DNA of 64,000 nt from contig JAGAPR010000001.1 of the NCBI GenBank assembly GCA_017623155.1, positions 62,001-126,000 of the forward strand, in the 5' to 3' direction. The DNA is from Prevotella sp. (GTDB taxonomy: Bacteria > Bacteroidota > Bacteroidia > Bacteroidales > Bacteroidaceae). A program made the position numbers and the translations under genes. The notes beneath the pieces were generated by a model. It ran no database searches. It worked only from the letters and a program-made list of their open reading frames with translations, and was not told the DNA's origin. Of the stretch, positions 1 to 64,000 are shown one piece after another (position 1 is the first letter of the stretch; each line of letters begins with the position of its first letter).

Positions 1-1411
1 TTTTCCCTTTGTCTGTCTCGGGTTTTATGTCCATTGATATCCTCAGCTTGTCGAGAAGCCACTCGTCAGGGTTGTCAAGTAGGAAAGAAGCCAGCTCAAA
101 CGGTTTTTGAACTCTCACGCATCCGTGCGACACGCCGCGGTTGTCACGGTTGAAAACGCCGCGGCTTGACGTGTCGTGTAGAAATACCGAGAAATTGTTC
201 GGGAACCGGAATATTATCCGCCCGAGGGAATTACCGTCTCCTCCTTCCTGAATTACCGCGTAATTTCCGGAGCGAAGTCTTCTCGGTGTCATGTCGTTTA
301 TGTCTATCCTGTCTCCCGTTTTGCGTTCCACGATGTAGTAATTGTTTCTTTTGAAGTATGAGGTGTCGCCTGCATGCGGTGCCACTTCGTTCTTGATTAT
401 GCTCATCGGGATGTTCCAGACAGGGTTAACCTCCATCCATTTAATCGCGCTTGACAGCAGCGGGGTTTTTGTTTTCATGCTTCCGCATCCTATTCTCATG
501 TCGAGCACGCTTTCATTGCTATATGCATAAAGATGATATGCGGGGATGTTTACGATGATATACTTGCCGCTTGTATCCAAACGGTCGCTCATCCGCCATC
601 TGCATCGCTCCATGTTGCATAATATCCGCATGCGCGATGTGTTGTCTTGGTTGCTTTGTGCGGTTGACAAATCGTTTTTAAGGCGTGTGTATAGCTTGTT
701 TTTCGGCTGTATGCCGTGTAGGAATTCGGATATGCTGTCGTTGCTTATTTGGTTTAATGCGTGCTTGAAAAAATTGCTGTCGGGTCTTTGGATGTCGATG
801 TCGAAGAGTCTTCTGTAGCCGAGCACGCGCTGTGTGGAGTCGTTTTTGATGGCATCCAGTTTGTTAAAGATATAATGAGGATTGACAAATCCAAATCGTT
901 GTCCCACGGCATAGCGCAGATATGCCTTTGTCAGTCTGAATTCCAAGCGGGCCATTACGTCGTTTACCGAATTGCCATCATTGTCGAAATCGAGATTGCG
1001 GATACGCTGCATGTCGTTCTCTATCAATTCCACATCAAAGGAACGGCATGTAAATCCCAAACTGTCTTCCACTGTTTTCAGCACTGTCAGCAGGCTGTCT
1101 GCGGCGCGTTTCACTCCATAGCGGGTCACCCACAGCGGAGAACCGTGGTTTGTATAATAATCATGTGTGTGCTTGTCGGCGAATACAGTGTCTGTCTCTA
1201 TGCGACAAATTCTGTCTATATTCGACTTTATTTTCTGTGAGTTTAAAACATATTCTTGCGTTCTCAAACCTGAAAACGCGTCCATTGTCATTTTGTCATG
1301 GCTGTGATTGCCGCTGTTGTCACCGCATCCCGATATGAACAATATCAGGCATATCAGGATTATCGGATAGACACTTTTCTTACAATCTTGCCTATTTTTA
1401 ATATATAGCAA
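1..1411 (-). CDS. L,D-transpeptidase (YkuD/YcbB type) lipoprotein, 3' end cut by window edge
   Basis: About 470 residues are visible on the minus strand and the frame stays open to the left edge, so the C-terminus is missing. The catalytic motif SHGCVRV, with the nucleophilic Cys, lies at about 110-133. The family forms 3-3 cross-links in peptidoglycan in the periplasm. A charged stretch followed by IILICLILF and lipobox ISGC near the N-terminus indicates a lipoprotein. No ATG or GTG precedes the lipobox in frame; an in-frame stop lies just upstream, and TTG at 1411-1409 is the only usual start left. The gene would then overlap the upstream gene by 52 bases, which suggests translational coupling. 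The first ATG (1291) would lose the lipobox. Function is clear; the start is inferred. Confidence 0.85.
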   Translation of the reverse strand, partial: MLYIKNRQDCKKSVYPIILICLILFISGCGDNSGNHSHDKMTMDAFSGLRTQEYVLNSQKIKSNIDRICRIETDTVFADKHTHDYYTNHGSPLWVTRYGVKRAADSLLTVLKTVEDSLGFTCRSFDVELIENDMQRIRNLDFDNDGNSVNDVMARLEFRLTKAYLRYAVGQRFGFVNPHYIFNKLDAIKNDSTQRVLGYRRLFDIDIQRPDSNFFKHALNQISNDSISEFLHGIQPKNKLYTRLKNDLSTAQSNQDNTSRMRILCNMERCRWRMSDRLDTSGKYIIVNIPAYHLYAYSNESVLDMRIGCGSMKTKTPLLSSAIKWMEVNPVWNIPMSIIKNEVAPHAGDTSYFKRNNYYIVERKTGDRIDINDMTPRRLRSGNYAVIQEGGDGNSLGRIIFRFPNNFSVFLHDTSSRGVFNRDNRGVSHGCVRVQKPFELASFLLDNPDEWLLDKLRISMDIKPETDKGK

Positions 1412-1674
1412 CCTTTGGGTAAGTTAAGTTCGACACGTTGTGCGGGGCTTTCTATCTTTATTTTCATCACGGGCTTGCCTGTGAGTGACACCACTTCGAG
1501 TGTCTTTCCGGTCGCGCCGGTGATATAAGCGGTGGATTGCTCTACCGTGATGCTTACTTCCTGCTCTTCAATTTGTTCCATGCCGACAGCACTTGCATCA
1601 GCTGCCAATGTGAACGAAGGCACGGCAAGAGTAATAACAGATATTATTGTGATAATGAGTAGTCTTTTTATCAT
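1360..1674 (-). CDS. Small secreted protein made of a type IX-like C-terminal sorting fold
   Basis: 104 residues from an ATG. Residues 1-24 are a signal peptide (MIKRLLIITIISVITLAVP, cleavage near LAADA). The rest, from about residue 50, reads like the Ig-like C-terminal domain of type IX secreted proteins: TLEVVSLTGKPV, then LNLPKGCYILKI and a basic end. Here there is no cargo domain in front of it. It overlaps the L,D-transpeptidase gene downstream. It could be a small independent beta-sandwich protein rather than a sorting signal; function is unknown. Confidence 0.7.
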   Translation of the reverse strand: MIKRLLIITIISVITLAVPSFTLAADASAVGMEQIEEQEVSITVEQSTAYITGATGKTLEVVSLTGKPVMKIKIESPAQRVELNLPKGCYILKIGKIVRKVSIR

Positions 1675-1852
1675 ATTCTATTCCATTTTATTTTGCAAAT
1701 ATAACAATTTATATTCATATTGCAAAATATTTAATGTAAAAATACAATATAATCATCATTTTACAGTTGTCGCCTCGAGTTTGTTATGTAATATTAAATA
1801 ATGCTTTACATAATATTAACCGTGGTGAAACATTTTTGAAACATAATGCCCT

Positions 1853-1860
1853 TAATTTTG
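1853..1860 (+). promoter_or_regulatory. -7 box upstream of the phosphate transporter
   Basis: TAATTTTG fits TAnnTTTG and lies 23 bases before the ATG at 1884. A TTTG at 1835-1838 is too close (14 bases) to be a good -33. Confidence 0.5.
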
Positions 1861-1883
1861 TGGCAACAAACAAATGAGATTTT

Positions 1884-4136
1884 ATGGAATTGATATTTTT
1901 ATGTATTATCATTACTGTGTTCGTGCTGGCGATATTCGATTTGTCGGTGGGCGTGAGCAATGATGCGGTGAATTTTCTTAACTCGGCGTTGGGCTCGAAG
2001 GCGGCGTCGTTCAAGACAATTATAATCATCGCTTCGATAGGAGTCTTTATGGGAGCGGCCATGAGCAACGGCATGATGGATATTGCCCGGCACGGAATTT
2101 TCCGTCCCGAGCATTTTTCTTTTTATGAGTTGATGTGTATATTCATGGCCGTAATGGTGACGGATATCATACTTCTTGATGTCTTCAATTCGTTGGGCAT
2201 GCCCACGTCTACCACTGTTTCGCTTGTGTTCGAGTTGCTCGGAGCGTCGTTTGCCGTTGCACTGTTGAAGGTCGTAAACGACGACGGCGGCATGATGTTG
2301 AGCCAATTGCTGAATACAGGAAAGGCTCTCTCGGTGATACTCGGTATATTTCTGTCGGTGGCCATAGCCTTTTTCTTCGGCACGGTGGTGCAGTTTGTCA
2401 CGCGAATGATATTCTCTTTCGGCTACAAGAGCACGATGAAGTGGAAGATAGGACTGTTTGGGGGCGTCGCCACCACATGTATCATGTATTTCCTGCTACT
2501 CAAAGGCATAAAGGAGATGGCTTTCATGACTCCCGACATGAAAGATTTTGTCAGTCAAAACACTGTTGTGATACTGTCGGGGTGTTTTGTATTCTTCACC
2601 GTTTTCATGCAGATATTGCATTTCATGAAAGTGAATGTGTTGAAAATAGTGGTGCTTATCGGCATGTTCTCGCTCGCAATGGCGTTTGCCGGCAATGACT
2701 TGGTAAATTTTATCGGTGTGCCTCTGAGTTGTCTTTCGGCCTATTTGGACTATACCGCAAACGGAAGCGGCGACCCGCACACATTTATGATGGGCTCGCT
2801 GAACGGACCTTCCAATACGCCATTCTTCTTTCTGGCCGGTGCCGGTGTGATAATGGTTGTCTCGCTTACCACATCCAAAAAGGCGCGGAACGTGTCGAAG
2901 ACCGAAATAGGACTGGGAAGCCGCGATGCGGGCGACGAGATGTTCGGCTCGTCGCGTGTGGCCCGCAAGATAGTGCGTATGTCGCTGTCGGTCAATTCGT
3001 GGCTCATGCGCTATCTCCCGCAGTCGATAAAGACGTGGTTGAGCAGCCGTTTCGACGCGGACAAGGCCGAGATTGAAGACGGGGCGGCATTCGACCTGAT
3101 ACGTGGAGCCGTAAACCTTACGCTCGCCGGAATGCTCATAGCCGTCGGTACATCGCTGAAACTGCCTCTCTCCACTACGTTTGTCACTTTCATGGTGGCG
3201 ATGGGTACGTCGCTTGCCGACAGGGCGTGGGGGCGCGACACTGCCGTTTTCCGCATCACAGGTGTAATATCGGTTATCGGCGGCTGGTTTATCACGGCCG
3301 GGGCCGCGTTTATCGGGGCCGCCGTGATTGTCGTGATAATGCACCAAGTGGGCTATGTCGGCATGATTGCCGGTGCGGTGGTGGCCGTGACGCTGCTCAT
3401 AAAGAGCAACATAAGGTTTAAAAACAGGCAGAAAGAAGAACAGAGCGACTCGCTGTTTCAAGCCATTCTCACCACGAGAGACAAGCGGCAGGCATGGAAC
3501 TTGTTGGCTATCTACATGGGCGAGCATCACAAGAAATTCCTCACTCACGTTATTGAGACTTATGATGACATAACTTCCGGCTTTATCGGCGACAAGATAA
3601 ACCTGCTGAGCAAGAGCGAGCGCGAACTGTACAGGCAGAAGTCGATATTGAAAGGGGCGCGCCGCAAGGAGACGCTGTGCCTGCGATATGTGAGCAAAGA
3701 GACGGCGATAGAGAAGAATACATGGCTGCACCTTGCCAACAATTCGTGCATGTCGATGAACTATAACATGCGGCATATCAACGAAGTGTGCAAGGAGCAT
3801 GTGGAAAACAACTTCAGAGTGCTGCCAGCGCGCTACCAGTCGGAGTTTGCCGATGTTCGTTCGGATATAATGGAGGTGCTCAACGAGTCGCTGAACGTTA
3901 TCGACACCGGCGGCTTCGAGTATATCGCGATGATACGCAAGAAGTGCGACAGGATTAAAGACGGCATATCTGTGAGGTGCAAGATGATATTCGAGAGCCT
4001 CCGCGACGGCGACCCTGCCGATATGGCGGTGCTTTATGTGTATCTGAACCTGCTTCAAGAGTCGCAGGAAATGATGTCAAACTTGCGCAAGTTGCTGCGT
4101 TCGATAGAAAAGCTGCACAGGCATACCGGGATTTAG
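1884..4136 (+). CDS. PiT-family inorganic phosphate transporter with C-terminal PhoU-like domain
   Basis: 750 residues, inner membrane, cation-coupled phosphate uptake. The two PiT signature repeats are visible: near residue 25 (GVSNDAVNFLNSALGS) and near residue 425 (SLKLPLSTTFVTFMVAMGTSL). There are many membrane segments up to about residue 520. Residues about 530-750 are soluble, helical and charged, like the PhoU-type regulatory tail seen on Bacteroidota PiT proteins. The ATG at 1884 is the first codon after the -7 box. It converges on a PhoR/PhoB-type two-component pair, with a perfect palindrome between them; a phosphate-sensing link is possible but not shown by the sequence. Confidence 0.93.
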   Translation: MELIFLCIIITVFVLAIFDLSVGVSNDAVNFLNSALGSKAASFKTIIIIASIGVFMGAAMSNGMMDIARHGIFRPEHFSFYELMCIFMAVMVTDIILLDVFNSLGMPTSTTVSLVFELLGASFAVALLKVVNDDGGMMLSQLLNTGKALSVILGIFLSVAIAFFFGTVVQFVTRMIFSFGYKSTMKWKIGLFGGVATTCIMYFLLLKGIKEMAFMTPDMKDFVSQNTVVILSGCFVFFTVFMQILHFMKVNVLKIVVLIGMFSLAMAFAGNDLVNFIGVPLSCLSAYLDYTANGSGDPHTFMMGSLNGPSNTPFFFLAGAGVIMVVSLTTSKKARNVSKTEIGLGSRDAGDEMFGSSRVARKIVRMSLSVNSWLMRYLPQSIKTWLSSRFDADKAEIEDGAAFDLIRGAVNLTLAGMLIAVGTSLKLPLSTTFVTFMVAMGTSLADRAWGRDTAVFRITGVISVIGGWFITAGAAFIGAAVIVVIMHQVGYVGMIAGAVVAVTLLIKSNIRFKNRQKEEQSDSLFQAILTTRDKRQAWNLLAIYMGEHHKKFLTHVIETYDDITSGFIGDKINLLSKSERELYRQKSILKGARRKETLCLRYVSKETAIEKNTWLHLANNSCMSMNYNMRHINEVCKEHVENNFRVLPARYQSEFADVRSDIMEVLNESLNVIDTGGFEYIAMIRKKCDRIKDGISVRCKMIFESLRDGDPADMAVLYVYLNLLQESQEMMSNLRKLLRSIEKLHRHTGI

Positions 4137-4176
4137 CCCGGTCTTTTGGGGCGCGCCTGCATGTCACAATTCAGTT

Positions 4177-4261
4177 GTTACGCGGGCCGGGTAACGATGT
4201 GATGTGGGCCGCGTAACGACGTTACGCGGCCCACATCACATCGTTACAAGAACCGCGTAAC
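4177..4261. repeat. 57-bp perfect palindrome inside a longer stem, between convergent genes
   Basis: Bases 4191-4218 are repeated exactly in inverted form at 4220-4247, around a single A at 4219. Outside it GTTACGCGG (4177-4185) pairs with CCGCGTAAC (4253-4261). It sits after the PiT stop and before the histidine kinase stop, so it may end transcription from both sides, although it lacks a clear T-tract. Confidence 0.85.
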
Positions 4262-4316
4262 ATCTCCGCAAAACATTTACGATAGCGGATGACGGGTGTA
4301 GATTGTCTGCCTTGAA

Positions 4317-5738
4317 TTATACTTTGCTTATCGAGAAGTCGAATTCCAAACCGCCGTCGCGCCTGTTGCTCACCGAGATGGAGCCTCCGTGCAGTTGCAC
4401 CGAGTTTTTCACTATCGACAGCCCGAGGCCTGTTCCGCCTGCTTTCCGCGAGCGTCCTTTGTCAATCCGGTAGAATCGCTCGAAGAGATGGGGAATGTGC
4501 TCTTCCGGCACTCCGATGCCGTTGTCGGTCACCGAGAAGTGCAGCTTGTCGCTGTCGCCTGCAGTCAGGCAAATGTCTATCCTGTTTCCTTGCGAGTATG
4601 CTATGGCGTTGTCTATGAGGTTTCGGAATATCGACTCGAGGAACGGGGCGTTTCCCGACACGTTGATTTCCTCGTTCACGTTGTTGCGTATCTCAATTCC
4701 GTGTGCCTCGGCCTGCGGTCTCTCGTCGGCCACAACTCCCGCTATCAGACAGTCGAGTCGCAGCGGCTCTTTCTTAATCTTGCTCGAGCCGTCGTCCATG
4801 CGCGTTATTGCCGACACGTCGTCGAGCAGTCTGCCGAGCCTTTCGCAGTTGTCGTGGCACATGATTATGAATTTTGTGCGCCGTTCGGCCGGCAGGTCCG
4901 GGTGGTCGATGAGTGTTTCGAGGCAGGCCCGCATAGACGATACCGGTGTTTTCAGCTCGTGATTGATATTGTTCGTCAGTTGTTTCTTTATCCTTATTTT
5001 TTCCTGTTCCTCGTGTATGGCCGTTTTGTGCTCGCGCTTGAGGTCGGCAGTGGCTTGTTGCAGGCGCGCATACAGCCTCACGATATGGTTGGATATGCTT
5101 CCGAGTTCGTCGTTGGGGAACGACTCGTCGTCATATATCCGTTCGCCTTTCTCGGCTTTTTCCGCGAAATAGTTGAGTCTAATAATTGTTCGTCCTATGC
5201 GTCGTGTGGCGAAATATCCGATGATGCTGATGGTGAGAGTGACGAAGAGCATGAACCACAGAAACGAGTTGTCTGTCTTCAACACGGCTTGCAGCGGCAG
5301 CGAATATGGCACGGCCGAGCGTATGACGATGCCGTTGCCCTTCGTGGCGGAGTAAAAATAGGTGTTGTCTGTACTTTGCGAGTGTCGGCGCAGCGTGTAG
5401 TCGCGTCCGCGTTTTATGGCGTTCGCGATTTCTGTGCGGCTGAGATGGTTTTCTGTCGGCAGAGTGTCGAGCGAGTTGTCGAACACCACATGTCCCGAGA
5501 AGTCGACGATGGTGACGCGAATGTCGGCAATAGGTTTTCTCCCGTCGTTGAGAACTTTGTCGATTGGTGTGTTCGAATAAATCGCGTCGAGCAGATGAAC
5601 GTTGTATAATTGCAGTTGGCTGTCGAGCATTTCAATCTTGAATTGTTTTTCGCGTTCGTATTGGAACGTCACGAAACACACGACCATTAACCATGAAAAA
5701 CCAAGCAAAAGGATGAACAGCTTGGTGTGATATGACAT
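4317..5738 (-). CDS. Two-component sensor histidine kinase
   Basis: 473 residues in a PhoR-like layout. Membrane segments near residues 7-25 and 160-178 flank a periplasmic sensor of about 130 residues. A HAMP-like linker and coiled coil follow, then HisKA with the phospho-accepting His in NNINHELKTP (about residue 260), N box DNAIAYS, and G boxes DNGIGVP and GTGLGLSIV. The ATG at 5738 lies one base after the regulator's stop (TAAAATG); an in-frame ATG at 5756 would add six residues overlapping the regulator. It is cotranscribed with the response regulator. The signal is unknown. Confidence 0.92.
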   Translation of the reverse strand: MSYHTKLFILLLGFSWLMVVCFVTFQYEREKQFKIEMLDSQLQLYNVHLLDAIYSNTPIDKVLNDGRKPIADIRVTIVDFSGHVVFDNSLDTLPTENHLSRTEIANAIKRGRDYTLRRHSQSTDNTYFYSATKGNGIVIRSAVPYSLPLQAVLKTDNSFLWFMLFVTLTISIIGYFATRRIGRTIIRLNYFAEKAEKGERIYDDESFPNDELGSISNHIVRLYARLQQATADLKREHKTAIHEEQEKIRIKKQLTNNINHELKTPVSSMRACLETLIDHPDLPAERRTKFIIMCHDNCERLGRLLDDVSAITRMDDGSSKIKKEPLRLDCLIAGVVADERPQAEAHGIEIRNNVNEEINVSGNAPFLESIFRNLIDNAIAYSQGNRIDICLTAGDSDKLHFSVTDNGIGVPEEHIPHLFERFYRIDKGRSRKAGGTGLGLSIVKNSVQLHGGSISVSNRRDGGLEFDFSISKV

Positions 5739-5739
5739 T

Positions 5740-6423
5740 TTACCCCTTAAAGCCATAGCCGTATCCCACTCGTGTGAAAATGTGTTTACCGTATTCTCCT
5801 ATTTTGGAACGCAGCCGCGTGATGTTCACGTCTACCACTCTGTCGGTCACGATAACATCATCCGGCCACACTTTTGACAGTATTTCATGGCGCGAGAACA
5901 CCTTGTCCTGATTGGAAAGCAGCAGGGACAGTATCTCAAACTCCTTTCGGGGCAGTGTCACCTCACGGCCGTCTACGAAGCAACGCTTCTGTGACGTCTC
6001 GATAGATAACCCCTCATACGCCACCGTGTTTGTGTCGGCGGGCGTGTGGTGTTGTGTGCGTTTCAACACTGTTTTCACCCGGGCGAGCACGTTTCTCACC
6101 GAGTATGGCTTCACGATATAGTCGTCGGCACCGATATTCAGCCCCGCAATCATGTCGTCTTCGGAGTCTTTGGCTGTGCAGAAGATAATGGGGATGTCGG
6201 CCGTGTCAGGCGATTTTTTCAGCAATCGCGCCATTTTGAAGCCGTTCATGTCGCCCATCATCACATCGAGAAGTATCAGAGAATATCGGCTTATGTCTTT
6301 TTCCATTGCTTCTTCGGCACTGTGTGCCACATCGACTTCGTATCCCTCCACTTCAAGATTGAACTGTAATACCTCGCAGAGAGTCTCTTCGTCGTCGACA
6401 ACCAAAATTCTGTTGCTATCCAT
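5740..6423 (-). CDS. OmpR/PhoB-family response regulator
   Basis: 227 residues. Receiver domain at 1-120 with acidic pocket VVDDEE and phospho-acceptor Asp in LLDVMMGD (about residue 53), Thr in FCTAKD and Lys in IVKPYS. A winged-helix DNA-binding domain follows at about 130-227, with the typical VVDVNITRLRSKIG and GYGYGF ending. It precedes the kinase gene. No -7 box is evident in the 86-base gap to rnz, so it may be transcribed from upstream. Confidence 0.93.
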   Translation of the reverse strand: MDSNRILVVDDEETLCEVLQFNLEVEGYEVDVAHSAEEAMEKDISRYSLILLDVMMGDMNGFKMARLLKKSPDTADIPIIFCTAKDSEDDMIAGLNIGADDYIVKPYSVRNVLARVKTVLKRTQHHTPADTNTVAYEGLSIETSQKRCFVDGREVTLPRKEFEILSLLLSNQDKVFSRHEILSKVWPDDVIVTDRVVDVNITRLRSKIGEYGKHIFTRVGYGYGFKG

Positions 6424-6509
6424 TTCCGTTATTTTTTATGTTTGTAATCCGTGTGAAATCGGTGATATGCTGTATATGTGGCAATTCTTTTATGATTTTG
6501 AAAGCTGTG

Positions 6510-7424
6510 TCATACGTCTATGACAGCCATCTCGTTTGACAGTATAGTGTTCTTGAATATGGCTCGTGCCTCGTTGAGCAGCACGCTCTCGTTTTCATAT
6601 CGGGAGGAGTAATGCCCCAGAACAAGTTGTCCCGCTCCGGCAGCAAGGGCCGTGCGGGCCGCTTCTTCGGCTGTGGAGTGCTTGTATTTGACAGCCATCG
6701 GCAGATTGTCGTTGGCGTATGTGCTTTCATGATACAGGGTGCTCACTCCCGTTATGAGCTTGTGCAGTTCGGGATTGTAGCGGGTATCGCTGCAATAAGC
6801 ATAGCTGCGGGCGGGGTCGGCGGGTGATGTGAGACGCGAGTTTGGTATAACTTCACCGTCTTCCGTGGTCCAGTCGCTGCCGTTTTTGATGTTTTCTATC
6901 TGGCTCACGGGGATGGCATACATATCGAAAATGTCGCGGCGGATATGTGGCAGGGTGGGTTTCTCCTGAAAAAGAAACCCGCAGCATGGCATGCGATGGT
7001 TTAAAGGAATGGTTGTTACGGTGAGGCTTCGGTCTTCATAGATGATGATATTCTTGGTTGTATCTATCGGATGGAAGCGTATCTCATAGTCAAAACCGGA
7101 ACAGAAAGTCTTGATGCTCAGTCTCAAAACAGGCTCAAGCTCTGCCGTTGAGTAGATATGGATGGGGGCTGTGCGCCCCAACATGCCGAAAGACGACAGC
7201 ATTCCTGTGAGTCCGAGGCAGTGATCGCCATGCAGATGTGATATAAATATGTGGTTTATTTTGGTAAACCGGATGTGGGAACGCCGCAATTGCATCTGCG
7301 TTCCCTCTCCGCAGTCTATCATAAAGAGTTTTCCGCGTACCTCGACAACTTGCGATGACGCGTAATGTTTGAGGGTGGGTAGGGCGCTGCCGCAGCCCAA
7401 TATGTGAACTTTAAACGGTTCCAC
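6510..7424 (-). CDS. rnz: Ribonuclease Z (tRNA 3' processing)
   Basis: 304 residues, the short bacterial RNase Z form, a metallo-beta-lactamase fold that cuts the 3' trailer from tRNA precursors. The zinc motif HLHGDH is at residues 63-68; MIDCGEGTQMQLRR (about 35-48), a later CSDTRY, and LGHYSSRY near the end are family motifs. The start is GTG at 7424; I see no better in-frame start before the conserved VHILGCGSA. It lies 30 bases after the lipoprotein gene in the same run. Confidence 0.95.
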   Translation of the reverse strand: MEPFKVHILGCGSALPTLKHYASSQVVEVRGKLFMIDCGEGTQMQLRRSHIRFTKINHIFISHLHGDHCLGLTGMLSSFGMLGRTAPIHIYSTAELEPVLRLSIKTFCSGFDYEIRFHPIDTTKNIIIYEDRSLTVTTIPLNHRMPCCGFLFQEKPTLPHIRRDIFDMYAIPVSQIENIKNGSDWTTEDGEVIPNSRLTSPADPARSYAYCSDTRYNPELHKLITGVSTLYHESTYANDNLPMAVKYKHSTAEEAARTALAAGAGQLVLGHYSSRYENESVLLNEARAIFKNTILSNEMAVIDV

Positions 7425-7454
7425 AAGTCGATAAAATTATTTAATGCCCATGTT

Positions 7455-8057
7455 TTATCGTTGCCGATAGTATTCGAAAGAGTCGTCTTCGTTTCCGAAT
7501 ATCAGGGAGTCGGCATCAAGTTTTTTTATGTCGTAGACTTCGATTTCGTCTTCCTCGCTTCCTCCTTCGCGCATCATAGTAAGCTCAAGGCGGCCGTTTG
7601 TAATTCGCCAAGCCTTGTAAATAACGTTTGGCATGTCTATGCTTTCGGCAATACCTCCGTCTTTTATGGCCATGCCCACAATTGAGCTGCCGTCAAACGG
7701 GTCGAACATCAGCCAGTTGCCGAGCAATGTTGTCTCGTTAATAACCAGTTTAGCCTCGGTCATATCGTCGTTTGGCAGCACGGCCATACGGTCGCCTATG
7801 CCGTAACTTCCGAATACCTTGTCGTTCTCTTTGGCTTCGTTTACGCTCAGAGACAACGTGTCTCCACTGTCGGTTATCAGTTGGAGTGTGTTCATTGCAG
7901 ACGCTTCGCCACACATGCCGAATATGGTTTTCTCTTTGTTTACCTCGTCAACGACAACTTCCGAGCTGTCTTTTTGCGCTTGCTTGTCTGCCTTGTTGTC
8001 GCAACCGAACAGTGTAACGGAAGCCAATACAGCTGCCAGTAATATTCTTTTATCCAT
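7455..8057 (-). CDS. Lipocalin-like lipoprotein
   Basis: 200 residues from the ATG at 8057; signal MDKRILLAAVLASVTLFGC with lipobox LFGC. A longer frame exists upstream but would bury the signal peptide and overlap mazG. The second half contains LGNWLM, followed by beta-rich segments (SSIVGMAIKDGG, YKAWRITNGRLELTMM), typical of small lipocalin-like lipoproteins of Bacteroidales. An acidic linker follows the lipid anchor. Ligand and role are unknown. Confidence 0.85.
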   Translation of the reverse strand: MDKRILLAAVLASVTLFGCDNKADKQAQKDSSEVVVDEVNKEKTIFGMCGEASAMNTLQLITDSGDTLSLSVNEAKENDKVFGSYGIGDRMAVLPNDDMTEAKLVINETTLLGNWLMFDPFDGSSIVGMAIKDGGIAESIDMPNVIYKAWRITNGRLELTMMREGGSEEDEIEVYDIKKLDADSLIFGNEDDSFEYYRQR

Positions 8058-8082
8058 AAACCGTGATTTTAATTGTATACGA

Positions 8083-8940
8083 TTATCTTTCTTTCTCGTT
8101 CTTTTTGGCCTCATTCCACAACGCATCCATCTCTCCGAGTGTCATGTCTTTTAACGGTTTCCCGAGCTTGATGCTGTGCTCTTCGATGTAGTTGAAACGC
8201 CGGATGAACTTGTTGTTTGTCTTGTCGAGTGCCGTATCGGGGTTGAGATGATACAAACGGCCGGCATTTATCACGCTGAACAGGAAGTCGCCGAACTCTT
8301 CTTGTGCACGTTCGGTGTCATTCCGTCTCAATTCTGCTTCCAATTCGCCAAGCTCTTCGCGCACTTTGGCCCACACATCGCCTTTATCTTCCCAGTCAAA
8401 TCCCACGTTTCGGGCTTTGTCTTGTATGCGATAAGCTTTTATTAAAGACGGTAATGATGCCGGCACACCGGATAACACGCTCTTGTTGCCGTCTTTTTCG
8501 CGTAGTTTTATTTGCTCCCAGTTTTCCACCACCTGCTCGGCTGTCTTGGCATTGCGCATCTCGCTCTGCTCGCCATTCTCTCCGTAAGGTAACGGCCGTG
8601 GGCTTTTCGCGCCCACTTGTGACGGGTGATAGACGTGGGGATGGCGGTATATCAGTTTGTCAACGAGCTTGTTGCATACGTCTGCGATGTCAAACTTGTT
8701 TTCTTCGCTACCGATTTTTGCGTAGAAACATATATGTAGCAACACATCGCCAAGCTCTTTGCATATATTAGGGCTGTCGTTTTTCAGAAGAGCATCGCAC
8801 AATTCGTATGTCTCTTCTATCGTATTGGGGCGCAAACTCTCATTTGTCTGTTTGTGATCCCACGGGCATTTCTCTCTGAGTTGGTCGAGCACATCAAGCA
8901 GTCTGCCGAAAGCCGCCAACTGTTCTTCTCTTGAATGCAT
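8083..8940 (-). CDS. mazG: Nucleoside triphosphate pyrophosphohydrolase MazG
   Basis: 285 residues with two MazG helical domains: the first with EETYELCDALL and KELGDVLLHICFYAKI, the second with REELGELEAEL and EEFGDFLFSVINAGR. These ExxE...ExxD motifs bind Mg2+ for hydrolysis of NTPs to NMP and PPi. The linker after YRHPHVYH carries about 25 extra residues (SQVGAKSPRPLPYGENGEQ and on) that I would not expect in the family. Their DNA contains GTGGGC/GCCCAC and CCGT/ACGG hairpins, suggesting a palindromic repeat inserted in frame. Eight bases separate it from dapA upstream. Confidence 0.94.
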   Translation of the reverse strand: MHSREEQLAAFGRLLDVLDQLREKCPWDHKQTNESLRPNTIEETYELCDALLKNDSPNICKELGDVLLHICFYAKIGSEENKFDIADVCNKLVDKLIYRHPHVYHPSQVGAKSPRPLPYGENGEQSEMRNAKTAEQVVENWEQIKLREKDGNKSVLSGVPASLPSLIKAYRIQDKARNVGFDWEDKGDVWAKVREELGELEAELRRNDTERAQEEFGDFLFSVINAGRLYHLNPDTALDKTNNKFIRRFNYIEEHSIKLGKPLKDMTLGEMDALWNEAKKNEKER

Positions 8941-8947
8941 CTTTATA

Positions 8948-9835
8948 CTATATTTTTAGTTCTTTCATTATCTCACTCATACGTTGCAGAGTGGATATTC
9001 TTGTGGGCACGAGCGGCAGTCGCAAGACATTGTTTATCATGCCCATTTCGTGCAGCATAGCCTTTACTCCGGCCGGATTGCCGTCTACGAAGAGCAGACT
9101 GAACAGGTCTGTGAATTTATGATGTATCTTTCTTGCTCCCTCGTATTCCCCTTTGAATTCAAGACGTATCATCTTTGAAAACTCGCGGGGCAGGGCATTG
9201 CCGATTACACTTATCACTCCGACAGCTCCGCATGATATCATCGGGAATGTGAGAGCGTCGTCACCGCTGATAACATCAAAGTCTTTCGGTTTGTTTTTGA
9301 TTATCTCGTCCACTTGTTCGAGATTGCCGGCTGCTTCTTTTATGGCCACGATATTCTTGCAGTCGCGAGCCAGTCTCACTGTCGTTTCGGCTTTAATGTT
9401 TACTCCCGTGCGTCCCGGCACGTTGTAAAGCACCACCGGCAATTTCGTGGCAGCGGCAATTGCTTTGAAGTGTTGGTATATACCTTCTTGCGACGGCTTG
9501 TTGTAGAACGGACAAACGCTTAGTATTCCGTCTATGCCCCGGAAGTCTTCTGTCTGCAATTCGTTCACAATCATGGCTGTGTTGTTGCCTCCGCAGCCCA
9601 TGAGGATGGGCACTCGTCCGCCAATTTTGTCTATTACGAGTTGCTTAATCTTCTTTTTCTCTTCCTGTGTGAGGCAAGGGGTCTCTGCTGTGGTGCCCAA
9701 AATGCAGAAGAAGTCGGCCCCGTTTTTCAGTTGGTATTCCACTAAATGAAGTAACGAATCGTAGTCTACGGACCCGTCTTCGTTAAAAGGTGTAACCAAC
9801 GCGATGCCTAATCCCTTGAAAATATTATGTACCAT
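8948..9835 (-). CDS. dapA: 4-hydroxy-tetrahydrodipicolinate synthase
   Basis: 295 residues, the normal DapA length; a TIM barrel condensing pyruvate with aspartate semialdehyde in lysine and meso-diaminopimelate synthesis. Visible are GTTAETP (substrate-binding Thr pair), LYNVPGRTG with the catalytic Tyr, and IVAIKEAAG with the Schiff-base Lys (about residue 163). Its product feeds peptidoglycan. First gene of a run with mazG, the lipoprotein gene and rnz. Confidence 0.96.
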   Translation of the reverse strand: MVHNIFKGLGIALVTPFNEDGSVDYDSLLHLVEYQLKNGADFFCILGTTAETPCLTQEEKKKIKQLVIDKIGGRVPILMGCGGNNTAMIVNELQTEDFRGIDGILSVCPFYNKPSQEGIYQHFKAIAAATKLPVVLYNVPGRTGVNIKAETTVRLARDCKNIVAIKEAAGNLEQVDEIIKNKPKDFDVISGDDALTFPMISCGAVGVISVIGNALPREFSKMIRLEFKGEYEGARKIHHKFTDLFSLLFVDGNPAGVKAMLHEMGMINNVLRLPLVPTRISTLQRMSEIMKELKI

Positions 9836-9862
9836 AAAAATAATAAAAGTCTGATTATGCCT

Positions 9863-9870
9863 ACAAAATT
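9863..9870 (-). promoter_or_regulatory. -7 box for the dapA run
   Basis: On the minus strand TAATTTTG, 27 bases before the dapA ATG. The nearest TTG upstream (9890-9888) is 17 bases away, a little short. Confidence 0.5.
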
Positions 9871-9961
9871 ACATAATTTATTTGACTTCAAGCTATTCTT
9901 CCTATATTTTTTGTCACACTTTTATGCTTGTAAGCATGACTTCGGAAAAATAGTATGTCGC

Positions 9962-11011
9962 TTATTTCTTGTCAAATTTGATGAGAAGCAGTCCTATTGC
10001 CGTCCATATCAGTTCTCTTATTCGCACGAGCAGAGCCACGAAAATGCCGGCGTTGGCTGTCATTGCCAGTCCGTTTGCCGACATGAGAAATCCACCTTCG
10101 CGCCCTCCGAGTTGCAGGGGCATGAAGAAAAGCATGTTTGCGAAGAGTGAGGTGAAAGCCAAAGTGAGAATACTGTTTATGTAACTTGCATCGGGAATGA
10201 TGACCAGCAGGATGAAATATATCTCCAGCGCCGACGCCACACGACATGCGAGCTCGAGCAATACGGCCGAGACAAAGGTTCGTCTGTTTTGATTGTGCAG
10301 TGCCGCTATTTGCATGTCGATGGCCGACAACTGTTCTTTATGCCGCTCGAAGATGCCCTGCATCTTGTGTCTTATCATGGGGAAATGTCTCAGAATGTTC
10401 ATGCATCTCACCGTAATACCCTTTTTATAGCCTTTGATAAAGAACCAGATGGCCAGCAGGCAGAACGCTCCCACGGCCGAGAGCATGATGCCCATGAACA
10501 TGTTTACCCTTTGAGTTAGCACGTATAGTATTATGGAGAGTAGCCAAAACCAGAAATGCGAGAATATATGTGTCATGGCATAGAGTATCACCGATGATGA
10601 AGCCCGCTTCGTTCCGATTATCGGCGAGAGCGACATTATGCGGTAAGGCTCGCCGCCCATCAGTCCGCCCGGGGTGGCATAGTTCAGTGCAAAGCCCGAT
10701 ACGGTTATCTTGTAAAGCCACCAGAACGGCACTTTCCCGTTGTCTTTGTGTGCCGTGTCCGTGTCGTTTGCCGCCATGTTGTCTTTGCTTGCGCTGTCTT
10801 TGTCGTTGTTCTCGTTCGATGAGTTGATGATGATATACCATGCCGAGGCATTGAATATATACAGAAAGAACCACAACGCTATCACCGCCGGAAACCAATA
10901 TCCCGCCCGTCGCAACCCGGTCAATACCTGATTGACATCGAGTTGCGTGATCATTATGACGAGGACAGCGAGTCCGAAGATGAAAAAACCGTTTTGGTAC
11001 TTTTTCTTCAT
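9962..11011 (-). CDS. Lysylphosphatidylglycerol-synthase-type transmembrane protein (flippase-like, UPF0104)
   Basis: 349 residues, with a run of hydrophobic segments through most of the length. The conserved GGLMGGEPYR and the later LQLGGREGGF are marks of the AglD/LPG_synthase_TM family. There is no aminoacyltransferase domain, so it is a stand-alone membrane part, possibly a lipid flippase. A hydrophilic insert rich in Asp, Asn and Lys sits near residues 75-95. The start overlaps the pdxA stop by 4 bases (ATGA), indicating coupling. Confidence 0.88.
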   Translation of the reverse strand: MKKKYQNGFFIFGLAVLVIMITQLDVNQVLTGLRRAGYWFPAVIALWFFLYIFNASAWYIIINSSNENNDKDSASKDNMAANDTDTAHKDNGKVPFWWLYKITVSGFALNYATPGGLMGGEPYRIMSLSPIIGTKRASSSVILYAMTHIFSHFWFWLLSIILYVLTQRVNMFMGIMLSAVGAFCLLAIWFFIKGYKKGITVRCMNILRHFPMIRHKMQGIFERHKEQLSAIDMQIAALHNQNRRTFVSAVLLELACRVASALEIYFILLVIIPDASYINSILTLAFTSLFANMLFFMPLQLGGREGGFLMSANGLAMTANAGIFVALLVRIRELIWTAIGLLLIKFDKK

Positions 11012-12141
11012 TCTTCTTTTTGCTGTTTATCCTCGTTTTTAGACAGGTCTTTTGTCTTGGGTACTGCAAAGCGGGCCTTGTCGCTGTCGTCTCGTTTTTC
11101 GTGGTAGAGTTTTGGCAGCGGGTTTGCTTTCGGCTCGTCATAGTTTTTGCGATTGCGGTAGATGTCTATCGCGGTGTATATTGCCTGACGGAAAGAATTC
11201 TCGTCGGCGATGCCTTTTCCCGCGATGTCGTATGCTGTGCCGTGGTCGGGCGATGTGCGTATTACGGGCAGTCCGGCCGTGTAGTTCACTCCTTCCTCCG
11301 CGGCGATGGTCTTGAACGGAGCCAGTCCTTGGTCGTGATACATCGCCATTACTCCGTCAAACTTGTTGTATGTTCCGCTTCCGAAAAAGCCGTCTGCCGG
11401 ATAAGGCCCGAACGCTTGCACTCCGGCGGCTTCGAGTTCTTTTATCGCCGGTATTATTATCTCCTGCTCCTCGGTGCCCAACAGTCCGTTGTCGCCTGCG
11501 TGCGGATTGAGTGCGAGCACTGCAATTCTCGGATTGTCTATTCTCAAATCCCGTTTCAGAGTGTCGTGGAATATCCGTGCTTTTTCTATTACAGCCTCTT
11601 TTGTGATTGCTTTTGCCACATCTTTTATCGGTAGATGCGTGGTAACGAGGGCCACTCTCAGGTTGCCGTTCATCATAATCATGAGTGCCTTGTTGCCGTT
11701 GCCGAGATGATGCTCGATGTATTCCGTGTGTCCGGGAAACTTGAAATTCTCGTTTTGGATGGTGTTTTTGTTGATGGGGGCGGTCACGAGCACATCGTAC
11801 AGTCCTGCACGATAGTCGGCCATAGCCCTGTCGAGAGCGTTCAAAGCGGCTTTCCCCGCTTCGGGCGAGGGCTGTCCCAATTCTATCTTCACCTCTTCCT
11901 CAAACGTCGTCAGCATGTTTATTCGTCCCGGCTGTGCGTCTTCCGCTTTGCTGATGATGCTGAAATTCGTGTCGATGTTCAGTGCCTTGCGATGATATGC
12001 TGCCGCTTTTGGCGAGCCGTATATGATTGGCGTGCACAGTTCGAGCATTCCTTGTTCTTGAAAAGTTTTCAAAATCACTTCATATCCGACTCCGTTTGTG
12101 TCGCCGTGCGTGATGGCCACGCGTATAATCTTGTCTTCCAT
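11008..12141 (-). CDS. pdxA: 4-hydroxythreonine-4-phosphate dehydrogenase
   Basis: 377 residues; NAD-dependent oxidation step in deoxyxylulose-5-phosphate-dependent pyridoxal phosphate synthesis. The N-terminus IRVAITHGDTNGVGYEVI, PINKNTIQ, FPGHTEYI, ALNPHAGDNG with a metal His, MYHDQGLAPFK and RTSPDHGTAYDIAGKG are diagnostic. The C-terminal 40 residues are a charged tail beyond the core. ATG at 12141, 9 bases after the DUF4837 gene. Confidence 0.96.
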   Translation of the reverse strand: MEDKIIRVAITHGDTNGVGYEVILKTFQEQGMLELCTPIIYGSPKAAAYHRKALNIDTNFSIISKAEDAQPGRINMLTTFEEEVKIELGQPSPEAGKAALNALDRAMADYRAGLYDVLVTAPINKNTIQNENFKFPGHTEYIEHHLGNGNKALMIMMNGNLRVALVTTHLPIKDVAKAITKEAVIEKARIFHDTLKRDLRIDNPRIAVLALNPHAGDNGLLGTEEQEIIIPAIKELEAAGVQAFGPYPADGFFGSGTYNKFDGVMAMYHDQGLAPFKTIAAEEGVNYTAGLPVIRTSPDHGTAYDIAGKGIADENSFRQAIYTAIDIYRNRKNYDEPKANPLPKLYHEKRDDSDKARFAVPKTKDLSKNEDKQQKEE

Positions 12142-12150
12142 AAAACCGTG

Positions 12151-13107
12151 TTATTTTAGTGTATATAATGCGGCTTCGAGCCGTTTTATCAAATTTCTCT
12201 TCTTTTTTCCGGGGGCATATACGAATGCTTCCGCAACGACGGTGCGCCCGGCGGCGCTGTCGGCAGCAGCGTGAGCCACGAACGGACCGCCCATCGCGTC
12301 GCCGTTCATTTCCCACAGCCCTTTGATTACGGCCGTTTTATTCCCGCCGATTGTCGTGGTTGTGGCTTGCGGTGTCCTTTTTCTTGCCGTTCGCATGTAC
12401 ATATTGTCTGTCTCGCCCGGCATGTTCCGCCTCATGATGCTGTCTCTCTTTCTGATGATACACGCCGGCGAGATGTCGGTGCCGCCGTATGTGTATATGC
12501 AGATGTTTCCCATTGCCGTGGCCGAGTTGTCCGACAGCCAGATGAAATCGCTGCCACGTTTGTTTATTTTCATGTTGCCGGGGATGAGAAAGCTCTTTCC
12601 GAACATTCTGCTTATTTCCTTTCCGGCTTTCGTGTTACTCGTTTTTTTCAGCTCGGATATGGCTGCCGAGGTCTCAAATCGCTCTATCAGTCTGCTTATT
12701 GTGCGCCCGATTTTTGCCGAGTCGGCTCTCAGTCGGGCCACGGACGGCGCTCCCACGTATATTGTCATCTGCGGTATGGCGAATGCGTCTCTTTCATATC
12801 TCACCCTTGTTGCCGTGTATTCGCCGCTGTCTGTCACGGCCACGACAATGTTTCGGGCGTATCTTGTGGTTTGCGTCATGTCGCCGTCTGTCATTGATAT
12901 GTCGAATTTCGGTTCGTTCTGCGGCAGATTTTCCTCTGTCTCCGCGCCAATGATGCTTCCTGTCAGTGCCGTTGCCGTGGCGTTGTCTCCTGTCACAATA
13001 ACCTCGTATGGTCGTCCGCCGCTTCTCGGTTTCAGCGATATTCCGTTTTCGCAACCGGCGAGCGAGAGTGCAATCAGTGACGCGATGACAAATGCCGCGG
13101 TTTTCAT
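12151..13107 (-). CDS. DUF4837 family lipoprotein
   Basis: 318 residues from the ATG at 13107, which overlaps the rlmN stop by 4 bases and starts the signal MKTAAFVIASLIALSLAGC (lipobox LAGC). A 66-codon upstream extension runs inside rlmN and is not used in my call. The body (PYEVIVTGDN, YARNIVVAVTDS, SFLIPGNMKINK, FIWLSDNSA, GLWEMNGDAMGGPFVAHA) resembles the DUF4837 lipoproteins of Bacteroidota as I remember them. Role unknown; context gives only membership of the rlmN-pdxA operon. Confidence 0.85.
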   Translation of the reverse strand: MKTAAFVIASLIALSLAGCENGISLKPRSGGRPYEVIVTGDNATATALTGSIIGAETEENLPQNEPKFDISMTDGDMTQTTRYARNIVVAVTDSGEYTATRVRYERDAFAIPQMTIYVGAPSVARLRADSAKIGRTISRLIERFETSAAISELKKTSNTKAGKEISRMFGKSFLIPGNMKINKRGSDFIWLSDNSATAMGNICIYTYGGTDISPACIIRKRDSIMRRNMPGETDNMYMRTARKRTPQATTTTIGGNKTAVIKGLWEMNGDAMGGPFVAHAAADSAAGRTVVAEAFVYAPGKKKRNLIKRLEAALYTLK

Positions 13108-14144
13108 CGGCTCTCGTTCTTTTTCTTGTGTGCCGTGGACAGCAGTCCGCATGCCGCGAAGATATCCTGCCCCCGGCTTGCCCGTATTGTGGTGAACACG
13201 CCGTGCGACGTGAGATAATCTCTCAGTGCCTCCATCCGTTTGTCGTCTGTAGTGCGCAGGTCCACGTCGGGTATGGCGTGAAAACGTATCAGGTTGACGC
13301 GGCATTCCAGTCCGTCGAGCAGTTTTATTATCTCGCGGCCGTGTGCCGGAGTGTCGTTTATTCCGTCGAAAACGATATATTCGAACGACACTCTGCGCTG
13401 TCCCGTGAAGTCGTATTGCTTCAAAAGCTCCACCACTTCTGCTATCGTCATCTGCCGTTCGGCGGGCATGAGCGACATTCGCTGTTCGTGAAGCGGCGAG
13501 TGCATGCTTATGGCGAGGTGACAGTCGCTCTCATCGAGAAAGCGGCGCAGCTTGTTTTTCACGCCCACGCTGCTCACCGTTATGCGCTTCGGACTCCATG
13601 CGTAGCCGTGTTCGGCTGTCAGTATCCGTGTGGCTTTCAGCACGTTGTCGAGGTTGTCCATCGGTTCTCCCTGTCCCATGAACACCACGTTGGTGAGCCG
13701 TTCGCGCTCGGGCAGCGAGTAGATTTGGTTTATTATGTCGCCGGCGGTGAGATTACCCTCAAATCCCTGCTTGCCCGTCTGGCAGAAAAGGCAGTTCATC
13801 TTGCAGCCCACCTGTGACGATACGCACAGAGTGCCGCGCTCTTTGTCGGGAATGAATACCGTCTCTACAAACTTTCCTCCGGCTGTGGGAAAAAGATATT
13901 TCACCGTTCCGTCGACAGAGCGTTGACAGTCGGCCGGTTCCATTGCTCCTACGGTATACTCTTCGGCGAGCTTTGCCCTGTTTGTTTTCGACAGGTTTGT
14001 CATCTCATCGATGCTTCTCACGTGGGCCGTATAAAGCCATCGGGCTATCTGTCCTGCCGTGAAACGGGGCATGCCGAGACCCTCCGCGACGGCTTTCAAC
14101 TCGTCGCCGGTCATTCCCATGAGTACTTTTTTGCCGGTTTCCAT
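13104..14144 (-). CDS. rlmN: 23S rRNA (adenine2503-C2)-methyltransferase RlmN
   Basis: 346 residues; radical SAM enzyme methylating A2503 of 23S rRNA and A37 of some tRNAs. The iron-sulfur motif CKMNCLFC gives Cys114, Cys118 and Cys121. FMGQGEPMDN, ISMHSP, EYIVFDGIND and the C-terminal ACGLL Cys (methyl-carrying) are in place. First gene of the rlmN, DUF4837, pdxA, flippase operon, with a well-formed promoter upstream. Confidence 0.97.
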   Translation of the reverse strand: METGKKVLMGMTGDELKAVAEGLGMPRFTAGQIARWLYTAHVRSIDEMTNLSKTNRAKLAEEYTVGAMEPADCQRSVDGTVKYLFPTAGGKFVETVFIPDKERGTLCVSSQVGCKMNCLFCQTGKQGFEGNLTAGDIINQIYSLPERERLTNVVFMGQGEPMDNLDNVLKATRILTAEHGYAWSPKRITVSSVGVKNKLRRFLDESDCHLAISMHSPLHEQRMSLMPAERQMTIAEVVELLKQYDFTGQRRVSFEYIVFDGINDTPAHGREIIKLLDGLECRVNLIRFHAIPDVDLRTTDDKRMEALRDYLTSHGVFTTIRASRGQDIFAACGLLSTAHKKKNESR

Positions 14145-14170
14145 TGTCTTTATGGTCTTCTTTTAACTTG

Positions 14171-14201
14171 CAAATGTAATGAAAATCATCCGAACGACAA
14201 A
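14171..14201 (-). promoter_or_regulatory. Promoter of the rlmN operon
   Basis: Minus strand: -33 TTTG at 14201-14198, a 19-base spacer, -7 TACATTTG at 14178-14171, then 26 bases to the rlmN ATG. Both boxes and spacing match the Bacteroides consensus. Confidence 0.75.
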
Positions 14202-14440
14202 ATAAATCATTTGTTTTGTGTATTTTTGCGCATTGCCGTGAGTTTGATAATAGTCAGACGTGGAAAACGCATTGCACGTTTTTGACAGTATCGTCGGTTC
14301 GCATTTGATTACCTTACGCATATAGGTTATTACCGTCTGTCGGCATACATGTATCCACTGCTTCGTATACCCAAAGAGGAACATATCTCCATTACAACCT
14401 GTGTTCTTAAAATATACAAACGAGTGTTAATAAATTCGGC

Positions 14441-14700
14441 CTTTTTGCCCCGATAAACCCTCTGAGAATCGTTTTTTCGTCACGAAAAAATATTTTGCCC
14501 GAAATAAGCGAATTATGGGCGACTTTACGTAAAATACTGATATTTAGTTGCTTACGTAGTATTTATGCCCTTTTTGTCGCCTTCACGGGTCCTGTTGTTT
14601 TCCAATTAGGCCGTAATTGCATTCCAATTAGGCCGTAATTGGAATGCAATAAGGCCGTAAATGCGATGCAATTACGGCCTTATTGCAGAGCAAAAACACC
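14441..14700 (-). repeat. Dispersed intergenic repeat, divergent copy D
   Basis: Shares CTGAGAATCG, the GCGAATTATG-like segment and a block of alternating GGCCGTAA and TTACGGCC boxes (about 14605-14685) with the copies near 28.4, 37.7 and 55.6 kb. It is the most degraded copy; the 62-codon frame of the others is not intact. Confidence 0.75.
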
Positions 14701-14982
14701 CGAAAATCATGCTCAACCCCGAATAATTGCATCTCAACCCGCAAATAATGATACGGAAATGTCAATTTAAATTCTCGGCTTTTTCTAAACGGTGACTTCA
14801 AGTCGCACTTTTTGCTTTTAACAATTACCCCTCGGTTTTCACGTTTGTTAAGGAATGAACCCACCCGGCCTCCCTAAGGGGGAGAAACGGAGTGCAGAGT
14901 TTTTATTACCAACTGATGACTCACCATTCACCACTAAAAATAAATCACGGCTTTTTTATTCGGTTATGTCATATATTTTAAT

Positions 14983-14990
14983 TAACTTTG
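14983..14990 (+). promoter_or_regulatory. -7 box of the large fusion gene
   Basis: TAACTTTG, 53 bases before the ATG at 15044. It lies inside the longer frame that opens at 14855, so the longer start is unlikely to be transcribed from here. Confidence 0.55.
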
Positions 14991-15043
14991 CGCTACATAA
15001 TTATATAACGGAATATAAAAGCAAAAACAATCATACACACATC

Positions 15044-18000
15044 ATGACAGGAAAGATAGACTGCTTCCTCGCCTGCGGCAACATAGCCGCGTTGAAGCCA
15101 ATGACAGACTCGCTGCTCGGCAGCGGGGTGGTGCGGCATGTCAATATACTGACAGGAGAGGCGGAAGAAGAACAGCATATATTGCCCGAAGGCTGCGCAC
15201 TTATGACGGTCGGCGGCATGACGGGCACCGAAACGATAAAGAAGGTAGCGGCAGCGACAACGGCCGACTACGTGTTATTGCTCACAAAACCCGTGGCTGT
15301 GACATTGGGAATGAAAGCTGTGGAGCGTATGCTGCGGGTGGCCGTCGACTCGGGGGCGGCATTGGTATACAGCGATTATTGGACCGTGGCAGGCGGAGAG
15401 CGGGCCGCTCATCCCGTAGCCGACTATCAGGAGGGCAGCGTGCGCGACGATTTCGACTTCGGGTCGCTGCTTTTCGTCAAAGCCGAATTGCTGCGCAAAT
15501 ACGCAGCTCAGGCCGTTGCCGAATATCGGTATGCCGGACTTTACGACCTGCGGCTGTTCCTGAGTCGCGAGGGAACGATATTCCATATCAACGAATACCT
15601 GTACACCGAGGAAGAGACAGACCTGAGAGCAAGCGGCGTGAAGCAGTTTGACTATGTCAATCCGGCCAACCGGGAGGTGCAGATAGAGATGGAGCATGCC
15701 GTCACGGCCCATCTTGCCGCCATAGGAGCGAGGATAGACAGCGCGGCATATCCGTGTCCCGACTTCGACGAACAGGACTTTCCGGTTGAGGCCTCTGTGG
15801 TCATCCCGGTGAGAAACCGCGTGAAAACAATAGCCGACGCGATAGACAGCGCGTTGTCGCAAAAAACGAATTTCGAGTATAATGTGATAGTGGTGGACAA
15901 TCATTCCACCGACGGCACATCGGAATTGCTGGCCGCCCGGCAGGCTGAACAGACCGCTGGACGACTTGTCGTCATTACTCCCGAACGCGAAGACCTCGGT
16001 ATCGGAGGCTGTTGGAACATGGCGATAAACGACAGCCGCTGCGGACGCTTCGCCGTGCAGCTCGACAGCGACGACCTGTATAGCTCGGAAAGCACGTTGC
16101 AAACAATCGTAGACGCGTTTCATGAACAGCGCGCCGCCATGATTGTAGGCTCTTACAGAATGTGCGATTTCGAACTGAACACGCTCCCGCCCGGACTGAT
16201 AGACCACAGGGAATGGACGGACGAAAACGGGCCGAACAACGCTTTGCGAATAAACGGACTGGGCGCTCCGAGGGCGTTTTTCACCCCGTTGCTCCGTCAG
16301 GTGCAGTTTCCGAACACGAGCTATGGAGAGGACTACGCGCTCGGACTCGTGTTCTCGCGCAATTACAGGATAGGGCGCATATACAGCGAACTGTATCTCT
16401 GCCGGCGATGGACGGGCAACAGCGATGCCGCTCTCGGTATAGAGAAAATCAATGCCAACAATACTTACAAGGATAAGTTGCGCACAATGGAGATAGCGGC
16501 GCGCCGACGAATGAACGGTGAGCGCGAGCGCAGGGCGGAGGACCACGCCGAACGACGTTTCTTCGCACGCCAGATGGAGGTGTGGCCGGAGGCCCGCAAG
16601 CGATACCGCGAGCTTCGCGAGGCACTGACACGCGAGTTGCCTTTCGGGGCTTTCACGCTTGTGGCACAGTGCAATCCCGCGCGAATGGTGTCGACAGGGG
16701 CAAGCATTGCCGCGAAAGACATTGCCGCACGACCATGTTTCCTTTGCGAGGCGAACCGCCCCGAACAGCAAATAAGGCGCACGATAGACGGCGATTACGA
16801 ACTGCTCGTAAATCCGTTCCCCATACTTCCGATACATTTCACGATACCGGCATGTGCTCATCGCCCGCAACTTATAGGCGACAGCTATGCCGAGATATAT
16901 GCCGTTCTCGATAAATATCCGGATTTAATGGTGTTTTACAACGGTCCCAAATGCGGCGCTTCGGCTCCCGACCATGCGCATTTTCAGGCAGGAACGAGCG
17001 GCGTTCTGCCTTTGCAGCGCGATTGGCAGCGGCTGAGCCGCAATCTGTCGCCGGTGATAACGGAGAGCGACACCACCGGTATATGGATGGTGACAGACTA
17101 TCCTTGCACGGCGTTTCTCGTGCGCAGCGACTCCGCCGATGCAGGTGTCAGACTGTTTGAAAAACTGTCTTCGGCCCTGCCTGTGGCCGAAGACGATACC
17201 GAACCGATGATGAACATCGTCTGCTGGCGACAGGAAAACGATTATATATCTGTCGTGTTCCCGCGGCGCAAGCATCGCCCGGCGTGCTATTCGGCCTGTG
17301 GCGACGGGCAATTTATGGTCAGCCCGGGGGCTCTCGATATGGCCGGTTTGATAATAACCCCGCGCCGTGATGATTTCGAACGGATCACGCCCGACATTGC
17401 CGCGGGCATATTGAGAGAAGTGGCAATGACCGATAATGAGGCGAAGACAGTGGCAGAGCGGCTGAAAGCGGCTGAAAGCGCGCTGCAAGAGAATGATAAA
17501 TCAACGGCTCCGGCACTTGATGCGCCCGATGTGAATGTGGGTATTGTCAGCGGAAGAAAGATTTGTTTCTCGCTGAACACTCCGTACATGGCCAAAGGAG
17601 AGACCATAACGGGCGACCAGACGGTGGAGTATATGGAGGGAACGATACTCTGGAACGGCAATCAATACCATGAGCTGACATTCACTCCGCAACAAAAAGG
17701 TGCGTCGTTCTCGCTTCGCGATGTTACGATAGGCGTGAATTTTCATTGGGAAAGAAAGGAAACGCAGGTGTTTTGCGGCACGCTTCGCCTCGTGGTCGAT
17801 GCCGACAAGATAACGGCAATCAACATATTGCCGGTTGAAGACTATCTCGTCAGCGTCATTTCGAGCGAGATGAAAGCAACGTCGTCGCCCGAATTTCTGA
17901 AAGCCCACGCCGTGATTTCGCGCAGCTGGCTGCTCGCCCAAATGGAGAAACGCCGCCGGTTGAATGACGGAAACAACAGCTTCTTCTCGTTTACGAAGAA

Positions 18001-18826
18001 AGAAGACGAGCTGATACGGTGGTACGACCGTGAAGACCATTCCGTTTTTGATGTCTGTGCCGATGACCATTGTCAACGCTATCAAGGCATAACGAGAGCC
18101 GGCAACCGCTCGGTGGAAGACGCGGTAAGGGCCACACGCGGCCGAATACTCATGTATGGCGACGAGATTTGCGACGCACGGTTCAGCAAATGCTGCGGCG
18201 GGGCGACCGAAGAGTTCCGCTATTGTTGGGAAGATACGGACAAACCGTATCTCATGTCGATACGTGACAACGTACATGCGGAGCCAATACCGGATCTGAG
18301 CGATGAGGATAATGCGGAACGGTGGATAAGCTCTGCGCCCGATTCCTTCTGCAATACGGCCGACAAGAACATACTCTCGCAGGTGCTGAACGACTATGAT
18401 TGCGAGACACCCGACTTCTATCGGTGGCGCGTGGAGTACACCCGGGAAGAACTTTCGAGGCTGATAAGCGAAAAGCTTAAAGACGATTTCGGCGACATCA
18501 TCGACCTCATTCCGCTTGAACGTGGCAGGAGCGGACGCATATCAAGGCTCAAGATTGTGGGCACAAAGAAGACTTTCACAATAGGAAAAGAACTCGAAAT
18601 ACGTCGCGCGCTGAGCGAAACACACCTGTACAGCAGTGCCTTTGTCGTGGATAAGCATGATATCAGTGACGGAATGCCGGCACGCTTCACGCTCATCGGA
18701 GCCGGATGGGGACACGGAGTGGGACTCTGTCAGATAGGTGCGGCGGTGATGGGTGCGCGCGGATATGGCTATGACAGCATCTTGTTGCATTACTATCGCG
18801 GTGCCGAGATAAAGAGAATATATTGA
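15044..18826 (+). CDS. Three-part fusion: GT2-like glycosyltransferase, GalT/HIT-like DUF4922, SpoIID domain
   Basis: 1260 residues from the ATG at 15044. Residues 1-230 look like a degenerate GT-A fold ([17 protein letters not shown]). A classical family 2 glycosyltransferase starts near 248 ([30 protein letters not shown]), with its acidic motif LDSDDL near 340. Residues about 560-800 have a Cys pair in CFLCEANRP and the nucleotidyl-transfer motif DHAHFQAG (about 643-648), as in galactose-1-phosphate uridylyltransferase and Ap4A phosphorylase. Residues about 860-1260 are SpoIID-like: [11 protein letters not shown] with the candidate catalytic Glu near 940, ARFSKCCGG, and [10 protein letters not shown] with HYYRG at the end. 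There is no signal peptide, so it should act in the cytoplasm. The AmpG-like permease gene follows 69 bases later, which points to muropeptide recycling; this role is inferred. Confidence 0.88.
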
Positions 18827-18895
18827 TTTCAAGCTTATACAGGCATGAGACAATACCGGTTTTAAACAAATAAACAATACATATAAGCATAGTAA

Positions 18896-20173
18896 ATGAA
18901 GAATTTACGCAACCCGTGGGCATGGGTTCCCACGCTATATTTTGCCGAAGGAATACCGTATGTGGCAGTTATGACGATATCGTTGATAATGTATAAGCGT
19001 CTCGGAATGTCGAATACCGACATCACTCTATACACTTCGTGGCTCTATCTGCCGTGGGTAATAAAGCCGTTTTGGAGTCCGTTCATCGACCTTGTGAAGA
19101 CAAAACGATGGTGGATAACGGCAATGCAAATGCTTGTGGGAGCGGCGCTTGGCGGCGTGGCGTTCACCATTCCGGGCGAATGGTGGCTGCAAGGCACGTT
19201 GTTCTTCTTTTGGTTGATGGCCTTTGCCAGCGCAACCCACGACATTGCCGCCGATGGTTTCTACATGCTCGGGCTCGACCAGCACAGTCAGGCACTGTTT
19301 GTCGGCATACGTTCCACATTCTATCGCATCGCCACGATAGTGGGACAGGGCTTCCTTGTCATGCTCGCAGGCAATTTGGAAGTGCTCACTCGCAACGTGA
19401 GATATTCGTGGAGTCTCATGTTTTACTTCATGGCCGGGATGTTCATAGCCCTTTGGCTATATCACAGTTGGGTGTTGCCGCGACCCGACGAGGACAGTGA
19501 CAGGGCGGGAATGACGCGAAGCAGACTCATTGACGAGTTGAAATATACTTTCATCACGTTCTTTCACAAGCCGCAGGTATGGGCGGGTATAAGCTTCATG
19601 CTGTTCTATCGGATGCCCGAAGGATTGCTTTCCAAGGTGTCGGCACTATTTCTCATAGACCCCGGACACAGCGGAGGACTCGGCCTTTCGCCTGCCGAAT
19701 ACGGCTTTGTGCAGGGCACTGTGGGCGTGGTAGGACTGACAGTGGGCGGTATTCTCGGCGGTATTGCGGCCGGAAGTCACGGTCTTAAATACTGGCTTTG
19801 GCCAATGGTGTGTGCCATTACGTTGCCTGATGCAGTGTATGTATACATGAGTTATGCCATGCCTTCCGACTTGATGATTATCAACATCTGCGTCTTTGTG
19901 GAGCAGTTTGGCTACGGTTTTGGCTTTTCGGCATACATGCTATACCTTATATATTACAGTAGGGGCGAGCACAAAACATCGCATTACGCGCTGTGTACGG
20001 CTTTGATGGCTCTCTCGATGATGATACCGGGATTTTTCGCCGGTGCCTTGCAGGAGGCCGTGGGCTACAAAACGTTTTTCATCATAGTCATGCTCACATG
20101 TTCTCTCACGTTTGTTGTGTCGTATTTCTTGAAGATAGACCCTGAGTTTGGCAAGAAAACGAATGATAAATAG
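18896..20173 (+). CDS. AmpG-like major facilitator permease
   Basis: 425 residues with about 12 hydrophobic segments. The N-terminus LYFAEGIPYVAVMTISLIMYKRLG and SWLYLPWVIKPFWSPFID resemble the AmpG family, which imports GlcNAc-anhydroMurNAc peptides; ASATHDIAADGF is a further family mark. It follows the SpoIID/GT fusion on the same strand without an obvious promoter between, so the two are probably cotranscribed. Substrate by context: cell-wall fragments. Other MFS substrates cannot be excluded. Confidence 0.85.
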   Translation: MKNLRNPWAWVPTLYFAEGIPYVAVMTISLIMYKRLGMSNTDITLYTSWLYLPWVIKPFWSPFIDLVKTKRWWITAMQMLVGAALGGVAFTIPGEWWLQGTLFFFWLMAFASATHDIAADGFYMLGLDQHSQALFVGIRSTFYRIATIVGQGFLVMLAGNLEVLTRNVRYSWSLMFYFMAGMFIALWLYHSWVLPRPDEDSDRAGMTRSRLIDELKYTFITFFHKPQVWAGISFMLFYRMPEGLLSKVSALFLIDPGHSGGLGLSPAEYGFVQGTVGVVGLTVGGILGGIAAGSHGLKYWLWPMVCAITLPDAVYVYMSYAMPSDLMIINICVFVEQFGYGFGFSAYMLYLIYYSRGEHKTSHYALCTALMALSMMIPGFFAGALQEAVGYKTFFIIVMLTCSLTFVVSYFLKIDPEFGKKTNDK

Positions 20174-20248
20174 GGCCCGGCCGACATGAAAAAGCGGAAA
20201 TATCTCTCAAAAAATAGGGAAAACCATATAGCGAAATAGGGAATAAGC

Positions 20249-20280
20249 CTTGCCAAACAGGAATATATTAATTATTTTTG
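20249..20280 (+). promoter_or_regulatory. Promoter of the 169-residue lipoprotein gene
   Basis: TTG at 20249-20251, 21 bases, -7 TATTTTTG at 20273-20280, 29 bases before the ATG. Confidence 0.65.
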
Positions 20281-20309
20281 CGGCATGAAACAAATAAAAA
20301 GACAATGAT

Positions 20310-20819
20310 ATGAGACAGGTTTACAATTATGTTTTTACGCTTGCGATGGTCGTATTCACGACTTTTTCGCTTACCAGTTGTACCGATGATGACGTGGATC
20401 AGGCATACGACATGAACGGTATATGGCAGGGAACGATACAGGGTGAGTATTACAACGACAGGTATGGACGAGACGGACAGTGGGATACCGAGATACAATT
20501 TGTGCAAGACGGTGACTTCTCAAACGGCGGATATGGTTATGAGGTGGATTATTCGTACTACTTTAACCGTGTATATCGCTCACGTTTCTATTGGGAAGTG
20601 AGAAACGGAAGGATACTTCTTGACTATGATGACGGTTACCGTGTGATAATACGTGACTACGAACTATATTCTGTCGGCAGCGGAATGCGTTTCCGCGGAT
20701 ACTTCGACGACTGGGATACGGGAGAGCCGTTGGCCTCGTTCAGCCTCGTGAAGGTAAGCGACTGGACGGATTATGCCAAGAAGCATAACGCCTCTTTCGA
20801 AGATACAGGCTCTGAATAA
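20310..20819 (+). CDS. Tyr/Asp-rich lipoprotein of unknown function
   Basis: 169 residues; signal ending in lipobox LTSC (residue 24). The mature part is rich in Tyr, Asp, Gly and Arg, with predicted beta strands (MNGIWQGTIQGEYYND, RFYWEVRNGRILLDYDDGY) like small lipocalin or jelly-roll lipoproteins. It has its own promoter and a strong terminator, so it is a single-gene unit. I do not recognise the family. Confidence 0.8.
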   Translation: MRQVYNYVFTLAMVVFTTFSLTSCTDDDVDQAYDMNGIWQGTIQGEYYNDRYGRDGQWDTEIQFVQDGDFSNGGYGYEVDYSYYFNRVYRSRFYWEVRNGRILLDYDDGYRVIIRDYELYSVGSGMRFRGYFDDWDTGEPLASFSLVKVSDWTDYAKKHNASFEDTGSE

Positions 20820-20840
20820 GTCCGCAGACGATAGACAATC

Positions 20841-20885
20841 ATACCGGTGAAAGACTGACAACGGCCTTTCACCGGTATCTTTTTT
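20841..20885 (+). terminator. Intrinsic terminator after the lipoprotein gene
   Basis: 13-bp perfect stem (20841-20853 with 20866-20878), 12-base loop, then CTTTTTTG. Confidence 0.9.
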
Positions 20886-20924
20886 GCCGTGCATTCTTGT
20901 CGTGTAAGTTGTAGAAGAATGCGT

Positions 20925-21857
20925 TTACGACAGCCGCTTTATTGTTTCGTGATATTCGTTTATAAGTCGTTTGACAATCTCTCCGGCAGGTTTTATATCA
21001 CTTACGGCCGTTGAAATCTGCCCGATTTCCAGTTCTCCGTTATCCGTGTCGCCCTCGAATATTCCGCGTTTCGATGCCGCCTTACCGATAATATCGCGCA
21101 GCTCGGCGGCCTCTGCTCCGCGAGATTCGGCCTCGGCAATACTGTCATAGAGGGCGTTTTTGACGAGTCGGGTGGGTGAAATCTTTTTAAGACACAACAT
21201 AGTGCCGCCCTCTGCGAGTGAGATGCACCTCTCTTTGAATGCCGTTGAGGCCGAACTCTCTGCGGCGAGGGCAAACAATGTTCCTATCTGCACGCCTTCC
21301 GCTCCGAGCGCACGGGCCGCGGCGATGGCCGCACCGCTGCCTATTCCGCCCGCAGCTATCAGCGGCAGACTCGTGGCTTGGCGTACTTGGGGTATCAGAA
21401 CCATGGTTGTTGTCTCCTCGCGACCGTTGTGTCCGCCGGCTTCAAAGCCCTCGGCAACGACAGCATCGACACCGGCTTCCTCGCATTTGCGGGCGAAGAT
21501 GCTGCTCGATACCACATGAGCAACCTTTATCCCGGCGGCGTGTAGCATTGGAGTATATTTCTTCGGGCTTCCAGCCGATGTGAAAACGATTTTCACTCCC
21601 TCGTCTATGATAATTCGCATTAACCGGTCTATCTCCGGATACATCAGCGGAATGTTCACGCCCCACGGCTTGTCGGTGGCCGTTTTAATTTTTCTTATGT
21701 GTTCTTGCAGTGTCTCCGGGTGCATTGAACCGGCTCCGAGAAGTCCCAGTCCGCCCGCATTGCTCACGGCCGAGGCCAGTCGCCAGCCGCTACACCACAC
21801 CATACCGCCTTGTATAATCGGGTATTCTATCCCGAATAAGTCGCAAATCCTGTTCAT
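20925..21857 (-). CDS. FMN-dependent FabK-like enoyl reductase / nitronate monooxygenase family
   Basis: 310 residues from the ATG at 21857; a longer frame begins upstream of the -7 box and is rejected. TIM-barrel flavoprotein: PIIQGGMVWCSGWRLASAVSNAGG at the start, VVAEGFEAGGHNG (flavin/catalytic His region), LIAAGGIGSG, and GAEGVQIGTLFALAAES. These match enoyl-ACP reductase II (FabK) more closely than typical 2-nitropropane dioxygenases, so fatty acid elongation is possible; databases often call such proteins nitronate monooxygenase. Single gene with its own promoter. Confidence 0.85.
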   Translation of the reverse strand: MNRICDLFGIEYPIIQGGMVWCSGWRLASAVSNAGGLGLLGAGSMHPETLQEHIRKIKTATDKPWGVNIPLMYPEIDRLMRIIIDEGVKIVFTSAGSPKKYTPMLHAAGIKVAHVVSSSIFARKCEEAGVDAVVAEGFEAGGHNGREETTTMVLIPQVRQATSLPLIAAGGIGSGAAIAAARALGAEGVQIGTLFALAAESSASTAFKERCISLAEGGTMLCLKKISPTRLVKNALYDSIAEAESRGAEAAELRDIIGKAASKRGIFEGDTDNGELEIGQISTAVSDIKPAGEIVKRLINEYHETIKRLS

Positions 21858-21890
21858 AAAAATCCTTTTGTCTTGATATGTTTGTATCGG

Positions 21891-21898
21891 CAAAGATA
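21891..21898 (-). promoter_or_regulatory. -7 box of the FabK-like gene
   Basis: Minus-strand TATCTTTG, 33 bases before the ATG at 21857. Confidence 0.6.
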
Positions 21899-22001
21899 AA
21901 CTTTTTTTGCGAATACTCACTTATAAATGGACTGTTTGTGCGTCTTTGGCGTGTCTGATTGCTTTCAAATGATGAAAAGAGCGGTTGCAAGTGTGTTTTT
22001 A

Positions 22002-22033
22002 TTTGGCGTTTAGCGAAAAAGGAACTATCTTTG
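22002..22033 (+). promoter_or_regulatory. Promoter of the hydroxyacid dehydrogenase gene
   Basis: -33 TTTG at 22002-22005, 20 bases, -7 TATCTTTG at 22026-22033; ATG 29 bases later. Full match to the consensus. Confidence 0.8.
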
Positions 22034-22062
22034 TTCGGGTAAACAATTATAAATGAAGACAA

Positions 22063-22953
22063 ATGAAAAGATTTAAGAAAATAGTGGCGATAGAGCCTGT
22101 GAGCATGCTTCCGCCGGCCGAAAAGAAGTTGCACGATTATGCCGGCGAGGTGGTAATGTATGGCGATATTCCCGCCGATGACGATGAGATTGTGAGGCGT
22201 ATAGGCGATGCTGACGCCGTATTGCTCAGTTATACGTCGACAATCACGAAAGAGATAATGGCTCGTTGCGCCGGTGTGCGGTATATAGGGATGTGTTGCT
22301 CGCTGTATTCTCCCGAGAGTGCCAACGTGGATATACTTTATGCCCGTGAGCATGGAATTACAGTTACGGGCATACGCGACTATGGCGATGAGGGTGTTGT
22401 GGAGTATGTTGTCAGCGAACTCGTACGATGCCTGCACGGGTTCGGACAGAAACCGTGGTTTGGCGAGCCGAGCGAGATAACGGGATTGAAAGTCGGAGTA
22501 GTGGGATTGGGCAAGTCGGGAGGCATGATTGCCGATGCGATGAGTTTCTTCGGTGCCGAGATAGCATACTTCGCGCGTGGTGAGAAAGCCGCTGCCGAGG
22601 CCAAAGGCTATCGTTTCATGCCGCTTGGCGACCTGTTGGATCACAGTGATGTGGTGTTCTGCTGCCTTAACAAGAACACCGTTTTGCTGCACGATGCCGA
22701 GTTTGAACGGCTCGGCAGTCACAAAATACTTTTCAACACCGGTCTGTCGCCTGCATGGGATGAGGAGTCTTTCGGCCGATGGATAGCCGGAGACAATCTC
22801 TGTTTTTGCGATACTGAGGGAGCGTTGGGCGGCAAACGGTTTGTCAATCACCCCAACGTGCGGTGTATGGGAGTTTCCACAGGTCGCTCGCGACAGGCAT
22901 TCGTGCGGTTGGGCGATAAGGTGTTGGCAAATATCGAGAGCTTTCTCGCATGA
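22063..22953 (+). CDS. D-isomer-specific 2-hydroxyacid dehydrogenase family protein
   Basis: 296 residues. Catalytic-domain halves flank an NAD-binding Rossmann fold: GLKVGVVGLGKSGGMIADAMSFFG (about 140-163), then DLLDHSDVVFCCLNKNT. The usual Arg and Glu of the active site are hard to place: the common RG(S/G) motif is replaced by NTGLSPAW, and the final His region reads VNHPNVRCMGVSTG. It may be a divergent or specialised member, so substrate is unknown. It has its own promoter and ends at a hairpin shared with the convergent gene. Confidence 0.8.
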   Translation: MKRFKKIVAIEPVSMLPPAEKKLHDYAGEVVMYGDIPADDDEIVRRIGDADAVLLSYTSTITKEIMARCAGVRYIGMCCSLYSPESANVDILYAREHGITVTGIRDYGDEGVVEYVVSELVRCLHGFGQKPWFGEPSEITGLKVGVVGLGKSGGMIADAMSFFGAEIAYFARGEKAAAEAKGYRFMPLGDLLDHSDVVFCCLNKNTVLLHDAEFERLGSHKILFNTGLSPAWDEESFGRWIAGDNLCFCDTEGALGGKRFVNHPNVRCMGVSTGRSRQAFVRLGDKVLANIESFLA

Positions 22954-22968
22954 TATTATAAGATGATC

Positions 22969-23010
22969 ACAATACAGGCCGGAACGTATTTGCGTTTCGG
23001 CCTGTATTGT
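22969..23010. terminator. Bidirectional hairpin between convergent genes
   Basis: ACAATACAGGCC at 22969-22980 pairs with GGCCTGTATTGT at 22999-23010, extended inward by GGAA/TTC. It lies directly between the two stop codons. Confidence 0.75.
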
Positions 23011-23015
23011 AATTG

Positions 23016-23807
23016 TCAGCAGAAAACAATCGGTGAGGTGATGTTTCGCAGCGTGTTTACCACCGACCATGCCGCAATCTCGGCCGTGGCACTGTATACA
23101 TCAATCACGGCATGCACCTGCTCGTTTCGTATTTCCACGCGTTGCGTGTCGCCTTTGAAGCCCGGAGTGGAGCGCATTGTCACTTTCATGTTTTCCGGTC
23201 CTACCGATGCTCGTGCGGCGGCAACGGTGACATTGACCTTGGTGGGGAACATTTTGATGGCTTCCGCTGCCGTTCCGCTGAACACGGTGCGCTGTTCTTT
23301 TTGCAATGTGTCGTCGTAAACGGCCGTTCCTTTCAGTGCGTCGGGGCCTTTCTCGTTGAAAAATTCGGCTTTCGCACCGCCCATGAGTGCCGCTGTTTGA
23401 AGCACGTCGAAGCCGCCCGTGGCTCCGGATGCTATGTATACATGTGCGTTGTTGTCGGCTGCCGTTCGTGTCACTTCGGCGTAAAAATCATCATCTGCGA
23501 ATGCTCCTATGGAGAGAGTCACTATCGACACGCCGTTTCGCAGAGCCTCACACGCCCATTCGCGCATTGCGGCGGGCGAGGCGGCTTCTACCATAATATC
23601 GGGTTTCAGTGCCATGAGGCTTTTGAAATCTTCCGTCACACGGCAGCCGATGCCTTTCTCTCCGGCTTTTGCGGCTATCGCTTCTGCTTTATCCGCCGTG
23701 CGCGAAAACACCCCGACCAACTCATATCCGGGCAGTATCCCGTCCAGAACGGCGTCTGCCACTATCGTGCCCAACTTGCCACAGCCTGCTATTACAAGTT
23801 TTTTCAT
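23016..23807 (-). CDS. L-aspartate dehydrogenase (NadX-like)
   Basis: 263 residues. Rossmann fold at the N-terminus (VIAGCGKLGTIVADAVL), EAASPAAMREWACEALRNG, SGATGGFDVLQTAAL, and the C-terminal domain GTAAEAIKMFPTKVNVTVAAARAS, all typical of the DUF108/aspartate dehydrogenase family. It interconverts aspartate with oxaloacetate (or iminoaspartate for NAD synthesis) plus ammonia. It lies 21 bases after glnN, so it belongs to the nitrogen operon; by context it may fix ammonia. Confidence 0.88.
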   Translation of the reverse strand: MKKLVIAGCGKLGTIVADAVLDGILPGYELVGVFSRTADKAEAIAAKAGEKGIGCRVTEDFKSLMALKPDIMVEAASPAAMREWACEALRNGVSIVTLSIGAFADDDFYAEVTRTAADNNAHVYIASGATGGFDVLQTAALMGGAKAEFFNEKGPDALKGTAVYDDTLQKEQRTVFSGTAAEAIKMFPTKVNVTVAAARASVGPENMKVTMRSTPGFKGDTQRVEIRNEQVHAVIDVYSATAEIAAWSVVNTLRNITSPIVFC

Positions 23808-23828
23808 GTCTTGACAAGAGCTTTTTTG

Positions 23829-26024
23829 TTATCTTATAAATAGTAATTCCCGGTATTTCGGCAGTGTCCACAGTCCGTCTTCCACTATCATTTCGAGGCT
23901 GTCAATCTCTTTTCTGATGGCTTCCATCTTCGGTTCCACAGTGTCGTGATATGCGATGGCGCGGCTGTGAATGTTCTCTATGCGGTTTGCCACGCGGCGT
24001 GCTTCGGTCAGTTCTTCCACGAGTTGCTCTATCGTCTCTGTGCGTTCGGCAATCTCTTCGATGAGTTTCAGGTTGCGCGTGCTCAGTTTCAGAGCCTTGC
24101 TTTCCGGGAATACGTCTTTCATGCTCTGCACGTTTCGTATCAGTGTGCTTTGATAGTGTGTGGCCACAGGGATGATGTGGTTCATCGACATGTCGCCCAT
24201 CACGCGCGCTTCAATCTGCACACGCTTCACGTATGTCTCCCATTTCACTTCGTTTCGTGCTTCGAGTTCTTTTCTCGACATCACGTTTGTGCTTTCGAAC
24301 ATGTTTATGCTGCTCTCGTCGAGGTATCTTTCGAACACTATCGGGCAACTTGTTTCGCAGTCAAGTCCCCTCTTTCGTGCCTCTTCAACCCATTCTTCGC
24401 TGTATCCGTTGCCGTCGAATCGTATCGGCCGGCATGCTTTTATGTCTTCACGGAGCACATCGAGTATCGCGCTAATTTTGCTTTCGCCTTTCGATATCAG
24501 TGTGTCCACGCGCTGCTTGAAGTTTTCCAGAGCCTCTGCCACGGCCGAGTTGAGTGCAATCATGGCCGAGGCGCAGTTGGCTTCGCTGCCTATCGCACGG
24601 AATTCGAAGCGGTTTCCGGTGAAAGCGAACGGCGAAGTGCGGTTTCGGTCGGTGTTGTCTATTATCAGCTGTGGTATCTGCGGGATGTCGAGTTCCATGC
24701 CCTGCTTGGCTTTAAGGTTGAACAAGTCGTCCTTGTCTGCCAGTTCAATGTGGTCGAGAAGCTCGCTCAGCTGTTTTCCGAGGAACGATGATATGATGGC
24801 GGGAGGAGCTTCATGTCCGCCGAGACGGTGGGCGTTTGTCGCGCTCATGATGCTCGCTTTGAGCAGTCCGTTGTGCTTGTGCACGGCCACGAGCGTTTCG
24901 ACGATGAACGTTACAAACCGCAGGTTCTCCTCGGGAGTCTTTCCCGGTGCGTGCAGCAGTACGCCGTTGTCGGCACACAGACTCCAGTTGTTGTGCTTGC
25001 CCGAGCCGTTGATGCCGTCGAAAGGCTTTTCGTGGAGCAGTACTCTGAAGCTGTGTTTGCGCGCAACGCGCTTCATCAGCGACATGAGAAGCATGTTGTG
25101 GTCTATCGCGAGATTGCACTCTTCGTATATTGGAGCCAGTTCAAACTGGTTCGGAGCAACTTCGTTGTGGCGTGTCTTGCACGGTATTCCGAGCTCGAGA
25201 GCCTGTATTTCGAGGTCTTTCATGAATGCCTGAACACGATCGGGTATTGTTCCGAAATAATGGTCGTCCATCTGTTGGTTCTTGGCACTCTCGTGTCCCA
25301 TGAGCGTACGGCCCGTGAGCATAAGGTCGGGGCGTGCCGAGTAGAGTCCCTCGTCCACAAGGAAATACTCTTGTTCCCATCCTAAGTTGCATTTGACCTT
25401 GTTCACTTCGGGATAGAAGTATTGGCAAACGTCGGTTGCTGCCTTGTCCACCGCGTGCAGGGCACGCAGCAACGGAGCTTTGTAGTCGAGTGCTTCGCCC
25501 GTGTATGATATGAAAATGGTGGGTATACAGAGTGTGTCGTCGATGATGAAAACGGGTGAAGTGGGATCCCAAGCCGAGTATCCCCGGGCTTCGAACGTGT
25601 TTCGTATGCCGCCGTTGGGGAATGACGAGGCATCCGGCTCCTGCTGCACGAGCAGCTTGCCGCTGAATTTTTCCATCATGCCGCCCTTGCCGTCGTGTTC
25701 CACGAATGCGTCGTGTTTTTCGGCTGTTCCCTCGGTCAGCGGTTGAAACCAGTGCGTGTAGTGTGTCACTCCCATTTCCATTGCCCATTGTTTCATTCCC
25801 GCCGCCACAGCGTCGGCAATCGAGCGGTCGAGCCGTGTGCCGTTGTCTATCACGTCGATGAGTTTGGTATACACGTCGGCCGGCAGATACTTGTACATCT
25901 TTTGGCGGTTGAACACGTATTTACCGAAGTACTCCGACGGTCGTTCTGCCGGTGTATTGACTTCTGCGGCCTGTTTTTTGAAAGCCTCTTCTACTACCAA
26001 AAATCTTAAATTTGAAGATTTCAT
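23829..26024 (-). CDS. glnN: Glutamine synthetase type III
   Basis: 731 residues, the length of GSIII rather than GSI (about 450). N-terminal GSIII domain with VFNRQKMYKYLP, then the catalytic core: HYTHWFQPLTEG, WEQEYFLVD (metal-binding Glu), NQFELAPIYEE, and NGSGKHNNWSLC where GSI has the NGSGMH loop. It assimilates ammonia into glutamine at the cost of ATP. It is third in an operon after aguA and aguB, whose reactions release ammonia. Confidence 0.97.
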   Translation of the reverse strand: MKSSNLRFLVVEEAFKKQAAEVNTPAERPSEYFGKYVFNRQKMYKYLPADVYTKLIDVIDNGTRLDRSIADAVAAGMKQWAMEMGVTHYTHWFQPLTEGTAEKHDAFVEHDGKGGMMEKFSGKLLVQQEPDASSFPNGGIRNTFEARGYSAWDPTSPVFIIDDTLCIPTIFISYTGEALDYKAPLLRALHAVDKAATDVCQYFYPEVNKVKCNLGWEQEYFLVDEGLYSARPDLMLTGRTLMGHESAKNQQMDDHYFGTIPDRVQAFMKDLEIQALELGIPCKTRHNEVAPNQFELAPIYEECNLAIDHNMLLMSLMKRVARKHSFRVLLHEKPFDGINGSGKHNNWSLCADNGVLLHAPGKTPEENLRFVTFIVETLVAVHKHNGLLKASIMSATNAHRLGGHEAPPAIISSFLGKQLSELLDHIELADKDDLFNLKAKQGMELDIPQIPQLIIDNTDRNRTSPFAFTGNRFEFRAIGSEANCASAMIALNSAVAEALENFKQRVDTLISKGESKISAILDVLREDIKACRPIRFDGNGYSEEWVEEARKRGLDCETSCPIVFERYLDESSINMFESTNVMSRKELEARNEVKWETYVKRVQIEARVMGDMSMNHIIPVATHYQSTLIRNVQSMKDVFPESKALKLSTRNLKLIEEIAERTETIEQLVEELTEARRVANRIENIHSRAIAYHDTVEPKMEAIRKEIDSLEMIVEDGLWTLPKYRELLFIR

Positions 26025-26095
26025 TCTGTTTGTTTATTTGGTTGCTTGGTTTTGTTTGCTTGTCTCTATTGTCCGGAGCGGGGCTTTTTCGCGTT

Positions 26096-26983
26096 TCATT
26101 CTCCGATATATCGTTTAGTGATGTCGCCGTAGTTCTCTATCCGTCGGTCTCTGAGGAAAGGCCACCATCGGCGCACCTGCTCGCTGTGTTCCATGTCGAT
26201 GGCCACGATGACGCTCTCTTCCTCGTCTTCCGATGCCTCGTATATTATCTCTCCCTGCGGGCCGGCAATGAACGAAGTGCCCCAGAATGAAATGCCGTTC
26301 GTCTGTCCCGACGGGTCTTTCTCGTGTCCCACGCGGTTCACGGCCACCACCGGCAGTCCGTTGGCCACGGCATGTCCGCGCTGCACTGTCTGCCATGCCC
26401 GGCGTTGCCGCTGCTGTTCGGCCTCGCTGTCGCTGCTCTCATATCCTATTGCCGTGGGGTAGATGAGTATCTCCGCGCCTGCGAGTGCCATCAGTCGGGC
26501 GGCTTCCGGATACCACTGGTCCCAGCAAACCATCACTCCGAGCCGTCCCACGCTTGTGTCTATCGGTTTGAAACCGATGTCGCCCGGTGTGAAATAAAAC
26601 TTCTCGTAGTATGCCGGGTCGTCGGGAATGTGCATTTTCCGGTATTTGCCGGCTATCGTTCCGTCGCGTTCTATCACAACGGCCGTGTTGTGATACAGTC
26701 CTGCCGCGCGCCGCTCGAAGAGCGAAGTGACAATCACCACGTCGTATTTACGTGCCAGTTCGCCGAACAGCTCTGTCGACGGGCCGGGTATCGGTTCGGC
26801 CAGATCAAAGTTGTTCACGTCTTCCACCTGACAGAAGTACAGTGAATTGTGAAGTTCTTGCAGCACGATAAGCTCGGCCCCGCGCCGTGCGAGGTCTGCC
26901 ACTCCCTCGGCCAGTCGCAGTATGTTGCTCCTTGTGTCGGCCGTGTTGTGCTGTTGCAGAAATCCTATTTTAAGTTCTCTCAT
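26096..26983 (-). CDS. aguB: N-carbamoylputrescine amidase
   Basis: 295 residues from the ATG at 26983. Nitrilase-superfamily triad: Glu in VLQELHNSLYFC (about residue 42), Lys in GKYRKMHIPDDP, Cys in GVMVCWDQWYPEAAR. LHNSLYFCQ and HIPDDPAYYEKFYF are characteristic of AguB. It hydrolyses N-carbamoylputrescine to putrescine, CO2 and ammonia. It follows aguA by 35 bases and precedes glnN. Confidence 0.96.
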   Translation of the reverse strand: MRELKIGFLQQHNTADTRSNILRLAEGVADLARRGAELIVLQELHNSLYFCQVEDVNNFDLAEPIPGPSTELFGELARKYDVVIVTSLFERRAAGLYHNTAVVIERDGTIAGKYRKMHIPDDPAYYEKFYFTPGDIGFKPIDTSVGRLGVMVCWDQWYPEAARLMALAGAEILIYPTAIGYESSDSEAEQQRQRRAWQTVQRGHAVANGLPVVAVNRVGHEKDPSGQTNGISFWGTSFIAGPQGEIIYEASEDEEESVIVAIDMEHSEQVRRWWPFLRDRRIENYGDITKRYIGE

Positions 26984-27018
26984 GTATTTTTCTTTTTCGT
27001 TATGTCGTGTTACGGTGG

Positions 27019-28062
27019 TTAATAGTATTGCATCGTGCAGCAATGCAGCGAGCCGTGTTGCTTTATTATGCTGCGGCAGTCGATGCCGATAATCTCTCTG
27101 TCGGGGAAAGCGAGCGCGATGGTGTCCATTGCCTTGCGGTCGTTTTCCGGCTGGTTGTATGTGGGGCAGAGCACGGCCCCGTTTATCACGAGATAGTTGG
27201 CGTATGTGGCCGGCAGTCGTTCGCCGTCGTCATATATTGCATCGGGCGAGGGTAGGCGCAGCAGGCGGTAGCGGTTGCCGTCGTCGGTGAGCAGTGTCGA
27301 GAGCTGACTTTCCATTCTTTTCAGCTCGTCATATTGCCCGTCGGTCTCGTCGTCGCACCCCATATATAATAATGTGTCGTCCGGAGCCACTCTCACGAGT
27401 GTGTCTATATGCCCGTCGGTGTCGTCGCCCGCGAGGTTGCCGTGGTCTATCCATACTATGCGTTCGGCTCCGAGGCGGCGCTTCAACTCGTTTTCTATAT
27501 CCTGTTTTGTCAGTGGCTGGTTGCGGTTTGGAGCCATGAGGCAGCCCGTTGTTGTGAACACGGTGCCTTGTCCGTCGCTTTCTATCGACCCGCCTTCGAG
27601 CACGAAGTCGAGATTGTTCTCATATTCGCCGCTCACCAAGCCCGAACTGTATAGCGTTCTGTTGATGGCGTTATCCTTGTCGGCCTTGAATTTCATTCCC
27701 CACCCGTTGAATTTGAAGTCGAGCAGTTTGCTGCTGCCGTCGCTTCTCCGCAGTGTTATAAATCCGTGGTCGCGTGCCCATGTGTCGTCGGTGTCGCATT
27801 TCAGTGTCACGATATTGCGTGCGATGTCGTGTCCTGCTTTTTTCTCGATGGCGTGCAGGGCTTCTTCCGGTTGCGGAGCCACGATGATGAGCCGTTCGCG
27901 TTTGGCTGTTTCAACGGCTATTTCAACGTAAGTATCTGTTATTTCACCCAGCATTGGCTGCCAATCGGTAGCCGGATGAGGCCAAGTGAGTTGCACGCCG
28001 CTTTGTGGCTCCCACTCGGCAGACATCACGAAGCGGCCGTTATGTGTATTGCTGTTCGTCAT
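27019..28062 (-). CDS. aguA: Agmatine deiminase
   Basis: 347 residues; guanidino-modifying fold converting agmatine to N-carbamoylputrescine and ammonia. Signatures: MSAEWEPQSGVQLTWPHPATDW, TDDTWARDHGFI, EGGSIESDGQGT, GDDTDGHIDTLVR, and the nucleophilic Cys in HGSLHCCTMQ at the end. First gene of the agu-gln-asp operon. With aguB it makes putrescine from agmatine; an arginine decarboxylase is not in this window. Confidence 0.97.
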   Translation of the reverse strand: MTNSNTHNGRFVMSAEWEPQSGVQLTWPHPATDWQPMLGEITDTYVEIAVETAKRERLIIVAPQPEEALHAIEKKAGHDIARNIVTLKCDTDDTWARDHGFITLRRSDGSSKLLDFKFNGWGMKFKADKDNAINRTLYSSGLVSGEYENNLDFVLEGGSIESDGQGTVFTTTGCLMAPNRNQPLTKQDIENELKRRLGAERIVWIDHGNLAGDDTDGHIDTLVRVAPDDTLLYMGCDDETDGQYDELKRMESQLSTLLTDDGNRYRLLRLPSPDAIYDDGERLPATYANYLVINGAVLCPTYNQPENDRKAMDTIALAFPDREIIGIDCRSIIKQHGSLHCCTMQYY

Positions 28063-28097
28063 TTCAGTACGGTCACTGATATTTTTTATTTATGGCG

Positions 28098-28105
28098 CAA
28101 AGTTA
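28098..28105 (-). promoter_or_regulatory. -7 box of the aguA operon
   Basis: Minus-strand TAACTTTG, 35 bases before the aguA ATG; no clear -33. Confidence 0.55.
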
Positions 28106-28214
28106 ATCTTTTTTTTCGAGAGATGTATTCTATTTATTTATAAAAACTATTGAGAGCCCACTTAATTTCTCCTTTGGGTAGATTAAGAGAGACTTCTCCT
28201 TTTTAACACTTTAA

Positions 28215-28657
28215 TCTTTCATTTAACTAAAAATATGTAAATAGAAAATAAAAAGGCGTGACAAAAGATTTTCGCGAAGTAGGTTTTGTTAACTTAAAAT
28301 ATTTAACTGAAAAGGCGGTTGTTTAATATTCGTAAACAATTACATGTCGGTCTTTTCTCCTTTTCGTACATTTTTGCCTTGCAATAAGGCCGTAATTGCA
28401 CTGCATTTACGGCCTAACGGGAGTGCAATTAGGCCGTAATTGGAATGCAATTACGGCCTAATTGGAAAACAAGACGATTTTCAAGGCAATAAAAAACGGT
28501 ATAAATATATATAATAATCTCATACATAGATATTTACGCAAAGTGCTCCATAACTCGCTTATTTGCGCCAAAATTTTTTTTCTTGGAAAAGAATCGATTC
28601 TCAGCGACGTTAACATAATAAATATTGACGGTTTATTTATGTTTGTTTAACAAAAGG
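28215..28657 (+). repeat. Dispersed intergenic repeat, copy A
   Basis: About 440 bases near-identical to copies B (37496-37947, inverted) and C (55393-55826). Order: AT-rich arm with GCGAAGTAGGTTTT, GTAAACAATT, four alternating GGCCGTAA / TTACGGCC boxes (28388-28460) forming two hairpins, then a 62-codon frame starting at TTG 28462 and ending with GATTCTCAGCGACGTTAACA. The remaining gap from 28106 to 28214 is AT-rich and holds nothing I recognise; after the repeat there is a short CATCT-rich tail (28680-28722). Confidence 0.85.
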
Positions 28658-28729
28658 CGTGAGAGATGTTAAATAACAGATAACATCTCCCATCTTCCAT
28701 CTAACATTTTCCATCTGACATTTTTTTTG

Positions 28730-28737
28730 TATCTTTG
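28730..28737 (+). promoter_or_regulatory. -7 box of the fetAB-like genes
   Basis: TATCTTTG, about 100 bases before the ATG at 28837. The leader contains TGCAGG/CCTGCA, able to form a small hairpin. Confidence 0.55.
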
Positions 28738-28836
28738 TGTCCGATTCCCTTGATGGAGCAACGGTTGCAGGCATGTAAGACCTGCATGGAACGGGTACGG
28801 CCCGAAAATAAAAACGAAAAGAACGAAAAACGAAAG

Positions 28837-29484
28837 ATGATAGAAGTAAGTAAAGCATCGGTTAAGATGGATGGCAGATTGCTGTTTTCCGGACTCTCAT
28901 TCGCAGTGGAAGAGGGCAGGATGGTATGCGTGTCGGGCGGTTCGGGATGCGGCAAAACGACACTGTTGCGTGCCGTGCTCGGCTTTATGCCGCTGTTGGA
29001 GGGGCATATAAGTATATTTGGAGAACTGCTCACGCCGTCTTCCGCCGTGGAGTTTCGCAGACATATGTCGTATCTTCCGCAAGAACTCGCTTTCCCGGTG
29101 GATAGCGTGCGGGAGATGGTCGAGCTGCCTTTCCTGTTGAAAGTAAACAAAAACGTGCGTTTCTCGAAAGACAGGCTGATGGAAGAGTGGGCGAGACTCG
29201 ATCTCGACGCAGGGCTGTATGACAAGAAAATGTCGGAAATCAGCGGCGGACAGCGGCAGAGGATAGCTCTCTCGGTGTGCGGACTGTTGCGCAAGCCGAT
29301 ATTCATTGCCGACGAGCCGACGTCGGCTCTCGACGTTAACTCATCGGCATTGGCAGCCGAATACATTCGCCGCATGGCCTCGCGCGGATGTGCCGCCTTG
29401 CTGGTAAGTCACGACACGGCTTTTGCCGAGATGTGCGACAAGAGAGTGATAATAGGCGAAACACATAACGATAACGGATTATAA
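28837..29484 (+). CDS. ABC transporter ATP-binding protein (FetA/YbbL-like)
   Basis: 215 residues from the ATG at 28837. Walker A GGSGCGKTT, Q loop LPQELAFP, signature SEISGGQRQRIAL, Walker B FIADEPTSALD, H loop VSHDTA. Paired with the UPF0014 permease 14 bases downstream, as in the E. coli iron exporter FetAB. An in-frame ATG at 28753, about 16 bases after the -7 box, would add 28 residues containing CKTC; I prefer the shorter start, which matches the usual N-terminus of ABC proteins. Confidence 0.9.
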   Translation: MIEVSKASVKMDGRLLFSGLSFAVEEGRMVCVSGGSGCGKTTLLRAVLGFMPLLEGHISIFGELLTPSSAVEFRRHMSYLPQELAFPVDSVREMVELPFLLKVNKNVRFSKDRLMEEWARLDLDAGLYDKKMSEISGGQRQRIALSVCGLLRKPIFIADEPTSALDVNSSALAAEYIRRMASRGCAALLVSHDTAFAEMCDKRVIIGETHNDNGL

Positions 29485-29497
29485 GCGATTATAAGAA

Positions 29498-30286
29498 ATG
29501 AACACTATTGATATATCATACATAGGATTGGCCGTGGGACTGTTGTTGCTCGCCCTGCCGGTATACTTCTTTCATGTGCTCGGAGTGAGGCTCGTGCGCT
29601 CTACGGTGACTGCCGCCGTGCGCATGGTTGTACAACTGTTTCTCATCGGGCTGTACCTGAAATATCTTTTCGAGTGGAACGCCCCGTGGATAAATCTTGT
29701 CTGGGTGGTGCTTATCGTGCTCGTGGCGGCGTTTACCGTGACACAGCGCACACGCCTGAAATACAGATTTGCGATGATGCCGCTTTTCGGCGGACTGTTC
29801 GGCTCGGCGATAGTCGTAGGCCTTTATTTCCTTGTGTTCGTTCTCGGACTGTCAAATCCCTTTGACGCACGCTATTTCGTGCCGATAATAGGGCTGCTCG
29901 TCGGCAATATGCTCGGTGTGAGCGTGATGGCTCTCAACACGTATTACGACGGATTGCAGGGCGAGCGGAGACTGTATTATTACCTGCTCGGCAACGGTGC
30001 CACGCATGTCGAGGCGGTGCTGCCTTTCGTGCGCCGTGCCGTGGAGAAATCGTTTGCCCCATGCGTGGCAAACATGGCGGTAATGGGGATAGTGGCCATG
30101 CCGGGAACGATGATCGGACAGATACTCGGCGGCTCGGTGCCGGGCGTGGCAATAAAGTATCAGATGATGATAGTGGTAATCGCGTTCGTGGCTTCGGCAC
30201 TGTCGCTTGTCGTCACGCTCTATCTCGCCGACCGCCGCTCGTTCGACGTTTACGGCCGTCTGAAAGACATAAGAAAGAAATCTTGA
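29498..30286 (+). CDS. UPF0014 family permease (FetB/YbbM-like)
   Basis: 262 residues with about seven membrane segments. GNMLGVSVMALNTYYDGL and the later AVMGIVAMPGTMIGQILGGSVPG are the family signatures. With the ATPase before it, it forms a predicted exporter; in E. coli FetAB exports iron and protects against peroxide stress. Same role here is by family only. Confidence 0.92.
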   Translation: MNTIDISYIGLAVGLLLLALPVYFFHVLGVRLVRSTVTAAVRMVVQLFLIGLYLKYLFEWNAPWINLVWVVLIVLVAAFTVTQRTRLKYRFAMMPLFGGLFGSAIVVGLYFLVFVLGLSNPFDARYFVPIIGLLVGNMLGVSVMALNTYYDGLQGERRLYYYLLGNGATHVEAVLPFVRRAVEKSFAPCVANMAVMGIVAMPGTMIGQILGGSVPGVAIKYQMMIVVIAFVASALSLVVTLYLADRRSFDVYGRLKDIRKKS

Positions 30287-30304
30287 AAAAAGAACAGGGC
30301 TGAA

Positions 30305-31153
30305 ATGACAATAAAAAGGAGTATTCTCATACCGGGATTGGCCGGCGTTATGATACTGTCGGCGTGCAACATGTCTACCGGAGGCAGGCCGCTGATGGGC
30401 GGAAACATCGGGCGCGACAATGCCGATAAAACGGAGATACGTGTCGGGAAAGACGAGATTGCCGACACGGGCGAAATGGTTTTGCCTGCACTCAGACCGT
30501 CGTCGGGCGAGCAGATATTGAGACGCACGGCCTACACGGCATCATATAACAAGAACACGAGATTGCCGAACTGGGTGGCGTGGCAGCTTACGGCCGACCA
30601 TACCGACGGCCCCCACAAGCGAAAGGGACTGAAATTTCGCGAGGACGAGGATGTTCCCGAGCCTCGGGCTACGGATTGGGACTATTATAATTCGGGCTAC
30701 GACCGCGGCCACATGTGCCCGTCGGGCGACTGCAAATGGAGTGCGGAGGCACAGTTAGAGTCGTTTCTCTTCACCAACGCCTGCCCGCAGGTGCACGGAC
30801 TTAATGCAGGCGACTGGAACGAAATGGAGCAACAGTGCCGCCGATGGGCAGAAAAATACGGTCGTTTGTATATCGTCAGCGGTCCGATAATATACAAAGG
30901 CAATAGCAAGACGATAGGCAGGAACAAGGTCGTGGTGCCAGAAGCATTCTTCAAAGTGGTGCTTCGGCTTGGCGATAATCCCCGCGCTATCGGCTTTATA
31001 TACAAGAACAAGTCGGGAAACAGGCCGAAAGGTGACTATGTGAACACCGTCGACGAGGTGGAGCGCATCACCGGCTTCGACTTTTTCCCCGCCTTGCCCG
31101 ATGACGTTGAGGATAGGGTAGAGGCCGAAGCAGATATTGAGGAGTGGTTATAG
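30305..31153 (+). CDS. DNA/RNA non-specific endonuclease, lipoprotein
   Basis: 282 residues. Signal with lipobox LSAC (residue 21) places it on the cell envelope. The NUC1-type core has YDRGHMCPSGD (His general base in DRGH), then NACPQVHGLNAGDWNEMEQ with the metal-binding Asn, and GPIIYKG. The family cuts single- and double-stranded DNA and RNA; a surface nuclease for nutrient nucleic acids is plausible. It starts 18 bases after the permease, so it may share that transcript. It overlaps the convergent gene by 6 bases at the stops. Confidence 0.93.
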   Translation: MTIKRSILIPGLAGVMILSACNMSTGGRPLMGGNIGRDNADKTEIRVGKDEIADTGEMVLPALRPSSGEQILRRTAYTASYNKNTRLPNWVAWQLTADHTDGPHKRKGLKFREDEDVPEPRATDWDYYNSGYDRGHMCPSGDCKWSAEAQLESFLFTNACPQVHGLNAGDWNEMEQQCRRWAEKYGRLYIVSGPIIYKGNSKTIGRNKVVVPEAFFKVVLRLGDNPRAIGFIYKNKSGNRPKGDYVNTVDEVERITGFDFFPALPDDVEDRVEAEADIEEWL

Positions 31154-32401
31154 CTCCCTGTCAAGTATTGCCTTCACTTCATCGGCAGTGGGGTGGATGG
31201 CGAGAATTTTGCCGTTGCGTCCGACCAATACCGTGGTGCCGCCGCGGTTGCTGATGCCGTATTTCTCCCAGATGTGGTTGCCATCGTTCAGTTCGAGGAG
31301 GTTAAGCCATGTGTAGCCGTCTTTCGCTATCGCTCTCTTCATGTCGTCGGCGTTGCGCTCACGGGCTATGCCGACGATGGTGAAGCCCCGGTCTTTGTAT
31401 GCCTCGTATATGGGAATCATGCTTTTCGAGAGCCTGCGGCACGGTCCGCACCACGAGCCCCAGAAGTCTATCAGCGCCACTTTGCCGGCTATCTCCTCGG
31501 AGATGGTGTGCATGTTGCCCTGCATGTCGGGCGCGGTGAAGTCTATGAAGCGGCCTCCCGGCTTTATCGTCTGTGCGGCGATGAAGTTGCGTACGGCCCT
31601 GCTCATCGGATGGTCGGGATATTTGGGTGCGTAGATGCGGTTGAAAATGTCTGTCAGTCTGGATAAAATATGCTCGTTGAAGTTTCTTTTCATCTGCGTG
31701 GATGTATTGAGCAGATATAGTCCCACGGGTGTGACGTTCTTCTCGGCGTAGCTCAAGGAGTGCTCTGTCTGCTTACGGAAAGTTTCTTTCCATGCGTTTT
31801 CAAGGTCGTAGTGGGCTTGAGAATATAACTTGCCGTCCTTTTGGAGGCTGTCGGCCAATGCCAAAAGAGAGTCCTTTGCCTGCTTGTCTGTCGCGTTCCT
31901 TATCTCTTCCAGCAGTGTCTTAGCCGCGGGAGTGTAGCGCAGTTCGTTGCTGTCGATGCTGTCTGCGAGATGGTTCATGCGGTCGAAGAACAGCTCGTCG
32001 CACTCTTTGTCATATCTGATATACTCGGCGTTGAGCGGTGATTGCGATTTGACGACCCGCGGCGCCTTGTCGGCAGTGAACGTGATGTTCACTGTTCCGG
32101 TCTCCGCGAAGAAGCGTGTCACGGGGTGCGAACCGCTCAGGTGTTCGTTCAACGGCACTATTTCGTATGCCGTCGGCGTGCCTTCGGTAATCATGTCGTA
32201 CGAGAAGTGCCCGTCAGTGACGGGTATCGTGTCGCATCCATGTACTCGGATGTCCGTTCCAATCTCGGAGACTAAAAGCATTTTGCATTTCGGGTAGTTT
32301 ACTGCCGTGCCTTCTATGCGGGTTATATTCTTGGTCGTTTGAGCCGTGCAGACGACCGACGCGAATGCTATCGATGCGAGGATGATATGTCTTTTTGTCA
32401 T
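31148..32401 (-). CDS. TlpA-like thioredoxin-fold protein with DUF4369-like N-terminal domain
   Basis: 417 residues. Signal peptide MTKRHIILASIAFASVVCTA; residues 25-110 resemble DUF4369 (IEGTAVNYPKCKML); a helical middle domain lies at 115-280; a thioredoxin/AhpC-TSA domain runs from about 285 with FWGSWCGPCRRLSKSM (CxxC). Periplasmic thiol-disulfide exchange is expected. Single gene, convergent with the nuclease. Confidence 0.9.
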   Translation of the reverse strand: MTKRHIILASIAFASVVCTAQTTKNITRIEGTAVNYPKCKMLLVSEIGTDIRVHGCDTIPVTDGHFSYDMITEGTPTAYEIVPLNEHLSGSHPVTRFFAETGTVNITFTADKAPRVVKSQSPLNAEYIRYDKECDELFFDRMNHLADSIDSNELRYTPAAKTLLEEIRNATDKQAKDSLLALADSLQKDGKLYSQAHYDLENAWKETFRKQTEHSLSYAEKNVTPVGLYLLNTSTQMKRNFNEHILSRLTDIFNRIYAPKYPDHPMSRAVRNFIAAQTIKPGGRFIDFTAPDMQGNMHTISEEIAGKVALIDFWGSWCGPCRRLSKSMIPIYEAYKDRGFTIVGIARERNADDMKRAIAKDGYTWLNLLELNDGNHIWEKYGISNRGGTTVLVGRNGKILAIHPTADEVKAILDREL

Positions 32402-32539
32402 GATGGTCTATATATAATAATGTGTAATTAAAACGGTAAAGATGCCGTAAAGGTAACGGAAAATATCGGTAAAAGGCCCGTAAGGCCGTAAAAAACAATT
32501 AATTTGCAGGATAATTCATTGCAATTCACGCTTTTTTTG

Positions 32540-32547
32540 TAACTTTG
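32540..32547 (+). promoter_or_regulatory. -7 box that fixes the Nif3 start
   Basis: TAACTTTG, with TTG at 32519-32521 upstream (18 bases). An in-frame ATG at 32549 lies before the expected start of the RNA, so GTG at 32573 is used. Confidence 0.65.
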
Positions 32548-32572
32548 CATGCGTAAACAGCAAATAGACAGC

Positions 32573-33358
32573 GTGAAAATAAAGGAAGTGTTGAGCGCCC
32601 TTGAACGATTCGCGCCTCTGCCATTGCAGGAAGGCTGGGACAATGCCGGCCTGCAAATCGGATTGACGGAGGCGGAAGCATCAGGGGCTTTATTGTGTCT
32701 TGACGTGAACGAGGCAATCGTCGACGAGGCAATGGCGAAAGGGTGCAACATCATCGTGTCGCACCATCCGTTGCTGTTCCGCGGCTTGAAGACAATATCC
32801 GGTGCCGATTACGTGCAGCGTACGGTGATGAAGGCGATAAAAAACGATATCGTCGTCATATCGATGCACACCAATATGGACAACGCACGACATGGAGTGA
32901 ACTTCAAAATTGCCGAGAAACTCGGCATGACCGATGTCCGTTTTATGTCAGGAAAGACCGTCGGCGACATTGAAGCAGGCAGCGGCGTGATAGGCGAACT
33001 GCCCGAACCGATGGATGCCGAGAACTTTATCACGCTGGTAAAGAGTCGCTTCGGCGTGCGTTGCGCACAATGTAACGAGCTGTTAAGCCGCAAGATACGT
33101 CGCGTTGCAGTATGTGGCGGAGCCGGCGATTTTCTTCTTGGCGACGCGGTGGCAGCGGATGCCGATGCGTTTATCACCGGAGAGATGCACTATCATGTGT
33201 TTTTCGGATACGGACAGCGTATACAAATATGCGTGATAGGGCACTATCAAAGCGAACAATACACAAGTGAGATATTCAAATCAATAATAGGTGAGGCTTG
33301 TCCGGCATTGCCGTTGCATATCGCCGAGACATGTACCAACCCGATAAACTATATTTAA
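32573..33358 (+). CDS. Nif3-like dinuclear metal centre protein (YbgI/DUF34)
   Basis: 261 residues from GTG 32573, giving the normal family start KIKEVLSALERFAPLPLQEGWDN. Metal ligands: SHHPLLF, HTNMD, and the C-terminal GEMHYH and IGHYQSE. It is the short form without the PII-like insert. Conserved in most bacteria; possibly a GTP cyclohydrolase-type hydrolase, exact role unsettled. It precedes the zinc-ribbon gene by 9 bases, a common pair in Bacteroidota. Confidence 0.92.
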   Translation: MKIKEVLSALERFAPLPLQEGWDNAGLQIGLTEAEASGALLCLDVNEAIVDEAMAKGCNIIVSHHPLLFRGLKTISGADYVQRTVMKAIKNDIVVISMHTNMDNARHGVNFKIAEKLGMTDVRFMSGKTVGDIEAGSGVIGELPEPMDAENFITLVKSRFGVRCAQCNELLSRKIRRVAVCGGAGDFLLGDAVAADADAFITGEMHYHVFFGYGQRIQICVIGHYQSEQYTSEIFKSIIGEACPALPLHIAETCTNPINYI

Positions 33359-33367
33359 TATACAATC

Positions 33368-34213
33368 ATGGCAAAGAAAGAATCGACAGACTTGTCTGTG
33401 GAAGAGAAGTTGAAAGCACTGTATCAGCTTCAATCCGCATTGTCGGAAATCGACGAAAAGAGAGCACTTAGAGGCGAATTACCACTCGAAGTTCAGGATT
33501 TGGAAGATGAAATAGAGGGTCTTTCAATCAGAATAGAGAAAATTCGCACCGAGATTGACGAGTTCCAAAAGGCTGTTAGTCAGAAAAAAGCCGAGATAAC
33601 AGAGGCTCAGGCAAGCGTGGAGCGCTACAAGACACAGCTCAACGACGTGAAGAACAACCGTGAGTATGACACGCTCAGCAAGGAAATAGAGTTCCAATCG
33701 CTTGAAATAGAGCTGTGCAACAAGAAAATCCGTGAAGCGATGACCCGTATCAACGACCGCGAGGCAGACCTCAAAGCAAGCGAGACTATAATAGAAGAGC
33801 GTCAAAACGACCTCGAAATGAAGAAAAGCGAGCTTGATGAAATCATGGAAGAAACGCGTGCCGAGGAAGAGAGATTGAAGATAAAGGTGAAAGAACTTGA
33901 AGCCAAGATAGAGCCGCGCCTGCTAATGTCGTTCAAGCGCATACGCAAGAACGCGCGCAACGGTCTCGGTGTTGTATATGTGCAGCGTGATGCCTGCGGC
34001 GGATGTTTCAACAAAATACCGCCACAGCGACAGCTCGACATCAAGATGCACAAGAAGATTATCGTGTGCGAATACTGCGGAAGAATACTCATCGACCCCG
34101 AATTGGCAGGTGTAAAAACGGACAAACCGGCCGCCACAGAGGAGAAAAAGAAGACTCGCAAGCGTGCCATCCGCAAGACGGCCAAGACGGAAGAGAGCGA
34201 GCCGGAAGCATAA
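33368..34213 (+). CDS. Zinc-ribbon coiled-coil protein (COG1579 / zf-RING_7)
   Basis: 281 residues. Residues about 10-185 are a long charged coiled coil; a C4 zinc ribbon follows (CGGCFNKIPPQ ... CEYCGRIL); the tail is Lys/Ala/Glu rich (TRKRAIRKTAKTEE). Translated just after the Nif3 gene. The family is suspected of nucleic-acid or ribosome-related roles; no function can be read from the sequence. Confidence 0.9.
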   Translation: MAKKESTDLSVEEKLKALYQLQSALSEIDEKRALRGELPLEVQDLEDEIEGLSIRIEKIRTEIDEFQKAVSQKKAEITEAQASVERYKTQLNDVKNNREYDTLSKEIEFQSLEIELCNKKIREAMTRINDREADLKASETIIEERQNDLEMKKSELDEIMEETRAEEERLKIKVKELEAKIEPRLLMSFKRIRKNARNGLGVVYVQRDACGGCFNKIPPQRQLDIKMHKKIIVCEYCGRILIDPELAGVKTDKPAATEEKKKTRKRAIRKTAKTEESEPEA

Positions 34214-34266
34214 TCAAAGACAGTTTCGGGTATTAATATGCCCGAAGAACAGGTCTATCAAGATAT

Positions 34267-34337
34267 AAAAGACACGGAGATACATTGGTGTTTGGTGGTA
34301 AATCGATGCCGAGATGTATTTCCGTGTCTTTTGTTTT
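34267..34337. terminator. Bidirectional terminator
   Basis: 19-base arms (34267-34285 and 34314-34332) with one mismatch, flanked by A-rich and T-rich ends, between the convergent zinc-ribbon and HsdR-N-like genes. Confidence 0.85.
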
Positions 34338-34365
34338 TGCCTGTATGCCCGTTCAAGACATGCTG

Positions 34366-34818
34366 TCATAAATCCGAATAATCGGGAATTTCCGGCAGGA
34401 AAGAGTATCTGTTGTTTTCATAATCCATACGGCAACAGTAGTGTTGCATACCGTTGCTCACGATGAGATAGTCTACCCGGAGCAACATATTGTATGCTGT
34501 TATCTGGTCGAATACCTTTTGTGTGATTTGAATAGTTGGTGCTTTGTATTCTATTATCATGCGCGGCTGCAAGTCACTATCATATAAAACACTGTCACAA
34601 CGCAGTTTTTTGTCTCCCACACGCAACTCAATCTCGTTCGCGAGATAGGCTTTCGGATAGCCTTTACGCTCTATAATATAATGTATGAAGTGCTGTCTGA
34701 CCCATTCTTCCGGCGTAAGCGTCACGTATTTGCGGCGCAGAACATCGAGAATGGCGTATTTATCGCCCGTTTTAACCACCTTTGTTTCAAACCGTGGCAG
34801 GTTTAATGTGTATGTCAT
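34366..34818 (-). CDS. HsdR N-terminal-like nuclease-fold protein
   Basis: 150 residues from the ATG at 34818 (a TTG at 34854 would add 12). LTPEEWVRQHFIHYIIERKGYP, CDSVLYD and MIIEYKAP with the D...ExK pattern of PD-(D/E)XK nucleases match the HSDR_N_2 family, common as a lone protein in Bacteroidota. No helicase or methylase gene is nearby, so it is not evidence of a restriction system. It shares a back-to-back promoter with holA. Confidence 0.88.
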   Translation of the reverse strand: MTYTLNLPRFETKVVKTGDKYAILDVLRRKYVTLTPEEWVRQHFIHYIIERKGYPKAYLANEIELRVGDKKLRCDSVLYDSDLQPRMIIEYKAPTIQITQKVFDQITAYNMLLRVDYLIVSNGMQHYCCRMDYENNRYSFLPEIPDYSDL

Positions 34819-34843
34819 AAGCAACAAAATAAGTTCCTTTTGT

Positions 34844-34882
34844 TTTGTATTCAATCCGATTTACACTAACTTTGCAAAAGTA
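34844..34882. promoter_or_regulatory. Back-to-back divergent promoters of holA and the HsdR-N-like gene
   Basis: Plus strand: TTTG 34844-34847, 19 bases, TAACTTTG 34867-34874. Minus strand: TACTTTTG read from 34882 to 34875. The two -7 boxes touch with no base between them, so the two promoters should compete. Confidence 0.7.
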
Positions 34883-34905
34883 ATAAATAATAGGCGAAAA
34901 GAAAA

Positions 34906-35931
34906 ATGGCTGAATTAAAAACAGTGACTTATGACGGAATAATGCGCGATTTGAAGGCCCGCAAGTATTCACCGATATATTATTTGATGGGCGACGAACC
35001 GTATTATATCGACAAAATAGCCGATTATATTGCCGAGAACGTGCTTGCTCCGGAAGAAAAAGACTTCAACCAGACGGTGCTTTTCGGCTCTGACGTGACG
35101 GCGGCGCAGGTTGTCGACGCGGCAAAACGCTACCCGATGATGTCGGAACATCAGGTTATCATTGTCAAGGAGGCCCAGAACATAAAGAATTTGGATGCTC
35201 TCGACGCTTATTTGAAGAACCCCCAGATGTCGACGGTACTTGTGATGTGCCATAAAAACGGTGTGCTTGACAGGCGAAAGAAAGTTGTTTCGGCGATAAG
35301 CAGGGCGGGAGTGCTTTTTGAAAGCAAGAAACTCAGGGAGCGCGATCTGCCTCCGTTTATCGAGAATTATCTCCGGAGCAGGGGGGCTTCGATTGATCCC
35401 AAATCGCAACAGATAATCGCCGACTCGATAGGCACGGATTTATTGCGACTTGTCAGTGAACTTGAAAAATTGATAATTGCAATGCCCGAAAACGACAAGC
35501 GTGTGACGCCGGCTATTGTCGAGCAGCAAATCGGAGTCAGCAAGGATTTTAACTCGTTTGAGTTGCGCGATGCGATAGTAAACCGTAACGTCTTTAAGGC
35601 AAATCAAATCGTGAAATATTTTGACGAAAATCCAAAGGCCGGAAGCATATACAGTTTCCTCCCGATGCTCTTTAATTACTTCCAAAATTTGCTTTTGGCA
35701 TATTATTGCCCTCAAAAAAACAGTCCGGAGCAACTCGCCAAGTGGTTGGATCTTCGCAATTCGTGGGCTGCAAAAGACTACTTGACGGGCATGCGAAATT
35801 ACACCGGAATGAAAGTGATGCAGATTATTTCCCAAATAAGAGTCACAGATGCCAAAAGTAAAGGGTTGGACAACCCAAATACGCCTGCCGGAGAGCTGAT
35901 GAAAGAGCTTCTTTTCTTTATTTTGCACTGA
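34906..35931 (+). CDS. holA: DNA polymerase III subunit delta
   Basis: 341 residues. YYLMGDEPYYIDKIADYI at the N-terminus (clamp-loader fold), KRYPMMSEHQVIIVKEAQ, and FNSFELRDAIVNRNVFKANQI then SIYSFLPMLFNYFQNLLLAYY in the C-terminal collar domain. The delta subunit opens the beta clamp. ATG at 34906, 32 bases after its -7 box. Confidence 0.95.
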   Translation: MAELKTVTYDGIMRDLKARKYSPIYYLMGDEPYYIDKIADYIAENVLAPEEKDFNQTVLFGSDVTAAQVVDAAKRYPMMSEHQVIIVKEAQNIKNLDALDAYLKNPQMSTVLVMCHKNGVLDRRKKVVSAISRAGVLFESKKLRERDLPPFIENYLRSRGASIDPKSQQIIADSIGTDLLRLVSELEKLIIAMPENDKRVTPAIVEQQIGVSKDFNSFELRDAIVNRNVFKANQIVKYFDENPKAGSIYSFLPMLFNYFQNLLLAYYCPQKNSPEQLAKWLDLRNSWAAKDYLTGMRNYTGMKVMQIISQIRVTDAKSKGLDNPNTPAGELMKELLFFILH

Positions 35932-35967
35932 AAAAGGGCTTTTTGGGGCCGTTTTTTTTCTAAATGG

Positions 35968-35993
35968 AGCACTCGAAACGGGTGCTTTTTTTG
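35968..35993 (+). terminator. Probable terminator of holA
   Basis: AGCAC (35968-35972) with GTGCT (35982-35986), followed by seven T. Short stem. Confidence 0.6.
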
Positions 35994-36624
35994 TACCTAA
36001 CTCCTATGAAAATCAGGCGTTTTGCATGGTTTTTCCCCCTCTGAGAATGGCTTATTTTCAAAATTTCGAACCATCGTTCAAAATTCTTTCGTATTTTCAT
36101 TTTTTCCCTTTTTCGGCCGTCTGAAATTCAGTATTAGCATTTATTAATATTTAAAATACTAAATATTAAAATGTAAACCCAAAGCAAAAACAACATAGAA
36201 ACATGCAAAATAGTTGATATTTACATTTTAAAACGTAAATATACTGATTGTAAAATGTAAATATTAAAATCAAAACAATGTTATTCGGATATGTAAATAA
36301 ATAAAAATCCAATTCACATTATTTATACTTAAACATCTTAAAACCATACATTTATATTTAAATATTGAAGTAAATAACGGCAATATATCCTTTAACATGT
36401 TAATAAATGCCACATATTGCCATGTATAATGTCATATATTTGTAAATAGGCTGTTAACAGCCAGTTATTTAGATAAAATGCCTTTATTACATGTTTACGC
36501 ACCTTTTACAGGTTTAATTCACATTTACAAATATTAATTAGTAAGATACGGGCGATGTGATTTGGATTTTACAAGTTTAAAACAATAAATTAAAACATTA
36601 CGTATTAAAATTCAATACACATTT
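35994..36624. other. AT-rich intergenic region, no gene seen
   Basis: About 630 bases, very AT-rich from 36130 on, with repeated TAAATATT and TGTAAAT-type words. Near 36040 CTCTGAGAATGGC recalls one end of the dispersed repeats. No coding frame or stable hairpin stood out. Confidence 0.6.
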
Positions 36625-36661
36625 GTTGCGTATACGAGAAAAAAGGTTTACCTTTGTAAAC
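36625..36661 (+). promoter_or_regulatory. Promoter with an overlapping palindromic operator
   Basis: TTG at 36626-36628, 20 bases, -7 TACCTTTG at 36649-36656. The inverted repeat GTTTAC-CTTT-GTAAAC (36646-36661) covers the -7 box, 48 bases before the HTH gene; a likely binding site for that regulator. Confidence 0.6.
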
Positions 36662-36708
36662 GCAACGAAAATCGGGGTAAAAACCCCTTAAACATCAGTT
36701 TTACGACA

Positions 36709-37179
36709 ATGAAAGACAGAATAAGACAGATAATGGAGGCTCAACACATGAGCCAGCAAGTGTTCGCCCAGTTCATAGAAATGTCGCCGGCTTCGCTCAG
36801 CAGTATCTTCAACGGGCGCACCCGTCCCACCCTGAACATAGTCGAGGCGATAAAAAAGAAGATACCGAACATAAACACCGATTGGCTGATGTTCGGTTCG
36901 GGAGCCATGTTTACCGACAGTGATAATCCTTCTATTGTTGCATCGGAAGACCCGCATGTCGTGTCGGAGCCGACTCTTGATTTTGATGATAACGCATATT
37001 CCACCACCCCGGTGAGCACTCCCGCGACAGGGTTTGGAAATAGTGTAAGAAATACACACCCCGAAGTGGTACGTGAAGAGATAAAATATATTGACAAACC
37101 GCAGCGGAAAATCACCGAGATAAAAATATATTTTGACGACCTCACATACGAGACTTTTGTTCCTTCAAAGGGGAAGTAG
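36709..37179 (+). CDS. XRE-family helix-turn-helix regulator
   Basis: 156 residues. HTH at about 1-65 (IRQIMEAQHMSQQVFAQFIEM, SPASLSSIFNGRTRPT, NTDWLMFGSG). A linker rich in Ser, Thr, Pro and Asp follows (65-110), then a short basic and beta-type end (ITEIKIYFDDLTYETFVPS). It stands alone in a 2.5-kb gene-poor region. Targets unknown; autoregulation through the palindrome at 36646-36661 is likely. Confidence 0.88.
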   Translation: MKDRIRQIMEAQHMSQQVFAQFIEMSPASLSSIFNGRTRPTLNIVEAIKKKIPNINTDWLMFGSGAMFTDSDNPSIVASEDPHVVSEPTLDFDDNAYSTTPVSTPATGFGNSVRNTHPEVVREEIKYIDKPQRKITEIKIYFDDLTYETFVPSKGK

Positions 37180-37269
37180 ATTGTGTCCGACACGGAAAAA
37201 TCGTGACAGATTATTCATGCGTAAACCGGGAAAACTATAATTTTTGATATTTTATTTTCCTTTTTTTGT

Positions 37270-37495
37270 TGAAAAAAACACGTGAGATGGAAGATGGTAA
37301 ATGTGAGATGTTGGATGGTAAATGTGAGATGGAAGATGTATGGCATCCGATATTTCGATTAACAGAGTAACATTTCTCATCTGACATCTACCACCTGCCA
37401 CCTGCCATTTTCCATCTCTCATCTGACATCTACACTTGCCATCTGACATTTCCCATCTCCTATCTGATATTTCCCATTTAACATCTCTCATGCTT
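37270..37495. repeat. CATCT-type minisatellite forming a large imperfect inverted repeat
   Basis: The left half repeats words such as GGTAAATGTGAGATG, the right half their complements (CATCTGACAT, CCATCTCTCATCTGAC). The unit is about 10-15 bases and irregular. A short version follows repeat copy A at 28680-28722, so it travels with the dispersed repeat. Confidence 0.75.
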
Positions 37496-37947
37496 TTTCG
37501 TTAAACAAGCATAAATAAAGTGTCAATATTTATTATGTTAACGTCGCTGAGAATCGATTCTTTTCCAAGAAAAAATTTTTTGGCGCAAATACGCGAATTA
37601 TGGAGCACTTCGCGTAAATATCTATGTATTAAACTGTTATAAAGATTTGCACCGTTTTTCATTGCCTCAAAAACGGTTTTGGTTTCCAATTAGGCCGTAA
37701 TTGCATTCCAATTACGGCCTAATTGCACTCCCGTTAGGCCGTAAATGCAGTGCAATTACGGCCTTATTGCAAGGCAAAAATGTACGAAAAGGAGAAAAGA
37801 GTGGCATTCAATTGTTTACGAATATTAAATAGTTGTCTTTTAAGTTAAATATTTTAAGTTAACAAAACCTACTTTTGAAATTTTGTTTGTAATGTGTTTT
37901 TATTTTCTGTTTGCATATTTTTAGTTAAACGCAAAGTTGAAATGTTA
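37496..37947 (-). repeat. Dispersed intergenic repeat, copy B (inverted)
   Basis: Same order of segments as copies A and C, read on the minus strand: frame of 62 codons (37501-37689), GGCCGTAA/TTACGGCC boxes at about 37690-37765, then the AT-rich arm to about 37947. Confidence 0.85.
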
Positions 37948-38125
37948 ACCCGCATTATTCATACTGTTCCTACTACAAGGGCTGACCGGCAGTGTATCAG
38001 CGTGAGCGCAGCGATGACGATGCCGAATGTAGTAAATCCTACTTTCAAAGAGGAAGAGCGAGCATTGCGCTGAGGTGCTGCCGGTCAGCCCTTGTAGTAG
38101 GAACAGTACGAATAATGCAGGTTAA
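37945..38125. repeat. 181-bp element with 48-bp inverted ends
   Basis: Bases 37945-37992 recur inverted at 38078-38125 with two mismatches; the middle 85 bases contain a further TCAGCG pair and GTAG/CTAC. No frame inside. It could be a MITE-like element or a strongly structured RNA. It directly joins the end of repeat copy B. Confidence 0.85.
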
Positions 38126-38266
38126 AAGCAGGAGCCCCACTTAATCCATAAATGGGATGGTCGGAGTTAAAAGGTGGCTGTCACTTGAAATGCCGGATTA
38201 GCCTTTTTCTGTCATAAAAATGTGTTAATACATTATTAATATATGACATCGCTGATAAAAAAGTTG

Positions 38267-38274
38267 TATCTTTG
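38267..38274 (+). promoter_or_regulatory. -7 box of the pyrK-pyrD operon
   Basis: TATCTTTG, leaving a leader of about 170 bases before the pyrK ATG. The leader has GTAGGTT (about 38330) and AACCTAC (about 38412), which can pair. Confidence 0.6.
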
Positions 38275-38448
38275 CAACATAGAACAGTGAGAATGCTCTG
38301 TTTTGATATGAGTGTGCCGACCGGCGAGTAGGTTTATGTCATGTTCGTCGTGTCGAATATTTTTTATTGTTCTGTATTAAGATAGTATTGAAATAAACTA
38401 CTGCAAAAAACAACCTACGGGCAAACGATAATAACTTGAAACAATAAA

Positions 38449-39225
38449 ATGAAGAAATACATTCTCGACCTTACGGTCAGGGCTGTGGAAAAAGTCAACG
38501 ACAAGTATGTGCTCATACGACTTACCGACGACAATCCGCTGCCCGACATGCGTCCCGGGCAATTCGTTGAAGTGCGTGCCGACGGTACGGCCGACACCTA
38601 TCTGCGTCGCCCTATATCGATAAACTTTGTGGATAAAGAGACTAACGAGCTGTGGCTTCTCGTGGCCATGATTGGCGACGGCACCCGTGCGATAGGGCGT
38701 GTTGCTGCCGGCGACCGTCTTAACTGCGTGCTGCCGCTCGGCAACGGTTTCACCATGCCGCGCTCGTCTGCCGAGCGTGTTCTCCTCGTCGGTGGCGGTG
38801 TGGGTGTCGCTCCGTTGCTTTATATGGGAGCCGAGATGCGCCGTATGGGCTGCGAACCGGTGTTTCTGCTCGGTGCGCGCCGCGGGGCCGATTTGCTGAT
38901 GCTCGATGAGTTTGAGAAGTACGGCCGTGTGTGCGTGACGACGGAAGACGGCTCGGCCGGCGAGCGTGGTTTTGTCACCAATCATTCTCTGCTCGCCGTG
39001 GAGCGTTTCGACCACATTGCCACGTGCGGCCCCAAGCCTATGATGATGGCCGTGGCCCGCTATGCTCGCGAGAATGGTGTTGATTGCGAGGTGTCTTTGG
39101 AGAATATGATGGCCTGCGGAGTGGGGGCGTGCCTCTGCTGCGTGGAGAAAACGGTGGTCGGAAATGAATGCGTGTGCAAGTCCGGTCCTGTGTTTAATAT
39201 AAAGAAACTACTATGGCAGCTTTAA
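38449..39225 (+). CDS. pyrK: Dihydroorotate dehydrogenase B electron-transfer subunit
   Basis: 258 residues. FAD-binding [11 protein letters not shown]-binding [17 protein letters not shown], and a C-terminal 2Fe-2S site CGVGACLCC followed by a further Cys (ECVCKSG). It passes electrons from PyrD to NAD+. pyrD begins 13 bases before the pyrK stop, so the two are coupled. Confidence 0.96.
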
Positions 39226-40124
39226 ATGTAAGGATAAGTGACGGGCTTGAATTGAAAAACCCGGTGATGACCGCATCCGGAACATTCGGCTACGGCCTTG
39301 AGTTTACCGATTTTGTGCCGCTCGACGGCATCGGCGGAATAATCGTGAAGGGAACAACTCTCAATCCCCGTGAGGGCAACGACTATCCCCGCATGGCCGA
39401 GACGGCTCACGGCATGCTCAACTGTGTGGGACTGCAAAACAAGGGCGTGGATTATTTCTGCGAGAACATCTACCCGCAGATAAAGGATATCGACACCAAT
39501 ATGATTGTCAACGTGAGCGGCTCGTCGCCCGACGACTATGCCGAGTGCGCCGCCCGCATCGATGCCCTCGACCGTATTCCGGCAATAGAATTGAATATAT
39601 CGTGCCCCAACGTGAAAGACGGCGGCATGGCTTTCGGCGTCACCTGCGAGGGTGCTGCGAGCGTGGTGCGCGCCGTGCGCCGCCGCTATGGCAAAACACT
39701 CATCGTGAAATTGTCGCCCAACGTGACCGACATTGCCGACATTGCCCGTGCCTGCGAGGCCGAGGGAGCCGACAGCGTGTCGCTCATCAACACGCTCATG
39801 GGCATGTCGATAGACATCGAGCGGCGCTGCTCACGGTTGAGTATCGGTACAGGCGGACTCAGCGGTCCGGCCGTGAAACCTGTGGCTTTGCGAATGGTGT
39901 GGCAGGTGGCAAAAGCCGTCAGCATACCGGTGATAGGCTTGGGGGGCATCAGCAATGCCACCGACGCGATAGAATTTATCATGGCCGGTGCCACGGCGAT
40001 AGAGATAGGTACGGCCAATTTCGTGGATCCGGCCGTGACAATAAAGGTGCGCGACGGCATCAACGAGTGGCTCGACAGCCACGGTTGCGCCTCGGTGACC
40101 GAGATAATCGGTGCGTTGAAATAG
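39213..40124 (+). CDS. pyrD: Dihydroorotate dehydrogenase B catalytic subunit
   Basis: 303 residues; FMN enzyme oxidising dihydroorotate to orotate. [13 protein letters not shown] at the start, [13 protein letters not shown] with the catalytic Cys of class 1[12 protein letters not shown], and [29 protein letters not shown] for FMN phosphate binding. Overlaps pyrK by 13 bases. Confidence 0.97.
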
Positions 40125-40207
40125 ACGAAAGCAGAGTTGCCAATTTGGCTTCGCACCCTGTTCCCACCGTAAATATTTGATATAAGCCGTCAATAAATGG
40201 CATTTAA

Positions 40208-40239
40208 TTTGATGTATAAAATCAAAAAAAGTATATTTG
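40208..40239 (+). promoter_or_regulatory. Promoter of the pectate-lyase-like gene
   Basis: -33 TTTG 40208-40211, 20 bases, -7 TATATTTG 40232-40239; ATG at 40275. Confidence 0.8.
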
Positions 40240-40274
40240 TGAGTTGAACTATTAACATGTAAACTATTTATATA

Positions 40275-43200
40275 ATGAAAACTAAAACCAAAATGATGTT
40301 ATGCCTGTTGCTTGCAGGCAGTACACTGAGTGTCGACGCACAGCAGTTGGCATTCCCCGGAGCTCAGGGATGGGGACGCTATGCCACCGGCGGACGTACG
40401 GGTACGGTGTATCACGTGACTAACCTTAACGACAGCGGCGCCGGTTCGCTCCGCGATGCCATCAGCCAGTCAAACCGTATCATCGTGTTCGATGTGGCCG
40501 GAGTGATTAAAATCAGTAGCAGGCTTGTCTTCAAGAACAACCTCTACGTTGCCGGACAGACGGCACCGGGAGAGGGAATCACCGTCTATGGCAATGGCGT
40601 GTCGTTCTCGGGGGCCAACAACATCATCGTCCGTCACATGCGTTTCCGCATGGGACATAAGGGTGATTCGGGCAAGGATGCAGCCGGAATAGCAAACGGA
40701 ACGAACATGATTTTCGACCATTGCTCGTTTTCTTGGGGACTCGACGAGACATTCTCAATCAACCCCGACGGCAAGGGCACGAACCCGGAGAACATCACTA
40801 TCTCGAACACCATCATGGGACAGGGTCTCATGACGCACTCTGCCGGCGGACTGATGCAGAGCGACAACATCACGCTCTACCGCAACCTGTACTGCGACAA
40901 TGCCACTCGTAACAACAAGGTGAAGGGCAAGAACCAGTATGTGAACAACATCGTGTATAACTGGTCGAACGCCGCTTACATCATGGGAGGCGACTCTGAG
41001 GGGCAGTCATACTGCAACATAGAGAGCAATCTCTTCATCAACGGTCCGGCGAAGGGTGGAGCCGCTTTCACGGGAGGTAACTCAAACTTCCATTTCTACG
41101 GCGATGACAACTGGCAGGACCGTAACATGGATGGCGTGTTCGACCCGGTATTGGTCACCGACTACTCGGCTTCCGACCGCCAGTCTACACCCTACGACTA
41201 TCCTGAACTGGAGAAGTTCCCCGGCAATACGCTCATCGAGAACCTGTTGCCTACGGTCGGCGCTTCGCTGCCTTACCGCGACTATTCGGACTATTACATG
41301 ATAGACGAGGTGATGTCGTTCGGCAAGAAGGGTGAACTTATATCCAATGAGGAAAACTTAATCTACGGCGCTCCCGACACATGGAAATTATGGGGAGGCG
41401 AGAAACGCGTGGATACCGATGGCGACGGAATGCCCGACGAGTGGGAGACGGCCAACGGAACAGACCCGAACAAGAACGATGCCATGACCATTGCAGCCAA
41501 CGGTTATGCCAATATTGAGAACTATATCAACAGCATAACGGCGGAAGACCGCGACTATTTCCTCCGCGCTCCGATGTGTCTTGAGCTTGGAACAGCGTCT
41601 ACAACGACACTGAAAATAGACTGGCGCGACTATACTTACGAGGAGGAAGGATTTGCAATAGAGGTAAAGAAGGGCGACAGCTTCGTGGAAGTGGGCCGCA
41701 CCTCAGCCGGAATAACAAGCTATGTAATCACAGGTTTGGAGCCCGGTACACAATACTTGGTGCGTGTGCGTGCTTTCGCAGGCGACAAAACATCTGAGTA
41801 TACGCCCGAAGTTCAAATGACAACACGGCCTCTCGAAGTAGGCGTGATAGACATAGACACTTACGAGCCGGACCTTACATGGAACAAGAACATTACATCA
41901 TGGGACAACACCACGCAGGGATGGAACGGCGGCAGCGACGTGTTTGCCGACGGTAAGACCGTGCTCTTCGACGTATCGGAGGATGCAGTCGTCACACTCG
42001 ACCAGACAGTAGAGCCTGCCGCAGTCGTTGTCAAGGGCGATGCAGACCTGACCATCAACGGAACAGGCTCTATCGGCGGCGCTTCAACATCGGTGAACAA
42101 AGCCGGTGAGGGCACTCTCGCACTCAACACGGTTAACAGCTACAAGGGCGCAACCGTGCTGCATGAGGGCGTTTTGGAGTTCAATACGTTGAAAAACGGC
42201 GGTGTACCGAGCGCGATAGGTGCAAGCGTGGAGTTTGCTCAGAACTGGTTGTTCGACGGCGGAACGTATAAGTACACCGGAGCGTCAACCTCTACAAACC
42301 GCGCGGCCAAGATAAACCGCGAGACTGAGCTTAACATTGCCAACAAGGCAGCGACAATCACCATGACCGGAACATTCGAGGGTGACGGCGATTTCGCTCT
42401 CGGCGGCGAGGGCCAGCTCACTGTCGGCACGACAAAGTTCTTCGGTTATAAAGGTGCGACAATTCTGAACGGCGGTACTTTGTATCTCAGCACTACTGAT
42501 ATTTCAAAGGCCGGCATCGGTTCTTCTTCCAAGCTCGTGATGGCCGGTGGCCACTTGAAGACCAAAGGAGAGTCGAATGGTTATGAGACATATTCGTTCC
42601 CGATAGAGGTTAAGGAAGGAACGACATCCCAGTTCAGCCCGAACCGCAATTGTTATATAAAGAACAATGTTACCGGTGGCGGTGATTTACAGCTCAATAT
42701 TCCGTATCTGCGTGAATATATCAGCGTTGGATGGCCCGAGTTTACAGGTCGGTTGATAGCCAACGGCAAATCATCGGAAAGCGACGGCTCGCTCCTTCTC
42801 TTCGAGAAAAACGTTGCCGCACCATACGTGATAGAGCTTAAAGGAAATGCACGAATAGCCAACTGGACAACAACAGGCAACATGACCATCGGTGGTCTGG
42901 CAGGTGTGAGCGGCACATATCTCAGCGGTTCCGGCAAGAATACCAAAGACTTTACTTGTACATGGACAGTCGGTAGTGCCAATACGAACGAGACTTTCGC
43001 CGGAAAGATAAACAACTGGGCTTGCCAAGGTCATTCATATACCGGTACTGTGAACATCGTTAAGGTGGGAACGGGCGATTGGCGCCTTACAGGAAGCAAT
43101 GATTACAAGGGCACTACAAAGGTAAATGGCGGTCAGCTCATCGTGAACGGAAGCAACTCGGGTAAGGGTGCCGTTACCGTTGCTGCCGAAGCAGTGCTGA

Positions 43201-43733
43201 AAGGCAAGGGAACCGTTGCCGGAAAGGTCACTGTGAACAAAGACGCCACGGTGTTTGCCGGCGATACTCTCATCAACGGTGACGTGCTGAAGCTCACAGG
43301 CGGATGCACGGTAAATGCCGGTGGTATCGTGGAGATACCGTTGTATTCAGACGGAGAGACAGCCAAGGCGAACAAGATAAAGGTCACCGGCTCGTTCATC
43401 ATCAACGATGCAGTGCTTAATCTCAACCTGACAGATGCCGAGGAGATTGCCGACGATCAGGCGTTCACGGTGTTCGACCTCAGTGGCGCTACTGTCAGCG
43501 GAACAGGATTTGCCACAATTCAGCCCGAGGTTCCGTCCGGAACACAGCATTGGGATACGAGCGAACTTCTTGTGACAGGTAAGATTTATGCCCGTAACAA
43601 GGCTACTTCTGCCATCGAAGGTGTTAATGCCGACGTGAACAACGCTCCGAAATACGACCTTAGCGGCCGTCGTGCGGATGATGCCGCAAAGGGATTGTAT
43701 ATCCAAAACGGTAAGAAGTACATTAAGAAATAA
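40275..43733 (+). CDS. Large secreted pectate-lyase-like (PL1) protein with Fn3 and autotransporter-type repeats
   Basis: 1152 residues; signal peptide ending near VDAQQ. Residues 25-430 are a right-handed beta-helix of the PL1 type (LAFPGAQGWGRYATGG, FDVAGVIKISSRLV, MIFDHCSFSWGLDETF). A calcium-type DTDGDGMPDEWE segment is near 380-390. A fibronectin type III-like domain spans about 430-515. Several PATR-like autotransporter repeats follow (NKAGEGTLALNTVNSYKGAT, GTGDWRLTGSNDYKGTTKV). The end, YDLSGRRADDAAKGLYIQNG, is the short C-terminal motif of many secreted Bacteroidales proteins. Polysaccharide (pectin-like) cleavage at the cell surface is likely. No PUL partners are nearby. Confidence 0.9.
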   Translation: MKTKTKMMLCLLLAGSTLSVDAQQLAFPGAQGWGRYATGGRTGTVYHVTNLNDSGAGSLRDAISQSNRIIVFDVAGVIKISSRLVFKNNLYVAGQTAPGEGITVYGNGVSFSGANNIIVRHMRFRMGHKGDSGKDAAGIANGTNMIFDHCSFSWGLDETFSINPDGKGTNPENITISNTIMGQGLMTHSAGGLMQSDNITLYRNLYCDNATRNNKVKGKNQYVNNIVYNWSNAAYIMGGDSEGQSYCNIESNLFINGPAKGGAAFTGGNSNFHFYGDDNWQDRNMDGVFDPVLVTDYSASDRQSTPYDYPELEKFPGNTLIENLLPTVGASLPYRDYSDYYMIDEVMSFGKKGELISNEENLIYGAPDTWKLWGGEKRVDTDGDGMPDEWETANGTDPNKNDAMTIAANGYANIENYINSITAEDRDYFLRAPMCLELGTASTTTLKIDWRDYTYEEEGFAIEVKKGDSFVEVGRTSAGITSYVITGLEPGTQYLVRVRAFAGDKTSEYTPEVQMTTRPLEVGVIDIDTYEPDLTWNKNITSWDNTTQGWNGGSDVFADGKTVLFDVSEDAVVTLDQTVEPAAVVVKGDADLTINGTGSIGGASTSVNKAGEGTLALNTVNSYKGATVLHEGVLEFNTLKNGGVPSAIGASVEFAQNWLFDGGTYKYTGASTSTNRAAKINRETELNIANKAATITMTGTFEGDGDFALGGEGQLTVGTTKFFGYKGATILNGGTLYLSTTDISKAGIGSSSKLVMAGGHLKTKGESNGYETYSFPIEVKEGTTSQFSPNRNCYIKNNVTGGGDLQLNIPYLREYISVGWPEFTGRLIANGKSSESDGSLLLFEKNVAAPYVIELKGNARIANWTTTGNMTIGGLAGVSGTYLSGSGKNTKDFTCTWTVGSANTNETFAGKINNWACQGHSYTGTVNIVKVGTGDWRLTGSNDYKGTTKVNGGQLIVNGSNSGKGAVTVAAEAVLKGKGTVAGKVTVNKDATVFAGDTLINGDVLKLTGGCTVNAGGIVEIPLYSDGETAKANKIKVTGSFIINDAVLNLNLTDAEEIADDQAFTVFDLSGATVSGTGFATIQPEVPSGTQHWDTSELLVTGKIYARNKATSAIEGVNADVNNAPKYDLSGRRADDAAKGLYIQNGKKYIKK

Positions 43734-43742
43734 GTCGTTTGT

Positions 43743-43890
43743 GGCCGTAAGCGGCGATTAACCGCAGCTTACGGCCGCAACTATTATAACTCTTGCGGAT
43801 AGACTCGGAGAGTATTTTATAAAAAGCGGAGATGCAAAAGCATGGTGACGCGATATAATCACCGGCCGATGTATCTCCGCTTTTCTTGTT
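43743..43890. terminator. Two hairpins after the pectate-lyase-like gene
   Basis: First: GGCCGTAAGC (43743-43752) with GCTTACGGCC (43767-43776), plus inner GCGG/CCGC. Second: AAAAGCGGAGAT (43822-43833) with ATCTCCGCTTTT (43873-43884). Confidence 0.7.
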
Positions 43891-43907
43891 ATTATAAGTC
43901 ATTATAT

Positions 43908-44002
43908 AAAAAATGAGGGCAGCCAACCGGCTACCCTCAACCAACACAAAAACTAAACTAGACTTAACTAAAATTATTAACGATTTTCACAAACCCTCAA
44001 TA
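43908..44002 (-). ncRNA. Candidate small RNA, about 95 nt
   Basis: On the minus strand a full promoter (44040-44009) is followed by about 85 bases with no useful frame and then a 10-bp hairpin GAGGGTAGCC-GGTT-GGCTGCCCTC with six T after CA. Start and end are inferred from these signals. TTGAGGG occurs twice (near the 5' end and in the terminator stem). It lies just downstream of aroC and may also receive readthrough. Confidence 0.6.
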
Positions 44003-44008
44003 ACGATA

Positions 44009-44040
44009 CAAAGATACGCTTTTTTATGAAAGCGACCAAA
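44009..44040 (-). promoter_or_regulatory. Promoter of the candidate small RNA
   Basis: Minus strand -33 TTTG at 44040-44037, 20-base spacer, -7 TATCTTTG at 44016-44009. No protein gene follows in this direction. Confidence 0.75.
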
Positions 44041-44074
44041 TGTTTTGATGCCTTTTTTTTGTTTAAACACATTT

Positions 44075-45151
44075 TTATGATGTTTTTACCGTTTTATTAA
44101 GCAAATAGTAATCCAAAATGGTCATTGCGGCCATTGCTTCCACTATTGGCACCGCTCTCGGCAGAACACACGGGTCGTGTCTTCCGCGTGCGGTCAGTGT
44201 GGTGTTTGTCATGTCCTTGTTCACGGTGTCTTGTTCCATCAGCAGCGTGGCAACTGGTTTGAAAGCCACTCTGAAATAGATGTCTTCACCATTGCTTATT
44301 CCGCCTTGTATTCCGCCGCTGTGGTTGGTCTTTGTTCTTATTTGTCCGTTTTCCGCAATGAAGATATCGTTCTGTTGCGAGCCGCGCGATGCCACACAGT
44401 CAAATCCCTCGCCATATTCAAATCCTTTAACGGCGTTTATTCCGAGCATGGCGGCACCGAGAGCGGCGTGCAGTTTTCCTGCTTCCGGCTCGCCGAGTCC
44501 GGCCGGGCATCCTTTTATTACGCATGTGATGATGCCGCCGATAGTGTCTCCTTCGGCCTTTACATCCCTTATCAGTTGTTCCATTCGTGCGGCGGCATCT
44601 TCGTCCGGACATCGAACGGCGTTTGTTTCCGTTTTCGACAGGTCGTGCTTGCGGTAGTCTCGGTCGATAGAAATATTGCCCACTTGCGATGTATATGCCT
44701 GCACGCTGATGCCGAGCCGGCTGAGAGCGAGCTTCGCAAAAGCCCCGGCCACGCATCGACTTATCGTTATCCGTGCCGACGAACGGCCCCCGCCGCGATG
44801 GTCTCGCGTGCCGTATTTGTTATAATATGTATAGTCGGCGTGCGATGGTCTGAACACTTCACGCATGTTGTCGTAGTCGTGTGAGTGCTGGTTTGTGTTG
44901 CGCACGATGAAGCCTATGGGGCATCCTGTGGTCTTCCCATCGAACACTCCGCTGAGAATTTCCACCTTGTCTGCCTCTTTCCGGCCGGTAGTTATGTCGC
45001 TTTGTCCCGGGCGTCGTCTGTCGAGTTCGCGCTGAATGAAGTCTGTGTCGACGCATATACCGGCCGGCATGCCGTCGATTACTCCTCCGATGGCATCTCC
45101 GTGGCTTTCGCCGAACGTGGTCAGCGTGAATATTTTACCGAATGTGTTCAT
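44075..45151 (-). CDS. aroC: Chorismate synthase
   Basis: 358 residues from the ATG at 45151. [54 protein letters not shown] and [17 protein letters not shown] are signature motifs; it converts EPSP to chorismate with reduced FMN. A 44-residue Arg-rich upstream extension is only the other frame of the slyD tail and is rejected. It starts 17 bases after slyD. It supplies chorismate to the Phe/Tyr operon at 50-54 kb. Confidence 0.97.
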
Positions 45152-45168
45152 TCTTTTCTGTCGTTTTA

Positions 45169-45783
45169 TCAGTGGCAGTGCCCGCATCCGCAGTCGCCGT
45201 CGTGGTGATGGCTTCCGCAATCGCAGTCGCCGTCTTGATGCCCTCCGCATCCTCCGCCGCAGTCGCCGCATCCGCATCCGCAACCTTCGCCGCTCAGTCG
45301 GTTTATCATTCCCTGTATTTCCTCGTTTGTCGCCTCGCGGCTTTCAACGACAGTACCTTTGAAGTTTAGGCTTTTTCCTGCCAGCGGGTGGTTTAAATCC
45401 ATCTTAACCTTGCTGTCGTCGACGCTCAGTACACGGCCGTAAAACCTGTTTCCGTCTTCGTTTTGCAGCGGCACGATGGCATCTTTGTATATGTGCTCAT
45501 GGTCGAAATGTCCGTTGATGCAGAACATTTCGCGCTCGAGGTCGAGCACGCGCTCCTGTTCGTAGTCGCCGTATGCCTCTTCTTTTGTGAGCGTGAAGTC
45601 GAACGTGTCGCCCTTTGCCAGTTCCACGATGTTTTTCTCAAATGCTTCGAGTGTGATGCCGAAGCCGCTGATAAACTGAAACGGCTGTCCTTCGTTTGTT
45701 TCTTCCTCCAGTTTACTCTCTCCGTTGTTCACCGTGTACAATTTGTAGTCCACGGCGATGTACTTATTTATTTGCTTTTCCAT
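45169..45783 (-). CDS. slyD: SlyD-type peptidyl-prolyl isomerase with metal-binding tail
   Basis: 204 residues. FKBP part with [23 protein letters not shown], split by the IF chaperone insert ([14 protein letters not shown]), then [16 protein letters not shown]. The last about 35 residues are almost only Cys, Gly, His and Asp ([17 protein letters not shown] and on), a nickel/zinc-binding tail as in SlyD of other bacteria. Folding helper and metal chaperone. Cotranscribed with aroC. Confidence 0.95.
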
Positions 45784-46161
45784 AATTCTGTCTGTATTTA
45801 TTTTTACTTTTGCAAAGATAATACTTTTTATGCTTGTTGCGGCATATAATGTTGTTTTTAAGCCCGGTAAAGAATGTTTTTTGTTGAAAACCGATTGCGG
45901 TACGGTGTAAAACGACAGAAAATGATAATGAATTTAAAAAACACTTGTTTCTTTGATGTGGGTCAACAAAAGACCACTGTGTGCGCAAACAGTGACGAAA
46001 AATCATTGCGAGAACATTAAACCATCGTAACTTTGCACCGTCAAAAGGACAAAAGGATAACACAATAAAGGTATTGGAACTTGGGTAAAAAGATTTATTT
46101 CAGGTTTTAAGTATTCAGGTAAAAAGATTGTTTAAATTAAGGAAAAGAAAGGGTAACAAAG
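45784..46161. other. Divergent promoter region
   Basis: Minus-strand -7 TATCTTTG at 45820-45813 serves slyD. Plus-strand TTG 46006-46008, 19 bases, TAACTTTG 46028-46035 serves the 120-residue gene, leaving a leader of about 120 bases. Nothing else seen. Confidence 0.6.
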
Positions 46162-46524
46162 ATGAAAAAGATTTTTTTGACGGTAGCTGCCGTATTTTGC
46201 ATGATGCCGATGTGTGCCGAGAATGAAAACACTGAGAGCGTGACAGCGGTCAACACTTACGATATGAGTGTGAATATCCGCAGACTTGGCAACGTATTGG
46301 GGCTGACAACCGACCAGATGGAGACGGTGAGCAATATTCATCATGCGTTTTGTGATGAGATGATGATGGCTTCTCAGGCTCACGGCGACGACCGTAAGGC
46401 ACTCGTAGACGAGGCCGTGACAAGAGATTTGAAGTATATGGCCTACGTTCTCACGCCGGTACAGATGGGCAAATACGAGCTTCTGCTCAACACGACACTT
46501 GAAAACAAGGGATTGAAACAGTAA
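46162..46524 (+). CDS. Small secreted protein of unknown function
   Basis: 120 residues. Signal peptide MKKIFLTVAAVFCMMPMCA; mature part helical (LGNVLGLTTDQMETVSNIHHAFCDEMMMASQ, LTPVQMGKYELLLNTTLENKG). The pattern LTxxQM twice resembles periplasmic helical proteins of the Spy/DUF4890 kind, but I cannot assign it. Own promoter and terminator. Confidence 0.75.
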   Translation: MKKIFLTVAAVFCMMPMCAENENTESVTAVNTYDMSVNIRRLGNVLGLTTDQMETVSNIHHAFCDEMMMASQAHGDDRKALVDEAVTRDLKYMAYVLTPVQMGKYELLLNTTLENKGLKQ

Positions 46525-46551
46525 GTTTGAATATTGATGTAAAGCGTGGAT

Positions 46552-46606
46552 AAAAAGTCATAACCGTGCTATTGCTTTTAAAGCGATGCCGGTTGTGACT
46601 TTTTTC
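46552..46606 (+). terminator. Intrinsic terminator
   Basis: AAAAAGTCATAACCG (46552-46566) with CGGTTGTGACTTTTTT (from 46590), with one mismatch, ending in T-rich sequence. Confidence 0.8.
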
Positions 46607-46620
46607 GTGCATTCGTAATA

Positions 46621-46685
46621 GGATTACAAATACCTTGTAATGGGATTACAAATACTTTGTAATAGGATTACAAATATTTTGTATG
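46621..46685. repeat. Three 22-bp tandem units, each a small palindrome
   Basis: Units start with GGATTACAAATA; the middle one contains ATTACAAA-TAC-TTTGTAAT, a perfect inverted repeat. A diverged fourth unit (TATTACAATTGCCTTGTAAC) follows. About 130 bases before the protease gene. Confidence 0.8.
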
Positions 46686-46815
46686 CCTATTACAATTGCC
46701 TTGTAACCGAAGTACGAAGCAACAGTAATAAAGCGTTGAAAAGCGAATTAGTTGACATTATTTTTTGCTTTCTCGCTTTTTTTTGTTTCTTTTGCACATT
46801 ATAATAATGTGATAT

Positions 46816-49032
46816 ATGATTATGATGCCGGTAAAAATCTTTCGCTTTCGAGTATTGTTCTTTGTCGCAGTCTGTGCGACGAGTCTGCTGTCTGCGTTTG
46901 CCGGCGACCGTCATAAGATGTCTGCACTTGTGCGCCGCGCCGTTATCGAGGCCGGCGGGCATGGCCGCAGAGCGGTGGCTGCCAAGTCGCCGGGGCGCAT
47001 CTGTGCCTTTGTCAGAGCCAATCCCGCAGCGGCCGACAGCGTTTTCCGTGCCAACGGATGTACCGTACGCGACCGTCGCGGTGATATATTCATTGCCGAC
47101 ATACCGCTTGCGGGCATTAATTCATTGGCTGCCGCCCGGGCTGTGAGCCGCATCGAGGCTTCGCTTCCGGCACGCCCCACAACCGACACCACCGCCGTCA
47201 TTACCTCGGCCGACATTGCATCCGCGGGAATATCGTTGCCGCAGGCTTTTACGGGCAAGGGTGTTGTGCTGGGAATAATGGATGTCGGTTTCGACCTCAC
47301 GCATCCCACATTCTACACTTCCGACCTTGCCAGCTATCGTGTGGGTGCTTTCTGGGACCAGTTAGACCGCGACACCGTGGGCAGCGGTTTTCCCGTGGGG
47401 CGCGATTATCGCGGAGCCGAAGCCGTGTTGGCCAAGCAGTGTTCGGCCGATGCCGCCCTGCATTCGCACGGAACACACACGCTCGGCATTGCCGCCGGCT
47501 CGGGAGCAGGCAGTCGCTATCGCGGTATAGCCTTCGACAGTGAGATTTGTGCCGTGAGTAACGCCGTGACCTCAGATATCGTGCTCATCGACTCGGCCGA
47601 CATATACAAGTACACATCTGCCACAGACGCGCTCGGGTTCAAGTATCTTTTCGATTATGCCGACAGCCGGGGCATGCCTTGCGTGGCATCGTTCAGCGAG
47701 GGGTATCATCCCGGTTTCGACTCGGAAGACAGCCTTTACTGCGAGTATCTCGACCGTATTTGCGGCCCGGGGCATATCATTGTCACCTCGGCCGGCAACG
47801 AGTCGCTATATATCAAGCATCTGCCGAAGCCCGCCTACCGCCCGTCGGCCGGCACGTTCGTGGCTTGCGGAGACCGCCGGGCATCGTTCAGAGCCACATC
47901 CGACGGCCCGTTCGGCATCAGTATCGTGGCCTTCGGGGCTTCGAGAGACACTGTCTCTTTCGGTTCTTCCAGCTGTATTGAAGACTCCGTGACAACGTTT
48001 CACGGCGTGTTTCCCTCCACGGGGCAGACTGTGGACATTGAGGTGCTGCGCTATCATTCGACTGTATATGCCGGTGACACCGTTTATTACATCACCGTCA
48101 ACTCCTCGGTTCCGATTGGTTCCGATGTTCCCACGGCTGTAATCGTTGACGGCGGTCGGGCCGATGTGTCCTTGGATGCCGTGGCCGGTGCGATGTTTAT
48201 CAACGGACAAGCCGACCCTGCGCTTGCCGATGCCGTGGCGGGGCATAACATTCTCGCTCCCGGATGCTTCCCGAGACTGATAACTGTGGGCGCGGCGATG
48301 CACCGTCCCGGTTTTGGAAATTATCTCGGAGAGTGGGTTTTCACCAATGCGGAGGGGCTCTCTCCCGGTGAGAGAGCGGCCTATTCGTCGATGGGGCCGC
48401 TGCCCGATGGAACGGTAAAACCCGATGTCGTGGCTCCCGGTAACAACGTCATATCGTCTTACAGCAGCTTTTATATCGAGCAAAATCCCGATGCGAGCGA
48501 CATAAACTCGTGCGTGGAGTTCTTTGATTTCCGCGGTCGCAGATACGCTTGGGCGGCCGATACCGGCACGTCGATGGCCGCTCCCGTGGTGGCCGGAGCC
48601 GTGGCCTTGTGGCTTCAAGCCGTTCCCACGCTCACGCCGGAAGATGTAATGGAAGTGATAAAAGCCACGAGCCATCGCAGAAACGGCTTGGCCGATTATC
48701 CGAACAATGAGTACGGATATGGCGAAATAAACGTGCACGCCGGCCTGTTGCACCTGCTCGGACTTACATCGGTATACGGATTGTCCACCGACAGTCCGCG
48801 CGATGTGTCGGTGACATACTCCGACGGGCGGTTGCGCCTTGCTTTCAACGGTTTGCAATCGCGCGAAGTCGCTGTTCGCGTGTACTCACTCTCTGGCCGA
48901 AAGGTGCATGAAAGCGTGGTGAAAGCCGCGGGCGGCACCACCGTCGACATTCCGTTGCCGTCGCTTCCGCCGGGTGTTTATGCCGTGCAGGCCGACTGTC
49001 GCGGCGGCGGTTCGGTGCTGATAAGAATATGA
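46816..49032 (+). CDS. Subtilisin-like (S8) serine protease with type IX-like C-terminal domain
   Basis: 738 residues; signal peptide with VLFFVAVCATSLLSAFAG. Catalytic triad: Asp in GIMDVGFDLTHP (about 156), His in HSHGTHTLGIAAG (about 218), Ser in GTSMAAPVVAG (about 586). A prodomain-like region lies at 30-125, and an insert of about 200 residues sits between oxyanion Asn (TSAGNES) and Ser. The last 75 residues (VRVYSLSGRKVHESVV, LPPGVYAVQ) match the type IX sorting domain. The first ATG of a cluster of three (46816, 46822, 46825) is used. A secreted or surface protease. Confidence 0.94.
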   Translation: MIMMPVKIFRFRVLFFVAVCATSLLSAFAGDRHKMSALVRRAVIEAGGHGRRAVAAKSPGRICAFVRANPAAADSVFRANGCTVRDRRGDIFIADIPLAGINSLAAARAVSRIEASLPARPTTDTTAVITSADIASAGISLPQAFTGKGVVLGIMDVGFDLTHPTFYTSDLASYRVGAFWDQLDRDTVGSGFPVGRDYRGAEAVLAKQCSADAALHSHGTHTLGIAAGSGAGSRYRGIAFDSEICAVSNAVTSDIVLIDSADIYKYTSATDALGFKYLFDYADSRGMPCVASFSEGYHPGFDSEDSLYCEYLDRICGPGHIIVTSAGNESLYIKHLPKPAYRPSAGTFVACGDRRASFRATSDGPFGISIVAFGASRDTVSFGSSSCIEDSVTTFHGVFPSTGQTVDIEVLRYHSTVYAGDTVYYITVNSSVPIGSDVPTAVIVDGGRADVSLDAVAGAMFINGQADPALADAVAGHNILAPGCFPRLITVGAAMHRPGFGNYLGEWVFTNAEGLSPGERAAYSSMGPLPDGTVKPDVVAPGNNVISSYSSFYIEQNPDASDINSCVEFFDFRGRRYAWAADTGTSMAAPVVAGAVALWLQAVPTLTPEDVMEVIKATSHRRNGLADYPNNEYGYGEINVHAGLLHLLGLTSVYGLSTDSPRDVSVTYSDGRLRLAFNGLQSREVAVRVYSLSGRKVHESVVKAAGGTTVDIPLPSLPPGVYAVQADCRGGGSVLIRI

Positions 49033-49083
49033 TATCATTCTTGCGAAAACATGAAAAAAGACAAAACGAAATAAAACGACAAA

Positions 49084-49965
49084 ATGAAGATGAAAAAGAC
49101 AAGAATGCTTTTGATGGCGGCGGTTGCCGCCGTTCTCACCGGTTGCGGCACAACCGGCACCGTGCCCATCACCGGGCGCAAGCAACATCTGCTCGTAAAC
49201 GACGAGCAAGTGCTCAGTCTCAGTAACCAACAGTATCAGGAGTACATGAAAACGGCCCGTCCGTCGGTCAACGCCGCGAACACGGCGATGGTGCGCAGGG
49301 TGGGGCAGCGTCTTGCCTCGGCCGTGGTGACGTACCTCAATAACAACGGACTCGGCAGTGAGGTGTCGCAGTATAAGTGGGAATTTAACCTTGTGCAAGA
49401 CAACAACGTGAACGCGTTTTGCATGCCGGGCGGCAAGATTGTGGTCTACGAGGGGCTGCTGCCTGTCACCGGCGACGAGAGTTCTTTGGCCATTGTTCTC
49501 GGTCATGAGATTGCGCATGCGGTGGCAAAACATTCTGCCGAGCGATTGAGTAATCAGGTGCGGCAGCAATATGGCGGGCAGATACTCGGGTCGGTGCTCA
49601 CCGGCTCTGGCGCAAGCAGCGGCGTGCAACAACTCGGAGCCACGGCGTTCGGTCTCGGCTCGTCTCTCGGTTCGGCTGCATACTCGCGCAAACAGGAGAG
49701 CGAAGCCGACCGTCTCGGCATCATTTTCGCCGCTATGGCCGGCTATGATCCGCGTGTGGCAGTGCCTTTCTGGCAACGCATGGCGTCGGCATCGGGTGGC
49801 GGTTCGTCGTCGCTTTTCAGCGATCACCCCAGTGACGCGAAGCGAATAGCAAGCATACAGGGATGGATGCCCGAGGCTTTGAAATACTATAAAGGTGGAA
49901 ATGCCGGTGCGAAATCGACACCGGCGACAAACGGAAAGACCATACATATATCGACAAAGCGATAG
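49084..49965 (+). CDS. M48-family metalloprotease lipoprotein (LoiP/BepA-like)
   Basis: 293 residues; lipobox LTGC (about residue 21) and the familiar PITGRKQHLLV start. Zinc motif HEIAH at residues 141-145, third ligand Glu in ESEADRLG. YEGLLPVTGDESSLAIVLGHEIAHAV is typical. Probable periplasmic protein quality control. It follows the protease gene by 51 bases and ends at a strong terminator, so both may be one unit. Confidence 0.94.
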   Translation: MKMKKTRMLLMAAVAAVLTGCGTTGTVPITGRKQHLLVNDEQVLSLSNQQYQEYMKTARPSVNAANTAMVRRVGQRLASAVVTYLNNNGLGSEVSQYKWEFNLVQDNNVNAFCMPGGKIVVYEGLLPVTGDESSLAIVLGHEIAHAVAKHSAERLSNQVRQQYGGQILGSVLTGSGASSGVQQLGATAFGLGSSLGSAAYSRKQESEADRLGIIFAAMAGYDPRVAVPFWQRMASASGGGSSSLFSDHPSDAKRIASIQGWMPEALKYYKGGNAGAKSTPATNGKTIHISTKR

Positions 49966-50000
49966 CTCCGGCATACGGAAAAGTGCTTGCGGAGCATAAT

Positions 50001-50057
50001 CAAAAGCCCGAAAATATTGAGATAACCAATCGGCGGCTCAATACTTTCGGGCTTTTG
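50001..50057. terminator. Bidirectional terminator
   Basis: 21-base arms (50001-50021 and 50037-50057) with one mismatch, ending CAAAAG / CTTTTG. Between the M48 gene and the end of the aromatic operon. Confidence 0.9.
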
Positions 50058-50102
50058 GCGTTTTGAATGTTGCGGTTTTATCGCATGACGGTGAATATCC
50101 GG

Positions 50103-50897
50103 CTACTTGATATTGTCTATGTCACGCCTCACATTGCTTCTTATCTTCGTGAGATAGGCTTTCATCGCGGCCGCGTCTTTCTTGTCGATGATGTCGAGAA
50201 GGGCGGTAAGCTCATTGCGGATTTGTGCCACCTGCTCGCCGGTATATGGATTGAAGAGAATTTCTTGCAGCAGGAAATCGTCTTCGTTGAGCACCCCTTT
50301 GGCTATCTTCATGTGCCGTTTGAAAGTGGTTCCCGGCGCGTCTTGATGCTTCATCACGGCGGCGAAGACGAAAGTGCTCACGAACGGTATGCTGAGAGAG
50401 TAGGCCACGGTGCGGTCGTGCTCCTCAAAGGTGTACTCGTATATGTTCAAGTCGAGCCGGCTGTAAAGGTCTTTGAAGAAGATACGGCCCATATAGTCGC
50501 CCTCACTGATTATTATCGCATTCTCTTCGCTCAACTGTTGCAGGTTGGCGAATGTGGGACCGAACATCGGGTGGGTCGATACGAACGGATGCCCGCACTG
50601 TTTGTAATAGTCGTAAAGCCCGGTCTTCACCGACGAGATGTCACTTATTATGCACTCGGCAGGCAGAAACGGCAACACCTCTTCGAATGCCGCGATGGTG
50701 TATTTCACCGTGACGGCGTTTATCACCAGCTCCGGACGGAAGTCTTTTACCTCATCGAGCGATGTCATTCGCCTGCAATTGTAGGTAAACCGCATTCGTT
50801 TCGGGTCCTTGTCGTATACGGCCGTCTCGTGGTCGAAGCTGAGCAGGTCGAGGAAAAAGCTGCCCATCTTACCCGCTCCAAGTATCAGTATTCTCAT
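50103..50897 (-). CDS. tyrA: Prephenate dehydrogenase
   Basis: 264 residues. NAD-binding MRILILGAGKMGSFFLDLL, ISDISSVKTGL, THPMFGPTF with the conserved His, and EEHDRTVAYSLSIPFVSTF in the helical domain. Makes 4-hydroxyphenylpyruvate for tyrosine. Last gene of the aromatic operon; its start overlaps the stop of the DAHPS/CM gene by 4 bases. Confidence 0.94.
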   Translation of the reverse strand: MRILILGAGKMGSFFLDLLSFDHETAVYDKDPKRMRFTYNCRRMTSLDEVKDFRPELVINAVTVKYTIAAFEEVLPFLPAECIISDISSVKTGLYDYYKQCGHPFVSTHPMFGPTFANLQQLSEENAIIISEGDYMGRIFFKDLYSRLDLNIYEYTFEEHDRTVAYSLSIPFVSTFVFAAVMKHQDAPGTTFKRHMKIAKGVLNEDDFLLQEILFNPYTGEQVAQIRNELTALLDIIDKKDAAAMKAYLTKIRSNVRRDIDNIK

Positions 50898-51958
50898 TTG
50901 TTGATGATTTCAAGTTGCTGTTTTACCGACTCTTCGTGTATGTTTTCAAACACTTTCGCCACGAAGTCGGAGCCCATTCCGCATAAAGCGCCTTGTGCTC
51001 CGCGTTTCTCAAGTATCTCGCTGTAACGCGCCGATTGCAGAATAGTCATGTTATGCTCTTTCTTGTACTGTCCGATTTCGCGACATACGCGCATGCGTTT
51101 TGCCAGAAGGTCCATCAGTTGGTTGTCTATCTCGTCTATCTGCTTGCGTAATTGGCCTATGCCTTCTGTCGTGACGGTCTCGTCGCGCACCACAATAAGA
51201 CTGAGAATATAGTCGAGCACATCCGGTGTCACCTGCTGTTTGGCGTCGCTCCAAGCCTTGTCCGGCTCGCAGTGGCTCTCTACTATAAGTCCGTCGAAAC
51301 CGAGATCCATTGCTTGTTGGCACAGCGGGGCAATCAGTTCGCGGCTTCCCCCGATGTGACTCGGGTCGCAGAAGATGGGAAGCTCGGGCATGCGGCGATG
51401 CAGTTCGATTGGAATTTGCCACATTGGCAGGTTGCGGTATATCTTTTTATCATAGCTTGAGAAGCCGCGGTGTATGGCTCCCATGCGCTTGATGCCTGCC
51501 TGATTGATGCGCTCCATGGCTCCAATCCACAGCTCGAGGTCGGGGTTTACGGGGTTTTTCACGAGCACCGGCACGTCAACACCTTTGAGAGCGTCGGCAA
51601 GAGACTGCATTGCGAAGGGATTGGCCGATGTCCGTGCGCCCACCCATAATATGTCGATGCCGTATTTTAATGCCATTTCCACATGCTCGGGGGTGGCTAC
51701 CTCGGTGGATATGAGCATTCCGGTCTGTTCCTTTACGGCTTTCATCCACGGCAGGGCTTTCTCTCCGTTGCCTTCAAAACCGCCGGGCTTTGTGCGTGGT
51801 TTCCACACTCCGGCTCTGAATATCTTGCATCCTTTGGCGGCGAGTTGTGTGGCGGTGGTCATCACCTGTTCCTCTGTTTCGGCCGAGCAAGGGCCTGCTA
51901 TGACGATAGGTCTTTTGTCTTCGTTTGACAGATTGAGCGGTTTTAATTCCAGTTCCAT
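50894..51958 (-). CDS. Bifunctional DAHP synthase / chorismate mutase
   Basis: 354 residues. Residues 1-260: DAHP synthase of the KDO8PS-like type (VIAGPCSAETEEQV, FRAGVWKPRTKPGGFEG, WVGARTSANPF, HRGFSSYDK, CDPSHIGGSRE). Residues about 265-354: AroQ-type chorismate mutase (IGQLRKQIDEIDNQLMDLLAKRM). The fusion joins the first shikimate step with the first Phe/Tyr-specific step, and in related bacteria the mutase part gives feedback control by prephenate. Third gene of the operon. Confidence 0.95.
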   Translation of the reverse strand: MELELKPLNLSNEDKRPIVIAGPCSAETEEQVMTTATQLAAKGCKIFRAGVWKPRTKPGGFEGNGEKALPWMKAVKEQTGMLISTEVATPEHVEMALKYGIDILWVGARTSANPFAMQSLADALKGVDVPVLVKNPVNPDLELWIGAMERINQAGIKRMGAIHRGFSSYDKKIYRNLPMWQIPIELHRRMPELPIFCDPSHIGGSRELIAPLCQQAMDLGFDGLIVESHCEPDKAWSDAKQQVTPDVLDYILSLIVVRDETVTTEGIGQLRKQIDEIDNQLMDLLAKRMRVCREIGQYKKEHNMTILQSARYSEILEKRGAQGALCGMGSDFVAKVFENIHEESVKQQLEIINK

Positions 51959-52010
51959 AATATTCTGTTTGTTTGCGGGGTTGATATTGATGTCGGTATG
52001 CGTGTTTTTA

Positions 52011-53192
52011 TCACCATTCCGACGTTTTAATTCTCTTTAATGCTTCTTGAAGTTTCTCCTCTTTCGCGCAGAGAGAGATGCGTATATAGCGTTCGCCGTT
52101 CGACCCGAAGATAAATCCCGGGGTGATAAACACGCGGCTTTCGTGGAGCACACGCTCGGTGAGCTGCTCGGCATTGTTGTATTTCTCCGGTATTTTTCCC
52201 CAGAGAAACATTCCCACCTGCTTGTTGTCGAATGTGCATCCGAGTGTTTGCATGATGCTCTCGGCATATTTCCGGCGGCGCGAATAGGTTTCGATGTTTG
52301 CCTGTCTGTGCCATTCCTCATCGTTGGCGTATGCCTCTGCGGCGGCGAGTTGTATGCCTCTGAACGTTCCGCTGTCTATATTGCTCTTCACTTTCAGTAT
52401 CCAGTTGATGAACGTCGTGTTTGAAGCACACATTCCCACGCGCCATCCCGGCATGTTGTGGCTCTTGCTCATGGAGTTGAACTCGATGCAACAGTCTTTT
52501 GCCCCTTCCGTTTGCAGGAGCGACATCGGGTTGTCGTTGAGGATGAAAGAGTAGGGGTTGTCGTTCACCACCACTATCCCGTGACGGCGTGCGAAGTCTA
52601 CAAGCCGTTCGTAAGTTTCCTTTCGGGCGTTTCCTCCGGTAGGCATGTTGGGATAGTTTGTCCACATCAGTTTCACGTTGGTGAGGTCGATGCTTTCCAA
52701 TTCGTCGAAATCCGGCTGCCATCCGTTGTCTTCCCGCAGGTTGTAGTTCACCACTTCGGCGCCGAGAATGCGGCTGAGTGATGTATACGTGGGGTATCCG
52801 GGATTTGGCACGAGCACCTTGTCGCCCGGGTTTACGAATGCCAGCGTGACATGAAGTATTCCCTCTTTCGAGCCGATGAGCGGTTGTATTTCCGTTGCCG
52901 GGTCGAGAGTCACGCCGTACCAGCGTTTGTAGAAGTCGGCCATTGCCTGCCGTAGTTCGGGCGTTCCCATTGTGGGTTGATATCCGTGGGCATCTGGCCG
53001 GCGGGCCACCTCGCACAGCTTGTCTATCGTTTTCTCCGATGGCGGCATGTCGGGGCTGCCTATTGCCAGACTGATGATGTCCCGTCCTTCGGCATTAAGC
53101 CGCGCCACTTCCTTGAGTTTGCGGCTGAAGTAGTATTCGCTTACCAGCCCGAGTCGTTCGGCAGGTCGTATGTCAGTCACTTTGTTTTCCAT
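52011..53192 (-). CDS. Class I/II PLP aminotransferase of the Phe/Tyr operon
   Basis: 393 residues. PLP-binding Lys in SMSKSHNMPGWRVG, NYPNMPTGG loop, GYQPTMGTPELRQAM, and a C-terminal Arg in RYIRISLC. Position between pheA and the DAHPS/CM gene suggests the final transamination of phenylpyruvate and hydroxyphenylpyruvate (or prephenate to arogenate). It overlaps pheA by 20 bases at its start. Confidence 0.92.
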   Translation of the reverse strand: MENKVTDIRPAERLGLVSEYYFSRKLKEVARLNAEGRDIISLAIGSPDMPPSEKTIDKLCEVARRPDAHGYQPTMGTPELRQAMADFYKRWYGVTLDPATEIQPLIGSKEGILHVTLAFVNPGDKVLVPNPGYPTYTSLSRILGAEVVNYNLREDNGWQPDFDELESIDLTNVKLMWTNYPNMPTGGNARKETYERLVDFARRHGIVVVNDNPYSFILNDNPMSLLQTEGAKDCCIEFNSMSKSHNMPGWRVGMCASNTTFINWILKVKSNIDSGTFRGIQLAAAEAYANDEEWHRQANIETYSRRRKYAESIMQTLGCTFDNKQVGMFLWGKIPEKYNNAEQLTERVLHESRVFITPGFIFGSNGERYIRISLCAKEEKLQEALKRIKTSEW

Positions 53193-54015
53193 TTATGTAC
53201 TCTCCTAAAATCTTTAATTCTCTTGTCAGTGGTGTTATGGCGTCGATGCTTTGGCGGTATCTTGTGAGGTTGTCGTATGTCACATCGACGTAGAACATGT
53301 ACTCCCATTCGCGCCCGATGATGGGCAACGACTGTATCTTTGTCATGTTTATCTTGTAGAACGACAGTATGCTCAGCACCTGAGACAGCGACCCCTCTTC
53401 GTGCGGAAGTGAGAAAACGAGGCTCGACTTGTCTGTCTTGTCAATCGGACGCAGGTAGTCGGCTTTTCTCGGGTCGCACACGACGAGAAACCTTGTGAAG
53501 TTATGTTTGTTGTCTTCTATATGGTTTTCGAGTATTTTCATGCCGTACATTTCCGCCGCCGCCGCGCTGCATATTGCTGCGTGGCCGTGTTGCCTGTTGT
53601 CGAAAATCTCTTTTGCCGCTCCGGCCGTGTCTTCGTTTTCCACGGCTTTCATTTCCGTGTGGCGCGCGAGAAACTCCCGGCATTGCATCAGTGCCACGGG
53701 GTGTGAGTGTATTTCGGTGATGGTGTCCCAGTCGTCGTCGGGCAGGCAGCAGATGCAGTGTGATATATGGAGCTTGTGCTCGCCCACGACCGCTGTTCCC
53801 GAGTCGCGCAGCAGTTCGTAGTTGTGCAGCAGGCTGCCGGCTATCGTGTTCTCGATTGCCGTCATTCCGATTATTGTCGGGTCATTCTTTATGCAGTCGA
53901 ACACCTCCTCAAATGTGGCGCAACATATCAGTTGTGTCTGTTCTCCCTCGAAATATTGGTTTGCCGCTATGTCGTGAAACGACCCCCTGAGTCCTTGTAT
54001 CGCTATTCTTTTCAT
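53173..54015 (-). CDS. pheA: Prephenate dehydratase
   Basis: 280 residues. Periplasmic-binding-like catalytic domain with IQGLRGSFHDIAAN, GMTAIENTIAGSL, and DNKHNFTRFLVV containing the catalytic Thr-Arg-Phe. The ACT domain (about 200-275, SLVFSLPHEEGSLSQVLSIL) should bind Phe for feedback. First structural gene of the operon; a leader peptide and terminator hairpin lie between it and the promoter. Confidence 0.96.
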   Translation of the reverse strand: MKRIAIQGLRGSFHDIAANQYFEGEQTQLICCATFEEVFDCIKNDPTIIGMTAIENTIAGSLLHNYELLRDSGTAVVGEHKLHISHCICCLPDDDWDTITEIHSHPVALMQCREFLARHTEMKAVENEDTAGAAKEIFDNRQHGHAAICSAAAAEMYGMKILENHIEDNKHNFTRFLVVCDPRKADYLRPIDKTDKSSLVFSLPHEEGSLSQVLSILSFYKINMTKIQSLPIIGREWEYMFYVDVTYDNLTRYRQSIDAITPLTRELKILGEYINGKQSD

Positions 54016-54038
54016 CTTTTACCGTTTGTATTTAATCG

Positions 54039-54072
54039 AAAATCCCGCCTCATTGTGGTGAAGCGGGATTTT
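54039..54072 (-). terminator. Attenuator hairpin before pheA
   Basis: Minus strand: AAAATCCCGC (54072-54063), 14-base loop, GCGGGATTTT (54048-54039); the U-tract is the TTTT of the 3' arm. It ends 23 bases before the pheA ATG. Its 5' arm with adjoining loop bases (TCCCGCTTC, 54068-54060) can instead pair with GAAGCGGGA in the leader ORF (54138-54130). Confidence 0.8.
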
Positions 54073-54117
54073 GACTGTATATCATCTTTATGATGTTGTC
54101 TTGTCATAAGTTGAAAT

Positions 54118-54195
54118 TTACACGCAACTTCCCGCTTCGCAATTCCTTGCAAAGTAGAAAAAATAGTTGTAAAAGTATGCGTGAAACTTATTCAT
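54118..54195 (-). CDS. Phe/Tyr-rich leader peptide of the pheA operon
   Basis: 25 codons plus TAA. Residues 4-15 are F-H-A-Y-F-Y-N-Y-F-F-Y-F: five Phe and four Tyr. The ATG is about 22 bases after the expected RNA start. Codons 20-22 (GAA GCG GGA) are complementary to the 5' side of the terminator hairpin 62 bases downstream. A ribosome stalled at the Phe/Tyr run would leave codons 20-22 free to form the antiterminator; a ribosome reaching the stop codon would cover them and let the terminator form. Coding role is inferred from composition and layout. Confidence 0.85.
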   Translation of the reverse strand: MNKFHAYFYNYFFYFARNCEAGSCV

Positions 54196-54223
54196 AATCT
54201 TGTTATTTTTGTTTACTCGATTG

Positions 54224-54255
54224 CAAAAGTAAAGATTTTCTGTGAATAAAACAAA
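54224..54255 (-). promoter_or_regulatory. Promoter of the pheA operon
   Basis: Minus strand -33 TTTG at 54255-54252, 20-base spacer, -7 TACTTTTG at 54231-54224. Confidence 0.8.
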
Positions 54256-54293
54256 TAAAATGCGCTTTTTTTTGTGTTTTGCTTACATTTTAT

Positions 54294-55169
54294 TCATAAT
54301 CCGAGCGGATTGATAAAACTCGACTTGCGCATTTTGTTCTCGATGCCCTCGGCAGAGTATTCGCCCGTGATGTCGTTTATTTGGTCGGGATTAAGTTCCA
54401 ACACTCGCTGCATGTCGGCCTGTGCTCCGTTCATGTCGCCTTTGTTGTATCTTAGCTCTCCGCGCTCTTTGAATGCCTCGGAGCAGAACGGATTAAGTTC
54501 CGTCAACTTATTATATATGTCTGTTGCGGTATCCGCATGCCCCGCGGCGGCCTCGGCTCTCGCTTTCAGAAGCAGGGCGTCTTCGTTTTCTCCGTAGGTG
54601 CTTATCAGCGTGTCAGCGTCTTTTCCGGCTCCCGCGGCATCGCCCATTTTCAGCAGAAGTTGCCCGCGTAGCAGATATGCGGCGGCAAAATCGGGGTCTA
54701 ACGCTATGGCGCGGCTCACCGTTGCCACGGCTGCCACGGCATTGCCCATGCCGTCGTGTGCCCGGGCATACAGATAATTGCCGCGCGCGCACTTGTTGTC
54801 TATATCGAGAATACGTGTGCAGAGGGCGGCCATTTTGTCGTAGTCTTCCGTGAGAAAGGCCACGTCTGCCATGCGGATGAGTATCTCCTTGTTGTCGGGT
54901 TGCGCGTCGTAGAGCACGTTCAGGTGGGTCATTGCCTCGTCGAGCCTGTCGGTGTGTATCAGTGATTGGGCGATATAGTCGTGTATCTCGAGGTCATCGT
55001 GTATTTCGAGAGCCTTCTCATAGCATTTCACAGCATAGTCGTGCTGTCCCATCCGGGCGGCTTTCACGCCGTCATACTTGAACAAGTCAAATCTTTTTGC
55101 CTCGTCCGTCCGCTGTTTCTCTTCGGGAGTCTCCTCGCTGCCCCCGAACAATGCTTTAAATATATTCAT
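54294..55169 (-). CDS. Tetratricopeptide-repeat protein
   Basis: 291 residues, about six TPR units from residue 30 on (DYAVKCYEKALEIHDD, DEAMTHLNVLYDAQPDN, AAVATVSRAIALDPDFAAAY, and the last GAQADMQRVLELNPDQ). No signal peptide; the start is MNIFKALFGGSEETPEEKQR. Cytoplasmic scaffold of unknown partners. Its stop is only about 40 bases from the pheA -33 box. Confidence 0.88.
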   Translation of the reverse strand: MNIFKALFGGSEETPEEKQRTDEAKRFDLFKYDGVKAARMGQHDYAVKCYEKALEIHDDLEIHDYIAQSLIHTDRLDEAMTHLNVLYDAQPDNKEILIRMADVAFLTEDYDKMAALCTRILDIDNKCARGNYLYARAHDGMGNAVAAVATVSRAIALDPDFAAAYLLRGQLLLKMGDAAGAGKDADTLISTYGENEDALLLKARAEAAAGHADTATDIYNKLTELNPFCSEAFKERGELRYNKGDMNGAQADMQRVLELNPDQINDITGEYSAEGIENKMRKSSFINPLGL

Positions 55170-55392
55170 CGTGTTATATTCTTTTTATGTATGTTCTATT
55201 TTATCAAACGGCTTGTCGTCTGCCGTTTTAGGATGCAAAAATAGATAAAAAAGACTGAAAAGCAAAGAATAATGTCGATAAATTAAGGAGTTAAGAAGTT
55301 AAGCCAAATGCTTTCAAGACTTGTTGGTAATCATAACTCTTCACTTCTCCTCCACTTTGGGATGTTTGGTGGGGCTTAACATTTTACTTTCG

Positions 55393-55826
55393 TATTTAAC
55401 TTAAAATGTGTAAATAAAAAGTAAAAATACGTGACGATGTAAATTTGCGAAGTAGGTTTTATTAACTTAAAATATTTAACTAAAAGGATGGTTGTTTAAT
55501 ATTTATAAACAATTTCATGTCGGCATTTTCTCCTTTTCGTACTTTTTTGCCTTGCAATAAGGCCGTAATTGCATTGTATTTACGGCCTAACGGGAGTGCA
55601 ATTAGGCCGTAACTGGAATGCAATTACGGCCTAATTGGAAAACAAGACCGTTTTTGAGGCAATGAAAAACGGTGCAAATCTTTATAACAATCTCATACAT
55701 AGATATTTACACAAAGTGCTCCATAATTCGCGTATTTGCGCCAAAAAATTTTTTCTTGAAAAAGAATCGATTCTCAGCGACGTTAACATATTAAATCTTG
55801 ACAATTTATTTACGCTTGTTTAACAA
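55393..55826 (+). repeat. Dispersed intergenic repeat, copy C
   Basis: Same structure as copies A and B: AT-rich arm, alternating GGCCGTAA/TTACGGCC boxes at about 55560-55632, 62-codon frame 55635-55823. The rest of the gap (55170-55392, 55827-55968) is AT-rich; after the repeat a short GATGTCAGAAGTGAGATG remnant of the minisatellite remains. Confidence 0.85.
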
Positions 55827-55968
55827 AAAAACATGGAATATGTTAAATAGAATATGCCGGATGTCAGAAGTGAGATGATCGGTTGTAAATACTTTGAAAT
55901 CGTGTTATTTTATCAAAATAAAATCAAGTAAAAGCGGTTATCGCAATTCGGTTGCAGTGAATTTTAAA

Positions 55969-55976
55969 TACCTTTG
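55969..55976 (+). promoter_or_regulatory. -7 box of the P1B ATPase gene
   Basis: TACCTTTG, 103 bases before the ATG at 56080; no clear -33. Confidence 0.5.
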
Positions 55977-56079
55977 CATACACTTTCATGTAACCGGGGC
56001 AATGGCCGCTGTGCGCTTTATGGTATGGTCTATGGCGGTTAAGCGGTATATAGACATAATGTTATAGTAAAAAAAGTAT

Positions 56080-57984
56080 ATGGAGAAGAAAACGATAGCC
56101 GTATTGGGAATGATGTGTGCCGGTTGTGCTGCCAATGTGGAGCGCAAACTTGGGATGATGGATGGCGTGGCGTCTGCGTCGGTAAACCTGCCGGCACGCA
56201 CTGTGCTTGTGGAGTATGAGCCGGAAACGGTATCTCTCGAAAGCATGAAAGCCGAATTGGGCAAGATTGGTTATGAAATGGTGATCGAGGAGGGACGCGA
56301 TGTGGAGGCCGTTGAGCGGCGGGCATACGCCGTTCTGAAAGGCAGAGTGATGTGGTCGTGGATTTTTGCCATCGTGACAATGAGTGTTTCCATGAAGTGG
56401 ATGGATGTAGGCGGAGAGTCAAACATATTCCTGATGACGGTGGCGGCACTCAATATGGTATTTTGCGGGCGCGAGATATATGCCTCGGCATGGCGCCAAC
56501 TAACCCATCTCACAGCCAATATGGACTCTCTCGTGGCCATGAGCACAATCATTTCGTTTGCGTTCAGTGTGTTCAACACGTTTTGGGGAGAGCGGGTATG
56601 GGGAGCGATGGGTATTGAGTGGCATACCTACTACGACGCTTCGGTGATGATAATAACGTTTGTTCTCACGGGGAGGATGCTCGAAGAGAAAGCCAAAGGC
56701 GGCACGGCGTCGGCTATACGTTCGCTTATGGGACTTGCTCCGAAAACGGCCCGGCTCGTGGATGGCGACACGATATCAGACGCTCCCATCTCAGTTTTGT
56801 GTCCCGGTGATATTATAGAGGTGCGGGCAGGAGAGAAAATACCCGTCGACGGTGAAGTCGTTTCCTGTCCGGGCGGCATGCCGCAGGGTGGGGCGCAGAT
56901 GTCGACGGCCGGCGTTTTTGTGGATGAGAGTATGATAAGTGGTGAGTCGGCGGGAGTGTACAAAACTCAGGGCGACAAGGTGCTTGCCGGCACGATAGTG
57001 AAAAAAGGAACGTTGCGCTTTAAGGCCGAGAAAGTGGGGAAAGACACCGTGCTGGCAAATATCATCAAGATGGTGCGTCAGGCGCAAGGCTCCAAGGCTC
57101 CTGTGCAGCGCGTGGTGGATAGAATAGCACTCGTGTTTGTTCCCGTGGTTGTGTCGGTGTCGGTACTTACTTTCGTGCTGTGGCTTGTCTTTGGCGGCAT
57201 GACGGCATTGCCGCAAGCCGTGTTGTCGGCAGTATCGGTTCTTGTTATCGCGTGCCCTTGTGCCATGGGGCTCGCCACGCCGACAGCCCTTATGGTTGGT
57301 ATAGGCAAGGCGGCGGAACGCAATATATTGATAAAGGACGCCACCGCACTTGAAAATCTGCGTGCGGTGGATGTGCTTGTGACAGACAAGACAGGCACCA
57401 TAACAATGCCGGCAGACGGCGGGAACGGCGGGGAACGGCTGAAACCGCACGCCCGCGAGGCAATGGAGATGCTGAAAAGCAAGGGTATCGACATTTACAT
57501 GATGAGCGGAGACAGCGATGAGACCGTGAAAAAGGTGGCCGACGCAGCCGGAATTACAGACTGGCATAGCCGCGTGATGCCTCAGGATAAGGAAGATTTG
57601 GTGAGGAAATTGCAAGCCGAGGGGCACAAGGTAGCCATGATCGGCGACGGAATAAACGACAGTCAGGCACTTGCGGCGGCCGATGTGAGCATCGCAATGG
57701 GGCAGGGCACGGATGTGGCGATGGATGTGGCGCAGGTTACTCTTATGGGTACCGATCTCAGACGGATACCCGAGGCGATTGATTTGTCAAGGCGCACGGT
57801 GTCGATGATCAGGCAAAACCTGTTCTGGGCGTTTGTATATAATGTTGTGTGCATACCGCTTGCGGCCGGTGCGTTACGGTGGATAACCGACTTTCAGATA
57901 ACGCCGATGTGGGCAAGTGCTCTCATGGCGATGAGCAGTATAAGCGTCGTTCTCAACAGTTTAAGACTATTAAAGGCCGTTTAA
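56080..57984 (+). CDS. P1B-type heavy-metal ATPase (CopA-like) lacking the nucleotide-binding domain
   Basis: 634 residues, about 110 shorter than usual. N-terminal HMA domain with CAGC (Cys13, Cys16); membrane segments; actuator domain with SGES; metal-site CPC in VIACPCAMGLATPTAL; phosphorylation site DKTGT at 436-440; MSGD near 475; GDGIND near 522. Between DKTGT and MSGD there are only about 35 residues (a Gly-rich MPADGGNGGERLK link) where CopA has about 140, so the nucleotide-binding N domain with its Ser-Glu-His-Pro motif is absent. The frame is open and otherwise intact. Copper or related export is the family role; ATP use is doubtful. Confidence 0.9.
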   Translation: MEKKTIAVLGMMCAGCAANVERKLGMMDGVASASVNLPARTVLVEYEPETVSLESMKAELGKIGYEMVIEEGRDVEAVERRAYAVLKGRVMWSWIFAIVTMSVSMKWMDVGGESNIFLMTVAALNMVFCGREIYASAWRQLTHLTANMDSLVAMSTIISFAFSVFNTFWGERVWGAMGIEWHTYYDASVMIITFVLTGRMLEEKAKGGTASAIRSLMGLAPKTARLVDGDTISDAPISVLCPGDIIEVRAGEKIPVDGEVVSCPGGMPQGGAQMSTAGVFVDESMISGESAGVYKTQGDKVLAGTIVKKGTLRFKAEKVGKDTVLANIIKMVRQAQGSKAPVQRVVDRIALVFVPVVVSVSVLTFVLWLVFGGMTALPQAVLSAVSVLVIACPCAMGLATPTALMVGIGKAAERNILIKDATALENLRAVDVLVTDKTGTITMPADGGNGGERLKPHAREAMEMLKSKGIDIYMMSGDSDETVKKVADAAGITDWHSRVMPQDKEDLVRKLQAEGHKVAMIGDGINDSQALAAADVSIAMGQGTDVAMDVAQVTLMGTDLRRIPEAIDLSRRTVSMIRQNLFWAFVYNVVCIPLAAGALRWITDFQITPMWASALMAMSSISVVLNSLRLLKAV

Positions 57985-58116
57985 AGGTAAAAAGGTAAAA
58001 AGGTAAAAAAGCCATGCGGCAGGGAGCTTAAAGGTAAAAATAAAAAGGTAAAAAGGCTCGCCGCATGGCTCTTTTACCTTTTTACCTTTTTACCTTTTTA
58101 CCTTTAAACGGCCTTT
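57972..58116. repeat. Inverted repeat with tandem GGTAAAAA units between convergent genes
   Basis: Left arm 57972-58020 and right arm 58060-58116 match, the right having one extra 8-base unit. The arms include the last codons of the ATPase gene and reach the stop of the C1 peptidase gene. The centre holds further GGTAAAAA units. Likely a two-way terminator. Confidence 0.85.
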
Positions 58117-59539
58117 AAAAATCTTCTTGGAACAGAGGGTCTTCCGGCATTACCATTATCGGCTTCTGCTCGTTCATCTTCAAAATGTTTTCGGGCACAT
58201 ACTTCTTGTCTATCACAAGGCGGAACATGTATTCGTCAATCCAGCGGTCTGACATTATCATGCAGCCCCCTTGTCCCCAGTCTGCACCCCAACTGTTTTC
58301 CACTTTCCATTTCTTTGCGTTGCCGTTTTCGTCGAGGTCAACGGCCGTGAGAGTCATGGCGTGGGTAGAGCCGCTGTCGAAAGTGCTGATGCGTTGTGCC
58401 TTGTCCATGCCGAAAGTAACGCCGAACAATGAGCCGTAGTCGAAGTTTTCCGTGTCACCATATCCGCGTTTGCGGTCGAGCATCTTCCCGACGTCATACG
58501 AACTGTACATCTTGCGACCGTCTTTCAGCGAGGCAATGGCCATTTTCTTGATGTCGTCCATAGGCAGGTTGATGTATTTCCAGTTGTGGCCGTCGTATGT
58601 GTGGCGGTCGTATTCCACCTCGTAAGTCTTGTAGTACGGGCGGCGCGGGTCGTTCATTGCCATTATGAAAGAGCCGTTAATCTGTTCGCCCACCACCTCG
58701 CGGTAGAATTCTTGCGGAGTGTATGTCTTAGCTTCGCCCACGGTGCGCCCCTTGTTGTCTCGGAAAGCGTATGTAAATGTTGTGGGCGGTTCGCCTATTG
58801 TCATTGCGAGCATGCGATAAACGGTACCGAGCATTTTTGTTTTCGCAGCCTTGATATCGGCTGTTTTCTTGCCGTCGGCCACCATTTGGCGCAGTTGCAG
58901 ACCGTATTCGCGCAGCTTGGACGATATGAGGCGTGCCATGCGTGAGGTGTTGTCGCTCGAATAAGTCTCCGGCATCACCGACTTGGGCACAAGTCCGTAC
59001 TTATCCGCAAGGTCGGCAACACCGCAGAATGTGCCGCCGTCGTTGATGGGATTTTTGAAGAAAAACTGCACACGAGTGTCGTCGATAGGCTTTTTACCTG
59101 TATCTATCACACCTTGAAGAAAAAGGTTCGCTTTCTCAAACTGATCCCAGAAGAACAGGTAGCTGTGCGATAAATCGACGGTAAGCGAGTCGGTTCGCTT
59201 TGCGAAATTGGCCCTTAGCACGTTAAATCCGCTGAACATCCAGCAGCGTCCCGAGCTTTGTTGGTCTGTGATAGACTGTTTTTTCGTCTCCACGCTGAAA
59301 TAAGTGTCGAGCTCGCCTGCGTTGGCATGGTTCTTGGCAAGGTTGTCGATGGCGTTTGATGCGATGGCGTTTGCTATCGCTTTGTCTGCTGTCGTCATTT
59401 TCTGCGCCTTGCGAATGTCGTTTATCATCTGTTGGGATATTCCGCCGTCTTTGGTCTGTGCCATGACAGCCGGCGATGAAACAACGGTCATGCACAGCAC
59501 GGCCGAACTGAAAATCACTGCAATCTTTTTGTTCGTCAT
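58115..59539 (-). CDS. Secreted C1-family cysteine peptidase (aminopeptidase C / bleomycin hydrolase type)
   Basis: 474 residues with a signal peptide ending near VMAQT. Catalytic Cys99 in SSGRCWMFSG, His in STHAMTLTAVD, Asn in KVENSWGADWGQGG. NPINDGGTFCGVADLADKYGLVPKSVMPETY is typical of PepC-like enzymes. Unlike the cytoplasmic PepC of other phyla it has a signal peptide, so it acts in the periplasm or outside. Single gene. Confidence 0.93.
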   Translation of the reverse strand: MTNKKIAVIFSSAVLCMTVVSSPAVMAQTKDGGISQQMINDIRKAQKMTTADKAIANAIASNAIDNLAKNHANAGELDTYFSVETKKQSITDQQSSGRCWMFSGFNVLRANFAKRTDSLTVDLSHSYLFFWDQFEKANLFLQGVIDTGKKPIDDTRVQFFFKNPINDGGTFCGVADLADKYGLVPKSVMPETYSSDNTSRMARLISSKLREYGLQLRQMVADGKKTADIKAAKTKMLGTVYRMLAMTIGEPPTTFTYAFRDNKGRTVGEAKTYTPQEFYREVVGEQINGSFIMAMNDPRRPYYKTYEVEYDRHTYDGHNWKYINLPMDDIKKMAIASLKDGRKMYSSYDVGKMLDRKRGYGDTENFDYGSLFGVTFGMDKAQRISTFDSGSTHAMTLTAVDLDENGNAKKWKVENSWGADWGQGGCMIMSDRWIDEYMFRLVIDKKYVPENILKMNEQKPIMVMPEDPLFQEDF

Positions 59540-59796
59540 ATTGTTTTATTTTATTGTTTGTTTGTTATAAATACATTCTTAATAGCTTTTCGGGCATCGT
59601 CGCGATTGCCGGTATGCGTTTGCCGCTTGATAATAGAATAACCATACATTATTATATAATATATAAGCTCCTGTATATTAATCTCATACAAAAATACAAA
59701 ATACAAACGATAATTAGGTATTTTATTCTTTTTTTCTGTTTTTTTTGTCTTAAATCAACATATAACCATTACATTGTTAACTTTTTTATTGTTTTT
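59540..59796. other. AT-rich divergent intergenic region
   Basis: Very AT-rich with TATATTATATAATA-like runs; an open plus-strand frame at 59554-59814 has low-complexity hydrophobic content and is not taken as a gene. No clear -7 box for the peptidase was found. Confidence 0.5.
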
Positions 59797-59828
59797 TTTG
59801 GTCGTGTTAAATAAAACGAATATCTTTG
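59797..59828 (+). promoter_or_regulatory. Promoter of the beta-barrel protein gene
   Basis: -33 TTTG 59797-59800, 20 bases, -7 TATCTTTG 59821-59828. It overlaps a TTG start at 59826, which is therefore not the start. Confidence 0.85.
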
Positions 59829-59870
59829 CAGCAGATAATAACTCAATTATTAATCAAAAAGGAAAAAATT

Positions 59871-60419
59871 ATGAAAAAGTTATTTTTGATGGCAGCATTC
59901 GTTGTTGCTTCTGTTGCAGCAAGTGCACAGGTTTATGTTGGTGGATCACTTGGTTTCGAGTCATCTAAGGAATACAAGGATGCAGAGACACTGACATCGT
60001 TCTCTATCATCCCCGAAGTAGGCTACAATTTGAGCGACAATCTGGCCGTAGGTATCCAGCTCGGATATGCTTCTCAGGACATTATGTTGGCAGGTGAAGA
60101 TGAAGATGTAAAGGGTACAGCAAGTGCTTTCTCTATCGCTCCTTACGCACGTTACACATTCGCAAAGAGCGGTGCTGCTTCATTCTTCGTTGATGGCGGT
60201 ATCATCTTTACTTCTTACGGAAGCGACGCTGATGGTTCAAACTTCGGTGTAGGTCTTCGCCCCGGTATTAAATTTGCCGTATCTGATAAGGTTGACGTAG
60301 TTGCAAAGACCGGTTTCCTCGGATATTCAAAGGATAACGACGACCTCGGTGGTGGCTCTAAGTTCGGTCTCAGCATCGATAACACAGACCTTTCACTCGG
60401 TGTATTCTTCAACTTCTAA
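59871..60419 (+). CDS. Small outer-membrane beta-barrel protein
   Basis: 182 residues from the ATG at 59871. Signal peptide MKKLFLMAAFVVASVAASAQ. Alternating strands (YVGGSLGFESS, SFSIIPEVGYNLSDNLAVGIQLGYAS, FSIAPYARYTFAKSGAASFFVDGG) ending in SLGVFFNF, with the C-terminal aromatic usual for outer-membrane barrels. Probably eight strands. Codons here are rich in frequently used triplets and promoter and terminator are strong, so high expression is likely. Confidence 0.9.
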   Translation: MKKLFLMAAFVVASVAASAQVYVGGSLGFESSKEYKDAETLTSFSIIPEVGYNLSDNLAVGIQLGYASQDIMLAGEDEDVKGTASAFSIAPYARYTFAKSGAASFFVDGGIIFTSYGSDADGSNFGVGLRPGIKFAVSDKVDVVAKTGFLGYSKDNDDLGGGSKFGLSIDNTDLSLGVFFNF

Positions 60420-60456
60420 TTGAAAGCATTGAAGTTTTAACCAGAATAAAAACAAA

Positions 60457-60490
60457 AAAGAGTCGGACAAGAAGTCCGGCTCTTTCTTTT
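60457..60490 (+). terminator. Intrinsic terminator
   Basis: AAAGAGTCGGAC (60457-60468) with GTCCGGCTCTTT (60474-60485), one G-T pair, then C and T run. Confidence 0.9.
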
Positions 60491-60510
60491 TTATATATCG
60501 GTTAGTCTTT

Positions 60511-61131
60511 TTATTTGCAGCATCTGCAACAGATAAACCGTCGTTCTATCGTTTCCCAGTTCACGATTTGCCACATCTTGTCGAGATAATCGGCGCGCTT
60601 GTTTTGGAAATCCAGATAGTAAGCATGCTCCCAAACGTCGAATGTAAGCAGCGGACGAAGTCCTTGCCGGATGGGATTTCCGGCGTTTGGTTCCTGTGTT
60701 ATCACGAGCTTTTTGTCTTTGTCGGCCGACAGCCATACCCATCCCGAGCCGAAAAGCGTGGCACCTTTCTTTGCAAATTCCTCCTTAAAGGCTTCGAACG
60801 AGCCGAATTGGTTGTCTATTGCCTCGGCCAATTTGCCTTTGGGCACGTTGTTTTCTTTCGGCGGACATAATTGAGTGAAATACAAGTTGTGGTTTAACAC
60901 CTGTCCGGCATTGTTGAACACGCCTCCGTCGCTTGTCTTCACAATCTCTTCAAGAGTCATGTTCTCATACTTGCTGCCCGGCAAAGCGGCGTTGAGGTTG
61001 TTGATATACGTTTGCAAATGTTTGCCATGGTGAAAGCCGATGGTGGCCGAACTGATTACCGGTTCAAGGCAGCCTGTGTCGTATGGTAACTTGATTAACT
61101 CAAATTTTCCGTTTACTTGTTTTGTTTCCAT
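60511..61131 (-). CDS. sodB: Superoxide dismutase (Fe/Mn)
   Basis: 206 residues. Metal ligands: His in ATIGFHHGKHLQ, His in VLNHNLYF, and Asp/His in FDVWEHAYYLDF. FNNAGQ places the second-sphere Gln as in iron enzymes, though such Bacteroidales enzymes can be cambialistic. Odd feature: the usual end is followed by RRFICCRCCK, four Cys in the last six residues. Own promoter (-7 TATATTTG, minus strand 61200-61193). Confidence 0.95.
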   Translation of the reverse strand: METKQVNGKFELIKLPYDTGCLEPVISSATIGFHHGKHLQTYINNLNAALPGSKYENMTLEEIVKTSDGGVFNNAGQVLNHNLYFTQLCPPKENNVPKGKLAEAIDNQFGSFEAFKEEFAKKGATLFGSGWVWLSADKDKKLVITQEPNAGNPIRQGLRPLLTFDVWEHAYYLDFQNKRADYLDKMWQIVNWETIERRFICCRCCK

Positions 61132-61192
61132 AATGAATAATGTATTAAGTTAGACAATAAATTTTGTTCCCTGAAACAATCTTTTGTTTTTG

Positions 61193-61200
61193 CAAATATA
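61193..61200 (-). promoter_or_regulatory. -7 box of sodB
   Basis: Minus-strand TATATTTG, 61 bases before the ATG at 61131. Confidence 0.55.
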
Positions 61201-61325
61201 GCGATGAAAAGCGTTGTGCCGATGATTTTTGTTGTTAATTAAGGCCAATTAGTTTTTAATTTGTCTTATTGTTATGTTTTTTTGGCTTTCTTTTTCTAAA
61301 TGGGTTCTGTGTTGTATGATTATTG

Positions 61326-63227
61326 TCAGTTGTCGGCATATATCATACCGTCAATTCTTGATATCTTTTCTTCGCTGATGAGATATGCCAATGCGGCGTC
61401 GATTTGTTCGTAAGGGCGTTTGATTGCGTTCAGTTCTGTGATGTAATGACGCTTGTTGTCGTTTAGCATGGCCATTATCTCGGCCTGTGTTTCCGCTATT
61501 GCGTCACTGTTTGTCAGTGTCTTGTTTCGTTCCATGCACACGTCGCACACGCCGCAGTCGTGGTTGGTTTTTTCTCCGAAGTATCCGAGTAGCATCCTGC
61601 TGCGGCAAGTATCGTCTACCGATACATATTCCATTATCGCATTGATGCGCTGTATGAATTGTCTTTTACGGTCTTCATACACATCCTTACCGAGTATGAT
61701 ATGTTCGCTGTCTTCACGTCTTTGAGTGTAGCGGATGTGCGGTATCTTCTTTCTTGGGATGAATTTGATGATATGTTTGGCGTCAAGCAGTTTCAATGTG
61801 AGATATACCTCGTGCGGTTTCATTTCGGTCTGCGTGGCAAGCAGACTCTCGTCGATGAAATTATAGTCGCTGAACAGGCCGCCATAGTTGCGCAGCAATG
61901 CCACGATAATCTTGTCTTCATTTACCGAATTGTTTTTCAGTCGGTACAGATTATCCCGCGAAACGGTGAACATCACTCTCGCGTTGCTGTCCTGTTCCTC
62001 GGTATATTCGATATAACCGGCGCGGTTGAGGATTTTCAATGCGGCGTCGGCCGGCACGGGAAAGTGTTTGAAGTTGCGGCAAAACTTGTCTATATTAAAC
62101 TCGAAAGTCATGCCGTATCCCGCGCCTACGGCCACCTGATAGAAGTAGGCGAGGTGTTCATAAACCTGTTTGATGTATTCTTTTTCGGGGAATGTCTCGC
62201 TTATTCGCTTTGTCAGTTTGACCCTGTCGCCGTCGTTATAAAGCATTACGGCGTATGCTTTGTTGCCATCCCGACCGGCACGACCGGCTTCTTGGAAGTA
62301 AGCCTCTATGCTGTTGGGACAGTCTATGTGTGCCACTATCCTCACGTCCGGCTTGTCTATTCCCATGCCGAAAGCGTTTGTGGCCACCATTACCCGCACT
62401 TTATCTTCCTGCCAGTCTTTTTGTCGCTTGTCTTTCTCGGCGTTTTCGAGTCCGGCATGGTAGAAAGTGGCAGTTATTCCGTTTCCGTTCAGTATGTCTG
62501 ACACCTCTTTTGCCCGTCTTCTGCTGCGTACATAGACGATTGCGCAACCGTCGACACATTCCAATATGTGTATCAGTTCGCCCTGTTTGTCCATCGTTCG
62601 GCGCACAATATACGCAAGGTTTTTGCGCTCGAAACTCATTTTGAACACCCGCTTCTCTTTAAATCCGAGTTTGTCTTGTATGTCATCTACCACTTCCGGC
62701 GTTGCCGTAGCCGTCAGGGCGAGCACGGGAACATCGGGATGAAGCCTGCGGATATCGGATATTTTCAAGTAAGATGGTCTGAAATCATAGCCCCATTGGC
62801 TTATGCAGTGGGCCTCGTCGATGGCGAAGAAGCTTACTTTGATGTGCCGGAGTTTGGTCTGGAACAATTGTGAAGATAGTCGTTCGGGAGATATATAAAG
62901 GATGCGCACCGCGCCGAACACGCAGTTTTCCAATATGGTGAGAATTTCGTCGTGTGACAATCCGGAGTATATCGCGGCCGAGCGGATGCCCCGCCGTTTG
63001 AGGTTCGCCACCTGATCTTTCATCAATGCTATCAGGGGCGTGACCACAATGCACACACCATCGCCGGCAAGTGCCGGCACTTGAAACGTGACAGACTTGC
63101 CGCCGCCGGTTGGCATGAGTCCGAGCGTGTCTTTGCCCGAGCCTATGCTTTCGATGATATCCCGCTGTATGCCTCTGAAATCATCGTATCCCCAGTATCG
63201 GCGCAGCACTTCTTTGTATCTGTCCAT
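61326..63227 (-). CDS. recQ: ATP-dependent DNA helicase RecQ
   Basis: 633 residues. Walker A MPTGGGKSVTFQ, DEAHCISQWGYDFRPSY, ATNAFGMGIDKPDVR, and EAGRAGRDG (motif VI). RQC zinc site with CRSRMLLGYF and CGVCDVC. The end after about 590 is a short helical piece, not an evident HRDC domain. Recombination and replication repair. recJ lies upstream on the same strand, 37 bases away. Confidence 0.96.
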   Translation of the reverse strand: MDRYKEVLRRYWGYDDFRGIQRDIIESIGSGKDTLGLMPTGGGKSVTFQVPALAGDGVCIVVTPLIALMKDQVANLKRRGIRSAAIYSGLSHDEILTILENCVFGAVRILYISPERLSSQLFQTKLRHIKVSFFAIDEAHCISQWGYDFRPSYLKISDIRRLHPDVPVLALTATATPEVVDDIQDKLGFKEKRVFKMSFERKNLAYIVRRTMDKQGELIHILECVDGCAIVYVRSRRRAKEVSDILNGNGITATFYHAGLENAEKDKRQKDWQEDKVRVMVATNAFGMGIDKPDVRIVAHIDCPNSIEAYFQEAGRAGRDGNKAYAVMLYNDGDRVKLTKRISETFPEKEYIKQVYEHLAYFYQVAVGAGYGMTFEFNIDKFCRNFKHFPVPADAALKILNRAGYIEYTEEQDSNARVMFTVSRDNLYRLKNNSVNEDKIIVALLRNYGGLFSDYNFIDESLLATQTEMKPHEVYLTLKLLDAKHIIKFIPRKKIPHIRYTQRREDSEHIILGKDVYEDRKRQFIQRINAIMEYVSVDDTCRSRMLLGYFGEKTNHDCGVCDVCMERNKTLTNSDAIAETQAEIMAMLNDNKRHYITELNAIKRPYEQIDAALAYLISEEKISRIDGMIYADN

Positions 63228-63264
63228 CCTTGTCTTGCAGATTGTAATATAGTGAAAAGAGCAG

Positions 63265-64000
63265 TCATTGCTGCTCTTCCGATGGCTTGATATCTTCTAT
63301 TTGCAGTTGTATCTCGTTGTGTTTATACGCGTTTTCTTCTATTGTGTATACAATATCGAACGAGCGTTTGCTTTTGATATACCGTGCGGCGGCACTTTGT
63401 CCGAATGCTATTCCGTTCATGACATTGCTCGAACGGCTGTCGACAAGTTCCAGCTTGATGTGTTCCTGATGCTTTCCCACGACCTTGCTTGTGCCGTAGT
63501 CGTAGACGTTTCTGGTGCAAAACAGCGGCTTGGGGTTGCAAGGTCCGTGCGGAGCGAACTTCTTTAAGTCGGCATACATCTTCTTGGTGATGTCCTTGAA
63601 GTCGATAACCGCCTCGATGTCGAGTATGGCCTGTGTCTGTTCAGGTACGATATGTTTGTGTACATACTCCTGAAATCTGCGCCGAAACTCGGGAATGTTC
63701 TCCTCTTTCATAGACAGACCGGCTGCGTAAGTGTGGCCTCCGAAGTTCACGAGCAGGTCGCGGCAGCTCTTGATTGCGTCGTAGATGTCAAATCCGGCAA
63801 CGCTCCTTGCCGAGCCGGTAGCTATTCCGTCGCTCATGGTAAGCACCACAGTTGGTCGGAAGTAAATCTCGGTGAGTCTTGATGCCACGATGCCTATCAC
63901 GCCTTTTTTCCAGTTGGCGTCGTATAGTACTATTGACGACAGATGCTTTTGGCTTTCCAATTTCTCCACGATGGAGTTGGCCTCTTCTGTCATTTGCTTG
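63265..64000 (-). CDS. recJ: Single-stranded-DNA exonuclease RecJ, C-terminal part (5' end beyond the window)
   Basis: About 245 residues visible; the frame continues past the right edge. DHHA1 domain with WKKGVIGIVASRLTE and SVAGFDIYDAIKSC then NFGGHTYAAGLSM; the OB-fold part follows (FAPHGPCNPKPLF, VGKHQEHIKLEL). The DHH catalytic half is outside. Pairing with recQ fits the RecF-type repair pathway. Confidence 0.92.
   Translation of the reverse strand, partial: KQMTEEANSIVEKLESQKHLSSIVLYDANWKKGVIGIVASRLTEIYFRPTVVLTMSDGIATGSARSVAGFDIYDAIKSCRDLLVNFGGHTYAAGLSMKEENIPEFRRRFQEYVHKHIVPEQTQAILDIEAVIDFKDITKKMYADLKKFAPHGPCNPKPLFCTRNVYDYGTSKVVGKHQEHIKLELVDSRSSNVMNGIAFGQSAAARYIKSKRSFDIVYTIEENAYKHNEIQLQIEDIKPSEEQQ

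Follow-up and report, generated by a model that had tools for sequence, protein, structure and literature searches.

What does the short interval between a TPR-repeat gene and pheA do for the operon behind it? On the minus strand of the window, the stretch of 64,000 nucleotides of Prevotella DNA analysed here as a whole, this interval holds a small reading frame crowded with phenylalanine and tyrosine codons and a hairpin close to the start of pheA. The preliminary description had read the arrangement as a leader-peptide attenuator, and this reading is supported by the conservation of the leader, the co-variation of its helices and a spacing suited to a ribosome gate. Judged from sequence comparison, the locus is very probably a ribosome-mediated transcription attenuator which senses charged tRNA-Phe and tRNA-Tyr. 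The source genome is a draft (83.8% complete, 104 contigs), and the closest named match to the window's PheA is found in Prevotella sp. MGM1 (93% identical).

The operon, its promoter and the leader frame

The features of the locus are collected in Table 1. Since pheA is followed by an aminotransferase, a DAHP synthase fused to chorismate mutase and tyrA, the operon serves the synthesis of both Phe and Tyr, and these four genes are probably co-transcribed. Upstream of the leader, the full promoter that had been described can be read on the minus strand as TTTG-N20-TACTTTTG, which we take to fit the Bacteroidetes promoter consensus TTTG/TAnnTTTG, and transcription of the leader would start at about position 54217. 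The promoter was missed by a generic scan because such a scan seeks sigma-70 hexamers and not the Bacteroidetes type. In four sets of relatives, TAnnTTTG occurred among the 110 nt that precede the leader ATG in 77 of 78, 38 of 40, 35 of 46 and 13 of 25 loci, compared with 6.0, 2.1, 4.0 and 3.0 expected from shuffles.

Table 1 Features of the proposed attenuator locus and its surroundings in the window.
Feature	Position	Strand	Basis
TPR-repeat gene, upstream neighbour of the leader region	54294-55169
Candidate promoter: TTTG (54255-54252), 20-nt spacer, TACTTTTG (54231-54224)	54224..54255	(-)	sequence
Leader peptide frame MNKFHAYFYNYFFYFARNCEAGSCV, 25 codons	54118..54195	(-)	sequence and conservation
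P0 mini-hairpin GCAA-GGAA-UUGC, 12 nt, codons 16-19	54139..54150	(-)	directly behind the last Phe codon
Antiterminator strand GAAGCGGGA, codons 20-22	54130..54138	(-)	exact complement of 54068-54060
P1, possible protector hairpin GCGG/UUGC	54124..54135	(-)	RNAalifold consensus, columns 16-19 with 24-27
P2 hairpin AAGUUG/CAACUU around the stop codon, adjoining the antiterminator	54108..54130	(-)	pairing in alignment A1
Intrinsic terminator hairpin (predicted)	54039..54072	(-)	fold -20.0 kcal/mol
pheA, prephenate dehydratase, 280 aa, start at 54015	53173..54015	(-)	Pfam PF00800
Class I/II aminotransferase	52011..53192	(-)	Pfam PF00155
DAHP synthase fused to chorismate mutase	50894..51958	(-)	Pfam PF00793 and PF01817
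tyrA, prephenate dehydrogenase	50103..50897	(-)	Pfam PF02153

The leader frame, which is presumably translated, agrees with the earlier count of five Phe and four Tyr codons among residues 4-15 of a 25-codon frame: Phe stands at residues 4, 8, 12, 13 and 15 and Tyr at residues 7, 9, 11 and 14, and nine of these twelve residues are therefore Phe or Tyr in front of an operon with pheA and tyrA. Leaders were scored by the best F+Y count per 12 residues in an upstream ATG frame of 10-45 codons, and the leader of the window scores 9. When the upstream regions of pheA loci were put through 5,200 dinucleotide shuffles, only 11 gave a score of at least 7. Such leaders also stand almost only before pheA. 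Among the 71 open reading frames of at least 150 aa in the window, pheA alone has a leader of this F+Y content, and at 140 other loci the same threshold was reached before 79 of 1,002 reading frames of at least 150 aa, 77 of the 79 being pheA. The RNA of the leader region folds with a z score of -6.0, and equal stability was obtained in none of 200 shuffles.

What is kept in the leader is a run of Phe and Tyr and not a fixed peptide, as most positions of the run can hold either F or Y and the ends of the peptide outside the run differ between families. The Prevotella set shows a well-conserved peptide, whose conserved C-terminal CEAGSCV overlaps paired RNA. These features help to weigh a nascent-peptide sensor, in which the leader peptide itself would arrest the ribosome on free Phe, free Tyr or another ligand, as in TnaC, and work the same RNA switch. 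Although a strongly aromatic run and good conservation in the Prevotella set are what such a sensor would show, the interchange of F and Y between families, the varying residues around the run and the coincidence of CEAGSCV with paired RNA speak against it, as does the fact that Tyr-poor leaders mostly have no tyrA nearby; we consider it very unlikely.

Predicted exclusive helices and the position of the ribosome

The attenuator reading requires that the leader and the terminator compete for the same RNA. Codons 20-22 had been said to pair over nine bases with the 5' side of a terminator hairpin just before pheA, and both the pairing and the hairpin were recovered: GAAGCGGGA is the exact 9-base complement of TCCCGCTTC (54068-54060) in the 5' arm, and the hairpin ends 23 nt before pheA. 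Transcription would be terminated there in vivo. The U tract of this terminator is short, with four bases that are paired with an A tract and followed by CGAUUAAA. Because of the short tail, with four T inside the stem, the terminator of the window is not listed by a simple scan, which requires that 5 of 8 bases behind the stem are T; longer tails occur in many of the relatives.

The pairing was examined in three ways. First, the stretch from the Phe/Tyr run to the terminator was shuffled 200 times, and the actual antiterminator was better than the shuffles at p<=0.01 in 72 of 79 loci of the Prevotella set together with the window and in 64 of 79 other loci. Second, each leader was paired with the terminator arms of other loci in a swap test, and the own pairs won in Prevotella (z -6.2, n=78), in the family (z -6.8, n=42), in the order (z -13.2, n=49) and in the class together with two loci of other classes (z -9.1, n=30). 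Third, an alignment, A1, of 63 rows (62 relatives and the window) and 139 columns was built from 62 of the 77 distinct leader regions of the relatives, 15 being left out. In A1, 92.6% of the cells of the antiterminator helix and 88.0% of those of the terminator helix are paired, the latter with both-side changes in 6 of 14 pairs. For both structures the both-side-changed cells, the covariation score and the percentage paired exceed all 500 shuffles, and the number of pairs with both-side changes was reached by 15 and 8 of 500, the co-variation counts being inflated by related rows. Further pair types did not rise above the shuffles in A1 (337 and 394 of 500 reach the observed number), and 15 and 17 of the 63 rows lack pairing at the two outer positions of the antiterminator helix. 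At the level of sequence, the 9-bp complement, the co-variation and the predicted folds all give an antiterminator and a terminator that are mutually exclusive.

The distance from codon 15 to codon 20 had been proposed to suit a stalled ribosome, and the spacing and folds of 189 leaders agree with this proposal. These leaders comprise 187 distinct sequences, because L023 does not differ from L130 over 200 nt and L044 repeats the sequence of L038 from leader to terminator; the named and family sets overlap. The gap from the last Phe/Tyr codon to the start of the antiterminator measures at least 6 nt in 186 of the 189 leaders and 8 to 14 nt in 159, with medians of 9, 12, 12 and 10 nt in Prevotella, the family, the order and the class, respectively. 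In 188 of the 189, the antiterminator does not extend further than 14 nt beyond the stop codon. In shuffled regions of the order and class, the best helix can start anywhere, with a 5th-95th percentile range of 1 to 49 nt. A ribosome is reported to cover about 12 nt downstream of the translated codon (PMC4833913). The observed spacing fits what a ribosome gate needs: in positional terms, a stalled ribosome would leave the antiterminator free in 186 leaders and a terminating one would cover it in 188 of 189.

Folding gave a similar picture. When a ribosome stalled on the last Phe/Tyr codon was assumed to cover 8, 10, 12 or 14 nt beyond it, and the transcript was taken up to the terminator loop, the antiterminator folded in 188, 188, 182 and 172 of the 189 leaders, respectively. 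When the ribosome was placed on the stop codon, folding of the full transcript gave the terminator in 187 of 189, and 36 of the 189 terminator arms can pair upstream while the 3' arm has yet to be made. In the case of the window, the equilibrium fold of the whole transcript prefers the terminator, so the switch must be kinetic. Kinetic switching is also used in trp attenuation.

Three small helices accompany the switch in the Prevotella group. P0, of the general form GCAR-N4-YUGY, lies between the last Phe/Tyr codon and the antiterminator and is paired in 63 of 63 rows of A1, its pair 4-9 being G-C in 35 and A-U in 28; it may be the stretch that lies under the stalled ribosome. P1 has four pairs which would hide the antiterminator core, and it could conceal the antiterminator when no ribosome is present; the case for P1 is weaker because changes occur on one side only. 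In P2, 74% of the cells are paired and three of five pairs have both-side changes, and P2 is absent from part of the relatives. P2 is predicted to share bases with P1 and to adjoin the antiterminator helix.

Using these parts, the attenuator would work as follows. RNA polymerase would start at the TTTG/TAnnTTTG promoter, and a ribosome would translate the leader. With ample charged tRNA, the ribosome would reach the stop codon and cover the antiterminator in codons 20-22 with its front, so that the terminator hairpin could form and transcription would end before pheA. If Phe or Tyr runs low, the ribosome would halt in the Phe/Tyr run with its front about 12 nt further, over P0; the free antiterminator would then pair with the terminator's 5' arm while the 3' arm has yet to be transcribed, and the polymerase would read through pheA, the aminotransferase, DAHP synthase/chorismate mutase and tyrA. 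The direction of this response to Phe/Tyr supply is, like the steps themselves, a prediction from the sequence. A translation-coupled gate of this kind might also sense general translation stress instead of Phe and Tyr, since any ribosome slowed in the run would be expected to open it, but the run consists nearly only of codons for Phe and Tyr, the products of the operon, and we regard such a stress sensor as most improbable. The reading we prefer is that of an attenuator for Phe and Tyr.

Distribution among relatives and operon content

The distribution of the leader was followed with one definition, namely an ATG frame of 10-45 codons within 520 nt in which some stretch of 12 residues contains 7 or more F+Y. 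All counts are confined to loci that yielded a PheA relative; no PheA match was obtained for 107 of 149 genomes in the class draw and 88 of 149 in the order draw. The loci were sampled from the best matches, nearly all remaining rows of the order and class, and part of those of the family and phylum. For the family, 51 of the 99 genomes with a match (own genome aside) were examined, comprising 42 with the native pheA and 9 with the bifunctional type, and for the phylum draw, with 88 matching genomes, loci were taken from the 30 best and 20 others. Four loci were dropped from the leader counts, one with 140 nt of upstream DNA (L073) and three at contig ends (L143, L176, L206).

Among Prevotella-type loci with enough upstream DNA, 78 of 79 have the leader by the ATG definition, and it is present in 78 of 80 named Prevotella-type pheA loci when GTG and TTG starts are also allowed. 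The preliminary description had looked to related genomes for conserved Phe/Tyr codons and covarying stems upstream of pheA, which were found (78 of 80 Prevotella-type loci; swap test), and had counted loci without a Phe/Tyr frame as evidence against it, of which there is one among the 79 (L067). That the hairpin with its short U tract between the TPR gene and pheA is merely the plain terminator of the TPR gene, next to a chance frame and without any regulation, was rejected and has practically no chance of being right, since 78 of 80 close loci and a large part of the class keep the frame, such a frame seldom arises in shuffles, the antiterminator and terminator co-vary, and leaders of this F+Y content stand almost only before pheA.

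At the sole leaderless Prevotella-type locus (L067:2200-3030), pheA lies directly behind another reading frame, so the leader and promoter were lost or displaced there, or the draft is misassembled.

In the wider family outside this set, 40 of 42 loci with the native pheA have the leader and the other two score 6. In other families of the order it was found in 47 of 57 loci, with three more scoring 6 and seven without a leader, and in other orders of the class in 15 of 34, with five more scoring 6 and fourteen without. The class loci of the phylum draw have it in 8 of 9 cases, which gives 23 of 43 for the class outside the order, and in the other classes of the phylum it was found in 2 of 30 loci. 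A covariance model of the element matched 66 of 80 genomes of the genus; 63 of these 66 were matched once, five of them at weak scores only (E 0.001-0.005), and the other three gave an additional weak match. The best 30 genome matches of the model, own genome included, all lie in front of pheA.

Nine genomes of the same family (L226-L234) have a pheA of bifunctional length, with open frames of 383-452 aa, which is 28-32% identical to the window's PheA, and the leader was found in none of these nine. The native operon may have been replaced there, as the bifunctional pheA and the missing leader occur together.

The order, class and phylum lists contain 80 loci that score 6 or more F+Y, and at 60 of these the codons of the leader were compared with the genes of the operon. 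The 60 comprised all six of the listed Tyr-poor leaders and 54 others; one (L321, where the contig ends 1.0 kb after pheA) was dropped, leaving n=59. A downstream tyrA was found for 1 of 6 leaders with at most one Tyr compared with 49 of 53 with at least two (Fisher p 1.4e-4), a pattern that is exploratory because the Tyr cut was chosen after the data had been seen. A rank test of the Tyr share in loci with and without tyrA was not significant (p 0.11). At four loci with Tyr-poor leaders, each from a different family (L160, L172, L185, L193), the 5.1-6.5 kb downstream of pheA showed no detected relatives of the aminotransferase, the DAHP synthase or tyrA, and L190, from the family of L160, has a Phe+Tyr leader and the full operon. 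There are counter-examples in both directions: at L201 the complete operon, tyrA included, follows a leader that is almost Phe-only, and Phe+Tyr leaders stand in four of nine loci where no tyrA was found downstream. The antiterminators of L185 and L201 are weak. The exploratory pattern would be best explained if the Tyr codons are present to sense Tyr, and the lineages with Phe-only leaders can serve as a natural experiment which links codon content to operon content.

Taken as a whole, we lean towards the view that the element is an ancestral attenuator of the Bacteroidia and an undescribed family, in which the conserved spacing between the last aromatic codon and the antiterminator is a ruler of ribosome length, and with codons that were re-tuned when the operon was split, Tyr being lost where pheA stands alone.

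In some leaders of other families (L114-L116, L192, L197, L203, L207, L210), a Trp codon comes right after the Phe/Tyr run. Perhaps Trp is sensed too, because the enzyme that opens the common aromatic pathway is encoded in the operon.

Relation to known attenuators

When the window was compared with 4,227 Rfam families, none matched at the gathering score, and only a tRNA did so in 20 relative loci. The T-box and riboswitch families of Rfam were likewise without a gathering-score match in the window and these 20 loci. Low-scoring Rfam matches in the window were judged to be chance. Phe_leader (RF01859) reached 14.6 bits on the opposite strand of the window, compared with a cut-off of 55. The pheA attenuator of Escherichia coli (pheL) has a short Phe-coding leader and an antiterminator/terminator switch before Phe genes. 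The element described here shares this plan with pheL and RF01859, but it differs in carrying both Phe and Tyr codons, in belonging to another phylum with another type of promoter, and in preceding an operon that also holds DAHP synthase and tyrA. In enterobacteria, the ilvGMEDA and thrABC leaders each respond to several of the amino acids that their operon makes. Sensing of more than one amino acid is thus common to these leaders and ours, although theirs have branched-chain or Thr/Ile codons and are found in Proteobacteria.

Transcript maps of the phylum point in the same direction. In Flavobacterium psychrophilum, strong clues were reported for leader-peptide attenuation before amino-acid operons (PMC9723704), and in Bacteroides thetaiotaomicron, sORFs in long 5' UTRs were found reminiscent of leader peptides (PMC7366714). 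In the main texts of these two papers, a term search found no mention of phenylalanine. Our partial literature search found no description of the Phe/Tyr element. A survey of amino-acid operon attenuation in bacteria was reportedly published by Lopatovskaya, Seliverstov and Lyubetsky in 2010; as this survey may include pheA of Bacteroidetes, priority is not settled. The mechanism itself is classical, and the new part is the class-wide Phe/Tyr element, its ribosome-length spacing and the match between codons and operon.

If the element is such an ancestral attenuator, transcription and translation are coupled closely enough for attenuation through much of the class Bacteroidia. The conserved spacing of ribosome length is indirect evidence that ribosomes follow RNA polymerase closely in Bacteroidota. 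This dominant gut phylum gains a clear and testable candidate regulator of Phe and Tyr synthesis. In addition, the covariance model and the definitions used here could become a new RNA family.

Other amino-acid operons were also considered. In the own genome, no His-rich leader was seen by eye upstream of hisG (L266), so not every amino-acid operon of the genome need use the device. Neither trpE nor, hence, a Trp leader was found in the draft of the own genome (83.8% complete). The Bacteroid-trp motif (RF01692; Weinberg 2010, PMC2864571) had no match in the window, the 20 relative loci or the own genome. It comes from the same phylum as the Phe/Tyr element, but it has Trp codons. Among the top RF01692 matches in genomes of the family, four of five have a short reading frame with two or three adjacent Trp codons, and at L357, L358, L360 and L361 the Trp-codon frame is followed by a terminator-like hairpin. 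These Trp-codon frames suggest that Trp is sensed by a similar device in the phylum.
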